Below are positions 1 through 64,000 of a DNA stretch of 64,000 nucleotides, one piece after another (the stretch's first letter is position 1; each line of letters begins with the position of its first letter). The stretch lies in contig SAUG01000106.1 of NCBI GenBank assembly GCA_011316305.1, positions 124,001 through 188,000 on the forward strand, given 5' to 3'. Origin of the DNA: Rusavskia elegans. Its lineage: Eukaryota; Ascomycota; Lecanoromycetes; Teloschistales; Teloschistaceae. The position numbers were made by a program, and so were the translations under genes. The notes below the pieces were generated by a model. That model saw nothing but the letters and a program-made list of their open reading frames with translations. It made no database searches and was not told where the DNA came from.

Positions 1-2839
1 TTTACTAGTAATATAAGTCCTATAATATCCCTCGTAAGCACTACGATTTACTAAAAGTCCTTACGTACGTATATACTCCCGCTAATAGCTATAGCTGTAA
101 GCTAAACCAGACGATAGTATATCCGTAATAACTATATCTATCCGCGCGGTCGTCGACTACCTCGTTATAGCTAGAGTAACCTATTTTAACTTCGATAAAA
201 ATAGCTTTTTTATCGCCTTTAAAACGCGCTATCCGACTTTTCTATCCCTTTTTAATTTAATCGACCGGGTAAAGCTTCTAGCTATAGTAGCTAGCGTACT
301 ATCTAGCGACTCTCTTAAAACTAGATAAGTTAAAGAGTATCTTAATAGCTTAACCTAATATTTAGGTACAGGTTATATAATAAGTATAGCCGAGGCGATA
401 GACGTAGATAATTACTTCGTAGTATAGCAGGTAGATATAGCGGAAATATTAGAAACTGATAATTATATATAACGTCGAGGAAGGATAGACCGAAGACTGC
501 GAGTAACGGAGTTATACTTATATAGTAGAGAATTCGTAATCGAATGAAGAAGGAAATAGTTAAATGGAAGTAATTAACGCTGTAAATCTTGCCTGACGAA
601 CTATATACCTTTGGCTGTAAAAATTTCTTTGCTATACGTGAAATATAATAATCGTTGCTATATATAACGTTAATGAAATATATATATATATATAAAAACT
701 CAATATAACTCCAGATAGAAGCCTTTTAAAAGGGCTGGTATTATATATATAACGGTAAGTTCTTATATTCTATTAGTATTACCGAAGCTTGTTTCTATCC
801 GCGATAAAAAACTATAGTAAACTTATAATAATTATAGCGTTTAATTCTAAACTAATAAAACTATTCTATAGTATTAATAATAAAAATATAGAAATATTTT
901 AATACTAAATCGATAATATTCGTTTATAGTAGAAAGAGATAACTATCCGTTTCCGTAATAGTATTAAAGTTTCGGATATTAACTACTACTCGTTCCTTTT
1001 TTATACTATTTAGGAAAGTCTTCTATATTATAAAAATAGAATATACAAAAGGTATTAGCTATTCGGAATATTTTATTTTACTTTATTTATAAATTTTATT
1101 AAAGGTTCTATTAGATCTAATACGGTCCGTATAGTTTAGATTATAAATTTTTAAAGGTATAGGCTTCGCTTCTTCTTTTAGAAATATTAGTATCTATTCT
1201 TTTTTAGAAATATCTACTATAGCTTTCTAATCGGTAAATATATCCTCGTATTTTTTAGTAATAGCGGCTGAATATTACGCTACTAGTAGTTTACTATAAA
1301 CCGAAATACTATTAGATAGATAGAATTCTAGTTTAGAATTAATAGATATAGTAGAGGAAGTTAATTTAGCGACTCTAATATTTTTAGCTAGATTCGCGTT
1401 AAGTTTTACTAAATCCTCGCTAAGATTTACTTTATTAACCGAATAGAAAGCGTTTTAATTCGTTAAAATATTCCGCGCGCTAATTTTATTAAGTAATTAT
1501 AGATAATATATAGTCCTATTTTATATAACCGTAACGGTAGCGAATATCGTAGTAGCTTTAATAGCTACTTTCTTTACTATTTTTTAACGGTATATTTAAT
1601 AGTACTAAAAGTTAATTTTATAGCGAGCGGAATTATATTAGGAGCAGCGATATAATATTCTTTATACCGATTTATAATAACTTTTCTAAACCGAGTTCGT
1701 TTAAATAGATCTACTAGCGAATAGTTTACGTTATAGACGTTTATAAAACTAAAAGAGGTAATAACTATATAGATAAAAGCGCTACTACTTAAACTAAAGT
1801 TGATTTTCGACGTTAATTTTAATTTAAACTCGAAAAAAAAATTATAATCTCTAGAAATATTACCTCGATGTTATACTAGGACTTATATTATTCTATTAGG
1901 TTTTTATATAATATAACTTTAGATTCTAATAGTACGTCTAAAGTTAAACTTTTTACGGGTATAGAAGTTAAAATTAATTTTAAAGTTTTTATAGCTACCG
2001 ATAATAATCTGCTATTTTTAATAATCTAAAATTATTCTTTCCGGAATTAAAATATCTATATCTAATAATAGATTACTTTATAGATTTTTAACGATATAGA
2101 TTTCCTTTATAAGTTCTATAATAGCTAATTCGCCCTTTAGATAAAAAGTATAAATAACGAATTTATCGGTTTAATAAATTTATTCGCCTACGTTATAAAT
2201 AGGATTTTTTTTCGGTAATTTTTTAATTTTAATATTTTCTAAAATAAATTTTCTATCGGCTTTTAATATTATATATCCTAAATTAATATATACGTTTTTA
2301 GAGTTAGATATATTCGGGCGGAAAGCTAATAGAAAAACGGCGTAATAAAAACGTTTAAAAATTAAACTAATTTCTATAACCTATTTACAATTTAAAGTAA
2401 TTACGCGAGATATAAAAGTATTTTTTTTTTACTAGAAAATTATTTATCGACGATAAGTATTTATATTTTAGCTTTATTACCTTCCGTATTCTAGTAAACG
2501 ATTTTAATATATTTAAATAAATTATTATATAACTTAAATAAAATATTATATTTCTAATATAAATATAAACTTTCGGTTTAATATCGATAAAATTCTAGCT
2601 AACTTTTTTATATTCTAACTTTTTATAAGCTCCATTATAGTATTTAATCTCTTTATTATAAAGTTCGGCGAACTTATTATTATAATATCTATAGGCGGGA
2701 TTCTATTCGATATATTAGATATAAACTTCTTTTCTAGTAATATAATCTTCGTTATATATATTTTTATAAATTTCTATTTAATAGGCTCGTTAAAACGGAG
2801 CTAGTAGCGTTAAACGTTAAAAGTTTAGGCTGAAGTAAA
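1..2839 (-). pseudogene. Left part of the oldest RIP-mutated retroelement relic
   Basis: This is the left part of the sequence into which the first family-A element inserted; its continuation is 13,458 onward. It is heavily RIP-mutated. Read on the minus strand, about 2,450-2,760 gives a gag-like stretch rich in Tyr, Lys and Asn with in-frame stops, as expected after CpA to TpA mutation. A short (TA)n run lies near 679-695. No terminal repeat could be delimited for this layer, and the family is not recognised. The last five bases (2,835-2,839, GTAAA) are the left copy of the target-site duplication of the A element. Confidence 0.4.
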
Positions 2840-3247
2840 TATAACGTCCTTGTATATCAGAAGGTATTACGTTTAAGTCTAGCTATAGCCGTAGGCGTAG
2901 TCCGAGCTACTAAATAGTAAAAGAATTGTAATATAGATTATCGTAACTAATCCTATATTGCCGTAGAGATATAGTTATAATATTACGAAGCGTCTTCGTT
3001 ATAAAGTAATTAAAAAGAGAATAGTAGAGACGTATTTAATAATTATATTAATAACTAATAAAAAAAGCTATCTATAGAGGTAATAAGTAATATATATATT
3101 AAAAATAGCTATAAAGGCCGATAGTAGCTATACGCTAAAAACGTTACTAAAAATAGTAGCTATAGCAGCTATAGACGGCTATAGATAATTAGACTCGTTT
3201 ATTTAACTAATCTTCTAGAAAATCTTTATAGAATTATAGATATAATA
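2840..3247 (-). repeat. LTR A1 (3' LTR of the first family-A element)
   Basis: 408 bp, the same length as its partner at 13,045-13,452 and alignable end to end with the LTRs at 14,666 and 31,459. It is followed inward by the C7 run (minus-strand polypurine tract). It is strongly RIP-mutated. Confidence 0.85.
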
Positions 3248-3250
3248 TAG

Positions 3251-3257
3251 CCCCCCC
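3251..3257 (-). other. Polypurine tract of family-A element
   Basis: Seven consecutive C on the plus strand (G7 on the minus strand), three bases inside LTR A1. This is the usual primer site for plus-strand DNA synthesis next to the 3' LTR, and it sets the element's orientation as minus. Confidence 0.6.
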
Positions 3258-5339
3258 TATATTATTTTTCTAAACTTTTTTAAAGCGTTTTAAATACTTT
3301 TAAAATATTTTCTAGGTTTCTAAATATTTTTTTTATTAGAAAATCCTTTCTATTTAACTAGAAATTTATCTATTTCCTTTTTTTTATTTCCTTTTTTTTA
3401 TTAATCATTTTTTCTATTTTATACTTTTCCTTTTTCTAATAGTACTAGTATTTAATAAAAGGGAAGCGTTCCGGTACTTTTTTAAAAAGACTAATATAGA
3501 ATTTAAGGAAAATTCCTATTAAAAAAGGTCTAAAGTACGCTATTATTTTTTTAATATTCTAAACTTTAAAAGCTTTTATATATAGTCTATCGAGTTTTCT
3601 ATCTATTAGATTTTTTATAAAAAATAGGATTTTATTTCCTTTTTAAATATCTAATTATTTTTTTAACCTATTTATTTTTTTTTTAACTTTTTTTTTTATT
3701 TTTTAGATTTTTTTTTTTACTTTATTCTAATTATTTTTTATTCTATCTATAAATAATTATACCGCGGGATTTTTAATACTAGAATAATTTTTCTATCTAA
3801 TAGTCTTACTATATATTAATATATTAGGAGTTATTCAAATATTTTTATTATATAATAAATTAATTACTATCTAAACTATTAAAAGGAATTATATCTAGTT
3901 CTTACCTTTATTAGAATAGTAAATTCTTAAATATATTTCTAGAATTTAATTTATTTTTTTTATTTATCTATCTATTTATAGGTAGAATAATATTAATATA
4001 GTCTATTCTATTCCTATTACTTATATTATTTTTTTTATAAAATTTAAAGCGAAAAGTTTATTTTTATCCGAAATAATTTTTTCTACGATTTTATTTTTAT
4101 AAAAAACTATTTTTAGGAGAAAGAATACGAGCTACTCTATTATTATTATAGTTTTATAAGATATAAATCTTACGTATTTTATAAATCTATCTATAATTAT
4201 TACTGTTATATCGTATAATACTTATATATAAAAGTTAATTAACTCTAGTATTCCTATTATAAAATCTAATAAAATCTATTAGTATAGTATATCTAGCGTT
4301 TATATTAGTTATAGTTTTTTTACTAGACTTTAGTAGCTTTTTTTTTATATTATATATTCTAGGTAGTTTTTAATATATTTTTTAATATATTTCTTAAAAA
4401 TTAGTATATTTATTATTTTTTAAATTCTTTAAAATATTTTAGTAATTTTCTAGTATTTAGCTATTTTTATATTATATATTTATTAAATAATTTTATTTAT
4501 ATTTTCCGAAGTTTCTATTCTTTTTAGAAAATTTTCTATTTTTTTTAATAATAGCCTAGTCGTTTTTTTAGCCGTTTTATAATCTACCTTTCTATTTAAA
4601 ATATCTACTACTATATTATCGATACTTTTAATATATTAAATTTCGAAATTATAATAGATTATTTTTTTTTCCTATTTTATTTATCTTTAGTTTAGTTCTT
4701 TATCTATTAAAAGAGATAAGAGATTTTTATAGTTAGTAAAAATAACTATATTTTTTTTATTTTACTTATATATATTTTTTAATATATAAAATTACTATAA
4801 TTATTAATATTTTTTTATTTATTATTATATAATTAACTTTTATCGGTATTAACTTTTTTAAATAGTATTTTAGAGGCTTTCTCTTTTATAATATATAAGA
4901 TCTAATTACGCGGTCGGAGGTATCTATATAAAAGATAATTTATTTATTAGAATTTTAGATTCTAAAAGCCCTTTTAGTTATAAAGCTTTATTTAAATTTT
5001 TTAAATACTTTATTTTAAACTCGGGTCTTTTAGAATAGTATATTATTTTTTAATAGATCTATTAAAAAAACTATTTTTTTTATATATCCTTCTATTATAT
5101 TTTAATAGAATTTCATAAATCCTAAAAAATATTAAATATCTTTTTTATTTTTAAGTATCGACTATTCTTTTATTATTTAAAATTTATTTATTTCTATTAT
5201 AATACTTCCCGGCTTAATTATATATTCTAAAAATATAACTTTATTTTTAAAAAATTCCGATTTTTCTTTTAATTTAAAGTTATATTCGCGGAATTTTTAT
5301 AAAACTATATTTATATATTATTTAAATTTTTTTTTTATT

Positions 5340-5385
5340 TCTAAAAATATTAATATATTATTTATATAGACTATAATAGTAATAT
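5340..5385 (-). pseudogene. Reverse transcriptase catalytic-motif remnant of the A element
   Basis: On the minus strand this reads a Tyr-x-x-x-Ile-Leu-Ile-Phe core typical of the Gypsy reverse transcriptase active site. Both catalytic Asp codons appear as Asn (G to A), the change RIP makes on the complementary strand. The surrounding frame is broken by TAA and TAG codons. Confidence 0.55.
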
Positions 5386-5972
5386 CGAAATAGTTATATA
5401 ATATTTTATTAATAGCGCGTTATAAAATTGCCGGTATATTTATTAATTTAAAAAATATAACTAAATATTTAAATAGTCTATATTTTATTTTAAATATAGT
5501 TTTCTCTTCATCTCTTTTTTTAATTCTAAAAAGGTTAAATATATTTCTAAAGTCGAGTTTTATAAAGAATTTAGCCTTCCCGATTTTATTTTTAAAATCG
5601 GCGAAAAGTAGAAGAGGATATTTATCTTTTTAAATTATTATATTAAATCTTTTAAAATTAATATAAAGTTAGAAATTACTATTTTTTTTCGGGATAAATA
5701 TAACCGATTATCTAATTTTTAATTTAAAATATCGAATATATTTTCTTTTAAAATTATAGTTAATATATTATTATAATAACTTTAACTAATTATTATTTAA
5801 TCTAAAAATTAATTTAGCTTTTAGTTTTTCCGAATCTATTATAATAATTTTATAGTCTTTTTTAATATAAACCGGTAAAAATAATCTTTTTTCCGGTTCT
5901 TTTAATATATTCTAGAATTTTTTAAAAAATTATAGAACTTTATTTATAGTAGCTAATTTTTTCTTAATCTTG

Positions 5973-6401
5973 TTATAGGACTACCTGGGGGCCTGGTATT
6001 TCCAAAGGTTGGTTGGACTTATTAGTATATCTATAAACGGAGGTATAACGGATAATTACTTTAAATTAATATAAAAATAAGTTAATCTAATTACTAGAGT
6101 AGTATATAGTAATAATTAATAAATTAAATATAAGCTATAAAAGTATCGAGTTCGAAATCTATATAGATAATAAGATCTTCCTTTTTTTAGGTACTTTACT
6201 CGCTAAAATAACTAAAATACTTTTTTTTAAATATTTTACTCGCTAAAATAACTAAAATACCTTTTTTTAGGTACTTTACTTACCGAAATAATTAAGATAA
6301 TAATACTAAGTCTATCCTACCTATCTAGATATAATAAGAAGTTCTAGTATTATATTAAATACTACTATATTTCCGAAGTTATACTATATATATTTATAAT
6401 A
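5973..6401 (-). repeat. LTR of B1 (3' LTR)
   Basis: 429 bp. It contains three tandem copies of a ~42-bp unit (about 6,180-6,300), each with a T-rich run and an ATTTTACTCGC-like core. It pairs with 12,173-12,603, and its outer edge is nearly free of RIP changes. Confidence 0.88.
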
Positions 6402-9400
6402 CTAGGTCTCTTCTTTAGATTTTTTATTCCGAAAAACTATCGTCCTTTCTTTTTTATAGATAAAAGGAAAAAGCTATTAATTAAAGAATATTATAATAAA
6501 GTCGTATTATTAGATATTAGTATACTAGCTATATATTCTTATCGGAATTATTTCTAGTCGGGAAAGCTATATTATATTAGTAAAGATTCTAAAAAATATA
6601 TTAAATATATTATCTAAGCCTATTTTTATAATCTTATTCTATTAGATACTACGCGCTAGTATCGTTTTAAAAAGAAATATAAAAAGTTAAAAAAAGAATT
6701 ATATAAAATATATATAAAATAGTAATATTTACTTTATTAATTAGATTATATTAAAGAAAAGCAGCGTATTATAGTAGACGGCGAGTTATAAAACCTTAAA
6801 ATATTAAAGTATAAAAATAGTATCGCGGATCTATTTTTTTTTATAGATTTTAATTCTTTTATCGATATAATTTCTAAGTAGATTATCTTTTCTAGTAAAT
6901 CTAGCTAGTCGATAACTTTTTTAATTCCTTTTAATAGAACTATTATAGAGCCTTCCGGTAGTTTACTAAATATTCTTTAGATTTCTAAATATTTTCTAAA
7001 ATAGAATAATCTTTCTATTTAATTAAATAGTTCTAATCTTCCTATTTTAGGATTTTTTTAACTATAAAGGTATCTTTTTCTTATATCTCGAAGTTAAATA
7101 TCTATTATAATAGTATTCCGGGATCGGCTAATTTTAAAAGAAATATATAGAATACCGGGTATATTTTAGTATCTTTAGATAAATTAAATTCGAAATTCTA
7201 AAGTCTTTTAACCTATTTAATTAAAAATAGTCCGATTTTAATATAGTCTAGCTTTTTATTTAGAGTTTTTATTTTTAAATTTCTTATAAAAAAGTATACT
7301 TTATTTTCTTTCTTTAGCTAAAATACTATTTTTTATTTTTTATTTTAATAGTTATCTAAATATTTTTATATCTTTAGGATATTTTTATAGATTCTTTTCT
7401 AAATATTAATTTTTTAGATTACTAACTCCGCTAACTTATATAATAGTAGTTATCTAAATAAATTCGGTATCTTCCTATAATTAGTATAGAATAGTATTTT
7501 TTTAATAGTATTTAATTCTTTTATATTAAGTACTAATTATATTATTAGTAAAAGCGAAATCTAATTATTTTAGGTATTATTTATATAGTACCTTAGATAT
7601 TATTTAAACGTCTAATTAATATATTCTATCTATCTATCTATTATCGGATAGAAAGCTATTAATATTTTTAATTTAATATTAAATAAAGAGATAAGGGTTT
7701 TCTAATAGTTTAAAGTAAAAAGTTTATTTCTATTATTTATTAATATTTCTAGTAGTCTATAGTATTAAAATAATCGATCTAGGATAATAAATCCAAGTTA
7801 TTCTATTATAAAATCCTTTTATAATAGAATTATATAAATATATTTTATAAATCTATCGACTATATTAAATATTAAATTATATTCTATATTTATTATCGGG
7901 TCTTTTAATTTCGGGAATTTAATAATAAAATCTAATATAATTTCCTTCTATAGTAAATCCGGTAGATCCTAATATTAAATTTTACTATAATAAGTATATA
8001 TATTATATTTATTTTACTAATAACTAAAGTATTTCTTAATATATATTTTAATATATCGCCTTATATTAGGAAACTAGTAATATTATTATAAAAGTTATAT
8101 TATCTTTATTCCGCCTAGATACCTTTATAGTATTCTATTATAGTATTTTTTAATATATTTATCGATTTTATTATCTAGTATATAGAGTTTTTTTTTTTTA
8201 ATAGAAAATTACTTCTGGTTATCCTTTAATATATATAGTATTATATTTAACTCGTACTAATTTATTAATAGTAATCTATTTTTATTAACTTTAAAGATAT
8301 TATTATTAAAAACCTCTTTTATTTTTATATAATTACTTCTTCGATTTAAAATATCTATTTTTCTATTTTTTTTATCTAGGATATAGTATATCTTAAATTT
8401 ATATTAACTAAAAAGTTTAAACTATTATATTTATCTTTTATTAAATTATTTTATTATTATAAAATATAGTAGGTTCTTATAATCTATAAAAATAGTTAAT
8501 TCTAGTAATCCTTCGGTATATACTTTCTACTATTCTAGTATAGCTATTATAGCTAGTAATTTCTTATTATAGATATTATAGTTCTATTCTATTAGCGATA
8601 ATTTTCTAGATATATATATTATCGAGTACTACTTACTATTATATTACTATAAAAGGTATATATCTATAGCTAGATCTAATAAATCTATTTCTATTTATAA
8701 TAGTTTTATTAGATCGAATATTTTAAAAACTAGGTCTTTAATATATTCTTTTTTAAAATCTTTAAAAGCTTATTATTTCCTTTTTTTCTATTACTATTTA
8801 TTAGTCTCTTTTATTTAAGCTATAAAAGCTAGAGTTCTTTTAAAATAATTCTTTATAAACTTTTAATTATAGTTTATAAATCCGAAAAAACTTTAGATTT
8901 TTTTAATATTTACTAATATCTCCTATTCTATAATAGCTTTTAGTTTACTAAAGTCGATACGTAGCTTGTTTTATTCTATAATAAATTCTAGGAAGTTAAC
9001 CTCTTTTTTATAGAATTTATACTTTTCTGGTTTAAAATATAAGTTTCTCTTTTCTAGATATTTAAGAACTTTACTAATATATTATATATATTTTTCAAAT
9101 ATTTTAGAAAAAACCAGAATATTATTAAGGTAAATATTAATAAATATATCTAGATATTTTTTAAATATATAATTAATTATATTTTAATAGATTACTAGAG
9201 TATTTATAAATCTGAATAATATAACTATATATTTATAATAACTATACTATATTCGGAAAGCTATTTTCTATTTTTTTTCGGCTTTTATTTAAATAAAATT
9301 ATATACTCTTCGAAAATCGAATTTAATAAAGTATTTTACTCTAGAAAATCTATTTTAAAGCTTACTAATATTTAGTAATAGATATCGGTTCTTAATTATA

Positions 9401-12172
9401 ATATTATTTAGCTTCCGGTAATTAATATATAAACGGAATATTCTATCCTTTTTAAATATAAAAAGGATCAGATATCCTACTAGTAATTAAGATTTTCTAA
9501 TAAACCCCTTTTTTATATTTTTATCTAGATAATTATAGAGTATTTCGAGCTCTATTATAGATAGTAGATAGATAGGTCTAAATATAGATTATTTACTTAA
9601 TTTAAATCTAATTCTGTAATTTTAAATTTAATATTTAGATAGTATTTTTATAGTTACTTTTTTCCGAACTAAATTTATCTATTTTTTATATTTATCTAGA
9701 ACCTTTTTTAATAGATTCTTCTTTAATATTTGATTAGATAGTATAAGGTTTTTAAAAGGTTTATAATTTTCTTTTCTATCTTTATTTTACTAATCTAGCT
9801 AACTTCTACTAGTATCTAATAAATCGGACCTAAATAGTTTTTAATTATCTTTTTTCGAAATTATAAGTTCGCTTTTTATATTCTACTTTTTATCTACCCG
9901 GAAATATTACTTTAGTATAGACTAGATATTTTCTATATAGGAATATCGTTTAAAGCTAAATATTTTTTTTTCCTAGTCTACTACTAGATTATAATCTTTT
10001 AACTAAAATATTTTAAATATAATATTATAGCTGGTTATCTAAATAATATTAAATTAGAATTCCTTTTAATACTAGTTAATTATTATTTAAAGCAATATTA
10101 TTTTTTCTATAACTTTTCTATTTCTATTTAATATTTTATTTCTATTAATAACTATTAAGTTATATAGGTCTTTTTTTTTAGTTTAAAGGAATTCTTTCCT
10201 TTTAATTAAATCTTCTAATATAAAATTTCCAGTTATATCTAAATTAATAAATACTTTAACTTTCTATAATCTACTATTAATATCGACGATTATTTTAATC
10301 TTAAATATATATATATAGCTAGCTAAATTTAGTTCTTCTTTTTAGACTATAAAGTTATATATTTATAGTATACCTATTACTATAAGATTTTATTTTTTCC
10401 TAAAATATCTTTAATATTTTTATACTTCTACTTTTTATATTTTACTTACGAAATATATCTATAGAGATTCTAATTAAAAATTTTATTTCTTTTATACTAT
10501 TTCTTCTAGTATTTATATCTGCTATATATAATATATCCCGAAATATTATAAATATTATAACTTTCGATTTTAATAGGTATTATAGGCGCCTATCGGTATA
10601 GTTTTAATAAATACTACCCGGTTTTTTATTTTTCTAATTTATAGATAATATAGTTATTATTATAGCAGGCGGTCTAGTTAAATAGTATATATTAATCTCC
10701 TATTATTATTCTTTTATATTATAATATCGGTTTAGAAATAATTTTATTTTCTAAAATATTACTTCCTATTTCTTTTTCTAATATATTAATAATATTATTT
10801 ACTTTTTAATCCTACTAGTTATTCTAGAAATATTTATTATTAATATATATTTTATAAGTATTTTTAAATCCTTTATAGATTATTATAAATTCTTTCTTTA
10901 TTAGCTCTTTATTATATATTATTTTCGGGTAAAGAGTTTTTAGTCTATCTATAATAGTAAATTATATTTCCTTTAAAATAGGTACCTATTTAAAAATATA
11001 TCCGATTTTATAATTTCTAAAAAACTTTTTTTATACTAGACTAGATTCTATTAATATTTATAGAGAAGCGTTATTTATTATAGCTTCCTATAATACTTTA
11101 TCGTTTTTTATAAATATAAATTTTTTATCCGAACTAGCTTTCTAGAATTTAGAGCTACTATTATTATCTTCTAAAATTATTTTTTACTAGTTTTTAGATT
11201 CTTTCTTTAGCGTAGTATTAAACTATTATTACTATATTTTATTTAATTAATACTTTTTTATAAAATAGTTTAGTTTACTATAGTTATAGTACGTTTTAGG
11301 ATTTTTATTTTCTTTACTATTTCTAGGGTTTTTCCTTTTACGTCGCTATTATATTAAATCTAGTTCTATAGATATAGATCTATAGTAGCTATTTTCGGTC
11401 CTTTTATTTTCTAGTTATCTTCTATATAGCTTCCTAGAGTAATATCCTATATTATCTTATAGTCTTCTATTATAGCGTTTTTCTATATCTCTTTTATATA
11501 GTTTATTATTAAAATCGATAGATATTTTAATTAGATTATCTAATATTTCGTATACTCGACTATCGCGTATAAATTTATTCTTTATTCTTTTTTTAAGTTC
11601 TTATCGGTATATTATATATAAGGTATTATTATTCTATTCTATTAGTAGTAACTACTTTTTAAATTTTATAGTATACTCCGATACTATAGTTTTCTACTAA
11701 AGATTCTAAATAAAGTATTTAGTAGTTAAAACTTTATTAGAAATTCTAAAAACTTTTTAAATAGCTTTTTTAAACTTTATAAACTATATAAAAATATTAT
11801 TATTATTTTTATAATTATTTATATATTATCGAAAAATAGGTTTTATCTAGTACTAGGTTCGGCCTTAAAAATATAATATAGCGAAAATAGTCTTTTTTTT
11901 TTCGGATATAGAATAGAATATAAAGTATATTTCTATTTATATAAACTAGTCTTCTAATTTATTATAATCTCTATAGTATTTATTAGGTTTATTAACTCTA
12001 ATACTATATAAGCGGGGTTAGATAGTAAAAATACTAACTTCTTTATTACTATTATTATCTTTTATCTAGATTTTTTTACTTTTAGATTTAGGTTTCTTTA
12101 TTATAGAGCTAGATTTATTTAGGGTAGAGGTTTAATATTAATTTATAATAAATATCCTAAAGGTATTTAAAG

Positions 12173-12603
12173 TATTATAAAGCTACCTAAAGGCCTGATA
12201 TTTCTAAAAGTTAGTTAGACTTATTAGTATATCTATAAACGGAAGTATAACGGGTAATTATTTTAAATTAATATAAAAATAAATTAGTCTAATTATTAGA
12301 ATAGTATATAATAATAATTAATAAATTAAATATAAGCTATAAAGGCGTCGAGTTCGAGATCTATATAGATAATAAAATCTTCTTTTCCTTAAATACCTTA
12401 CTCGCTAAGATAACTAAAATACCTTTTTTTAAATACTTTACTTACTAAAATAACTAAGATACCTTTTTTTAGATACTTTATTTACCGAGATAACTAAAAT
12501 AATAATACTAAGTCCGTCCTATCTATCTAGACGTAATAAGAAGTTCTAGTATTATACTAAGTACTACCGCGTTTCCGAAGTTACGCCGTACGTGCTTATA
12601 ACA
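12173..12603 (-). repeat. LTR of B1 (5' LTR)
   Basis: 431 bp, ending in TATAACA followed by the AATCT duplication. It carries the same internal ~42-bp tandem units as its partner, with the copies differing mostly by C/T and G/A changes. Confidence 0.88.
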
Positions 12604-13044
12604 AATCTATTATTTCTAAATAAAGATACTATATACTTTTTATATTTCGGTTAGCTTTTTAAATATATTAAAAAAATAGCTTCCTAATTTTATTTATATT
12701 ATATTCTAAATAATTTCTAGATTCTATAATATAAACTATAGAGTATCTAAATATATATCCTTATATATTTTTATAATATCGAAATTTTTTTTTTTTTTAT
12801 ATTTATTATTTTTTATCTATAGGAATTTAGTTTAATATTTAATTCTAAAGAATCCTATTTTATTAATTATTCCTATAAAGTAAAGTTCTATTTTCCTAAT
12901 TAAAGGGATATTAAATCTTTTTATATATTCTTTTAATATAATATTCCGAGTTATTTCCGAATTAATTAAAGCTTCTATAGGTTATCCGAATAACGTTAAC
13001 TAAATAAAAATCCGATTTTTATTTATTTTCCGGAATCGTTAAAA

Positions 13045-13452
13045 TATAACGTCTCTATATATTAGAAGGTATTATATTTAAACCTAGCTATAGCCGTAAA
13101 CGTAATCCGAATTACTAAATAATAAAGGAATTCTAATATAAATTATTATAACTAATTTTATATAGCTATAGATATATAGTTACGATATTATAAAACGTCT
13201 TTATTATAAGGTAATTAAAAAGAGAATCGTAGAAATATATTTAATAATTATATTAACGACTAACGAAAAAAGCTATCTATAAAAGTAAAAAGCGATATAT
13301 ATATTAAAAATAGCCGTAAAAGCCGATAGTAGCTATATATTAAAAACTCTACTAAAAGCAGCGGCTATAGCGGCTATAGACGACTATAGATAATTAGACT
13401 CGTTTATCTAACTAATCTTCTAGGGAACCTCTGTGGAATCGTAGACGTAATA
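13045..13452 (-). repeat. LTR A2 (5' LTR of the first family-A element)
   Basis: 408 bp, partner of 2,840-3,247. It ends CGTAATA, an RIP-changed form of an original CA end, and is followed by the GTAAA duplication. The last ~35 bp are less mutated than the middle. Confidence 0.85.
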
Positions 13453-13457
13453 GTAAA

Positions 13458-14660
13458 ATCTTCTTTAAAACTAGTTATTATAAAATTTCTAAAATCTGTT
13501 ATTATACGCTAGCGTAGAATTCTATTATATTAGAAAAGAATTTCTTTATAGATTTTCTAATCTACTTATAAATATAGAACGAAAGGAATTCGCGCCGTTT
13601 TAAATAGAAGGCGTTTTTAGTAGATCTCTTTTAATAAAAGGAAACTAATATCTCTAGAAAAGTTAAAGATTCCGCTAAATTATAGAATACTAATATTTAT
13701 ATCCGGAAGAGTCGAAACTAAATATCGATTAGCATATTATATTTTCTAGTATCGGTTAGAACCGGAATAGAAATAGATTTTCTATTTATTAATAGCTAGA
13801 GTTATTAGAAGGTATTTTCCGAAATTATTAGAGGTAATTTTTTTATATAGCCTAGATTTCGAGTTTATAATTATCTATTAATCGAAAGAATTTATTAATA
13901 TTAGTCTTTTCTATTAGTTTAGAAATTAAGGTAATATAAAAAGAAATAGCGAGATTTATCTATATCTATATAATAATTTATCGAATATTAGTCGTTTCGG
14001 TAATTTATATAGCTCGAAGCCTAGTCTAACCGTATTTACGAGATTTATAATAGCGGTTTATATTTTCGATAGTATATTTTTCTTTATTTAAAATACGTAT
14101 TTCTTCTTCTATCGGTAGTTTAAAGCGAGTAATTAAAGCGTTAATTTATATATCGAAGTCTTTTATTAAATATTCCTTTTTTATATCTAAAAGTTTATTA
14201 GAATACTATTATAGAATTTTACCGTAAAAATATATCTATAGGCTCTTTTTAACTTCACTATTTAATCTAACGACGTTTTTAATTTATTCGATAAAGATAT
14301 AGACGTCGCGGAAGTAGATATTTTTACCTATATATTCGATATAAAGCCCGGTCTCGGCGGATTTATTATTATAGAAAGGGTAGAAGTAGTTAATATCGCC
14401 TACAATAAATTTCTCGTATTTATCGGCTCTAGTAAAGAATATAGGAAGTTTAGACGATAGTAAAAACGTCTTTTTCCTCTATTAGCTTTATTAGTAAAAT
14501 TCTATAAGCTTTATCTAGATTACGATATTCTATTCCTCTAATTTTTTGAGGAATTATATTATTATAGAATTAGAGTTCTAATTTTATACTATATTCGATT
14601 TCCGGCTTATATCTATTTTAAATAAGATAGAAAAATCTGCTAGGGTTTCGTCGACTATAT
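13458..14660 (-). pseudogene. gag-like relic of the oldest layer
   Basis: This sits between the two A elements and is part of their common target. Read on the minus strand, about 13,700-14,560 gives a long polypeptide-like stretch interrupted by TAA and TAG codons. Its order of features resembles retrotransposon gag proteins: a helical segment with Arg-Phe-Lys-Leu-Pro, then Leu-Asn-x-x-Lys-Tyr-Thr. The match is from family pattern only, so the assignment is tentative. A pol region was not found. Confidence 0.4.
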
Positions 14661-14665
14661 CTTCC

Positions 14666-15077
14666 TGTAACGTTCTTGTACGTTAAAGAGTATTACGTTC
14701 GAGCCTAGCTACAGCCGTAGGCGTAGTCCGAGCTACTAAATAGTAAAAGAGTCCTAGCGTAGATTATCGTAACTAATCTCGTATAGCCGCGAAAATATAA
14801 TTATAATATTATAAAATATCTATATTACGGAAGTAATTAAAAAGAAAATAGTAATAATATATTTAATATATATATTAACGACTAACGAAAAAAGCTATCT
14901 AATAGAAATAAAAAGCGATATATATAATAAAAATAGCCGATAGTACCGATAGATAACTATCCGCTAAAAGTTTTTATTATAAAGATTAGCTATAGTAGCT
15001 ATAGGCGGCTATAGATAATTAGGCACGTTTATCTAGCTAATTTTCTAGCGTACCTCTATAGAATCGTAGATATAATA
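14666..15077 (-). repeat. LTR A3
   Basis: 412 bp. It keeps the original TGTAACG start, the least mutated of the four A LTR starts, and is preceded by CTTCC. Confidence 0.85.
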
Positions 15078-15823
15078 CAGCTTTTCTATATCGCTTTCTA
15101 TCTAGTTTTTCTATATACGGGATTTTTATAGTCCGGTTTTATCTCTTTTTTTAATTTTTCCTTTTTTAATATTTTTTATTATATATTCTCGAAGAAGTAA
15201 TTATTTAAAATTTTTCTATCGAATTTAGTTAAAGGATATTATTATATCTTTTCTTTATAGTTTTTATATTCGCGATTCTTTAAAAGAGTATAAGGTTAAA
15301 GTAGATAGTAATATTTATAGTAAATATACTCGGGTTTAGAAATTTTATAATTTTTTAATTTTTAGTACTATCTATATTATCCGCTTTATTCTTTTAATTA
15401 TTTCTATTTACTAATATCTATAGAGAAACGTTTTAAAAATAAAAAAAATAAGCTTCGGTCTAATATTAGGAATACTTTTAACGAGTATACTAAAGCGCGA
15501 TATTTAATCGAGTTTTTTCTAGATTCTAAAAAGAAAATTTATAATTAATACTTTATTTAGAAATCGGATTTCCGCCGATTTTTTAGAAAATAAAAACGTT
15601 TTATTATTTATTACCGCGCTTTAAATAAACGTAAAAGTAATTTTATTATTTAGAAGTAACGCGTATTATTTTATTTTAACGAATTTAACAATATAGTTAT
15701 ATTCTACTTTTTTATAGATTTTACGCTAACCGTATAATAGATATTTATTAATTTAATTCCAAGTTATAATTCGGTTAATTTAGATTAGTTTCTAAAGGAG
15801 TTCGATTCCTTTTAGCTTCTAAC

Positions 15824-16321
15824 TGTTATAAATACAGGCGGCGTGTTTTTGGAACCGCGATAGTACTTAGTATAATACTGGATTTCCTATTACGCCTCGA
15901 CAGATAGGTATATATAGAAAGGTCTTGGTGTTAGTATTAAAATATTTTAGTAGTTTTAGTAAATAAATACTATAAATATTCCAATTTTAGTAGTTTTAGT
16001 AGATTTAGTATGTAAGTATTATAAAATAGAATAGTTTTAGTAGTTTTAGTAAATAAATACTATGAAATAGAACTATTTTAGTTATTTTAGTTAATAAATA
16101 ATCTAAATTGCAGAGGATTTCATTTATCTATATAGATCCCGAGCTTAACGCCTTTATAGCTTATATTTATATTCTTAGTTACTACTATAAACTGCTCTAG
16201 TATTAAAACTAACTTATCTTTAATTAGTTTAAATCATTACCCGTTATACCTTCGTTTATAGATATATTAATAAATTTAACTAACCTTTAGAAATACTAGA
16301 CCCCTAGATAGCTCTATAATA
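15824..16321 (+). repeat. LTR of B2 (5' LTR, expanded)
   Basis: 498 bp, about 87 bp longer than its 3' partner because a short unit with the core AGTAGTTTTAGTAAATAAATA is repeated about four times (15,950-16,075) instead of about once. It still contains several CA and TG steps (e.g. 15,925-15,935; 16,108-16,120), so RIP was lighter here. Confidence 0.85.
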
Positions 16322-18124
16322 TTTTAAATACCTTTAGGATATCTATTTCAAGTTAATATTAAACCTTTATTTTAAGTAATTCCAGCTATATAGCTAAATA
16401 ATCCGAATATAAAAAAAAGAAAGTCCAGATAAGAGATAATAGTAAAGATAAAAATATTTCTTTTACTAACTAACGTTCTTATAATATTAAAGTTAATAAA
16501 CTCGATAAATACTATAGAGACCGTAATAAACTAGAAGACTAGCTCGTTTAATTAAATATATACTTCGTATTTTATTCTATACCCGAAGAGAAAAATACGT
16601 TCTTCGCTATATTCTATTTTCGAGGACGAGTCTAGTACTAGATAAAACCTTTCCTTTAATAATATATAGATAATAATAAAGATAATAAACTTATTTCTAT
16701 ATAGTTTATAAAATTTAAAAAAGCTATTTATAAAATCTTTAGAGTTTTAAAATCTAAACTATTAAATAATTTATTTAATATCTTTAGTAGAAGAACGTAG
16801 TATCTAACTATACCGTAAAATTTGAAAAATAGATACTACTAATAGAATAGAATAATAATATCCTATATATAATATTTAGATAAGAATTTAAAAAATAAAT
16901 AAAGAATAAACTTATATATAATAATCGAATATATAATATACTAGATAATCTAATAAATATATCTATCGATCTTAATAATAAACTATATAAACGAGATATA
17001 GAACAACGCTATAATAGTAGACTATAAAATAACGCGGGACGTTATTCGAAACGGCCCTATAGAAGATTATATTTAAATAAAAAATAATCCGGAGATAGTT
17101 ACTTTAAACTAATACTAATAGAACTGGACTCTATATAATAGCGATATAAAGGGAAAAGCTCTAGAAGTAGTAAAGGAAATAAAAATCCTAAGATATATTA
17201 TAACTATAGTAAACTAAACTACCTCGCGAAAGAATATCGATTAAATAAAGTATAATAATAATAGCTTAATACTATACTAAAAAAAGATTCTAAAAACTAG
17301 TAAAAAATAATTTTAGAAAATAATAATAGTAGCTCTAAACTCTAAAAAATCAGTTTAAATAAAGAATTTACGTTTATAGAAAACGATAAAATACTATAGG
17401 AAGTAACGATAAATAATATTTCGCTGCGAGTATTAATAGAACTAACTAGAAGGAAAGCTGCCTCTAAATAGATAACTATAATAAAAGACGTTTAATAAAT
17501 ATACCTTCAGGCCTATTATAATAAGGAAATAGTAAAGGAAGGATTTATAATAATTTATAAATAATTTAAAAACGGTTATAAAATATATATTAACGATAAG
17601 TACCTATAAAATAATTAGTAAAATCGAGAAGTAAAAGATATTATAGATATATTAGAGAAAAAACTAGAAAGTAACGCCTTTAAAAATAAAGTTATTTCTA
17701 AAATAAAATTATAATAAAAAAATATAATAATAGAAAACTAATATATACTATTTAGCTAGACTATCTACTATAATAATAACTATAGAATCTATAAACTAGA
17801 AAAAAAAAAGCCGGATAGTATCTATTAAAGCTATACCGATACGTTCCTATAATATCTATTAAAACTAGTTATTATAATATTTATAACTATTTCGGATATA
17901 TTATATATAGTAGATATAAATACTAGAAAGAATAGTAGAGAAAAATTAGAATCTTTAATTAGAAACTCTATAGATATATTTTATAAATAGATTATAAAAT
18001 CCAGAAATACTAAAACGTAAATAATAATTCGAAAAAAAATAAAATCTTATAATAATAAATATACTATAAACGTATAATTTTATAGTCTAAAAATAATAAC
18101 TACATTTAGCTAGCTACGTATTTA

Positions 18125-18277
18125 GTTAATTTGTTTTGGTTTTGGTGCCCGGTAAACCAGTGGTTCGGTGAGCAAATCAAACGTTGGTATACCAGCATTA
18201 AATACACGGTAGCAGAATTTGTACCCCAGTTCAGTTGACGCAAATAACGATTCTTTCCATGGAATTCTATTCAAATA
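18125..18277. mobile_element. 153-bp unmutated insertion with a 15-bp target-site duplication
   Basis: The 15-mer CTAGCTACGTATTTA occurs directly at 18,110-18,124 and 18,278-18,292. The 153 bp between them have normal composition with many CA and TG steps, in the middle of an RIP-destroyed element. The matching place in B3 (about 25,511-25,530) has no insert, so the empty site is visible in the same window. The ends are not inverted repeats. On the minus strand the 3' end is A-rich. A tRNA A-box-like stretch (CCAGTGGTT, 18,157-18,165) exists but no clear B box. A SINE-like or other reverse-transcribed RNA is the best guess. Confidence 0.75.
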
Positions 18278-20971
18278 CTAGCTACGTATTTATATTCGAA
18301 ATTAAAATAATTATCGAAACTAATAACAGACTATAGAAGGTTAAAATATTTATTAATTTAGATATAACCGCAAATTTTATATTAAAGAATTTAGCTAAAA
18401 AGAAAAAATTCCTTTAAACTAAAAAAAAGGATCTATATAATTTAATAGTTATAGATAGAAATAAAATACTAAATAGAAATAGAAAAGTTTTAAAAAAATA
18501 TTATTATTCTAAATAATAATTAATTAGTATTAAAAGAAACTTTAATTTAATATTATTTAGATAGCTAGCTACGAAATCGTATTTAGAATTCTTTAGTTAA
18601 AAAATTATAATCTAGTAATAGACTAGGAAAAAAAAATACTAAGTTATAAATAATATTTTTATATAGAAAGTATCTAGCCTATACTAAAGTAGCGATTTCG
18701 GATAGATAAAAAATAAAATATAAAATACGAATTTATAGCTTCGAAAAAAGATAACTAAAAATTATTTAGGTCCGATTTATTAGATACCGGCAGAAATTAG
18801 CTAGATTAATAAAATAAAGGTAGAAGGAAAAATTATAAATCTTTTAAGAACTCTATACTATTTAATAAAAAGTTAATAAAAAATCTATTAGAAAAGATTC
18901 TAGGAAAATATAAAAATTAGATAAATTTATTTTAAAAAAAGATAACTATAAAAATACGATCTAAAAATATACTATAGAATTATAAAGTTAGATTTAAATA
19001 AAATAAATAATCTATATTTAGATCTATCTATCTATTATTTATAACGGAGTTTAAAGTATTCCGTAAATAACTAGATAAAAATATAAAAAAGGAATTTATT
19101 AGGAAATCTTAATTACCGGTAGAATATCCGATTATTTTTATATCTAAAAAAGATAGAATATTCTATCTATATATTAATTACTAGAAACTAAATAATATTA
19201 TAATTAAAAACCGAAATCTACTACTAAATATTAGCGAACTTTAGAATAGACTTTCTAAAATAAAATATTTTATAAAATTCGACTTTCGAGGAATATATAA
19301 TCTTATATAAATAAAAACCGGAAAAGAATAGAAAATAGATTTTAATATATAGAATAATTACTATAAATATATAATTATATTATTTAGATTTATAAATATC
19401 CCGGTAATCTATTAGAATATAATTAATAATATATTTCAGAAATATCTAGATATATATATTATTATCTATTTCGATAATATTTTAGATTTTTAAAAAAATT
19501 TAAAGAATATAAATAATATATTAATAAAACTCCCGACTATTTTAGAAAAAGAAACTTACGCTTTAAACTAGAAAAGTATAAATTTTATAAAAATAAATTA
19601 ACTTTTTAGAATTAATTATAGAGTAAAATAGACTATATATCGATTTTAATAAACTAAAAACTATTATAGAATCGAAAATACTAATAAATATTAAAAAAAT
19701 CTAAAATTTCTTTAGATTTATAAACTATAATCGAAAGTTTATAAAAAACTATTCTAAAAAAGCTCTAGCTTTTATAGCTTTAATAAAAGACGCTACCGAA
19801 TAGTATTAGAGAAAGAAAAAATAGTAAATATTTAAAGATTTAAAAGGAAAATATATAAAAGATCCAGTATTTAAAATATTTAATTTAAAAAAACTCCTAA
19901 AATAAAAAACGGATTTATTAGATCCAGTTATAAATATATACTTTCTATAATAATATAATAGTAAATAATATTCGATAGTATATATATTAAGAAAATTATT
20001 ACTAGTAAAATAGAACTATAATATTTATATTAAAAAACTACTAGTTATAGTATTTATACTAGAACAATAGAAAATATATACTAAAAAATTACTAAAAATA
20101 ATAATTTTAATATACTATAAAAATCTTCTATATTTTATAATAATAAAATAATTTAATAGAAATAAATATAATAGTCTAAACTTCTCGATTAATATAAATT
20201 TAAAATCTACTAAATTCTAGATAAAAAAATTAGAAAAGTAGATATTTTAAATCGAAGAAGTAATTATATAAAAATAAAAAAGGTTTTTAATAATAGTATT
20301 TTTAAAGTTAATAAAAATAGATTACTATTAGTAAATTAATACGAAATAAATATAACGCTATATATATTTAAAAATAATTAAATATAGTTTTCTATCGAAA
20401 AAAAAAACAATAAATACTAGATAATAAAATCGATAAATATAATAAAAGTACTATAATAAGGTATTATAAAAATATCCAAATATAATAAAAATAATATAAC
20501 TTTTTTTATAATATTATTAGTTTTCTAATATAAAGTAATATATCGAAATATATATTAAAAAATATTTTAGTTATTAGTAAAATAAATATAATATATATAT
20601 TCGTTATAGTAAAATTTAGTTTTAGAAACTACCGGATTTATTATAAAAGGAAGTTATATTAGATTTTATTATTAAACTTTTAAAATCGAAAGACTTAATA
20701 ATAAATATAGAATACGATCCGATATTTATAATAGTAGATAGACTAATAAAATATTTCTATATAATTCTATTATAATAAAATTTTATAGTAGAATAACTTG
20801 GATTTATTATCCTAGATCGATTATTCCGATACTACGAACTACTAGTAATATTAATAAATAATAAAAACAAGCTCTTTATTTTAAACTATTAGAAGACCTT
20901 TATTCCTCTATTTAATAATAAATTAAAGATATTAATAGCTTTCTATCCGATAATAAATAGATAAACGGAAC

Positions 20972-21390
20972 TAGACTGACCGTCGGGTCGGATTTCGAAC
21001 CCGGGTTAACTAATCCGACCCGACTCGAATCGAGCTAAATAAAAATATAACCCGACCCGGCCGGATTTTAAACCCGGGTTAACTAACCCGATCCGACCCG
21101 CTAAAACGAGATTTTAACGCTAAACTCTAGTATAAAAATATAACTCTACTATAAAAATTATACCGGTTTATTTAAAAAAATTCTAATTAATTAATTACGT
21201 TAACTAGAAAGATTCTAGTAAATATAAAAATATTAATTTAATATATTACCTAGTAAATATATTTAATATATTAATAAATATAAGATAATATTATATTTAT
21301 AAGTTTTAGCGGATATTCGGATTCGATCCGTTAAAATCGGGTCGGATTTCCGATAGTTCGACGGAAACCCGACCCGAAATAGCCAGTCTA
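20972..21390. mobile_element. hAT-type non-autonomous MITE inside B2 integrase
   Basis: 419 bp. The ends form imperfect terminal inverted repeats (TAGACTG.. with subterminal GGGTCGG, mirrored at 21,340-21,390). Flanking 8-mers are AACGGAAC (20,964-20,971) and AATAGAAT (21,391-21,398), identical except for C to T and G to A changes. An 8-bp duplication and repeated GGGTCGG-type subterminal motifs are typical of the hAT superfamily. The interior is RIP-mutated and has no coding potential. The uninterrupted site is seen in B3 near 28,190-28,240. Confidence 0.72.
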
Positions 21391-21929
21391 AATAGAATAT
21401 ACAAACCAGACTTTAGAATAATATCTAAAGTATTATATTAATAACGGCTAAAATAATAAGATTTTACTTCTACTAATAGTATAATTAGTATTTATTATAA
21501 AGGAATTAAAAATAATAAAAGTAATACTATTTTATACCGATAATAGAAGAAATCCGATTTTATTTAAATATTTACTACTTTATAAGTTAGCGTAATTAGT
21601 AATCCAAAAAAATTAATATTTAGGAAAAAATCTATAAAAATATCTTTAAAATATAGAAATACTCGAATATTTACTAGAATAAAAAGCGAATAATAGTACT
21701 TTAGATAAAGAAAAGAGATAAAATATACCTTTTTATAAAGAATCTAAAAATAAGGATTCTAAATAAAAAATTTAACTATATTAAAGTCGGACTATTTTTA
21801 ATTAAAGAAATTAAAAGACTTTAGAACTTCGAGCTCGATTTATTTAATAATATTAAAAGATATCCGATATTCTATATATCTTTTTTAAAACTAGCCGACC
21901 CCGGAACGCTATTATAATAGACGTTTAAT

Positions 21930-22055
21930 TTCGAAATATAAAAAGAAAATACTTTTATAATCGAAAAAGTCCTATAATAGAAAGGTTAAAATTATTTAAT
22001 TAAATAAAAATATTACTCTATTTCGGAAAATATTTAGAAATCTAAAAAATATTTA
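21930..22055 (+). pseudogene. Chromodomain remnant of B2
   Basis: At the 3' end of the integrase region the plus strand reads an Ile-Ile-Glu-Lys-x-Leu start, then Tyr-Leu-Ile-Lys, then Ser-Glu-Asn, the order seen in the chromodomain of chromovirus integrases. Trp codons have become stops, as RIP predicts. The same block is clearer in B3. Confidence 0.6.
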
Positions 22056-22619
22056 GTAAACTACTAGAAGATTCTATAATAATTCTATTAAAAAAAACTA
22101 AAGAAATTATCGACTAGCTAGAATTACTAGATAGAATAATTTATTCGGAAGCAATATTAATAAAAGAATTTAGATTAATAAATAAAAACGAATCTATAGG
22201 ATTTTTTTTTATTTTAATTTTTTAATATTTTATAGCTTTCCGTTAATTATAATACGCTGCTCTTTTTTAATATAATCTAACTAATTAAACAGACGCTATT
22301 ACTTCGTATATATTTAATATAATTCTTTCTTTAACTTTTTATATTTATTTTTAAGACGACGCTAATATATAGTATCTAATAAAATAGGATTATAAAAATA
22401 AATTTATTTTATATATTTAATATATTTTTCGGAACCTTCGCCGATATAATATAATTTTCCTAACTAGAAATATTTCTAATAAAAATATATAGCTATAATA
22501 CTAATATCTAATAATAGGACTTTTCTATAATAATTTTTAGTTAAAAACTTTTTCCTTTTATCTATAAAAAAAAAGGGACGATAGTTTTTAAAAATAAAAA
22601 ATTTAAAAAAAAAACCTAA

Positions 22620-23030
22620 TATTATAAATAGAGACGGCGTATTTCTAGAAACGCGGTAGTATTTAGTATAATACTAGATTTTCTATTACGCTTTAATAGG
22701 CAGGTATATATAGAATGGTTTTAGTATTAATATTTAAAAGTATTTTAGTAGTTTTAGTAAATAAATACTATAAAATAGAGTTATTTTTGTTATTTTAGTT
22801 AATAAATAATCTAAATAGTTAAAAATTTTATTTATTTATATAGATTCTAAACTCGACGCTTTTATAGCTAATATTTAATTAATTAGGTTTCGCTATATAC
22901 CATTCTAGTATATAAATTAATTTATTCTTAATTAATTTTAATAATTACCCGTTATACCTTCGTTTATAGATATATTAATAAGTCCAATTAACCTTTAAAA
23001 AAAACCAGACCTCCAGATAGCTCTAAAATA
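22620..23030 (+). repeat. LTR of B2 (3' LTR)
   Basis: 411 bp, more heavily RIP-mutated and shorter than the 5' LTR at 15,824. It is preceded by an A-rich purine run that fits a polypurine tract. Confidence 0.82.
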
Positions 23031-23035
23031 CTAGT

Positions 23036-23228
23036 TTTAGTACGCGTATAAAAGAGTATTTAATTAAAGATTCCGTTATATTATATCTATTAGTTCTAAA
23101 TTAGATATTAATATTATAAATTATATTCGGATCTTTTAATATTTCCACTAACTTTTATTATTAGTAACTATTTTATTTTATAATAATAAAATTAGAAACT
23201 ATTTATCTTTTAGTAATATATTTACTAT
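23036..23228 (-). other. Island of A-element interior between B2 and B3
   Basis: About 190 bp of RIP-mutated sequence left between two nested Gypsy insertions. It belongs to the second family-A element. No domain is recognisable. Confidence 0.5.
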
Positions 23229-23233
23229 AGAGT

Positions 23234-23665
23234 TATTATGAACATACGCGGCGTGACTTCGGAAATACGGTAGTATTTAATATAATACTAAAACTTCTTA
23301 TTACGCCTAGATAGGCAGGACGGACTTAGTATTATTATCTTAATTATTTTAGTAAATAAGGTATCTAAAGAAAAGTCCCTTAGTTATTTTAGTAAATAAG
23401 GTACCTAAGAAAAAGTATCTTAGTTATTTTAGCAAGTAAAGTATCTAAGGAAAGAAAAATCTTATTATCTATATAGATTTTAAACTCGACGCCTTTATAG
23501 CTCGTATTTAATTTATTAGTTATTACTATATACTACTCTAGTAATTAGACTAACTTATTTTTATATTAACTTAAAATAATTATCTATTATACCTCCGTTT
23601 ATAGATATATTAATTAGTCTAACTAACCTTTAGAGATACTAGACCCCCTAGATAGCTCTATAATA
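23234..23665 (+). repeat. LTR of B3 (5' LTR)
   Basis: 432 bp, ends matching B1 and the partner at 29,435. It contains the three tandem ~40-bp units found in B1 (about 23,335-23,450). Confidence 0.88.
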
Positions 23666-26519
23666 CTTTAAATACCTTTAGAATATCTATCGCAGGTTAA
23701 TATTAAACCCCTACTTTAAGTAATTCTAGCTCTATAGTAAATAAGCCTAAATCTAAAAGTAAGAAAATCTAGATAAAAAATAATAATAGTAATAAAGAGG
23801 TTAGTATTTCTACTATCTAACCTCGTTTATATAGTATTAAAGTTAATAAACCTAATAAATACTATAGAAATTATAATAAATTAAAAGACTGGTTTATATA
23901 AATAGAAATATACTTCATATTCTATCCTATACCTAAAAAAAAAAAGACTTTCTTTACTATATTATATCTTTAAGGCCGAGCCTAGTACTAGATAAAACCT
24001 ATCCTTTAATAATATATAGATAACAACGAGGATAATAATAATATCTTTATAAAGTTTATAAAATTTAAAAAAGCTATTCGAAAGGTTTTTAGAATTTCTA
24101 ATAAAGTTTTAACTACTAAATACTTTATTTAGAATCTTTAGTAGAAAACTATAGTATCGGAGTATACTATAAAGTTTAAAGAATAGTTACTATTAATAGA
24201 ATAGAATAATAATATCTTATATATAATATACCGATAAAAATTTAAAGAAAAAATAAAAAATAAATTTATATATAATAGTCGAGTATATAAAATATTAGAT
24301 AATCTAATCGAGATATCTATCGACCTCGATAATAAGCTATATAAAAAAGATATAGAAAAACGCTATAATAGAAGACTATAAAATAATACGGGATATTATT
24401 CTAGAAAGCTATATAGAAAATAGTTACTAAATAAAAGAATCGGAAATAGCTACTATAGACCTATATCTATAGAACTAGACTCGATATAATAGTAATATAA
24501 AGGGAAGAACTCTAGAAATAGTAGAAGGAATAAAAATCCTAAAATATACTATAACTATAGTAAACTAGGCTATTTTATAAGAGAGTATTAATTAAATAAA
24601 ATATAGTAACGACAGTTTAATACTACGCTAAAAAAAGAATCTAAAAACTAATAAGAAATAATTTTAGAAAATAATAATAGTAGCTCTAAATTTTAGGAAG
24701 CTAGTTCGGATAAAGAATTTATATTTATAGAAAATAATAAAATATTATAGGAAGTTATAATAAATAATACTTCCCTATAAATATTAATAGAACCTAGTTT
24801 AATATAGAAAAAGTTCTTCGGAAATTATAAAATCGGATATATTTTTAAATAAATATATATTTTAAAAGAAATATAATTTATTATTATAAATAGACTAAAA
24901 ATTCCTTACCTAAAAATAATATACGATAAAAATCTAATAAAGAAAGGATTTATAGTAATCTATAAAAGATTTAAAAATATTTATAAAATATATATTAATA
25001 ATAAATATTTCTAGAATAACTAGTAGGATTAAAAAATAAGTAATATTATTAATATATTAAAAAAAGAAATAGGAAGTAATACTTCTAAAGATAAAATTAT
25101 TTCTAAACCGATATTATAATATAAAAGAGTAATAATAGAAGATTAATATATACTATTTAACTAGACCGCCTGCTATAATAATAACTATATAGTTTATAAA
25201 TTAGAAAAATAAAGAGCTAGGTAATATCTATTAAAACTATACTAATAGGCTTTTATAATACCTATTAAAATCGGAAATTATAATATTTATAACTATTCCG
25301 GATATATTATATATAGTAGATATAAATACTAGAAGAAATAGTAAAAAAGAAATAGAATCTTTAATTAGAATCTCTATAGATATATTTTATAAGTAAAATA
25401 TAAAGAGTAGAAATATAAAAATATTAAAGATATTTTAATAAAAGATAAAATCTTATAATAATAGGTATATAATAAATATATAATCTAATAATTTAAAAAA
25501 AATAACTAAATTTAGCTAGCTATATATATATACTCGAGATTAAAATAATTATTAATACTAATAATAGACTATAGAAGATTAAAGTATTTATTAATTTAGG
25601 TATAACCGGAAATTTTATATTAAAAGAATTAATTAAAAGGAAAGAATTTCTTTAAACTAAAAAAAAAGACCTATATAACTTAATAGTTATTAATAGAAAT
25701 AAAATACTAAATAGAGATAGAAAGGTTATAAAAAAACGATATTATTTTAAATAATAATTAACTAGTACTAAAAGAAATTCTAATTTAATATTATTTAGAT
25801 AGCTAGCTATAATATTATATTTAAAATATCTTAGTTAAAAGATTATAATCTAGTAGTAGACTAGAAAAAAAGAATATTTAACTTTAAATAATACTTTTAT
25901 ATAGGGAATATCTAGCCTATACTAAAATAGTATTCCCGGATAGATAAAAAGTAGAATAAAAAGCGCGAATTTATAACTTTAAAGAAAGATAATTAAAAAC
26001 TATTTAGGTCCGATTTATTAGATACCGGCAGAAGTTAGCTAGATTAGTAAAATAGAAATAGAAAGGAAAATTATAAACCTTTTAAAAACCCTATATTATT
26101 TAATAAAATATTAAAGGAAAACCTATTAAAAAAGGTTCTAGGTAAATATAAGAAATAGATAAACTTATTTCGGGAAGAGGTAACTATAAAAGTACTATCT
26201 AAATATTAAATATAGGATTATAAAATTAGGTTTAAACCAGATAAGTAACCTATATTTAGATCTATCTATCTACTATCTATAATAGAGCTCGAAATACTCT
26301 ATAAATACCTAGATAAAAATATAAAAAAGAGATTTATTAGAAAATTTTAATTATTAGTAGGATACCCGATTCTTTTTATATTTAAAAAAGACGGAATATT
26401 CCGTTTATATATCGATTATCGGAAGCTAAATAATATTATAATTAAGAATCGATATTTACTACTAAATATTAGTAAATTTTAGGATAGACTCTCTAGAGCG
26501 AGATATTTTACTAAACTCG

Positions 26520-26765
26520 ACCTTTAAAGAATATATAATTTTATTCGGATAAAAGCCGGAAAAAAATAGAAAATAGCTTTCCGAATATAATATAGTTACT
26601 ATAAATATATAGTTATACTATTTAAATTTATAAACGCTCCAGTAATTTATTAGAATATAATTAATAACGCGTTTAAAGAATATCTAGATATATTTATTAT
26701 TACCTACCTCGATAATATTCTAGTTTTTTCTAAGATATTCGAAGAATATATATAATATATTAGTA
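26520..26765 (+). pseudogene. Reverse transcriptase remnant of B3
   Basis: The plus strand reads Arg-Ile-Tyr-Asn-x-Ile-Arg-Ile-Lys-Ala-Gly-Lys and, about 60 codons later, Tyr-Leu-Asp-Asn-Ile-Leu-Val-Phe-Ser. These match conserved blocks of Gypsy reverse transcriptase in order and spacing. The second catalytic Asp is Asn, a G to A change expected from RIP on the other strand, and Trp codons read as stops. Confidence 0.75.
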
Positions 26766-28734
26766 AAATTCTTAAATATCTAAAAGGAAAAGATTTATAT
26801 TTTAAACTAAAAAAGTATAAATTCTATAAAGAAAAGGTTAATTTCCTAGAATTTATTATAGGATAAAACGGGCTATATATTAATTCTAGTAAACTAAAAG
26901 CTATTATAGAATAGAAGATACTAGTAAATATTAAAGAAGTTTAAAACTTCTTCGGATTTATAAACTATAACTAAAAGTTTATAAAAAACTATTCTAAAAA
27001 GGCTCTAGCCTTTATAGCTTTAATAAAAGAAACTAATAAATAGTAATAGAGAAAAAGAAAATAGTAAACTTTTAAAAATTTTAAAAAAAAATATATTAAA
27101 GACCTAGTTTTTAAAATATTCGATTTAATAAAACTATTATAAATAGAAATAGATTTATTAGATCTAGCTATAAATATATATCTTCTATAGTAATATAATA
27201 GTAAATAGTATCCGATAGTATATATATCTAGAAAATTATCGCTAATAAAATAAAACTACGATATCTATAATAAAGAACTATTAATTATAGTAGCTATACT
27301 AGAATAGTAGAAAGTATATACTAAAAGATTACTAAAATTAACTATTTTTATAGACTATAAGAACCTACTATACTTTATAATAATAAAGTAATTTAATAGA
27401 AAATAAATACGATAGTCTAAACTTTTCGGTTAATATTAATTTAAAATATATTATATTCTAGGTAAAGAAAATAGAAAAGTAGATATTTTAAGTCGAAAAA
27501 GTAATTATATAAAAATAAAAGAGATTTTAATAATAGTATTTTTAAAGTTAATAAAGATAGATTACTATTAGTAAATTAGTATAAGTTAAATATAACGCTA
27601 TATATACTAAAAAATAACTAGAAATAATTTTCTATTAAAAAAAGAAAACTCTATATATTAGATAATAAAATCGATAATTATATTAAAGAGTACTATAATA
27701 GAATACTATAAAGATATCTAGGTATAATAAAAATAATATAACTTTTATAATAATATTACTAGTTTCCTAATATAAAGCAATATATTAAAATATATATTAA
27801 GAAATACTTTAGTTATTAATAAAATAAATATAATATATATACTCGTTATAAAACGATTTAATATTAGAACCTACCGGATTTACTATAGAAGGAAGTTATA
27901 TTAAACTTTATTATTAAACTCCTAAAATTAAAAGACCCGATAATAAATATAAAATATAATTTAATATTTAATATAGTCGATAGATTTATAAAATATATTT
28001 ATATAATCCTATTATAAAAAGATTTTATAGTAGAATAATTTAGATTTATTATCCTAGATCGATTATTTCGATACTATAGACTACTAGAAATATTAATAAA
28101 TAATAGAAATAAACTCTTTACTTTAAACTATTAAAAAACCTTTATCTTTCTATTTAGTATTAAACTAAAAATATTAATAGCTTTCTATCCGATAATAGAT
28201 AAATAGATAGAATATACTAATTAGACGTTTAAATAATATCTAAAGTACTATATTAATAATATTTAGAATAATTAGATTTCGCTTTTACTAATAATATAAT
28301 TAGTACTTAATATAAAGGAATTAAGTACTATTAAAAAAATACCGTTCTATATTAATTATAGAAAGATACTAAATTTATTTAGATAATTATTTCTATATAA
28401 ATTAGCAGAATTAGTAATCTAAAGAGTCGATATTTAGAAAAGAATCTATAAAAATATTCTAAAGATATAAAAATATTTAAATAACTATTAAAATAAAAAA
28501 CAAAAAATAGTATTTTAGTTAAAGAAGAGGGATAAAGTATATCTTCTTATAAAAAATTTAAAAATAAGAATTCTAAGTAAGAAGCTAGACTATATTAAAG
28601 TCGGACTATTTTTAATTAAGTAGGTTAAAAGACTTTAGAATTTCGAATTTAATTTATTTAAAGATACTAGAATATATCCGGTATTCTATATATCTTTTTT
28701 AGAACTAGCTGACCCCGGAACGCTATTATAATAG

Positions 28735-28870
28735 ATATTTAACTTTAAGATATAAAAAGAAGATACCTTTATAGTCGAGAAAATTCTAAAATAGAAAGAT
28801 TAGAATTATTTAATTAAATAAAAAGATTATTTTATCTCGGAAAATATTTAGAAATCTAAAAAATATTTAG
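28735..28870 (+). pseudogene. Chromodomain remnant of B3
   Basis: The plus strand reads Phe-Ile-Val-Glu-Lys-Ile-Leu, then Tyr-Leu-Ile-Lys, then Lys-Asp-Tyr and Ser-Glu-Asn, which is the chromodomain pattern. In chromoviruses this domain steers integration toward chromatin carrying methylated histone H3K9, which would fit the piling-up of B copies inside older repeats. Confidence 0.7.
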
Positions 28871-29434
28871 TAAACTATCGGAAGACTCTATAATAGTTCT
28901 ACTAAAAAGAGTTAAAGAAGTTATTAACTAGCTAAATTTACTAGGAAGAATAATCTACTTAGAAATTATATCGATAAAAAAATTAAAGTCTATAAAAGGA
29001 AACGGATCTATAATACTATTTTTATATTCTAATATTTTAAGATTTTATAACTTACCGTCTACTATAATACGCTACTCTTTTTTAATATAATCTAATTAAT
29101 AAAGTAAATACTACTACTTTATATATATTTTATATAATTCTTTCTTTAGTTTTTTATATTTTTTTTTAAAATAATACTAGTATATAGTATCTAACGGAAT
29201 AAGATTATAAAGATAGGTTTATATAATATATTTAATATATTTTTTAGAATTTTCGCTAATATAATATAGTTTTCCCGACTAGAAATAGTTCCGATAAAAA
29301 CGTATAGCTAGTATATCTATACCTAAAAATATAACTTTATTATAATATTTCTTAATTAATAGCTTTTTCTTTTTATCTATAAAAAAGAAAGGACGATAGT
29401 TTTTTAAAATAAAAAATCTAAAGAGGGAACCTAG

Positions 29435-29866
29435 TATTATAAATATACGCGGTATAATTTTAGAAACGTAGTAGTATTTAGTATAATACTAGAACTTCTT
29501 ATTATATCTAGATAGGTAGGACGGATTTAATATTATTATCTTAATTATTTTAGTAAATAAAGTATCTAAAGAAAGATATCTTAGTTATTTTAGTAAATAA
29601 AGTATCTAAGGAAAGATATTTTAGTTATTTTAGTAAGTAAAGTATTTAAAGAAAGAAAGATTTTATTATCTATATAGATTTTAAACTCGATATCTTTATA
29701 GTTTATATTTAATTTATTAGTTATCGCTATATACTATTCTAGTAATTAGATTAATTTATTTTTATATTAACTTAAAGTAATTATCCGTTATACCTCCGTT
29801 TATAGATATACTAATAAGTCTAACCAACCCTTGAAAATACCAGACCTCCCAGGTAGCCCTATAACA
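29435..29866 (+). repeat. LTR of B3 (3' LTR)
   Basis: 432 bp. A purine run at 29,420-29,429 just before it fits a polypurine tract. The outermost ~50 bp (29,820-29,866) are nearly unmutated, ending CCTATAACA. Confidence 0.88.
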
Positions 29867-31458
29867 AGAGTCTAGCATTTTTCTTTCTAGCTATTCTTTT
29901 AGTTTAGGCGTAGGATTATATTTAGTCCTTTTTATTTCTCTAATAATACTTTTATAGATTTTTTTAATATTTTCTATCTATAGTTTTTAGATTATTTTCT
30001 AGATTTTTATTATATTTTAGCGCTAGTTATAAAAGTAAATAGTAATATTCTTTCTAGATTTTTATTTCTTATACTTCGCCTCCTTTTTTAAAAAGCAAAT
30101 CGATTTCTTTAATCTATTTATAATTCGTATTTAATATAATATCGAATTTTTTATATAGAAAATATTTATATATAAAGAGATATACTATTTATAATTTTAT
30201 CTTTTATCCGACTATACTTTTTTATACTAGTATTCTAGAAATTAATTCTTTTTATTTATCTCCGAATATAATATATTATATAGAGTTTATAATTATTATA
30301 AAGTTTAAAACTCTAATAAATCTTTTTCTTATTTTAATTTTAATATCTATAATTCAATTATTTTATTATAGATCCTTTTAGATATATTCTTTAATCTAAT
30401 CGTATAATCTTTTTATAATTTTATTTTTATTTTTTCCTATTTATAAAAGCTATTATTATATAATCTCTAATTTTAACTTTAAATACTACTATAAAAGGTT
30501 TTCCGTTTTTATATAATTTAAATTCTATTATTAGACTCTTTTTTATTCCTCTAGTTTCTATAGGATACTATTCTATTTTTTTTTTATCCGATAGATAGAT
30601 AAGATAGTAGTTATTATAGCAGGCTATCTAACTTTTAGTTATATATTTTCTAGCTATTTCTTTAAATAATTTTTCTATTATTTTAAACTAGTATTCGACT
30701 ATATCTATTACTTTTTTAGTTAGATAATTTTTTTTAAAGTATCCGGTTTTTCTATATAAATAATAAATTTTAGTCCGTAATTTTTTAATTTTAGTAGTAT
30801 TAAATTCTATTAGATTTCCTTTAAACTATTTTTTAGTAGGTTCTATTTTACTAAACGCCTGTTTATCTAAATATATTTCGTACTATCTAATATTAATTTT
30901 AGTCGCTAGTTTAATAAATTATACTAGCGAGTTTAGTTTTTCGATTATTATTATAATTTTCTTAATTTTTATATAGAATCTTTTATAGAAGTAGATTTTT
31001 AGAGCTAAATCTTTCTAGTCTGTTTTATAAACTTATATTCTAAACTAAATAGTATAGATTGCTACCGATTTCTATTATTTTAGAACTATTAGTCTTTTTT
31101 CTATTATTTTATCTTTATTATCGAAAGTTTCTTTTATAGCTATAATTAGATTACCGAAAGTGTAGAAGATTTATAATATTTTATTTTCTTTTTAACTTTC
31201 CAGGTTATTAAATTAATCTTCTATATAGAGCTATACCTAATTAAAGACTGTTTTTTTTAGATATAATATTATAAATAGAACTTTAATTATTTTATTCGAC
31301 AACTAGTTTATCTATAATATAAAGTAGATATCTATCTAGATAAATCAAAGTTTTAAAGATCTTTTATTTTTTTTATAGATATTAGACGTTATAGTTAAAA
31401 TAGTATTACTTTAATCTATAGAACGGGATAACGAGACTAATATAGTAAATTATTAAAT

Positions 31459-31870
31459 TATAATGTCTCTATATATTAAATAGCGTTATATTCGAACCTA
31501 GCTATAGCTATAGGCGTAGTTCGAACTATTAAATAATAAAGGAATTCTAGTATAGATTATTATAACTAATCTCGCGCAGCTATAAAAATACGGTTATAAT
31601 ATTATAAGGCGTCTATATTATAGAAATAGTTAAGAAGAAATTAGTATTAATATATTTAATATTTATATTAACGACTAATAAAAGAAGCTAATTAATAAAA
31701 GTAGAAAATAATATATATAATAAAAATAACCGATAGTATCGATAGATAGCTATCCGCTAAAAGTTTCTATTATAAAGGTCGGCTATAGCGGCTATAGACG
31801 GCTATAGATAATTAGGCTCGCTTATCTAACCAATCTTCTAGCGTGATTCTATAAAGTCGTAGACGTAATA
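31459..31870 (-). repeat. LTR A4
   Basis: 412 bp, partner of LTR A3. It is followed directly by the CTTCC duplication, which fixes the end of the second family-A element. Confidence 0.85.
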
Positions 31871-31875
31871 CTTCC

Positions 31876-32600
31876 TTTTTTTTACTTTTAGAAGAAATTC
31901 GATAATTTACGAAAGTTTATATTTATATAGAGTCGTTTCGGAATTCTGCTATACTTTTTTTAAAGCGTTTAATAGCAGCTCGCGCTATAGCCCCGCTATC
32001 TAACTATTCGTCGGGCTATCTAAGCAATCGAGATAGCTAGAAAGATAATTTTATTTTAACGTCTATAGTATTATCTACTTCGGTTCTAGAAAGTCTAAAA
32101 TTATTATAATTATTATATATAAAGTTTAATAAATCTGATATATTCTTGTACTCGTTAGTAGTATATCTAGGGCCGGTTCTATCTATAAACTCGACGAGTT
32201 AGTACCCGAGAAAAATAGTACTATCGTCGAGAAATAGAAATAGCTTATCTATCGCTATTATAATTAATTAGAATTTAATTAATAAACCTGTTTATTTCTA
32301 TTATACCTAAATGTATAAGGTATAATTAGTAAAAAACGATAGTTATTTAGTAAATACTACTAATAAAATATATTTAATTAAAATAATAAATATTTCCGAA
32401 AATATAGATAACGTTGCTAGTAGTATTAGTATTTATAAACGGGAATTAGTATTTATAAACGCTAAATAAATATTATATAGTACGTATAAATAAATTATTT
32501 ATTACTATTTATTATTATAGATCGATTTAAAATAATAATAATAGTTTAATATTTCTATATAGATAGAAAGCTTATCTATAAATAAGCGAATAAGGCTATA
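31876..32600 (-). pseudogene. Right-hand remainder of the oldest RIP-mutated layer
   Basis: RIP-mutated sequence continuing the target of the second A element, fading into normal composition near 32,600. No domain was recognised. It contains a short direct repeat with the core GTATTTATAAACG at about 32,430-32,462. Confidence 0.35.
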
Positions 32601-32880
32601 TGCTAGGCCTAATTAGGTAACGAATCCTACAGGGCTAATAAGCCGCGGTTAACGGGTCTTAGTCAGCGTATTAGTCAGCCGGCACCATCGGCCAGCGCCT
32701 CTATATCCACTGAGCTCCACATGAGCTCCAGGCAGCTCAAATGGCTTATAACAAGTAGGCGAGGAGAGCTTGATGATAGGACTGGTGGAATGTGGGCACG
32801 GAGTTCAAGACGGGGTTGGACGAGGATGAGGAAAGGCTTTAGAAGAGAAGGTGCAAGTATTGGAAGTCGATCTTCACATT

Positions 32881-33489
32881 GTTACACCCCAGTGGTGGAC
32901 CCTCGCTATCCATGGATGGACTCACTCATCTATGGACGACGCCGCCAGGCGTGGATACCCTCCATAGACCGTCCACCGGCAAAGGAAGCCTTTATCTATA
33001 GATAGCGGCGCTCTATCTATAATATCGTCGCTATCGCCGCCTTCTGCGCCGCTACCTTCCTCCGTATCGTTAGGACATATACCTAACCCTTTACCACTCC
33101 AGCTACCTACCGTAATCTTTTGCCTCTGTAAGCCGCCAGCGCTTAGCCTAGGTCTTATCTACCGCAGTCTCGCCGGTCTTCCTACGAGAAGCCAAACCCC
33201 AGAAAAGTCCCTTAAACCAGATTTATTAGGATATAGATTACGAAGATAAGGATATTTCCCTATCGAGGAATACCACGCAATCTTCGCATCGTGACTGAAA
33301 TGAGCTAATTATTCGCAGGTAGTTGAGGCAACAGGTATGTCTTGGCAGGGGGGAAGACCCGGAAAATGCCTCACACGCTATCACCATCCATGGTAAAACA
33401 CGCCGGTCCATGGACCACAGCGCTCCTATTGCTGGATGCCATCAATGGAGGGCATCCATGGATGAAATAATCCACCATCGGGGTGCAAC
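32881..33489. mobile_element. MITE-like element with ~40-bp imperfect inverted ends at the RIP boundary
   Basis: The left end (32,879-32,921) and the reverse complement of the right end (33,450-33,491) share TTGTTRCACCCC, then TGGTGGA, then ATCCATGGATG. About 609 bp are enclosed. There is no coding sequence of transposase size. Part of the interior (about 32,995-33,160) is poor in CA steps as if lightly RIP-mutated, while the ends are not. No certain target-site duplication could be read, so the superfamily is undetermined. Confidence 0.55.
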
Positions 33490-33837
33490 AACATGCTGGT
33501 GTGAATGATGCTGCGGAGTTCAAGTGGAAGGGATAGATGGGGGAAGGCCAAGGTGATATGGTAGGTATTATCACATGTCATAGAAATCCGTCGGGAACAG
33601 ATTTTGGAGATTTGTTTCTCGGATGCCTAGCTGCAAATCTCCGGTAGTACCACCAGCTACGTGGTATCGCAGTCACCTCGATAGAGACCCTCTTTCACTA
33701 TCCCATCCTCTGTCACTTCCTCCTTGCCAGAGGTTTGCCAAATTTGTCTCGAAAGGGCTATCCAGTCTAAGTAAGACGATCAAGGTAACACAAAATTTAC
33801 CGGTGCACCCGATCATTAGCAAGGTCCACCACCGTTA
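33490..33837. other. Intergenic stretch, nothing recognised
   Basis: Normal-composition sequence between the inverted-repeat element and the 3' end of the minus-strand gene at 33,838. No repeat or gene could be supported. Confidence 0.5.
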
Positions 33838-34929
33838 TTATGCTGATGATGCCTGACTGAGCTCTGACGTAGACAAAACACGCTTGTGGGGATTCAGCAA
33901 TTCGTGGGCTCGAAGTGACGGTCCGAGATACTCATGTTGTGCGTCAGAAAGCGTGACACGACAAGGGTTGTCCGGGTCCCAACTGTCAAAGTCGTCGAAA
34001 ACCTTGAGCATGTCCCAGTCACGTTCAAGCCCCAGGTATGGAGACTCAAGCCTATCGTATGTGTACGAAAGACGTCTGTCTGCGCTCCAAGTCTTTTTGT
34101 AAATCTGGCGCACGTCATTATTGGGTTTGGTCCCGTCAAACCCCCACGAGACGTAGTCATAGATCAACCAGAGGGACCAAGGCTTTGTAGAAATGTTGAT
34201 TGCCCAGACGTAATTTGTTTCTCGGCCCGCCTTTTCGTTGCTAGGCTCAACAAGGAAGCCGAGAGCGTAGAGAGAAGGGTCCATCTTTAATGCTGATGAT
34301 GAGGGAAAGACGTCTCCACCCTTTTGTCTGATCTGGCGGAAAAAGGTCATGGTACCTGGCCCTTTTCCCTTCGGTGTTTTGTGCCGGAGAGCGTCACCAG
34401 AAGGTTTCATTCTGTATATTTGTCCCCGGTAGGACATGACAGGGATATCCCTTGAAATACACCAGTGATGGTTTATGGCGCAGTATATCCATCCGACCTG
34501 TTTGATATGACGAACTATGAATGATTTGAATTCGGCATGGGTCTTGGGAAACTCTGGCCGATACCCGTCGTCGGATAGGGAACGGCGACTGCTGTTCTGC
34601 ATGAGGTCTTTGGGTGGCGTTTCACAGGAGGCACTCTCCGACTGCGGGGGAGTGTAGCCGAGAAGATATGAGCAAGATTCCCCGCTTGGTGCTTTGGAGG
34701 TTTCTTCGAATGGCGGAGGGGTAATGCTTGAAAGCCTGAGCGGGCTGAGGGGGGACGTCTTTCTCGAAAGGTTGGCGTGTTGAGGGCTTGAGTTTATCGA
34801 GGGGGAAGAGTCGCCTTGCAAGTCCTTCGAGGGCGAAGGACTACGACATGCGACATGAGCATGATGTTTGGCGAGAGTGCTTGAAGAATTGCTCGCTGTT
34901 GGCTGCAGATTAGCACCAGTGTCCGACAT
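33838..34929 (-). CDS. Unrecognised fungal protein, 363 aa
   Basis: Single open frame with an ATG at 34,929; the frame stays open slightly further upstream but has no other ATG. The first ~125 residues are low-complexity and rich in Ser, Pro, Thr and His with no hydrophobic segment, so probably disordered. Residues ~125-363 look globular and rich in aromatic residues (many Trp and Tyr, e.g. a Gly-Trp-Ile-Tyr-Cys stretch and Trp-Ser-Leu-Trp-Leu). No signal peptide, membrane helix or known family is recognised. Codon use and length argue for a real gene. It is transcribed away from the plus-strand gene at 35,664, with ~730 bp shared between the two starts. It is the first intact gene beside the RIP block. 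Confidence 0.75.
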   Translation of the reverse strand: MSDTGANLQPTASNSSSTLAKHHAHVACRSPSPSKDLQGDSSPSINSSPQHANLSRKTSPLSPLRLSSITPPPFEETSKAPSGESCSYLLGYTPPQSESASCETPPKDLMQNSSRRSLSDDGYRPEFPKTHAEFKSFIVRHIKQVGWIYCAINHHWCISRDIPVMSYRGQIYRMKPSGDALRHKTPKGKGPGTMTFFRQIRQKGGDVFPSSSALKMDPSLYALGFLVEPSNEKAGRETNYVWAINISTKPWSLWLIYDYVSWGFDGTKPNNDVRQIYKKTWSADRRLSYTYDRLESPYLGLERDWDMLKVFDDFDSWDPDNPCRVTLSDAQHEYLGPSLRAHELLNPHKRVLSTSELSQASSA

Positions 34930-35663
34930 TGTCGTAATCCAGCTTTGCAAACTCACTCAGAGGTTTCTTGGCACGGTTGCGATGTGGCAACAGCACACGT
35001 CTTTTCTTAGCCCTAATCATCGCAGTACTGGACGGTCGAGTGCCTAGTTGGGTATGATGAGTGATGCCAGGGGTGAGGTGCTGTTTAATAAGCGCCTGTC
35101 GGGCTTAATCATCGGAGTTACTGCCTAGTCTCCGACAACAATCCCTTGCTTTGTTTCAACACGAATACCGAGAGATGTGAATTCATCACACGTATGTTTG
35201 CTTCCCGCCACACTCAACTCCTAAATGGCCATTAAACAGTCTTTTGTGGGGGACAAAGGAACAGCAATCACGACTTTGTTCGGAGTGTCTTAGCAACTGA
35301 TGCTACAAACCTCTAGGATCTTGACAGGTCTCCGCTCCTTTATATTCAAAGTCGTAAGAATGTCAAAGCAGTCTTTGTTAACATTATCCGGGATCAAAGA
35401 GCTGGTACTGCGAACAAGCCATAGATAGGCAGTGTATCTTTGCGATCATCCATAATAGGAAAGCCCTTTTCACCAGACACTTCGCAAGCATCTCTTTGAA
35501 GGGTCCAGCAGCTGTGATGGAAATAGACAAAAGTCCTTTACAGCCACAATGTGCTCTTCGTTGTGTGACCTCTGCTGTACTCGTCGAAAGAATATTTATG
35601 TTCATATTGCTCCTCAGTCCTGGAAAGGAAGCGTTGCCTTCTTTTGACCCTTGAGTGGCTGAA
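34930..35663. promoter_or_regulatory. Shared upstream region of a divergent gene pair
   Basis: About 730 bp between two divergently transcribed genes, so both promoters must lie here. No clear TATA box or known operator was identified by eye. Confidence 0.4.
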
Positions 35664-37065
35664 ATGTGTCTGAGGACGATACGTGACGACTCGTCGACTT
35701 CCACTGATCTGCCACCTTTGGGCGAACGGAAAGAAGCGCGTAACTTTCTTCCAATGGTCGATGAGGTAAACCTGTGCGCCAAATACTGTGTCGCTTTGCT
35801 CAAGGACTTTCTGAAAATGTCATGGGATACAGCCGAGAGAACAGCTTCAGAAGTACTTCGCCAAGAATTCCAAAGATTGCACGACGCAATGTATGGCTAC
35901 AACTGCTTGCTTTTCAAACCAATCTTGGATAACGCGTTAAACCGGATAGGGTTGAGTAAGTCTAGCATCATCCGAACATGAGGCCTAATTGACAATTTCT
36001 TCCTTCTTAGCTGCCGAGGATAACCTAGTCCTCCAGGATGCCGCTGGTTTTCTTTCGGAATCAATCGAAGATCTGGAAGACCAACTCCGCCAGCTACGCG
36101 AGAGTGGAAAAGCCTCCTTAACGTCAAATCCACCACTGAAAATGCCTTTAAGGCATCCATGGGTACGTGGTATTCCTTTTCAGCACCAGTCGAATCCAAC
36201 ATTCTGTGGTCCTGTAAAGGATGGATCAGATCGACCAACGATCCTCTATACAGAATGAGATTGTATATTTAGACCCTTATATGCTAAGTTCTTTCCTCAG
36301 GAGGCCGTCTGCATCTGTGTCGCCCTCAGAGAAGTCTTCTTTAGTAGGTGGTTTCCGAAAATAGATCGGCCTATTGACTAATTGATCTACTCAGAGACCG
36401 ATCGCATCGATCCCGTAACATCGGCGCTGGGAATCAAGCAGCTTAAAGACCAACTGCCACATTACTTCGAAACCACTAAAAGTGTCGAAGCAAATTTACC
36501 CATGTCAAGCGATCGATACAAATTTGGTATGCCTCAAATGACCTTTGGCGCTATTCATTGGATCGACACAATTGATCAGCCAAGCATCGGGAGAAGGAGT
36601 AAAACGCCTGTTATCGTACTTGGATGGACGGCACCACTATGGCACGAGCGGAGTTTGAGAAAATGGGCATCCCAACGCAGGAATCTTGGTTTGAAAGCGT
36701 TTAGGCCCGGTAGCACTGCACTTCAAACTCTCACCAATTGCCGGAAAGATGCTCTAGATCGACTCGAGCACGTGAAAAACGATTGGCGGACAGAGACCAT
36801 CACGAACATCGTCCAGAGGTGTCAAGCTACCAACAAGGACCAGGAGTGTGGTGGAGGCGACTCGGGAATAGCTATTTCGTTTCCCGAAATGGAATCTCGT
36901 GCCCGGTGTACCCTTTGCTTAGCAAGTACAAAATTTTCGGTCGATGCCGAAAACGCCAATCCCGAGGCCAATGTGGATACTAGTGTGAAGATTGGTCAAC
37001 TCAAAAAGCAGCTAACGAGCTGTGCTGAGGTGGAAGCTGTGCTCGCAGGGTATGCTTTGTCTTGA
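35664..37065 (+). CDS. Unrecognised fungal protein, four exons, 385 aa
   Basis: The model joins exons 35,664-35,955, 36,011-36,162, 36,301-36,343 and 36,395-37,065. Donors are GTAAGT, GTACGT and GTAGGT, acceptors TTAG, TCAG and TCAG; introns 1 and 3 are 55 and 51 nt, intron 2 is 137 nt. All phases agree and the total is 1,158 nt, a multiple of three. The ATG at 35,664 is the first in frame. The protein has helical, charged segments near residues 25-80 and 100-135 (possible coiled coil, Glu/Asp/Leu/Gln rich) and another near the C terminus, plus a Cys-x2-Cys near residue 327. No signal peptide or membrane helix. Family not recognised; fungal solo proteins of this look are often lineage-specific. 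Exon 3 is only 43 nt and is the least certain part. Confidence 0.65.
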
Positions 37066-40000
37066 CTTTGTACATCCATTTTTGGATTTGGTAAGACCCG
37101 CCAACTGGATGGCTATAGCGAGGATGGAAACTTGAGCAGCCAGATTATAAAATAGAGTTTCTAGAGAGGGATATGCACGAGACGCCTACCACAGCGATCG
37201 AGGTGTTGAGGACTCAGGATGTCATAGTGCATGGGCCGAATGAAGTTGTTCTTTTGTGTAGTAGCTCGTACACAGAGTGCATTATTTGTTACCATGCTAT
37301 CACCCCCGAATCCGTGTAATCGTTAGGACCCAGCCATTTCCGTGGACAAAGGGTATTCAATTTTTGGGACCGTGGTCAAACGTGACATAAGATTAGCGGC
37401 CTTTGCCTTGGCACCGATCCTGATAGGGCAGTCGCTGAAGGCTGGATTCTTCTTCTTTCATCATGGTGCGAACACGGACTAGGCGAATGTGTCGAAATTC
37501 GAGTGTGAGAAAGTGCAATCGAACGATGCTTGCAAACACTCAGCGCTGCTGAGGGCGCAACTTTTCTGATTGATTTGACTTCGCATTCGAGGTCTTGTCA
37601 TTACCCGGCATTGGCCTATCAACGTGTAAAGCCAAGTATGGCATTTACATGATCCAAGTATTATGTCGGCACTTGCTTTTGAGCCTTAACATCGTATAGC
37701 ATCAATTCCACGTTCTCAGACCCGAACCCAGGCACGACGAAGTCTTGACAGATTGACAGTCGAATCTAGGGCACGATACTTTATGGGATCTGCTGTAGAA
37801 GGGATTGAAGCTGGAAGATCGTGGTCGAAGCAAGTCGATGTTCAGGGGACGTTTTCATCGGCTGGTGAAGGGGAAACACAAAGTACTGACGATACTGGGG
37901 GTTTTATTTGACCAGTCGATCTAGAAGCTGCAACATATCTTCGATGTGATTCGCTGTCCGGCTTGAACAAAGCTTTTCAAGAACTTCGTGGGGAACAATG
38001 TAGTAGTTCTGTACAATTGCTCTTACCCTCGTATGATAATATATATTGCGGATGCGACTGAATTTCTCTCCTATATATGAAAGCCACTCTGTGGACTGCT
38101 CATGGTATCGGTTATTCGGATCGCGGACGCGGTGGATAGCTGGAATCCCTCTTCCCCGGATCTAGGATGTTTCTCTGCGACTGAGCAGGAGTACGATGAC
38201 CTCAAAGATGTCTTGTCGTATTGATACCCCTCCAAATGCTGCACAGTCTCTATTGGCAGATTCTCGCTGCGGTCGAGTATGTACCTGCGAAAGCCTGCTC
38301 TGAGTGGACTTGCACTGTGGAGAGATTCGATAAAGGACGTTGGTAACGTAGTAAGGGGGGAAAGGGTTCTATAGAAGCCTGGTGCCTGCGCCGCTGTTCT
38401 GATACCAAGGATGGGGGAAACCTGATAAAAGATGCAGCCGTAGATGCTCGCCAGGCAGACTGCATGATGGTCACGGTCGGTGAGAAGTTGTTTTGCGTGT
38501 AACTAGTCCAGTGTAAACTGCCTAGACCAAGAAAGCCGAAAGGAGGGCCATTCAAAACCGTACTGGCGGCTTGGAGCGCGGTACGCCCAAAATACGCCGA
38601 AGATTGTTGCCAAAAGTATGTTGTATTCAATCACCGAAAGCTAGACTGTCGGTCCTCCAAGCTTCCGCTGCGATGAATCCCAGCCTCCCGCTGAGCATAT
38701 ATCCACGACTGTCTGTCTGCGGCGCCCGTGTGGGACAGCGATGAAATTACCCCGGTTTGAAACGGGAGTGTCTAATCTGGAAAACACGGTGGTTTGAGGC
38801 CTGTGGATTGGGACGCACAAACAAATTCCGCCGAGAAATATTCCAAAGATGTATTTACCCAGTATCACCACAATATATCGGGTATAGATACTGCCAGTCA
38901 AGCGTTGATGATCGTACGACATCTGTTGATACAGGTGGTATTTTGCTAGCGCCACATATGTATATGCGTCAGCCTGCCTTTTACCACTCAGACCTATCTT
39001 CTGTTCACGCAATATTCATCCTTTGGATCGGAAGTACTGTTCGTATCGTATCCAATCAGAGAAACAAAGCAGAAGCGCTAGGCGTAGAACCATAGAATAT
39101 TGCGCCAGTTCTGGCTCGGGAGACCGCGGGGAAGCAATCAGATCTTTCAAATGGAGGCCGATCTCTTTGACAGGTCTTGGCTCCGCTATTGCTGACACAT
39201 TAAGCAGGCTTCATTAGGCTGCTGATATCCTGCAACTTCTCCCACCATCCAATCGCAACAAACGACCACAGATGGAGATAATTCCAGAAGTTTCTTACTC
39301 AAGACCTCATTGGGAAGAAATAAGATAGCTTCGCCGGCAGGACCAACAGGATAGTCAGACGGATGTCGTCGTTCTCCGCCTAACAGCTAGGGTATTGAAC
39401 ACCGCTGGCATCTACCATGTGGTTCGCGGCACCACCGACCATAATCAGTATCTCAAAGGAAAATCAAACGTATCAACGACAAGTGGGTCACACACCGGAA
39501 GATGTGTAGAATTGTCCAAGAATTGACTATCCCAAATCTTCGGCCATGGATGTTGCAAAGGAGTCGACCCTTTTCCAGCGGACGAAATTGAGCACAAGGT
39601 CCACCTTCCAATACATGGCTACTTCGTCCTTTTCTTGCAAGCGTGCGCACGACTCGACGTTTTGTATGGCTGGCTCAGGGCTTTCGACCATTCGATGGAC
39701 CTCACTATGGTTATCGAACCTCCAGTTCCAAGCTCCTGATTAGGTACTCTGCCTATAATATAACGTGTGGTTTCTACGCCAGTATGGCGTCAAGTCCGTC
39801 TTCGCTAAGATAACCACAGGCAGTTACCAGGAATAGCCGATGTTCACAAGAATAGAATAGGGAACCCAAGACTCCTCATCGAACAGAGAACGAGATTCCG
39901 GAACACTGCTGTGCCTCGAATCCTGGATGATATTGGACTGCAGAGCATGAATAAAGACAGAGTGCAATTGGGAAGCAGAATCCGGAGAGGGGGACTTTCT

Positions 40001-43000
40001 TGTCTCTCCACCGCCCTCGGACGTATAAAACAAGTCATCTTAACCCTATACCTGGACCAGTTTTTGTCAACCATTGAAACCACCTTCCTAGGACCTTCCT
40101 AGGCGACAAGTCTAGTCAAGTCAGAGGAAGTGCGTGCGATTTACTATCGCCCGCCCACACTTGCCACCACTCCTAGCATCCGGAACTGCATACGCATCAA
40201 AATGATGCGTTGGCAGGCGGCGCCAGAAGTAAAACCCTGGTAGCTTGGTACAGTGGCAGGCTAGTTTCAATAAAGTCAAGCCTACTAGAGCTTGGGTGGG
40301 AATGGATCACGATTAGCCACAATCCCAGACCGGGCTGGCCTAATCCCGCTTCTTGCACGCAGGAGGCTGTCTTCAGGCCAGTATGCTGATCTGGGCGGCT
40401 CCGACACATGCTGCTACAAAACCAGCTGAATATCTCAATCACTGTGGTGAAAATGGACCGATCCAGTATTCGAAAGAACAAGCTAATTTGTGGGTCGATG
40501 GCCAATTGATTGCAATAAATGGGATGCTCTGGATTGACGAACCTAATCCCTTGGTGGTTTTGGTGTAACCTCGAATTGTTCTTGGAGATCGGCCGGTGCT
40601 TCTGGGTCCTCAACTTCAACCCAAACATTCTCTATGCTCAAGCTTCTCAATGAGCTTCACAGCTACGGTGAGCAAAACTTTCATACCCAGGAATACAAGG
40701 TTTGTCCTTCTTTCGACTGTCAAAGATTGGAGGACGCAAGTCCACGCGCAAGGAATTCCGATGCGATCCAACCAGTCTCTGATACCTGTACCTATCCCAT
40801 CTCCTGGGGTGACGCACCAACCTTGAAGATTTTCAGGCGATTTTGAGTGAAGTAGATCCATCCCCACAAATATGTTGACTGTGCAGTATCGACAATGTCA
40901 TTCTATACGACACCAAAGAGACTCGGAAGCCTGTCTTGACAGATATCGGGTATCCTTTTCAACGGTATGCTGTTGACGAGCATGCATCTGGCTCGGATTG
41001 GATTATCCTCATCGACGTTCTAATAAAGACAGACAGTAACAACTCCCATAAGCGTCCGAGTTTCAGCATTTGCTGGTTTCAATGTAAGGCAGCAAGATGT
41101 CGATACCGAAACGACCAAAGCTCCGCATGTGGATGTGCAAGAATAGTCCAGGAAGGCGAGCTACGAGCAATGAATCCTCGAGTTCAAAGGAACCTTGTAG
41201 CGCGTGGCGGATGGTGCTGAACCTTAGGTATGGGAGCATGTGCAATTACACATTTGGTCGAAAATCCATGTCTGTCGTCTGGTAAGGTGCTCCCAGCACT
41301 CTCCACAAAGTACAGCGAGACACTTGCTAATAATACTTTCACCGCAACAGCCCGGTTTCTGGCGACAACACCACATTTTTCGCTCGACTCTTTTCCAGGT
41401 GTCATGGCCGCGGCAGAGCCGATCCTCACTCAAGATACCCTGTGATGAGATCTCGGGGCAAAGATCACTTCAGGTCTAAATTCCTGCACAATTTGCGTCT
41501 TGCAGAGACGGCGATTGCCAATCTGCAAAGGCTTTTGACGAAGTTAAGGATGCTACAGGGATCCTTAATCTATGCCCCACTGTTTTGCTTGATGTGATCA
41601 GAGGGTAATGATGAACGGAATGTGTCCTCCTGAATGGGCAAGTACCTGTTCTTGAACATCTTCCTTACCCCTGCCGTGTGTTCCGTTTCCCCTAGTAAAG
41701 AAGGCTCCCGGACTTCGGTGTGAGCGGAATATCGGAATTTTGTCTCGCACCTCCCGTGAATAAGTGGAGGGTCTGCTTAGCCGAAGAGTGGAGTGACGAC
41801 AGGGTTAATATGAGTAGATTTAACCAAGAAGTCGTCTTCAGTCAGCGAAAGACAGCCCAGCACCTGGTTAAAGCTGAGTAACCAGACGATACTACAGGTA
41901 AACAACAAGGACTTAGCAGAGGTACCCTGTTGTCAACGACGTTCTGAGTTCCATTGCTCAGCTGGGGAGCATTTCAACGCTGTAGTAACAACCACGACCA
42001 ACAACGAATATGCCATCTGCCTTTCTCGAAGCCAGTATAGAAACATCTTCTGCGGTTCGAATCTTATGGAGGCTGGTCGCGGGAGGTTTTCCGGGGCTTA
42101 GACCCGTGTATGAGCGAGTCCCAGGTCAAAAAGGGGCAGTAAAGACGCATCTTGAGCCATCAGAGCTCCTCTAAGAATGAGGATCACAGATCCTTTTGTA
42201 GATTCATTCGATCACCCACCCCGCCCCGAAGCCCTCCAAGCTAAGAATTTGGGCTGCACAAGACGGAGCTCAAGCGTATCACGCATTTGGCTGAATGATA
42301 TAATTCCCCAAGTACGTGTAAAACGGAACTCGCTCACCATTTGCCAAACTACCAAGACCTACTTAGGCTGATATCGGAAATCGTCAATTCTTGTAGCAGT
42401 GGCTTCGTACCTGAGCCTCCAGGGAGGATACCGAGCACCAAAGCTAACACCGTCTGCTGGCGAATATGCCTCGTGTACAGACACCAGAGGGCAACGCCAT
42501 TTTTTATAAAGCTCGTTGAGAGAAGATGCTGTCCCAGAAATTGGATTCTCACACTCCTTACTTAAGACTCAGAACTCCCAATTGCATCGCCGCGAATCTC
42601 CGGCCTATTTGATCTCTTGCCGTCCACAAGTAGAGATCAGGTGAAAGAGTCCGAAAACCAAGCGACCCTGGTCTTAATGATTGACGTCAGGGGTGACGAA
42701 ACCTGAAAGGGATCAGGACCAATGTAGAAGGAAGCGAGGAGAGGCTAGCCAGGGAGGCCCCAGCCCATTGATTTCAGTCTCCTACAGCGGTCCAGCCGAA
42801 CAACTTATTTCCCCTTGGGAGTGCGGTATCGATTGAACTATAAATCAAGACAGTCCCCATGACGCCTATGGGCGGACTGGACTGTACGCTCGACCCCTGG
42901 CATAATTGGTGTCGAGGTATCCATCTTGTTGCAGAGTCTGGCATCAACCGGCATGTAAGACTCAGCGCCTTACTCGGCACGCCTGTACCAGAGCTTACGT

Positions 43001-43690
43001 AAACAAATTTCTGACAAGACTGATTGTGGGGCAGCCATCTTCCACAGGATGGTCTGGTATCGAAAAAGTTGTGGACTGCGTCTGTGCAGAACGACAACAT
43101 TAGACAGTACCCTCCTCAAGCTTTGTACGTTATGTTTTGACTACGGTTTCGTAAAACAAACCATAGCCATATAGGACTCAAATTTCTGCAGATCGGATCC
43201 CATTCATTCGACAAGGTCCGCTGTGCAACTGCTGTTAACAGATCCGAAGGAAAAGCATCATCAATCCCGTCAGGATCCAGAGGCTCTTTATCCTTAGGAG
43301 CCTTTAGGAGAAAAATGACATAGGTACAGTAACCTTTTAGTAGCTGACCAGAAAAATTTCGGTTGCCGTCTCCGGGGATATGACCGTCGGTCTGGCGGTC
43401 CACACAATACTCACTCATGGCTGTTCCAGATTTTCAAGGCCTCGCTATGTGTTTCGTGTGTTGCAGACACATATCTCTCAAGACCTACTTTTGTCAAGGC
43501 AAGCATAAGACAGTGAATCGTGTGTGCCGAGACGAGTTTCCATTGGTGTCACTCGTTCGACTTTAGCATATGGCTCCAACAACGGCTCTGCTCTCTCGAA
43601 AAGAGGTGACACAAGGGTTGCTCAAGTGGTACCGTGGTAGACAAGCCAGGCACAACTTAACTCAGTCAAGTAGATAGCCGCAAGCCTTCG
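37066..43690. other. 6.6-kb stretch without a supportable gene
   Basis: Normal base composition, not RIP-mutated, but only short open frames on both strands. Some frames look protein-like, notably plus 39,560-39,742, which reads about 60 codons of plausible globular sequence without a start, and plus 40,353-40,568. None can be tied to a family or to a spliced model. It probably contains decayed genes. No tRNA was found; a B-box-like GGTTCGAATC at 42,052-42,061 does not fold into a tRNA. Confidence 0.45.
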
Positions 43691-43699
43691 AGATTGATA

Positions 43700-44490
43700 G
43701 ACCTTGGTCCTCCGAAATAGCAACACCATGGCCAATGCTGGTTACGACGACTCTCTGTTGACGGCCCTGTCCAAGGTATGTATAAGTGCGACGTGGATTG
43801 CCAGCAACCTCATCGGCCTCAGCAATACATGCGAGGGCTCCACCAATGTTCCAGAACCTGGAAAATATTCATCATTTTGCAGTTGAGTGGCAGTACGAGT
43901 ACCACCATTGTTGGCAAGTACTATCGTCGTCGCGGAGGATAACAGCTTGCGCCATGTTTAGCCAGGTTGTGTAGGCTTTCCTGGTGATGGCCAGTCGTAG
44001 TCGTCTTGAACAAGACCTCTACAGCCACTGTATGGGGTCGGATAGGGTCGAATATCCAAGCTTGGTCATAAGTCGTCTCAGCTTCCTCGAAGTTGTAGCC
44101 ACTGTGCCTCGTCATACGTTCCCGGTCCAACTCTTCGGACACATCAAGCTTGAACTTTGATGGCATAGCCCGTCATCATTGAAAGCCTATAGCAGTATAC
44201 AGCCTTACTGCATAGTCACCACTGGATCAGACCGTTCGCATTATATTCGCTCTCCAACATGTTATACTCCTGTGTTTCGACTCTCGAAACCAATTAGAGA
44301 GGGAGAAAGCCGAACGGAACGATGTAGCGACAACATCGTGCCCCAGCGAGATGATATCCATTCTGGATCGTGCTGTATTTAGACGGTCCTCCGTACAAGC
44401 CTTCTTAAGACGATCAAGCAAGTCCAACCCAAAAGCTTTGGAGCCGGAAGTGGCATGGTGGACCTGACAATTGACTGGCGCCAAAACGAA
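43700..44490 (-). pseudogene. Decayed unrecognised gene
   Basis: Successive minus-strand pieces in different frames look protein-like: ~44,484-44,230; 44,166-43,921 with an ATG at 44,166; and ~43,880-43,680. The middle piece is rich in charged residues (Glu-Glu-Leu-Asp-Arg-Glu-Arg) and has a Phe-Lys-Thr-Thr..His-His stretch; the last has Gly-Gly-Ala..Ala-Asp-Glu-Val-Ala-Gly. No splice sites join them simply, so frameshift decay is likely. No family recognised. Confidence 0.3.
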
Positions 44491-47149
44491 GTAGGACGAA
44501 GAAGAGACCCATTGTGCAGTGTCGTCCTAGTTACAGTCTGGAACTGAGTCTGGAGCCTGAGCACGTATATCCTAACCAGAGGATTATAACCTCAGGTGCA
44601 GACACCCAAATCAAATGGAAGGCCAGCTTTCCATCGACGCAGCAGCAGAATAAAGAGTGAATTTGGGTGCCCTCTGCTATGACGTCTAGACTAGGGATTC
44701 GTGGAGTTGAAACAGCTGAGATGATCCACCGTACAGCCAGGGAGACGGTGGTCCGGTGCGAGTTGATGTTTTTCGGAAGGAGGTGAGATGGCATTGCCAT
44801 CTGCCGAGGAGAACCATGTACGAGGGAAGTAGGAGCTGTTTCCGGTTTGGTCCAGCGCGTGCGTCCAGCGGAAGGAAGGATGGTAATGGGGAAAGAATCT
44901 AATCTTCATGGCCACTACCAAAATTGAGTCCGGAGATGCAACGCAACCTGCAGCAAGGGCGTCCTAGCCTGAGCCGTCGTTGTACTCCGCTGATGACGCT
45001 TCTGAGACATCGCCAGCCATGGTCGATGGCGTTCAATGCGGAGTGGAAAGAGTGTGGGGGGAGGAAGACAGGGATACCGACGCCTGCGTCTTCGGGAGGC
45101 TGCATCTGATCGCGCAATCAAGAATGCTAGCAGTCAAGCACCAAGAGAGAAAGACGCCGTATCCCAGCAAGAGTATTCACATAGTCATGCACAACTGGCG
45201 AGAGTGACACGCTGAGAGGTGAAGGATCTGAATGAACAATAAGCTATTCCGTCCTGACGGCGCTTGGCTTGGCTCAGCTTAGCGCCTGTTGTTTGCCCAT
45301 CAGCAGCAGGCTACGCTCAAAGATATCAAAGGCGCCCTTATCCTCTTCTAAGTCCATGACAAAGAGGATCACACAGCCAAGAGACTCTCTCAGGAAGTCT
45401 CTCGACATGAGAGCTTCTCATCAAGAGGTCAAACGCCTTCGTACCCAACAAGATACACACATACCACCCAAAAATGAATGGATCAGCTGCGAAGCCATCA
45501 TCGTCTTGCATACAACACTCCGCGAACTCTTTACCCATTCCCAGCGTTTCAATTGAAGGAACAACGGACTATGCTCTGTACTTGTTGCCTCTCGAAGGAG
45601 TGGCCCAGAGCCCCTATACTCTGCGTCCCTTATCAGCAACCCCCTTCCTCCCTGCTCCTGCCAGGAGTTCCATCTTCGCCTTAAGGTTTGAGTGTCAAAG
45701 TCCCTGGTACCAGTGTTACTCATGGTGTGTCAAGTGGACAGAACCGCCTCTATGTGCGAAGATGGTACTATTGCTACGAGCAGATCGATGTCCAGCCCAG
45801 CATAGCAATCTCCCATACTCATAATGCTTGTGACTCTTGCTCAATCTTTCAACGGGCATCTAGGAACGCGACTCCAGTACCATTTCGATCGAGCATCGAC
45901 GTACCCACCACCATAAGTGCAGAATCAAGCCGTGTATCTGATTTTTAATCTCCTCTACAGCACGTCACTTCTCCCACCACGTCGAGAGCAAGTGTGCAGC
46001 CACGCATATCAAATGTTGGTGCGGCTGATATAGCTGCCCAAGCTTCATTCGTTACGACTACGGATATCTCTACTTTCGCGACCGCTACAACGGGCAATAG
46101 ACCCAGCCGTTCAACGCACCGGATGGGCAAGAAGATAAGCATTCTTCGACTGCAGGCCATATGCCATTCGTTACCGAAAGGACTATTACGATCAGCCCCA
46201 GTCCTTCGACATCTTCATCTACAGCCTCAAGGTCTTCAACGACCGTGGAATCCTGCTCAGCCCGTTCACTGGTCGGGCGGATAATATCGACGATACCCCC
46301 GAATACAAGTGTAGTCTCGTCAGGGATTGTCCTCATTCTGCGGATGTCCTCTTTAGACGGAAGGCACCTCCGCCATCGATCGTGAGCATTATTTAAGCCA
46401 ATTCCCTTGCGATCCAGCCTCAATATCTGGTTTTTGGCAAATTCGTGAACGGCAAACAGGACAGCATCCGCAAGTTTACAACACAGCTAGCCAGTGATAT
46501 ACATTGGTGGGCCCTTGTAAGTGCTTCTGAGAAGTTGCTTTTCCTCAGATACTCGGTGTCAGATTCGTTTTCAAGCGTCGCTGCTGTCGTTCATATTGAG
46601 CTGTACGACTGTCAATGCCTTAATCCTTTCGGGAGGGCCCAATGCCTTGATGAGACGATGCTGATGGGAACCATTGCTATAGAGACAGGTTATGTTTCAT
46701 CCAGCGCCCCTGTTCCCGCACCTACCAGTCGCAATCTCGGCTTCTACGAGCTCCCGGTGACCAGCAAGCGATGGGGGTGAAAAACTTAAAGCGCTGATCA
46801 TATTTGTAAGTCTTCAGTTGCCCGTTGTCCTTGTTATTTGCCAGGCCTTACTGATGATAGACGAGAGACAAACGTTCGGACGACTTCTAAATCGTAAAAT
46901 CGCCTTATAGAATTTCAGCTGCACCGATATAAACACCGTATTTTTCAGCTGCTGAAGGAACTGAGTACAGGACTTTCTAGATCAACTACCCGGCATGGAA
47001 TTTGGCCTTGGCGACAATCTTAACAGGAAACCAGGCCTTGCGATGAGGGTATATTATAGATCAGAATTGAGGCCCACTTTGAATACCAGTTCGATGTGAT
47101 CCGGAACTTCATTCACCCGTTCCTATCATGACTCTTTTGTAGCTATGGA
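44491..47149. other. 2.6-kb stretch with coding-like fragments only
   Basis: No supportable gene. Between about 45,950 and 46,390 on the plus strand, neighbouring frames are rich in Ser and Thr and end in a charged tail, resembling a broken low-complexity or cell-wall-type protein, but no start or splice model holds. The rest shows nothing clear. Confidence 0.35.
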
Positions 47150-49000
47150 AAAGCAGAATCCAACCCTTGCTAAGATGAACGAATACGCAGTTGACACTGT
47201 TGCGGATTATGAAGCTCTACTCTTCGAAGTCATCGAAAAGTTTCGTCACTCAATCAGACTTCGTGACATCGAGTTGCTCATCAGTACTAAACTCGGCATT
47301 TCCTACAAGCGGTACAGATGATCCAAAGAAGCTTAATAGCAAGCCACCTCGTGACTTTTCTCTCGAAGGCAAACAAAAAGAGCCTCCCGAATGCGTGTGT
47401 GGCAAGAAGGAATGGTTTAAGCAATTTCTTTACCTCCATCATGACCATCCAATAAGCCAGCCAATTGGACGCCCAACCAAGCAATTCAGAAGAAGGTTGA
47501 CGAGAAACTCAGGGATGCTAAGACCAAGCTCAATGTGGGTCAGGCTGTCCAATAAGAAAGGGACTGGGAAGCCAGCGAGGCAGTAAAGAACAAAGACAAA
47601 TAGACGTCATCACCACCATCGCGACCGCTGGACACAGTCACAATATTCGTAGGCGTCATCTTTGTTAACTACACTCTCCGCTCATTCTAGATCCTCGAAA
47701 ACTAGTTGGCTATCCACGTCCGCTGAATGACACGATGAAAGATAGATTCATCAAGGGCCGTGCTTGCACAGATGGCTTTACCCTCATTGCAGGGAATCCA
47801 ACTGAGCCAGTTGTTGCATATGGCAGAGTCATAGTAACGTCATGGCGCCGAATAGCAAAGAAACTATTGCACTAACCAGCGTTCATTACGCCCCAAATTT
47901 CATGGCCAATTTGGTCTCCCACAGCGTTTGAAAGACAAGAGACTGCTCCATATTGACTCCATATTGACTCCATATTGACGGCTACAACCGCCTCCTACAT
48001 TGCGATGGAGTCACTGTTATGCTGTTCACTAGACACGGTGGTCATTACCTTCTTGGATATAATTTCGATGAGTCATCAACGGCGATGTCAACTGCTCAAC
48101 TAGCCCTTTTCTTTGCCACACAATCAGGAACACGTATGATTGGCACCAGCTTGTTGCTCAAGCCAACAAAGATGAAATTCAGCACCTCGCAGAAGCTGCT
48201 GAAAGGGTGGAGGTCACTAATAAGAACAGAATTCCTGCTACCAACGAGTGCGAGACACGTGCATTGTCAAAGGCCCGCCGGATTGTACCTAGGTCGCCTG
48301 CAAAGTCCGAACCTTGGACAGAACCTTCTACCGAATCACCTAAGATCTCATCCAGGTGAAACTGCATCGAATAAAGACGAATGGATCCGTGTTGCCTGTC
48401 CCGAATACGAGGGCCTGCTCCCATCGCTATACAACTGCAGTGGTCTATGTCTTTCGCAGAGCGATTATGATCATCAAAGCTCGCTTTAACGGAACGGTGG
48501 TATTCATCCACTTTAATGGCGCAAGAATTCCTGGATCTGATCGCTGTACTAGGACTTTCTTTAGAGCAATATACTCCAGATACCTCGGCACAGGAACGCG
48601 TACTCTAAGCTAAAGAGTAGTATTCTAATCATTAGTACTCGGAAAATAAGAATTATTGCTAATCTACCGGCCTATCTTTAGCCATAGGTTCCTCAAATAT
48701 CAGGATTAATATCCAATCGAACTCCGATAAAGAAGCATGCTTGGAAGACATCGTTCGAATTAACACCGGTTTATCGTCCTAACCTCGGTCATCTAAAGCC
48801 TATCCTCTTAAGAGGTCGCCAGTACTCAAGTAGAAGCTAAAACCAAGAGCTAACCTCGGGCTTCCTGTGGGATACCAAAGCGCGAACATGTATAACATAT
48901 GGATTCCGAGCCAGCACAAGGTCATCCAAAACAGTGATATCATCTTCGATGAGTACTCCTTCTATTTGCTAATGTGCATGCTCGCTGAGCCATTCAGGGC
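47150..49000 (+). pseudogene. Ty1/Copia retrotransposon relic, frameshifted but not RIP-mutated
   Basis: Copia-type blocks occur in order on the plus strand, each in a different frame. They are a gag end with a Cys-x-Cys-Gly-Lys-Lys zinc-knuckle-like block (~47,385-47,420) followed by an Ile-Gln-Lys-Lys-Val-Asp-Glu-Lys segment (~47,490); the protease-flanking Leu-Ile-Ala-Gly-Asn segment (~47,785-47,830); the Asn-Leu-Val-Ser pre-integrase segment (~47,905); His-Gln-Leu (~48,145) and Cys-Glu-Thr-x-Ala-Leu-Ser-Lys-Ala (~48,250-48,276); integrase with Pro-Asp-Thr-x-Ala-Gln (~48,578-48,598); and the region before reverse transcriptase up to a Phe-Asp-Glu-Tyr-Ser-Phe motif (~48,960). No LTRs and no reverse transcriptase core were found. 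CA and TG are normal, so decay was by indels. Confidence 0.78.
47947..47979 (+). repeat. Three tandem copies of an 11-bp unit
   Basis: TCCATATTGAC repeated three times without mismatch inside the Copia relic. Two extra copies add 22 bp and shift the frame, so this is one of the events that broke the element. Confidence 0.9.
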
Positions 49001-49935
49001 TGAACGAGCACGCTAGCAGACGAATGGATAAGCCTAACGAGATTGACATTGCACAGCTAGAAAAGGAGCCTTCGACATTTCACATACGGATACCCCTCAT
49101 GTGATAACGAGGAGAATCAACACGTCGTACCTGCTCTTTCAACTTCGTCGACTACGTAACACTCCGACAGCAGTCCAGGCAACATGAGGGAAATTCAATC
49201 CTTTTCCCCAGCGACGAGTTCCTCAACCTTAAAGGGTGGCAGTATTTTCCAGCTACATCTATTCCTGAAAGGTTCGATATTCTCCCACTCTTATCCAAAG
49301 CAAGGATGCAGTCATGACGGTTTTATCTTTGGCTGCGGACTCTACGTGCTGGGCTCCAGCCTCGATGTTTTGGTCATCAACCAGCTGCTTTCTGTTGCAT
49401 CTTCGAAGCCTCCGCCCGACCTATCCGCCTACACCAGGAGTTACAGTAAGCATCGTTAGCATACGTCGCGCGTAAGTGTAAATCATTGCTGGAAGCAGTT
49501 CCCACAAAGCGATAGTAGCTGTTGTATGTCTCTTCTTGGAATTGGTTCTTGTTCTGATGGGCCACTCGCTTTAGTTTTGGCGAGGTTTTATTTCAGATAC
49601 CCTTGCTGTGGCTGTGTGGCTTCTACTATTGAATTCGTGGCAATCAAGGCTTGTTGGGTTTCCTAGATAAGTCTCTTCATAGGGGGTTTGAGTTGTGGAA
49701 ACATGCTTACGGCTAGGTATTGTTGTCACAGACTCTCACCCGATTTGACTTTGCAGTATCATCTTATTACAAGCTCCCATATAGCCTTTGATTCTAATCG
49801 ATTGAGTTGGCATAATCATGAAGCTCTTTCGGCTACGATGTAGACTTCTATCTCTTTGCAAACCAGAATCTTAGCTGTCTTCCAAATTTCCAGCCTCCCC
49901 GGCCCCTTTCCCCAACTTTCCCGAATTAAACGAGA
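49001..49935. other. Stretch without a supportable gene
   Basis: Normal composition. The first part may still belong to the Copia relic; no gene, LTR end or repeat could be delimited. Confidence 0.4.
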
Positions 49936-50163
49936 TTATCTTATCTTATACCCGCCCACATCTTCCTCTTCGACCCTTTCTTGCTTCAGCGCTATTTCCG
50001 CCATCGACACTATACTCCCGTTTTCAGGTATATCACATACCGCCACATCAGAACCAACAGCTTTCACAAAGCAGCTCCGCGGCTCGATCGCAGCCAGTGA
50101 GTCCACGCTATATGCATGTATCGGTTTTCCCAATTCAATGCTATACGGATTGGTTGCCAGCAT
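49936..50163 (-). CDS. Short unrecognised open frame, 75 aa, possibly a gene fragment
   Basis: ATG at 50,163. The predicted product has a balanced composition and an acidic Glu-rich tail (Glu-Glu-Glu-Asp near the end), and reads more like protein than the opposite-strand frames. It lacks a signal peptide and known motifs. It may be the last exon of a larger, decayed minus-strand gene. Confidence 0.3.
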   Translation of the reverse strand: MLATNPYSIELGKPIHAYSVDSLAAIEPRSCFVKAVGSDVAVCDIPENGSIVSMAEIALKQERVEEEDVGGYKIR

Positions 50164-50329
50164 GGGCGAAATCTTGGTGCGGATCAATTCGCAGATTACG
50201 TTAGCCGCCTCTTCGGTGCTCGCTCCGGAGGTAGGACGGTGTACTCATGGTCGTGCCTCGAGTGATGATGTTGGACGGAGTCAGGTGAATCGCGTAGAAA
50301 ATTTTCAAACACTCATTCAGTTTCAGTAA

Positions 50330-50848
50330 AGAGATCAAATCGGAGTCGTATCAATGTTGTATCTGTTAGTTGAGTGTGAAGAGATATCGCAACTAACAAG
50401 GTTTGATGTTGACTGATTTGTCATCGGTCCCACACGTCACACCCGGTGAAATCGATACCTCGATAGAGATCGTCACATTCCGTGTAGTCGCTACCTCGAC
50501 ACTATCGACACTGGTACCTCGGCACGGAAAAGATTTCAAACGATAAGAATAGTCCTGTGGCCTCAGGTACCTGGTTAGCATCAAGAATTAACGCATGCGA
50601 ACTCCTTTTAGTCTTATTCTGTAGCACATGGTCATCGCAGGAAACAGTTAAGCCTTTTGGAACAAACAGACCCGAGGAAGTCAGATACACGTTCATGGAT
50701 TTAGGGTAATACCAGTCTCAGAGGAGCATAGCCAACCGACCGATTCAACCTAGCTCTCGGTTCCCAGCCATTGATCGATGCTTGATAAATGTGGCATGTC
50801 CCTACAGCGTCCACACAGATTCTGGACCATGGCTAGGGACAGTCAGGG
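50330..50848. other. Intergenic stretch
   Basis: Nothing supportable apart from several ATACCTCGATA/CTACCTCGACA-like near-repeats at 50,450-50,520. Confidence 0.35.
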
Positions 50849-51498
50849 TCAGGATTCCAACAAAAAATACCCCGTTCCCAATCTTCTCTGCTCCCTCTTC
50901 CCCGGCGCAGCCCAAATCTCAAAACTACACTCCTCAGTTTCATACTGCTGCGCCCATAAAGCCAGCAAGCGAAACAGTGGACGCAGATCCCCGTATGTAA
51001 GGTTCGGAACGATTGGATCAATGTCCAATACAATATTACGAACAGGCGCCCATTCGATCTGTTCCAACAGTGGCTGGTGCTCGAGGCCTGGCTGCCGAGC
51101 AATGGATGCACTTACTGCACGCGAAGCGTGGCCGAGGATTTGGTTGATGACGATGTTTGGGATGAGGGAGATGTGGTCGTAGTCCATGAAGACGAGACCA
51201 ATGGGGCTATGTGTCATCTGGAAGGGGAAGCGGGCGCTGGTGGTGTGGTCGCCGCCGGGCATAGGGAGGAGGTTGACGCTATAGGGGCAAGTCAAATTGG
51301 ACGTCATGTTGATGGATTATCAAGGCAGAAAGGGAACCATAGGGCGCACCTCAGTGAAGCCACATCTGTAGTGTTGCACGTTGGTGTAGAATGCCATAGG
51401 GTCCATCCAGGCGAGAGAGCACACAAAGAAGTCGGTATTGTTGCTGCCAGACTGAGCGTTGGCCCCAAGAACAGCACCAAAGCAAGTAGTGCGCCCAT
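50849..51498 (-). CDS. Secreted protein, two exons, 192 aa
   Basis: Exon 1 is 51,498-51,350, the intron 51,349-51,279 (71 nt, GTGCGC..TATAG) and exon 2 51,278-50,849, together 579 nt. Residues 1-~20 form a classic signal peptide: short N region, a Leu/Val/Phe core, then Ser-Leu-Ala-Ala. This is why the ATG at 51,498 is preferred over the open frame upstream. The mature part has few cysteines (near 26, 41 and 171), a Met-Pro-Gly-Gly-Asp-His segment and a C-terminal Trp-Ala-Ala-Pro-Gly-Lys..Gly-Tyr segment. No catalytic motif is visible. Proteins of this size and type in fungi are often extracellular and lineage-specific. The GTGCGC donor is unusual, so the junction needs support, but the frame fits exactly. 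Family not recognised. Confidence 0.6.
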
Positions 51499-52891
51499 AC
51501 CATCTAACCACAATGAACAGCGGAACGAGATTGGACAAAAGATCATTAGGCTTGAGTAGAATGAGAAAGCTTCTGATTGATGCCTTGTGCTCAAGTAGCC
51601 TTGGTGCACTGTAGGTGGATTTTTCCAAATACCTTTCATTGCATTGAGGTCCGTGAGCGCACCGACCTACGATCGCCAATTAGATAAAAGCGCCCTAAGC
51701 AAATTCGAGTCGCATACGACTGTGACCCTTGCCGACATACTCGACACCCAGTGCAGACAGATCTGATGCATGGTTGCTTTCTCTTCAGACGCTGGGAGTG
51801 AAGGCTCTTGCTATATCCAATATTGTATCCTTCCGCCGGTAGAATCTTGCTGCATTCCTGCCATCAACAGGCGATCGGTGCATTGAGATGGGATACTTGC
51901 TCTAGCTGATGGGAAGATCTTGTATCAATCATTCGCTGCGGTTGAGTCGGGCGAAAATTGACAGACGGAGTGGTAAAACATGGACGTCTTGATTGCAGAT
52001 GGCATGGGAGCCAATCGCACGGAGTATAATATGGCAGCCACAGAATTGCTCCCTTATCTTACCGTCGATTCCTCCGCCTTACCACTCGAAATCATACATG
52101 TTATCCCTGTCGTGATCATTAGACTGTGATGGACTGAGCCAACGTCGTTAAATCTTCCAAGGGTTGAAGAGAGAAGATGTTGTACTAACGCTATTCTTTG
52201 CTCTCATTAGACGATGATAGGACTGCACAGGGATTTACTTCTCGGAACCTATGACAGTCATTCACAGATGTGCTTGCGTCAAGGCCGATCATCGATAGCT
52301 AGGTGTGGCTGATCATACCTTCAGGGTATTTGCTGTGAGCTGAATGCAATAGACGACGAGGGACAGCTGTGATGTATGATGTAGGATCTTGATAACCGTC
52401 CCCCTCCCCCGCTCGATGCCCCTTTGAGTCATGAAAAATTGAATTTGAGAACTTGAATAAATTGTACATGACCACCCGCGAGGTTGCGCCAGCGAGGTAA
52501 CGGAGGCAGTGGCTCCCAGTACTTGCCGCGCGGTGGTATCGGCTCTGTGGATTAGGTACCTTGGCCCGCGTCTATGACTCAAAGGGGGCACGGGCTATCA
52601 CTAAGACCCTACGATTTGTTGCCAAGACCTAGGGCTAGGGCATGACGTGACCCCATGTCTCATCCCTCTTTCCACCTCGACACGTTCTTCGATAGAACAA
52701 CTATAGCATCGCGTAAACCCTTTGCCTAGGCGGGTCCTCTAGGTCAAAGCTCAAGGTGACCCACATTATATCATGAATCTCCTCTGGGTAACCCGTACAT
52801 GATAGCACCGATTCAACGTGAAAAGTCGGCTGACTCCTTGCCATCATAATAGACTTCATCCATAGCCTTACACCGATTGGATGATGCATCT
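51499..52891. other. 1.4-kb intergenic region
   Basis: It contains the upstream regions of the minus-strand secreted-protein gene and the plus-strand 736-aa gene, which are divergent. No supportable gene or repeat seen. Confidence 0.4.
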
Positions 52892-55102
52892 ATGCAATGC
52901 AGCTGCAGCCCCGCATTTCTGGTTATTCGGGACCGCTGCTGCCTAAAGAAGGGCGATGATGGAACAAACGATTTCCAGAGACGATTCCACTTGGTCGTTC
53001 ATCATCTCTCAACACTCACCATAGGTCAACGTCACCAGCTCTTCGTGGTGGCCAAAATTCGGAACCGCTATCGCACCCTCGCCCTTGCGCACCGTCAATG
53101 GCTGTACGAAATGGGGCCGGTAAAAAGATGTCTGCGTCTCATTCAGATCTTTCAGGCTGTTCCAAATCAAATCCCGATCAAACAGGAGCTTCGAGCAGCT
53201 TATGAGAAAGACGACGAATTCTGGGCCACGGACTTTACTCAACCCTTTCCGTTCATCGCAACCTGTCTGCTCGTCGGATCATCCTTCGAGCCCGAGACTG
53301 GCTACCAGCACCGAGTCCATTCGTTGCCCTTCAATGTAACGCTCCACCAGATCGATAACAATGACGGCATCACTATCATCGATATTTCAGACACCAAGGA
53401 CATCAGATATTGTTTCGCTTTTCTCGACGATTGGCCTCAAAAGCCCTTGAAGCCACTATCTGCGAATGGGTACTTGGTACGATATGAAACTAGCCCTGGC
53501 AGGGACGAGGACGAAGACGAGGACGAACATTCCGAAGTTGAAGAAGAAGATGATGAAGATGAAGAAGAGGCGACTGACCAGTCCAAAACTGATGACTATA
53601 CCACTTTGATTCCGCCCGATTGTCTATCTTTGCCAAGATATCGGCTTGAAAAGTACAGAATGATAACGAAAGACACCTTGCGTAACTGGTTGAATCCAAC
53701 CGTGGGCAATGACAAGAGCTTGGATCACGATGAACAGCAAGCGCAACTGGTGGGGACAAAGCAATCGCTCCGGGAACAGACGATGGAGCAGCTCGTCGAC
53801 AGGCTGCTGAGAGACCCAGACCACGATCCCGATGCCATAGCCGAAGCTCGACATTTGCCGGACTTTGCCTTGAAGCTGAGAAACAAGATCTCCTCCCTCG
53901 CAGCGGCGAACGAGCTACCCTCATCACCTGCCTTGGTTCGTTGTCTTGGAATCGCTTTCGATGGCCAGACCGAGGTTGATCTCAGCTCGATGACACATAT
54001 CACATCCGGCCTTCTCGTCGAGGCCATTTCGAGTCTCCTGGAGAGCGGCATAGTCAAATCACTCGACCTGTCACATTTGCGCCAGCTTTCGGAGAAGGAC
54101 TTGGAAGGCATTGTCCATACTAAGTCCAGTCTGGAGACTTTGTATGTTTTTCAGATGCCACAAATATCGCTCCAGTGCGTCGGCTCACTCTGGGCCAAGA
54201 ACACCACCTTCAAAGAGATCTACCATACCGATCTTTTTGGACGTCCGTTGAATCTAACTCATCGCTACTCGAACCTAGTCGTTGGGCTTCAATCACCCTG
54301 TATCACCGACACCAGGAATCCAATCAAGAATATTTTCTTCGCGCGTGTGCTATCGAAAATGTATGGCGGAGAGCCAAACCTACGCAAACACGATGGTATC
54401 ACTGTAGATTGGCGACGCTCGGAGCTAGGACTCAGCAACAGCGATGAACTGAACCACATGTTCTTCTCGGTGTTTCCTATCAACGACATGCTCCTGACAC
54501 CAACCAAAATCGTCAACGGCCTCGTAAACTTCCTTCGCTGTGCTTCCACCGACAGCGATTCGTGCGCCCTTGGAGAATCTTATCTTGCAGGCTATGCCAT
54601 GGTCAAATCGTTTGCATCAGCATCGCCGTACGAGACAAATGACTTGACCACAATTGGACCCTTTCCAAACCTGCTGTACAACGCGTGCTCTACCGCAGCT
54701 AGAACCTTGTCAACGTTATGGCCCGTCCCATTTCCGCATCTTTGCCCAGGAGAGCTCTCGATCGTCATCATAAACGAACAATCTCCTTCAAGGAGGATGG
54801 AAAATTTGGCCCCAAGCAAATTCAGGCTGGCGGTGGTAAGCCCCAAGACGGCAGACAAGGGCGAAGGGTATCGAATACAAAGCCTAGAAGCGTACCTGGA
54901 AGGTTTACTGGAACGCTCCTCGGGAATACAGAACGAGGAAGTCGCAACGCTCTTGCAATACTGGAAGCAGTGGATGAGCTTTGTAGGATCTTGTGAGGCC
55001 GCAGAGATAGACGAGTTACTACCTACGGCAGAGAAAAACATGGAGAAGGTAAAACAAGGTCGTGTGTGGGAAATAATATCCGACGCGTGGGATCGAGACT
55101 GA
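52892..55102 (+). CDS. Unrecognised fungal protein with acidic tract, 736 aa
   Basis: Uninterrupted frame; the first in-frame ATG is at 52,892, though the frame is open slightly upstream and a 5' intron cannot be ruled out. Residues ~35-95 form a basic, helical segment with a His-Gln-Leu-Phe-Val-Val-Ala-Lys core, followed by a globular part. Residues ~203-230 are almost all Asp and Glu. The part around 350-440 contains Leu-rich segments (Val-Lys-Ser-Leu-Asp-Leu-Ser, Leu-Glu-Thr-Leu-Tyr-Val) spaced like leucine-rich repeats. The C-terminal ~300 residues have no recognisable motif. No signal peptide or membrane helix. Probably intracellular; function unknown. This is one of the longest clean frames in the window and surely a real gene. 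Confidence 0.85.
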   Translation: MQCSCSPAFLVIRDRCCLKKGDDGTNDFQRRFHLVVHHLSTLTIGQRHQLFVVAKIRNRYRTLALAHRQWLYEMGPVKRCLRLIQIFQAVPNQIPIKQELRAAYEKDDEFWATDFTQPFPFIATCLLVGSSFEPETGYQHRVHSLPFNVTLHQIDNNDGITIIDISDTKDIRYCFAFLDDWPQKPLKPLSANGYLVRYETSPGRDEDEDEDEHSEVEEEDDEDEEEATDQSKTDDYTTLIPPDCLSLPRYRLEKYRMITKDTLRNWLNPTVGNDKSLDHDEQQAQLVGTKQSLREQTMEQLVDRLLRDPDHDPDAIAEARHLPDFALKLRNKISSLAAANELPSSPALVRCLGIAFDGQTEVDLSSMTHITSGLLVEAISSLLESGIVKSLDLSHLRQLSEKDLEGIVHTKSSLETLYVFQMPQISLQCVGSLWAKNTTFKEIYHTDLFGRPLNLTHRYSNLVVGLQSPCITDTRNPIKNIFFARVLSKMYGGEPNLRKHDGITVDWRRSELGLSNSDELNHMFFSVFPINDMLLTPTKIVNGLVNFLRCASTDSDSCALGESYLAGYAMVKSFASASPYETNDLTTIGPFPNLLYNACSTAARTLSTLWPVPFPHLCPGELSIVIINEQSPSRRMENLAPSKFRLAVVSPKTADKGEGYRIQSLEAYLEGLLERSSGIQNEEVATLLQYWKQWMSFVGSCEAAEIDELLPTAEKNMEKVKQGRVWEIISDAWDRD

Positions 55103-55568
55103 TAGCGTGTGTGCTGCTATACTATTATGATTTCGATAATCCGGTACCAGAATCGCAGAACGCCGAGGGGAAAAAGGGTAGCTTGGTATTTTGGCACACA
55201 CCATAATAGAATATTTCGGTTTTGTCACCAGCAGGTATTTTATATGCATTCGCAGCTGCATCGTCGTGACAGCACTGTATATTTCCTGACCATCCTGAAA
55301 ATCAATGTTCCTTCAACCACCCAGTCAAGCTGCACGTACAAATCCAATCCATTGCGACGGACTTGTTTCCGGCAACAAAATGGCGCGTAACATAATTTCC
55401 AATAAAAACGAATTGCAGCGTTGGTCACCAACATCCATCAAGGAACGTGAAGCGTAAAAACAATCTTATACCTCTCCCAAAACGCCATTCTCCCAAGGTC
55501 CTCTAATGGAAACATAGACCCCAATCCCAAAAGTCATTCGCCAAATATATTCAATCCACCTCTCCGCC
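55103..55568. other. Intergenic region
   Basis: Downstream region of the 736-aa gene. Nothing else recognised. Confidence 0.4.
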
Positions 55569-55778
55569 ATGCCTGCCTCGCGTATCAGTCAAGCCTCACT
55601 CCGCCGCCACCAACATCAACAACAGAACATCGCTCGCTATCCCGCAGCGTTCAATCCAAAGTCCCCTACCCTACTCTCGCAACAAAGCGTGCTTTCTCCG
55701 TTGCTGAGCCATCAAGTCCATCTCTATTCCAACTCTTCCATCACTCGCCTAGCTGCTGTGAAGGAAGAATCCATTTAA
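55569..55778 (+). CDS. Possible small protein, 69 aa
   Basis: ATG in a good context (CCGCCATGCC). The product is basic with Gln, Ser and Arg and starts like a mitochondrial targeting sequence (Arg residues, no acidic residues in the first 60), ending Lys-Glu-Glu-Ser. It stands alone between 55.1 and 56.5 kb with no partner exon visible. It may be a small real gene or the remains of a mitochondrial-protein first exon. Confidence 0.3.
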   Translation: MPASRISQASLRRHQHQQQNIARYPAAFNPKSPTLLSQQSVLSPLLSHQVHLYSNSSITRLAAVKEESI

Positions 55779-56544
55779 TTCGTTGCAGCCAGCACAATGG
55801 CTATGGCATACTAGCTTTTTATCACTGAGCTTCGCTTTGGTGTGGCTTTGCTATAGTAGCGTTCGCTTTGGAAAAGAGTACTGCGGTTTGAGGTTTTTGC
55901 TTGATGAGTGCGCTACGACTCGCCATGCGAGAGGATAGCTAGTTATCCCATTCTATACACGTGATGGATTTTATGTTGGGAGAAAAGTACAGTGGCTTGA
56001 GAGTCTGGCCAAGGAGGGGACGGGAGCGAGAAAAGTAGTAGAATAGATAGTCAGCGCGTAAGACAGTGATTAGCGACCTGGGTGGGCGATTACTTGCTTA
56101 ATGGAGAAGTCCGAGTTTTAGTAGTCCTCCCGAGAGATGCGGTAGTCTTTGGCCTCGTAGATCGTCTAGTATCATAGTCCAGTGACTCTTTTGATCTTTG
56201 CGCCTAGGAAGACCTGCTTGGGGTGATCTCAAAGACTTGTCATGGGTATCTAATTCTGCCTCCATTCTCCTTGAATAGCAAACCCTGCAACATGCCAGAT
56301 ACTGTTGTATCGATGATGACTGGAATTTATAGGCTCTCAAAATACTCCAAGTATTCAAAATTATGATTTGGCCTCCCAGTCGATCCACCTACGTCCTTTC
56401 GAAACAGGGCATATCTTAGTCTCGAAGATTGGGACCGACCGTGAAGCGAACTCCTATCGATCTGTCCTGAGGATCGCACACTTCCATCACTTGCTGCGTT
56501 GTATCTTATCTATCACATCCTCGTGTATCCAAAACTTCGCGGTA
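55779..56544. other. Intergenic region
   Basis: No gene supported. It lies downstream of the minus-strand pseudogene at 56,545-58,277. Confidence 0.4.
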
Positions 56545-58277
56545 TTATCGTAAGTGATCTACTGAAGCGTTGTTATTATTTTGATACTGTGATGCCTGAA
56601 CTCCTGAAGCTTCTCTTTCTGAATTGGTATACATATACCTAGTACACCCATCCGGATGACGGATTTGGCGCATTCCGGGGAAACCGTCAAGATCGTAACC
56701 CAATACAGTTTTAGCCAATACATCGTCCCAGAAGCCCAACACAATCACTGGTAGACTGATTCCATCCCCGAACTGGGTCAGTACTTTGAAGGCGATCTTG
56801 TATCCGTACATATGAGCCACGTCGGGTAGAGCGCTTGTTATGACTGCGAAAGATAGCAACGGGAGAAACATCGCCGTCAAGGTAACCATCTCGGTAACAA
56901 AAGGTACAGTCGTCAGTCGCTTCGTTGGATTTTCCCTTCGTGCCTCCGCAATGGTTAGACTTGTCTCTGGTGGTCGAGCGGAGGTTGTGACTTGATTCTC
57001 TAATATTTGTACGAGAGCCTTCGAAAGCCCGTGGGCAGGATATCCAAGTTCATGATGATGGATTAAGATCCTGATGAAGATGGCAAGATTGAGCGGGGCG
57101 TATATCAAGATATCCCAATCCTACGAGCTGGCAGTGAGATCTTGAAAAAGATGCCGAACAACCATTTGGGAACTTTCGTGCGAGGAAATAATCTGTTGGA
57201 TGGGAGTGGCTCATGAGTTGTACGCGACCACTGGAGGTACGCTCCCAGTGGATTGGCTATACAATCATCGTCGAGATCCTTGGTGCTCAGCGATCGAATA
57301 TCGCTTTTGCGGAGTACCTCTGGATCCATAGCACAGATGTGCTCCAAAACAACACTGCTTAGTATCTTAGGGTCGGGCTGTTGGGTGGATTCGGTCTTGT
57401 TATAGAGCATAATCTCAAAATGAGCCAACAACGCCTTGTGCTCCGCAACATCAGCAATCTGCGGGACTGAGCTTTGCATGAATTTTCTGATCATCTCTCG
57501 TTCGCTGGCCACTAGATATTCGCAGTGAAACTGATCTACGTTTTCCCAGATCGGTGTATTCCGGAGAGAATTGGCTGTGAAAGCTGCTGAATTGGAGTTC
57601 AAACAAGGCAGCGCAAACAGGAACGAAGTCAGTGGGCCCCCAATGTAATCACTGTCATCGTCAGCGGCCGCGGATCTCATTATGGGGGTGGGGCCTACGG
57701 GATGTTACTCAGATGGATGCGATCATAAGAGTGAGGGAAGGAAGTCTCACGGTCCAGTAGTTCGCGTCGCATCATGTCGAGATTGCCTGATACCTCTCCG
57801 AGCATCACTTCCATGGTCAATCGATTGCGCAACTTCTGCAGCGACTGAGCGGCGCGGTGGAAGAACGGAACTACAAGTTCATATAGAGACGTCGTGGCTT
57901 CCGGTGGTGGGATTTCTGTCACTTCATACAATGCCTCCATCATCTCGAAAGGATCAAATCAACGACCCCATGATTTCCGTACCATTTTCTCCTTTCGGTC
58001 GTCCATTTCTCCTTTCGGTCGTCCATCCTTTGTCAACCATGCTCACATTGACTTCCCAATGCTGGCAGACGTATAACTTGCCATTCTTTAAGCCGACAGA
58101 ATCCTTTCTGTCGATCTGCAGCAACGGCTCATGCAGTTTGGCCACAGAAGCCGGAGGCCAACGAGCACCTGTACTTTTGAAATCCTTGATCTCCCTCTCA
58201 CATCTGGTCGAGTATTTAGCTCGCCCGATTTCTCGGAGGAATTTTGCCTGCACACCCTTGAAGTAATCGGTGGTCAT
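56545..58277 (-). pseudogene. Frameshifted gene for an unrecognised fungal membrane protein
   Basis: Four consecutive minus-strand frames read as one protein broken by shifts: 58,277-57,954 (ATG at 58,277), 57,943-57,695, ~57,650-57,105 and ~57,115-56,545. The first part ends just after a perfect 20-bp tandem duplication (57,987-58,006 and 58,007-58,026), which adds 20 bp and shifts the frame. The second and third can be approached by a GTAACA..GACAG intron, but the phase does not fit. The last two frames overlap around 57,110 without an intron, a plain 1-bp shift. The C-terminal part has two hydrophobic segments (near 56,880-56,820 and 56,760-56,720), so a membrane protein is likely. No family recognised. 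Conserved-looking codons suggest recent loss; sequencing error is an alternative for the 1-bp shift. Confidence 0.6.
57987..58026 (-). repeat. Perfect 20-bp tandem duplication
   Basis: The unit TTCTCCTTTCGGTCGTCCAT occurs twice back to back inside the first frame of the pseudogene. Twenty is not a multiple of three, so the duplication changes the reading frame. Confidence 0.9.
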
Positions 58278-59583
58278 TGTAATAATCTTAGTCGGTGGGT
58301 GCTAACGCGGCTGCATTCGCGTAGCTCTTTATTGCTATGCAGAATTAGTATTGAGCCCGCGCGAGACAGCATTACAGGAAAAACAGACCTGCTGGAACTT
58401 TGCCTTCTTTGTACAAGGTATTGCCTTGCTCTCTTAGTGCCTCACTGGAGACACCACCAGGGCGATCGATGTCGTCTCTTTTACCCTCCATGCGTTCAGA
58501 ACGTGACCACCTTAACTTGGCAATGTCTCCTCGATAAGCCAACGACAGCCAAGTGTTTGGGAAGACGAAGTATGATTAAGGACGGCAGATTGTCTGAGCC
58601 TCTTAAGCGAGTCCTCTGTGTGTGGGGACACGACGCGAAAGCTAAAGACGCGAAGTCACGTGATTTTGAACAACACGAGAGGTCTTGGCAACAGTCTTGG
58701 CGTTGGTGGCTTTTTGATGCGTGGCCGTACGCATTCGCCCGCAGAATTTCTCTACACTCTGGAAAAGTGGCAGGATCCATCCAAAGTCGGTCAACATCTT
58801 TGTCATCATGTCCACAGCTACCAGGGGAGGTCCAGTGTGCTTCTCGAGACGTGTCATTCACGGGCCATTTCAAATGCCGCTTTTGAGGCTTCCTTGGGCC
58901 TGCCCTGCATCACAGGTCGCTGAAATCGACCTGCTGCATAACGGGTCCGCCCGATGCAAGGCCAGTTGCTCGAAGTTGTCGTTACTCGTTACACCAGGAT
59001 TTCCAGTAGAGGATCCCTGCTGGAGTAAGAGATACAATTGGCTGGCCAATAATACTTCTCCAACGCTTTGACATTCAATCCGACCTATCAACAAATTCTC
59101 CGCCCAACTTATTCATTTAGGCAGGTGTCACAATTCCGCGTCGTCGATCACCCTTGTACCTGTCTTCTCTTTTGCAATCTTCAGCTCCCGGCCGCCCAGA
59201 AGGACTGTAGACCTTTACCATAGAGGAATACAACCTTGTCATTTCATTGTCTCCTGCCGTCATCTCTTCCTTCCACCATTTCGTCAACATATCTAGCCTG
59301 AATGAGAACAGATTGCGATAATAAGTCCCTGTTTTCTGAGCTTATCCTATAGCATCTATTTCGTCACCGGTCCTTTCCCTTTGATTACAAGCGTGGTTCT
59401 ACTGTCCCTCGTTTACAGTGCGGGAGTGGCCTTCCTTCAATGTAATATTACTCAACGGGGGCATACTCCGGGACATTGTTGGACATATGGTGTTTGCGAA
59501 CTACACGCCACATCTGCAATCATTGAAACCCTTCATTGGTGCCGCTACAGCCCACCATGATTAATTGTAGGGTGCTCTGAGTC
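58278..59583. other. 1.3-kb region with one possible short frame
   Basis: Upstream region of both the minus-strand pseudogene and the plus-strand deaminase gene. A minus-strand ATG frame of 71 codons at 58,642-58,857 has coding-like codon use (paired acidic and basic residues, Phe-Gly-Trp-Ile-Leu core) but no partner. The longer plus-strand frame opposite it reads less like protein. Confidence 0.35.
58642..58857 (-). CDS. Possible short protein, 71 aa, unrecognised
   Basis: ATG at 58,857 and a stop at 58,642. The product begins with a charged stretch, has a hydrophobic Trp-Ile-Leu-Pro-Leu-Phe core and a basic Lys/Arg-rich C-terminal half. It could be a first exon or relic of a larger gene. 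No known motif. Confidence 0.25.
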   Translation of the reverse strand: MTRLEKHTGPPLVAVDMMTKMLTDFGWILPLFQSVEKFCGRMRTATHQKATNAKTVAKTSRVVQNHVTSRL

Positions 59584-61659
59584 ATGGGAAAGAAGAGGTC
59601 GACACGAACATCAGCGCTGTCTTCGGCTCAAAAGATACAGAAGCGCTTGGTCGAAAATGTAACGTTGCTGTGGGCAATGTGCGAGATTCCAGACTTGCCA
59701 AAGGAAAATAAACTACACGGGAGCTATGATGAGCGCCGACAGCTCTCTTTGGACCGAGAACAGCAGCTCGTAGACAATTTCGCATTCATATCAGCCTCGA
59801 CCGATAATATGCTCCGGGTAATGGCTGTCTGCATTGAAGAAGATCCCGATAAGAATGGGATGACCATCCGCCTGGCGTCAAATACCGGAGATCTCTCGCC
59901 TATCACGCAAGGCTTTGAAGACATTGCACGAACTCTGGAACAAGCATCATCGAAGTGTAGGGCTCACTACTTAAGGGACACATACCTGGGCTAATGCTCA
60001 CTTCCAGCAGACTCCAGATCCGATATTCGGCGAGAGTTGTTCCGCCAGATCGTCATCCTGGATGAGCCTCGCATATTATCTCGCTTGAGGTCGAGACATG
60101 CCGCGAGAAGCCTGAAGACGAAAGGGAGGGCCGAGCTCTTACCATTGCTGAGCAAAACCATCCATGACAAGTCTATTGATAGCCGTGGCGAGCTGATGAA
60201 GACCAGTCTTACCGGCCTTCAATCTAATTCCAAGCAGCTGTCCAAGAGATTTTCTGAGTTTGAGGCCGCTCGGGAGGGTGATCGTACAAAGAATGGCTCA
60301 CGCGATGTGCTCCTCGACTTATTGATTCAAATTAGCGAGTTCGACGTCGGCAGTCTGGAGAGAGCCCTCGGAACATCTCGTTTAATCGACCCCAGTCTGA
60401 GAGCTTTCCTTCCGCTTGCGTTAAGCAAAATCGGTCGCTACTACCATATCGCGTGCGACCTAGTCGATGCCGCCCGAAGTCCCCAATACACACTCTTTCG
60501 CCGTATCTCAGTCCAAGCGATAGACAAGCCTCACTTAGACATGACTTTCATCGCAGATCACTCTGCAGGATTCGAAGAAGTATTTCGGAGGGTCACTTGC
60601 GCATCACATCAATACCGTCACACTGATTTTGATCCACAAACTGTCTGCGCTGTGCGAACGAAGTTTCAGAACCGTATAGCCGATTGTGCTACAGCATGGA
60701 AGGTTCATGCTGAAGTCCAGATATTGTTGTTTTACGACAAGACGCCGCAGATGTTTCGTCCGCGGATTATCGGGTCGAGTAAGAGCGCGTGCTATCTGTG
60801 CAATCTGTTCATCCAAAGCCACGGACAATTCCAGGTCTCTCGTTCACATGGAAGGCTATACGACCGGTGGATACTCCCAGCGTGGCCCCTCGAGCAAGTG
60901 TCCGCCAATCGACATTTTCGGTCCGCGGTCGACAAGCTCAATGGCGCCTTAGAAGCCAAGATTATATCTGTCTTGAACGATAAACAACTTCCGTTTGCGC
61001 ACCCCGCCGAGAGCGTTTTGATTTTTCGACAGCCGTGGTCACCGAATTCTACGCTCTCCATTATCTCCAATCGTGAAACCAAAGCTATACATGAGACTAC
61101 AGACCCTGTTTCCGTAGGTCCATCTAGAGATTCAACAGAGCCTCAACCCACTACCTCGTCCTGCTCCTTTCCGAATCCAAAAACATCCATCGACCACGAC
61201 GATATTGCGACAACCCTCGCCGCCAACGAATTGCAAGTACAGAGGCCACCACCACAACCAGTTACCACCTTCCGTTACCTTTGTCGAGGTGATTCAACCT
61301 CTTGTAAGCTTACGCAAAAGTCCGATGTCTTCGTCGTCGAAACAGATGCTGGGACAATCTATGCGTCATGGGACGTCCCTTCCGAAGAAGATGCTGAATC
61401 TAAATATCTCCCTTCTGGCCGTGCCTGCTGGATCCAGGTTACATCGCTCGCTAAGGATGCCCAGACAACCCAAAGTCATGGAACCTTCGAGGGTGTTGAC
61501 GTGCACTTACTGACTCCCGGTCATGACTACATTTTCGAGAATGGATCCGCGTTTAGCTCAAAGGAGCTTACTGTTCAGCTTAAAGGAAATACACTACTCG
61601 TCAAGTACAGCTTCGAGGATCCTGAGAACCACCAAATCTCGAAGACTACAAGTGGGTGA
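59584..61659 (+). CDS. OTT_1508-like deaminase family protein, two exons, 674 aa
   Basis: Exon 1 59,584-59,956, intron 59,957-60,007 (51 nt, GTAGGG..CCAG with a GCTAATG branch-like site), exon 2 60,008-61,659; 2,025 nt in phase. The ATG follows GTC at 59,584. Residues ~60-330 are a helical domain with no recognised function. The deaminase core is at ~350-420: His-Ala-Glu-Val-Gln (H358, E360) and Cys-Tyr-Leu-Cys (C386, C389), which would bind zinc and activate water, followed by Ser-His-Gly-Arg-Leu-Tyr-Asp-Arg-Trp. These motifs and the surrounding Ser-Ser-Lys-Ser-Ala match the fungal OTT_1508-like (Pfam OTT_1508_deam) members of the cytidine-deaminase superfamily. The ~130-residue C-terminal region looks like a beta-rich domain after a Ser/Thr/Pro linker. 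Substrate unknown; nucleic-acid or nucleotide deamination is inferred from the superfamily only. All four catalytic/zinc residues are present. Confidence 0.82.
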
Positions 61660-61871
61660 AACCTCTTTGGGTATTAGCCAATAATCAAGATTATGATGGG
61701 TCAATCAGCTCCCACAATTGCCAAATAACATCTCATCTACGAAACCCCTTAGCAACCCATAACATCCTCAACTTTCAGCGCTTCACAAAGATCCAAGCTA
61801 CCACCAGCTATCCCATGCCAGAAGAAGTCACAAGAATGATCTTCCGCCGAAAAGACCTCAACCCCACCTCT

Positions 61872-62000
61872 CTAGAACTGCAAAGAGGAGTACCAGCAAT
61901 AATCGCACTTCGCATGCATGCAACCAAAGCAGTCGTTGGCATGAGTGGTATTTCGACGTCTGCAGTGGCAGCATTTCCAGTAATGGCGATGTGGAGGCAT
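61872..62000 (-). CDS. Cys-rich zinc-ribbon-like microprotein, copy 1 (42 aa)
   Basis: ATG at 62,000 (AAGATGCC), stop at 61,872. The product has an aromatic Tyr-Trp-Lys lead-in, then Cys10, Cys11, Cys13, Cys24, Cys27, Cys32 and Cys35, forming three C-x2-C pairs (10/13, 24/27, 32/35), with His at 12, 20 and 29 and a Trp-Tyr-Ser-Ser-Leu-Gln tail. This spacing suits one or two zinc ions in a small ribbon. It aligns with the frame at 62,491-62,619 through the cysteines and the tail; in the aligned Cys, Tyr, Gly and Ser codons the two differ mainly at silent third bases, a sign of selection on the protein. No signal peptide. Function unknown. Confidence 0.68.
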   Translation of the reverse strand: MPPHRHYWKCCHCRRRNTTHANDCFGCMHAKCDYCWYSSLQF

Positions 62001-62177
62001 CTTGGTTGGGTGGAAAGATTGTTCAATATCGGTTGGGTGAGTCGACGTGTAGGACGAAGTTTGAAGTGATCGGGAGCAGTGAACGGAACGATCGTGGCGT
62101 TTGCGATCACTGCAGGGTGGTCGTGGTTGGATGCGAACTGGCTGCTGGATCTTGTGAAATCAGGGACCCTTGCCAGT

Positions 62178-62186
62178 ATTATATAT
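62178..62186 (-). promoter_or_regulatory. TATA-like box upstream of microprotein copy 1
   Basis: The minus strand reads CCAATATATAATA, about 180 bp before the ATG at 62,000, with a CCAAT directly in front of it. The position matches those of copies 2 and 3. Confidence 0.4.
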
Positions 62187-62490
62187 TGGCTGAAGAGTGC
62201 GTCATCATCTCTACATTCTGGATGGCGAGTCATACTACCGTCTGGAAGCGTCACAATTGCCAATTATATGCAGTCGCAAGCGCAAACCTGGATTCTCTTG
62301 CCTATTGCAATTTACCAAGTAACCCCATCTCTTCCTTCCACAGACAACAAAAGCCTTCAACGCCCTCTCAACCCTTAATAACCTCCATCGCTTCCGCTCA
62401 ACCAGTCACCCCATCCAACCATTCAAGGCCCCCCAACCAGACCATCCACACCATCCACTCAACCTCCACTCCATCATCCATTCCACCCAG

Positions 62491-62619
62491 CTACTGCAAA
62501 GAAGAATACCAGCAATACTCACACTTCTCGTATCCACACCCAAAGCATTTATCGCGCCAGGTAGGGTTTGGACGGTATCCGCAATGGCAGCATTTCCAGT
62601 AGTGGGGAGCTGCCGTCAT
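62491..62619 (-). CDS. Cys-rich zinc-ribbon-like microprotein, copy 2 (42 aa)
   Basis: ATG at 62,619 (AACATGAC), stop at 62,491. It has Cys10, Cys11, Cys13, Cys25, Cys28, Cys33 and Cys36, the same three C-x2-C pairs as copy 1 with one more residue in the middle loop, a shared Tyr-Trp-Lys-Cys-Cys-His-Cys start and a Cys-x-Tyr-Cys-Trp-Tyr-Ser-Ser-Leu-Gln end. The middle loop differs almost entirely (Pro-Asn-Pro-Thr-Trp here). The gene lies 490 bp upstream of copy 1 on the same strand. Its leader (62,620-62,850, minus) is C-rich and nearly free of G. No signal peptide. Function unknown. Confidence 0.7.
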   Translation of the reverse strand: MTAAPHYWKCCHCGYRPNPTWRDKCFGCGYEKCEYCWYSSLQ

Positions 62620-62857
62620 GTTTGTCTCGGAAAGAGGAAGTCGGGGTCGTTTGTGTGTACTGTTGGGGGTGGTGGGTCTTGGTATATTGGTGGGTTTGGG
62701 TGATGGCGTTGCTTGGATAGGGATTGGCCGGAGTAGTGGATGATTGTAGATAGGGAGTTGGGGGAGGTTTTTGGGTGGTTGGTCACACTTGAGATATTGG
62801 GTGCCCGCTTGAGATTGAATATAGATTGCGTGGTCAAAATCTGTTGAACATGGAACC

Positions 62858-62866
62858 TATATATAC
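62858..62866 (-). promoter_or_regulatory. TATA-like box upstream of microprotein copy 2
   Basis: The minus strand reads GAGTATATATAGG about 240 bp before the ATG at 62,619, a good match to a fungal TATA box. The C-rich leader follows it. Confidence 0.45.
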
Positions 62867-63307
62867 TCGCGTTGCGTGGGTAATGCTCTATTCGATCTTC
62901 CTGACGTCGAGTCACCATGACATGAGAGTGTGTCAGAATCTTGGACACATTTTGCACGTTGAGACGTATGTGTCTCACCATCGATGCTTTGGTGCTGATC
63001 AAGTAACAGAGCTGATACGCCCTTTGGTCATGCTTGAGAAATATCTGTACTATGTCGCCGCACTTGATTTATAGCTGTTACCGCAAGGCAACACTCCGAT
63101 AGACATGGTACAATATTTTTCTATCGATAACATACAACTCCCAACATCCACCAAACCCACTCCCCAACCCTCAAAAACAACTCCACACCTCCTCGACTCC
63201 AAAAAACTCTACCCCGCCCAACACCCCACAAAACCCCCCTCGAATCCCCAACACCGCAAACCATCAACAAACACCAGTCCCCCGTCGCCTCTCACACGCC
63301 ACCCCAA
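62867..63307. other. Spacer between microprotein copies 2 and 3
   Basis: About 440 bp. The part at 63,125-63,300 is strongly C-rich on the plus strand (G-rich on the transcribed minus strand, downstream of copy 3). The plus-strand open frame there is a Pro/Thr-rich reading of this bias and not taken as a gene. Confidence 0.45.
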
Positions 63308-63442
63308 TCACGGCGAACTCTCTCGAAACCGACAACTCCTGCACTTCCCATGGCCACAAACCTGGCAATAATAGAACCACTCTGAATTATTCGTCGTGAA
63401 ACACCTGCAACACACCCAGTAGAGGATCCGACGTTTCGTCAT
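63308..63442 (-). CDS. Cys-rich zinc-ribbon-like microprotein, copy 3 (44 aa)
   Basis: ATG at 63,442, stop at 63,308. It has Cys11, Cys12, Cys14, Cys26, Cys29, Cys34 and Cys37, again three C-x2-C pairs with the same spacing, a Tyr-Trp-Val lead-in, an Asn-Asn in the loop and a Cys-Gly-His-Gly-Lys-Cys turn as in RanBP2-type and ribbon zinc fingers. Outside the cysteines and the Tyr-Trp it differs from copies 1 and 2 almost everywhere, including a basic tail (Arg-Phe-Arg-Glu). It is about 690 bp upstream of copy 2 on the same strand. No signal peptide. Function unknown. Confidence 0.66.
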   Translation of the reverse strand: MTKRRILYWVCCRCFTTNNSEWFYYCQVCGHGKCRSCRFRESSP

Positions 63443-63642
63443 GGCTATGTTGTATGGCAGCAAATTGTGCACGAGGTGTGTGGTGTGTTTTGAGGCCGAT
63501 GATACTGTGGGTGGGCTGGTGAAGTTGCTATGTGGTGGGATTGGGGAGATTTGGTGCTGGTGGGTGGTTCTTGGGGTTGGTTGGTTGGTTTGTTCTGATG
63601 TTTGGGTGAAGAGGGAGGAGAATTAGGGATGGAGATTGTGTG

Positions 63643-63650
63643 ATTTATAT
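63643..63650 (-). promoter_or_regulatory. TATA-like box upstream of microprotein copy 3
   Basis: The minus strand reads CCATATAAATCA about 205 bp before the ATG at 63,442. As for copy 2, a C-rich, G-poor leader (63,445-63,600, minus) follows. Confidence 0.4.
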
Positions 63651-64000
63651 GGGTTTTTTTTTCGTGGTGAAATGCCATGCATAGGTAGTATATGAGTCAA
63701 ATACATTTATTCACTGTCGATCTCGACTCCTGCAGCGTATAGAGGTCTGTAGAGAAGATGGTAGTGATAGAATAAGAGCCTACGCTAGAAAGTTGATTGC
63801 AAATTCCGAGAGAGAGCAGAGGCTTTCGATTAGATTGTTCTTACCTCTGGGTACTGTTTATCTCGTCGAACATCTATTTTGCAACTTGGAGTTAAGGGAT
63901 ATTAATATACGCGGTTCAGTAACCCCTTTTTCAAAGCCTCGAATGGCATCAAATCATGCTTATCAAAGCAGATGACATACAGGTGGTATAAGGATAGGAT
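63651..64000. other. Right end of the window
   Basis: About 350 bp upstream of the third microprotein gene. No gene, repeat or further copy of the microprotein was seen. Confidence 0.4.

Follow-up and report, generated by a model that had tools for sequence, protein, structure and literature searches.

What are the three very short, cysteine-rich open reading frames that lie close together near the right-hand end of this Rusavskia elegans sequence: complete genes, parts of longer genes or chance frames, and what kind of protein would they encode? The window, meaning the whole 64-kb stretch analysed, is C11:124001-188000 of a genome of 44.16 Mb in 217 contigs, which was itself searched. Measured in 2-kb steps, GC content is 16-28% over the first 32 kb of the window and 42-51% over the remainder, where the three frames are found.

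61872..62000, minus strand: copy 1 (c1), 42 aa, seven Cys, constrained against copy 2
62491..62619, minus strand: copy 2 (c2), 42 aa, seven Cys, first loop one residue longer
63308..63442, minus strand: copy 3 (c3), 44 aa with seven Cys; c4 on contig C53 matches it at E 0.001

Small cysteine-rich frames at four loci

The three frames lie where the original prediction had placed them, each with its own ATG and stop codon. Its three C-x2-C pairs are also present, but its count of six cysteines and its uniform spacing are not: each protein carries one extra Cys besides the three pairs, seven in all, and the residues after the first pair number 10 in c1 and 11 in c2 and c3. All three follow the order W-x-C-C-x-C, 10 or 11 residues, C-x2-C, four residues, C-x2-C, and the spacing of c1 reads W-x-C-x2-C-x3-N-x6-C-x2-C-x4-C-x2-C. 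A 'Cys-Gly-His turn' that had been ascribed to the copies occurs in c3 only, with C-M-H in c1 and C-G-Y in c2. The alignment of c1-c3 has 12 invariant columns, and identity is 63% between c1 and c2 and 33% between c1 and c3. In the six frames of the 64-kb window, the pattern C-x2-C-x(8-14)-C-x2-C-x(3-6)-C-x2-C has three matches, which are c1-c3 themselves; this three-pair pattern has no match in 60 simulated 32-kb sequences (first-order Markov, modelled on the GC-normal half of the window).

Protein searches of the same genome and a reading of the C155 locus bring the small ORFs with the motif (~40-47 aa) to eight at four loci, c1-c3 on C11 and five more, these family counts being lower bounds because the search tool scores only the best candidates in each search. 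The proposal of a zinc-ribbon-type family is upheld: its small ORFs are under coding constraint, and their number grows from three to eight. The further members, together with two sets of longer relatives, are as follows.

Contig C53: c4, 45 aa, found by protein search
Contig C13: c5, 42 aa, eight Cys, found by protein search
Contig C155, L040:1055-2123, about 153.3-154.4 kb, plus strand: trio c9, c7, c8, spanning ~1.1 kb
Contig C155: c7, 40 aa from the near ATG, found by protein search
Contig C155: c8, 41 aa, found by protein search
Contig C155: c9, 47 aa, second knuckle split by an insertion, found by reading the locus
Contig C35, L032:3056-7212 and L010:1492-1802, about 93-98.8 kb, minus strand: cluster of five places with the ribbon pattern, among them c6, found by protein search
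Contig C187, L027:692-1698, plus strand: three units, of which one open frame holds two and the following frame the third

Same-strand trios occur at two of the four loci (C11 and C155), and in c7 the second pair begins with Ser instead of Cys. The places on C35, all on one strand within about 6 kb, have longer tails that differ between places, and some of these ribbon genes probably contain introns.

The genome holds two independent paralogue pairs, c1/c2 and c4/c5, and in neither does blastn give a substantial alignment outside the ORF (inside it, 74.8% over 119 columns for c1/c2 and 77.4% over 84 for c4/c5). The flanking DNA yields single matches of 15 nt and 14 nt (E 0.13 and 0.45); where neighbouring copies match at 100%, one and the same piece of DNA was compared with itself. 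Codon positions 1/2/3 differ 8/6/17 times in the 36 codons of c1/c2 and 6/3/14 times in the 30 codons of c4/c5. The silent differences reported earlier between c1 and c2 are borne out at 9 of 25 identical residues, including two of the seven Cys codons. By NG86, dN is 0.23 and dS 3.0 for c1/c2, and dN is 0.16 for c4/c5 with dS undefined by saturation; LWL85 gave a dN of 0.21 and a dS of 0.77 for c1/c2 and no values for c4/c5, and YN00 gave 0.19 and 0.95 for c4/c5 and no values for c1/c2. The three ratios obtainable over the ORFs of the two pairs, 0.08-0.27, are rough because so few codons are compared.

When the same number of differences was placed at random 20,000 times, the observed amino-acid identity was reached in no draw for c1/c2 and at a rate of 0.0001 for c4/c5. 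All seven Cys are kept in both pairs, and random placements keep them in 0.18% (c1/c2) and 0.32% (c4/c5) of draws. Stop codons were avoided in 22% and 23% of the placements, so an open frame alone says little. The frames c1, c2 and c3 are almost certainly genes, and the differences within both pairs fit purifying selection. The loops do vary freely between copies, as had been noted, and constraint on the frame goes with this variation; the label 'diversifying' given to the family was therefore dropped.

The GC-normal stretch is flanked by AT-rich blocks (about 14-30% GC), at window positions 1-32700 and at L034 (C11 about 189.0-193.4 kb), which look like RIP-type AT-isochores. No more than about 1.5 kb separates the c1-c3 trio from the block on the right. 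Convergent with copy 1, a 540-codon frame on the plus strand (60037-61659) carries an OTT_1508-like deaminase domain (PF14441, E 4.7e-21), and a 741-codon open frame from TTG occupies 52877-55102, also on the plus strand.

Domain class and longer relatives

The RanBP2-type finger has the consensus W-x-C-x(2-4)-C-x3-N-x6-C-x2-C and holds one zinc with four Cys between two hairpins; such fingers bind Ran, ubiquitin or single-stranded RNA. The literal spacing is exact in c1, and c2, c3, c4, c5 and c8 have x4 instead of x3. With the Pfam model PF00641, c2 scores 15.9 bits against a cut-off of 27 and c1 and c3 score nothing; at E up to 1, two of 11 family members match (best E 0.0078), neither over the cut-off. 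Searches of Pfam and NCBIfam put none of the small ORFs over any cut-off, and in the window Rfam finds nothing that reaches a gathering score. In the genome as a whole, PF00641 has 12 matches, three of them over the cut-off (in frames of 331, 331 and 472 codons) and none of them a small ORF, which makes this search unusable for counting the microprotein family.

In a PDB profile search with c1-c3, the best match was a 3566-residue chain with RanBP2-type fingers, aligned over six stretches (E 1.6e-13). With 11 members in the profile (c9, the C35 place L032:5190 and the other units of L027 being left out), that chain drops to E 0.11, and the lead passes to RBM10 (2e-4), archaeal eL40 and Nup153, with RNF31 next and rubredoxins as weak matches. 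Most matches to this profile stop at positions 28-30, leaving the third Cys pair without a counterpart; weak matches running further are Nup153 2ebq (5-37), synaptotagmin-like 4 (8-39) and MAT1 (9-35). Two AlphaFold runs on c1-c3 gave low-confidence models with two strands only (pLDDT 68 and 59), and Foldseek with VIA-align found no match for the first (pLDDT 68). Each small protein is most likely one RanBP2-like zinc ribbon followed by a C-terminal x-H-x2-C-x2-C extension, in which c2 has Tyr for His, and the products would be expected to bind zinc.

Searches of the protein collection gave one candidate for c1-c3, with no match at E up to 10, and 29 candidates for six family members, with no relative among them. 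Because a match must have 5-residue words in common with the query, this search can overlook divergent relatives; a close relative that had been annotated might have come up, since the collection holds many named lichen-fungus proteins. We take minimum-length cut-offs in gene calling to be a likely reason for the absence of an annotated relative, and a size below such cut-offs, as first proposed, is plausible. The titles and abstract openings searched contain no description of the microprotein family.

Of 1089 candidates for the frame at L027, 476 are relatives at E up to 0.01. The best named matches of this frame are from Xanthoria sp. (92% identity), Calogaya (84%) and Flavoplaca (80%), all of them Teloschistaceae, and the named proteins among the matches listed are fungal. 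None of the 120 relatives listed of the 476 has a precomputed Pfam domain; 11 of these 120 have one strict-spacing unit, 65 two, 40 three and four proteins four. Among the distinct units of the same 120 proteins, a His stands two residues after the fourth Cys in 268/268, and the residue two positions before the first Cys is Arg in 219/268 and Trp in 44/268. Judged by their sequences, L027 and its relatives are an unnamed fungal domain family. An hhalign comparison of the 11 family members with 12 hand-chosen L027-type units gave a probability of 96.6% (E 5.5e-10), with both profiles rich in Cys, which favours any such match. By this comparison the family carries the unit C-x2-C-x(9-11)-C-x2-C-x-H-x2-C-x2-C, c2 again having Tyr in place of His.

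Upstream layout and proposed working

Upstream of c1-c5, the following sites were located, with distances counted from the ATG.

62227..62232, minus strand: TGACTC upstream of c1, at -232
62180..62185, minus strand: TATAWA upstream of c1, at -185
62909..62914, minus strand: TGACTC upstream of c2, at -295
62858..62865, minus strand: TATATATA (TATA) upstream of c2, at -246/-244
63694..63699, minus strand: TGACTC (as TGACTCA) upstream of c3, at -257
63644..63649, minus strand: TATAAA upstream of c3, at -207
c4, sense strand: TGACTC at -228, TATAWA at -198
c5, sense strand: TGACTC at -250, TATAWA at -215 or -200

TATAWA stands 30-50 nt downstream of TGACTC in all five, and the full TGACTCA is present in three of them. 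No 6-mer other than TGACTC is common to all five upstream stretches of 350 nt; among 3000 random sets of five, 4.4% also have a common 6-mer, so this feature alone is weak. The joint layout of TGACTC, 20-60 nt and TATAWA, which was picked after looking at the sequences, occurs in 5/5 of c1-c5 versus 0/5330 overlapping background stretches from the GC-normal half of the window. Over 213,388 strand-bases (this half plus ten loci, some overlapping, with one family place counted twice), one non-family place, L029:5584, was found beside five family places. The full layout is absent upstream of c6, c7, c8, c9 and the other C35 genes, with the start of one of the latter, d2, taken a base or two off. 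Upstream of c7 and of c9, GAGTCA stands exactly 270 nt before the ATG (-270) and TATAWA is missing; c8 has TATAAA only, with neither TGACTC nor GAGTCA. PMC3199737 describes TGA(C/G)TCA as the cross-pathway element of Aspergillus nidulans cpcA. The TGACTC upstream of c1-c5 may be the core of such a Gcn4/CpcA-type element and would then place these five genes under bZIP control.

A reading of the ORFs as exons of longer spliced genes, and not as complete microproteins, is improbable. On C35, c6 has no near ATG and reads well by eye as a second exon behind a predicted 62-nt intron (GTACGT...TAG), an in-frame upstream ATG of c7 would give 109 aa, the C35 and C187 relatives are longer than the small ORFs, and c2 and c3 each contain one GTRNGT. 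In c1-c5, however, the ATG directly precedes the domain and is the first in-frame one after the preceding stop, a further stop follows soon after the domain, and the A+C-rich leaders are free of ATG back to the TATA box (0 in 882 nt, from TATA+30 to the start). Moreover, the similarity within c1/c2 and within c4/c5 starts and stops within the ORF, and c1, c4 and c5 contain no strict donor site. Chance ORFs, which shortness and the lack of a relative in the protein collection might suggest, deserve next to no credence in view of the frame-only conservation in two independent pairs and of a Cys pattern that never appeared in the Markov control.

With seven Cys in 42-44 residues, small size, an intracellular location and a bZIP-like promoter site, the proteins could also be metallothionein-like metal buffers induced by metal or oxidative stress, a reading about as doubtful as that of spliced exons. 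Metallothioneins are usually aromatic-poor and rich in C-x-C, whereas an invariant Trp with further aromatics, conserved Asn and His, and C-x2-C pairs at fixed spacing point to a folded ribbon and set the small proteins apart from that class; the ribbon unit is found inside longer proteins too. An effector-like role, raised in the original prediction, would make them secreted peptides, effector-like or antimicrobial, that serve the lichen symbiosis; small size, richness in Cys, tandem order and a place beside an AT-rich block speak for it. By inspection, however, they lack an N-terminal hydrophobic stretch, in all eight small ORFs the part before the domain Trp is 5-8 residues long (c7 counted from its near ATG), and this Trp is residue 8 or 9 in c1-c3, leaving no room for the signal peptide of a secreted Cys-rich effector; the C-x2-C pairs, too, would fit metal binding over disulphides. 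This role is very unlikely, and the suggestion was given up.

The preferred reading, with a probability of roughly 45%, is that the small ORFs are intact genes of a dispersed fungal family, that they encode intracellular single zinc ribbons, with TGACTC-TATA co-induction of c1-c5, and that these act as protein- or RNA-binding modules which may compete with longer proteins. A signal, perhaps amino-acid limitation, would act via a bZIP factor on TGACTC, and c1-c3 and the two single genes elsewhere (c4, c5) would probably be induced together through it. The TATA promoter would yield a short mRNA, and the product, a free zinc ribbon remaining inside the cell, would bind protein or RNA, most likely as a stand-alone binding module. 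The microproteins may then compete with longer same-domain proteins of the genome, possibly for their partner. We infer this binding or competition role; the loop residues differ among copies, so no partner is readable from the sequence. It is a rather unlikely extension that co-regulated single-domain zinc-ribbon microproteins, on a starvation-type bZIP switch, compete with longer ribbon proteins in lichen-forming fungi as a regulatory layer missed by catalogues.

Comparison with known systems

The microprotein family is more extensive than the first three ORFs, and it is no wholly new kind of domain. Genes of 40-47 codons with their own constraint pattern can form a multi-locus fungal family for which the collection searched gave no relative, and these are linked with an unnamed zinc-ribbon unit that hundreds of predicted proteins contain (those with names in the list are fungal). 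The promoter layout common to c1-c5 offers a concrete, cheap test of what induces the microproteins.

With the RanBP2-type finger (PF00641; RBM10, Nup153, RNF31, RanBP2), the small ORFs share W-x-C-x2-C, an Asn six residues before the third Cys, and C-x2-C. They differ from it in the extra Cys within the first pair, in a first loop longer by one residue in c2-c5 and c8, and in a fixed third C-x2-C pair, before which most PDB matches had already ended; their RanBP2-like domain, moreover, stands alone as a protein of 40-47 aa. The zinc ribbon of ribosomal eL40, the second class of PDB match, resembles them over the first two Cys pairs, but eL40 is part of the ribosome and its match ends at profile position 30, without the third pair.

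The L027-like proteins share with the small ORFs the whole arrangement of C-x2-C, 9-11 residues and C-x2-C-x-H-x2-C-x2-C. Most of the 120 listed carry two to four units within a few hundred residues, whereas the small ORFs have one. The units of L027-like proteins usually have Arg before the first Cys, where the small ORFs have Trp, and C-H-x-C with a conserved Phe in place of C-C-x-C. L027-like proteins were found across many fungi, unlike the small ORFs, which have no relative in the protein collection. Finally, microproteins that compete with longer same-domain proteins are known from plants and animals; like the small ORFs, they present as a tiny separate protein one domain that also occurs in longer proteins of the same genome. 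Those of plants and animals are known competitors, whereas the small ORFs described here are known from sequence alone.
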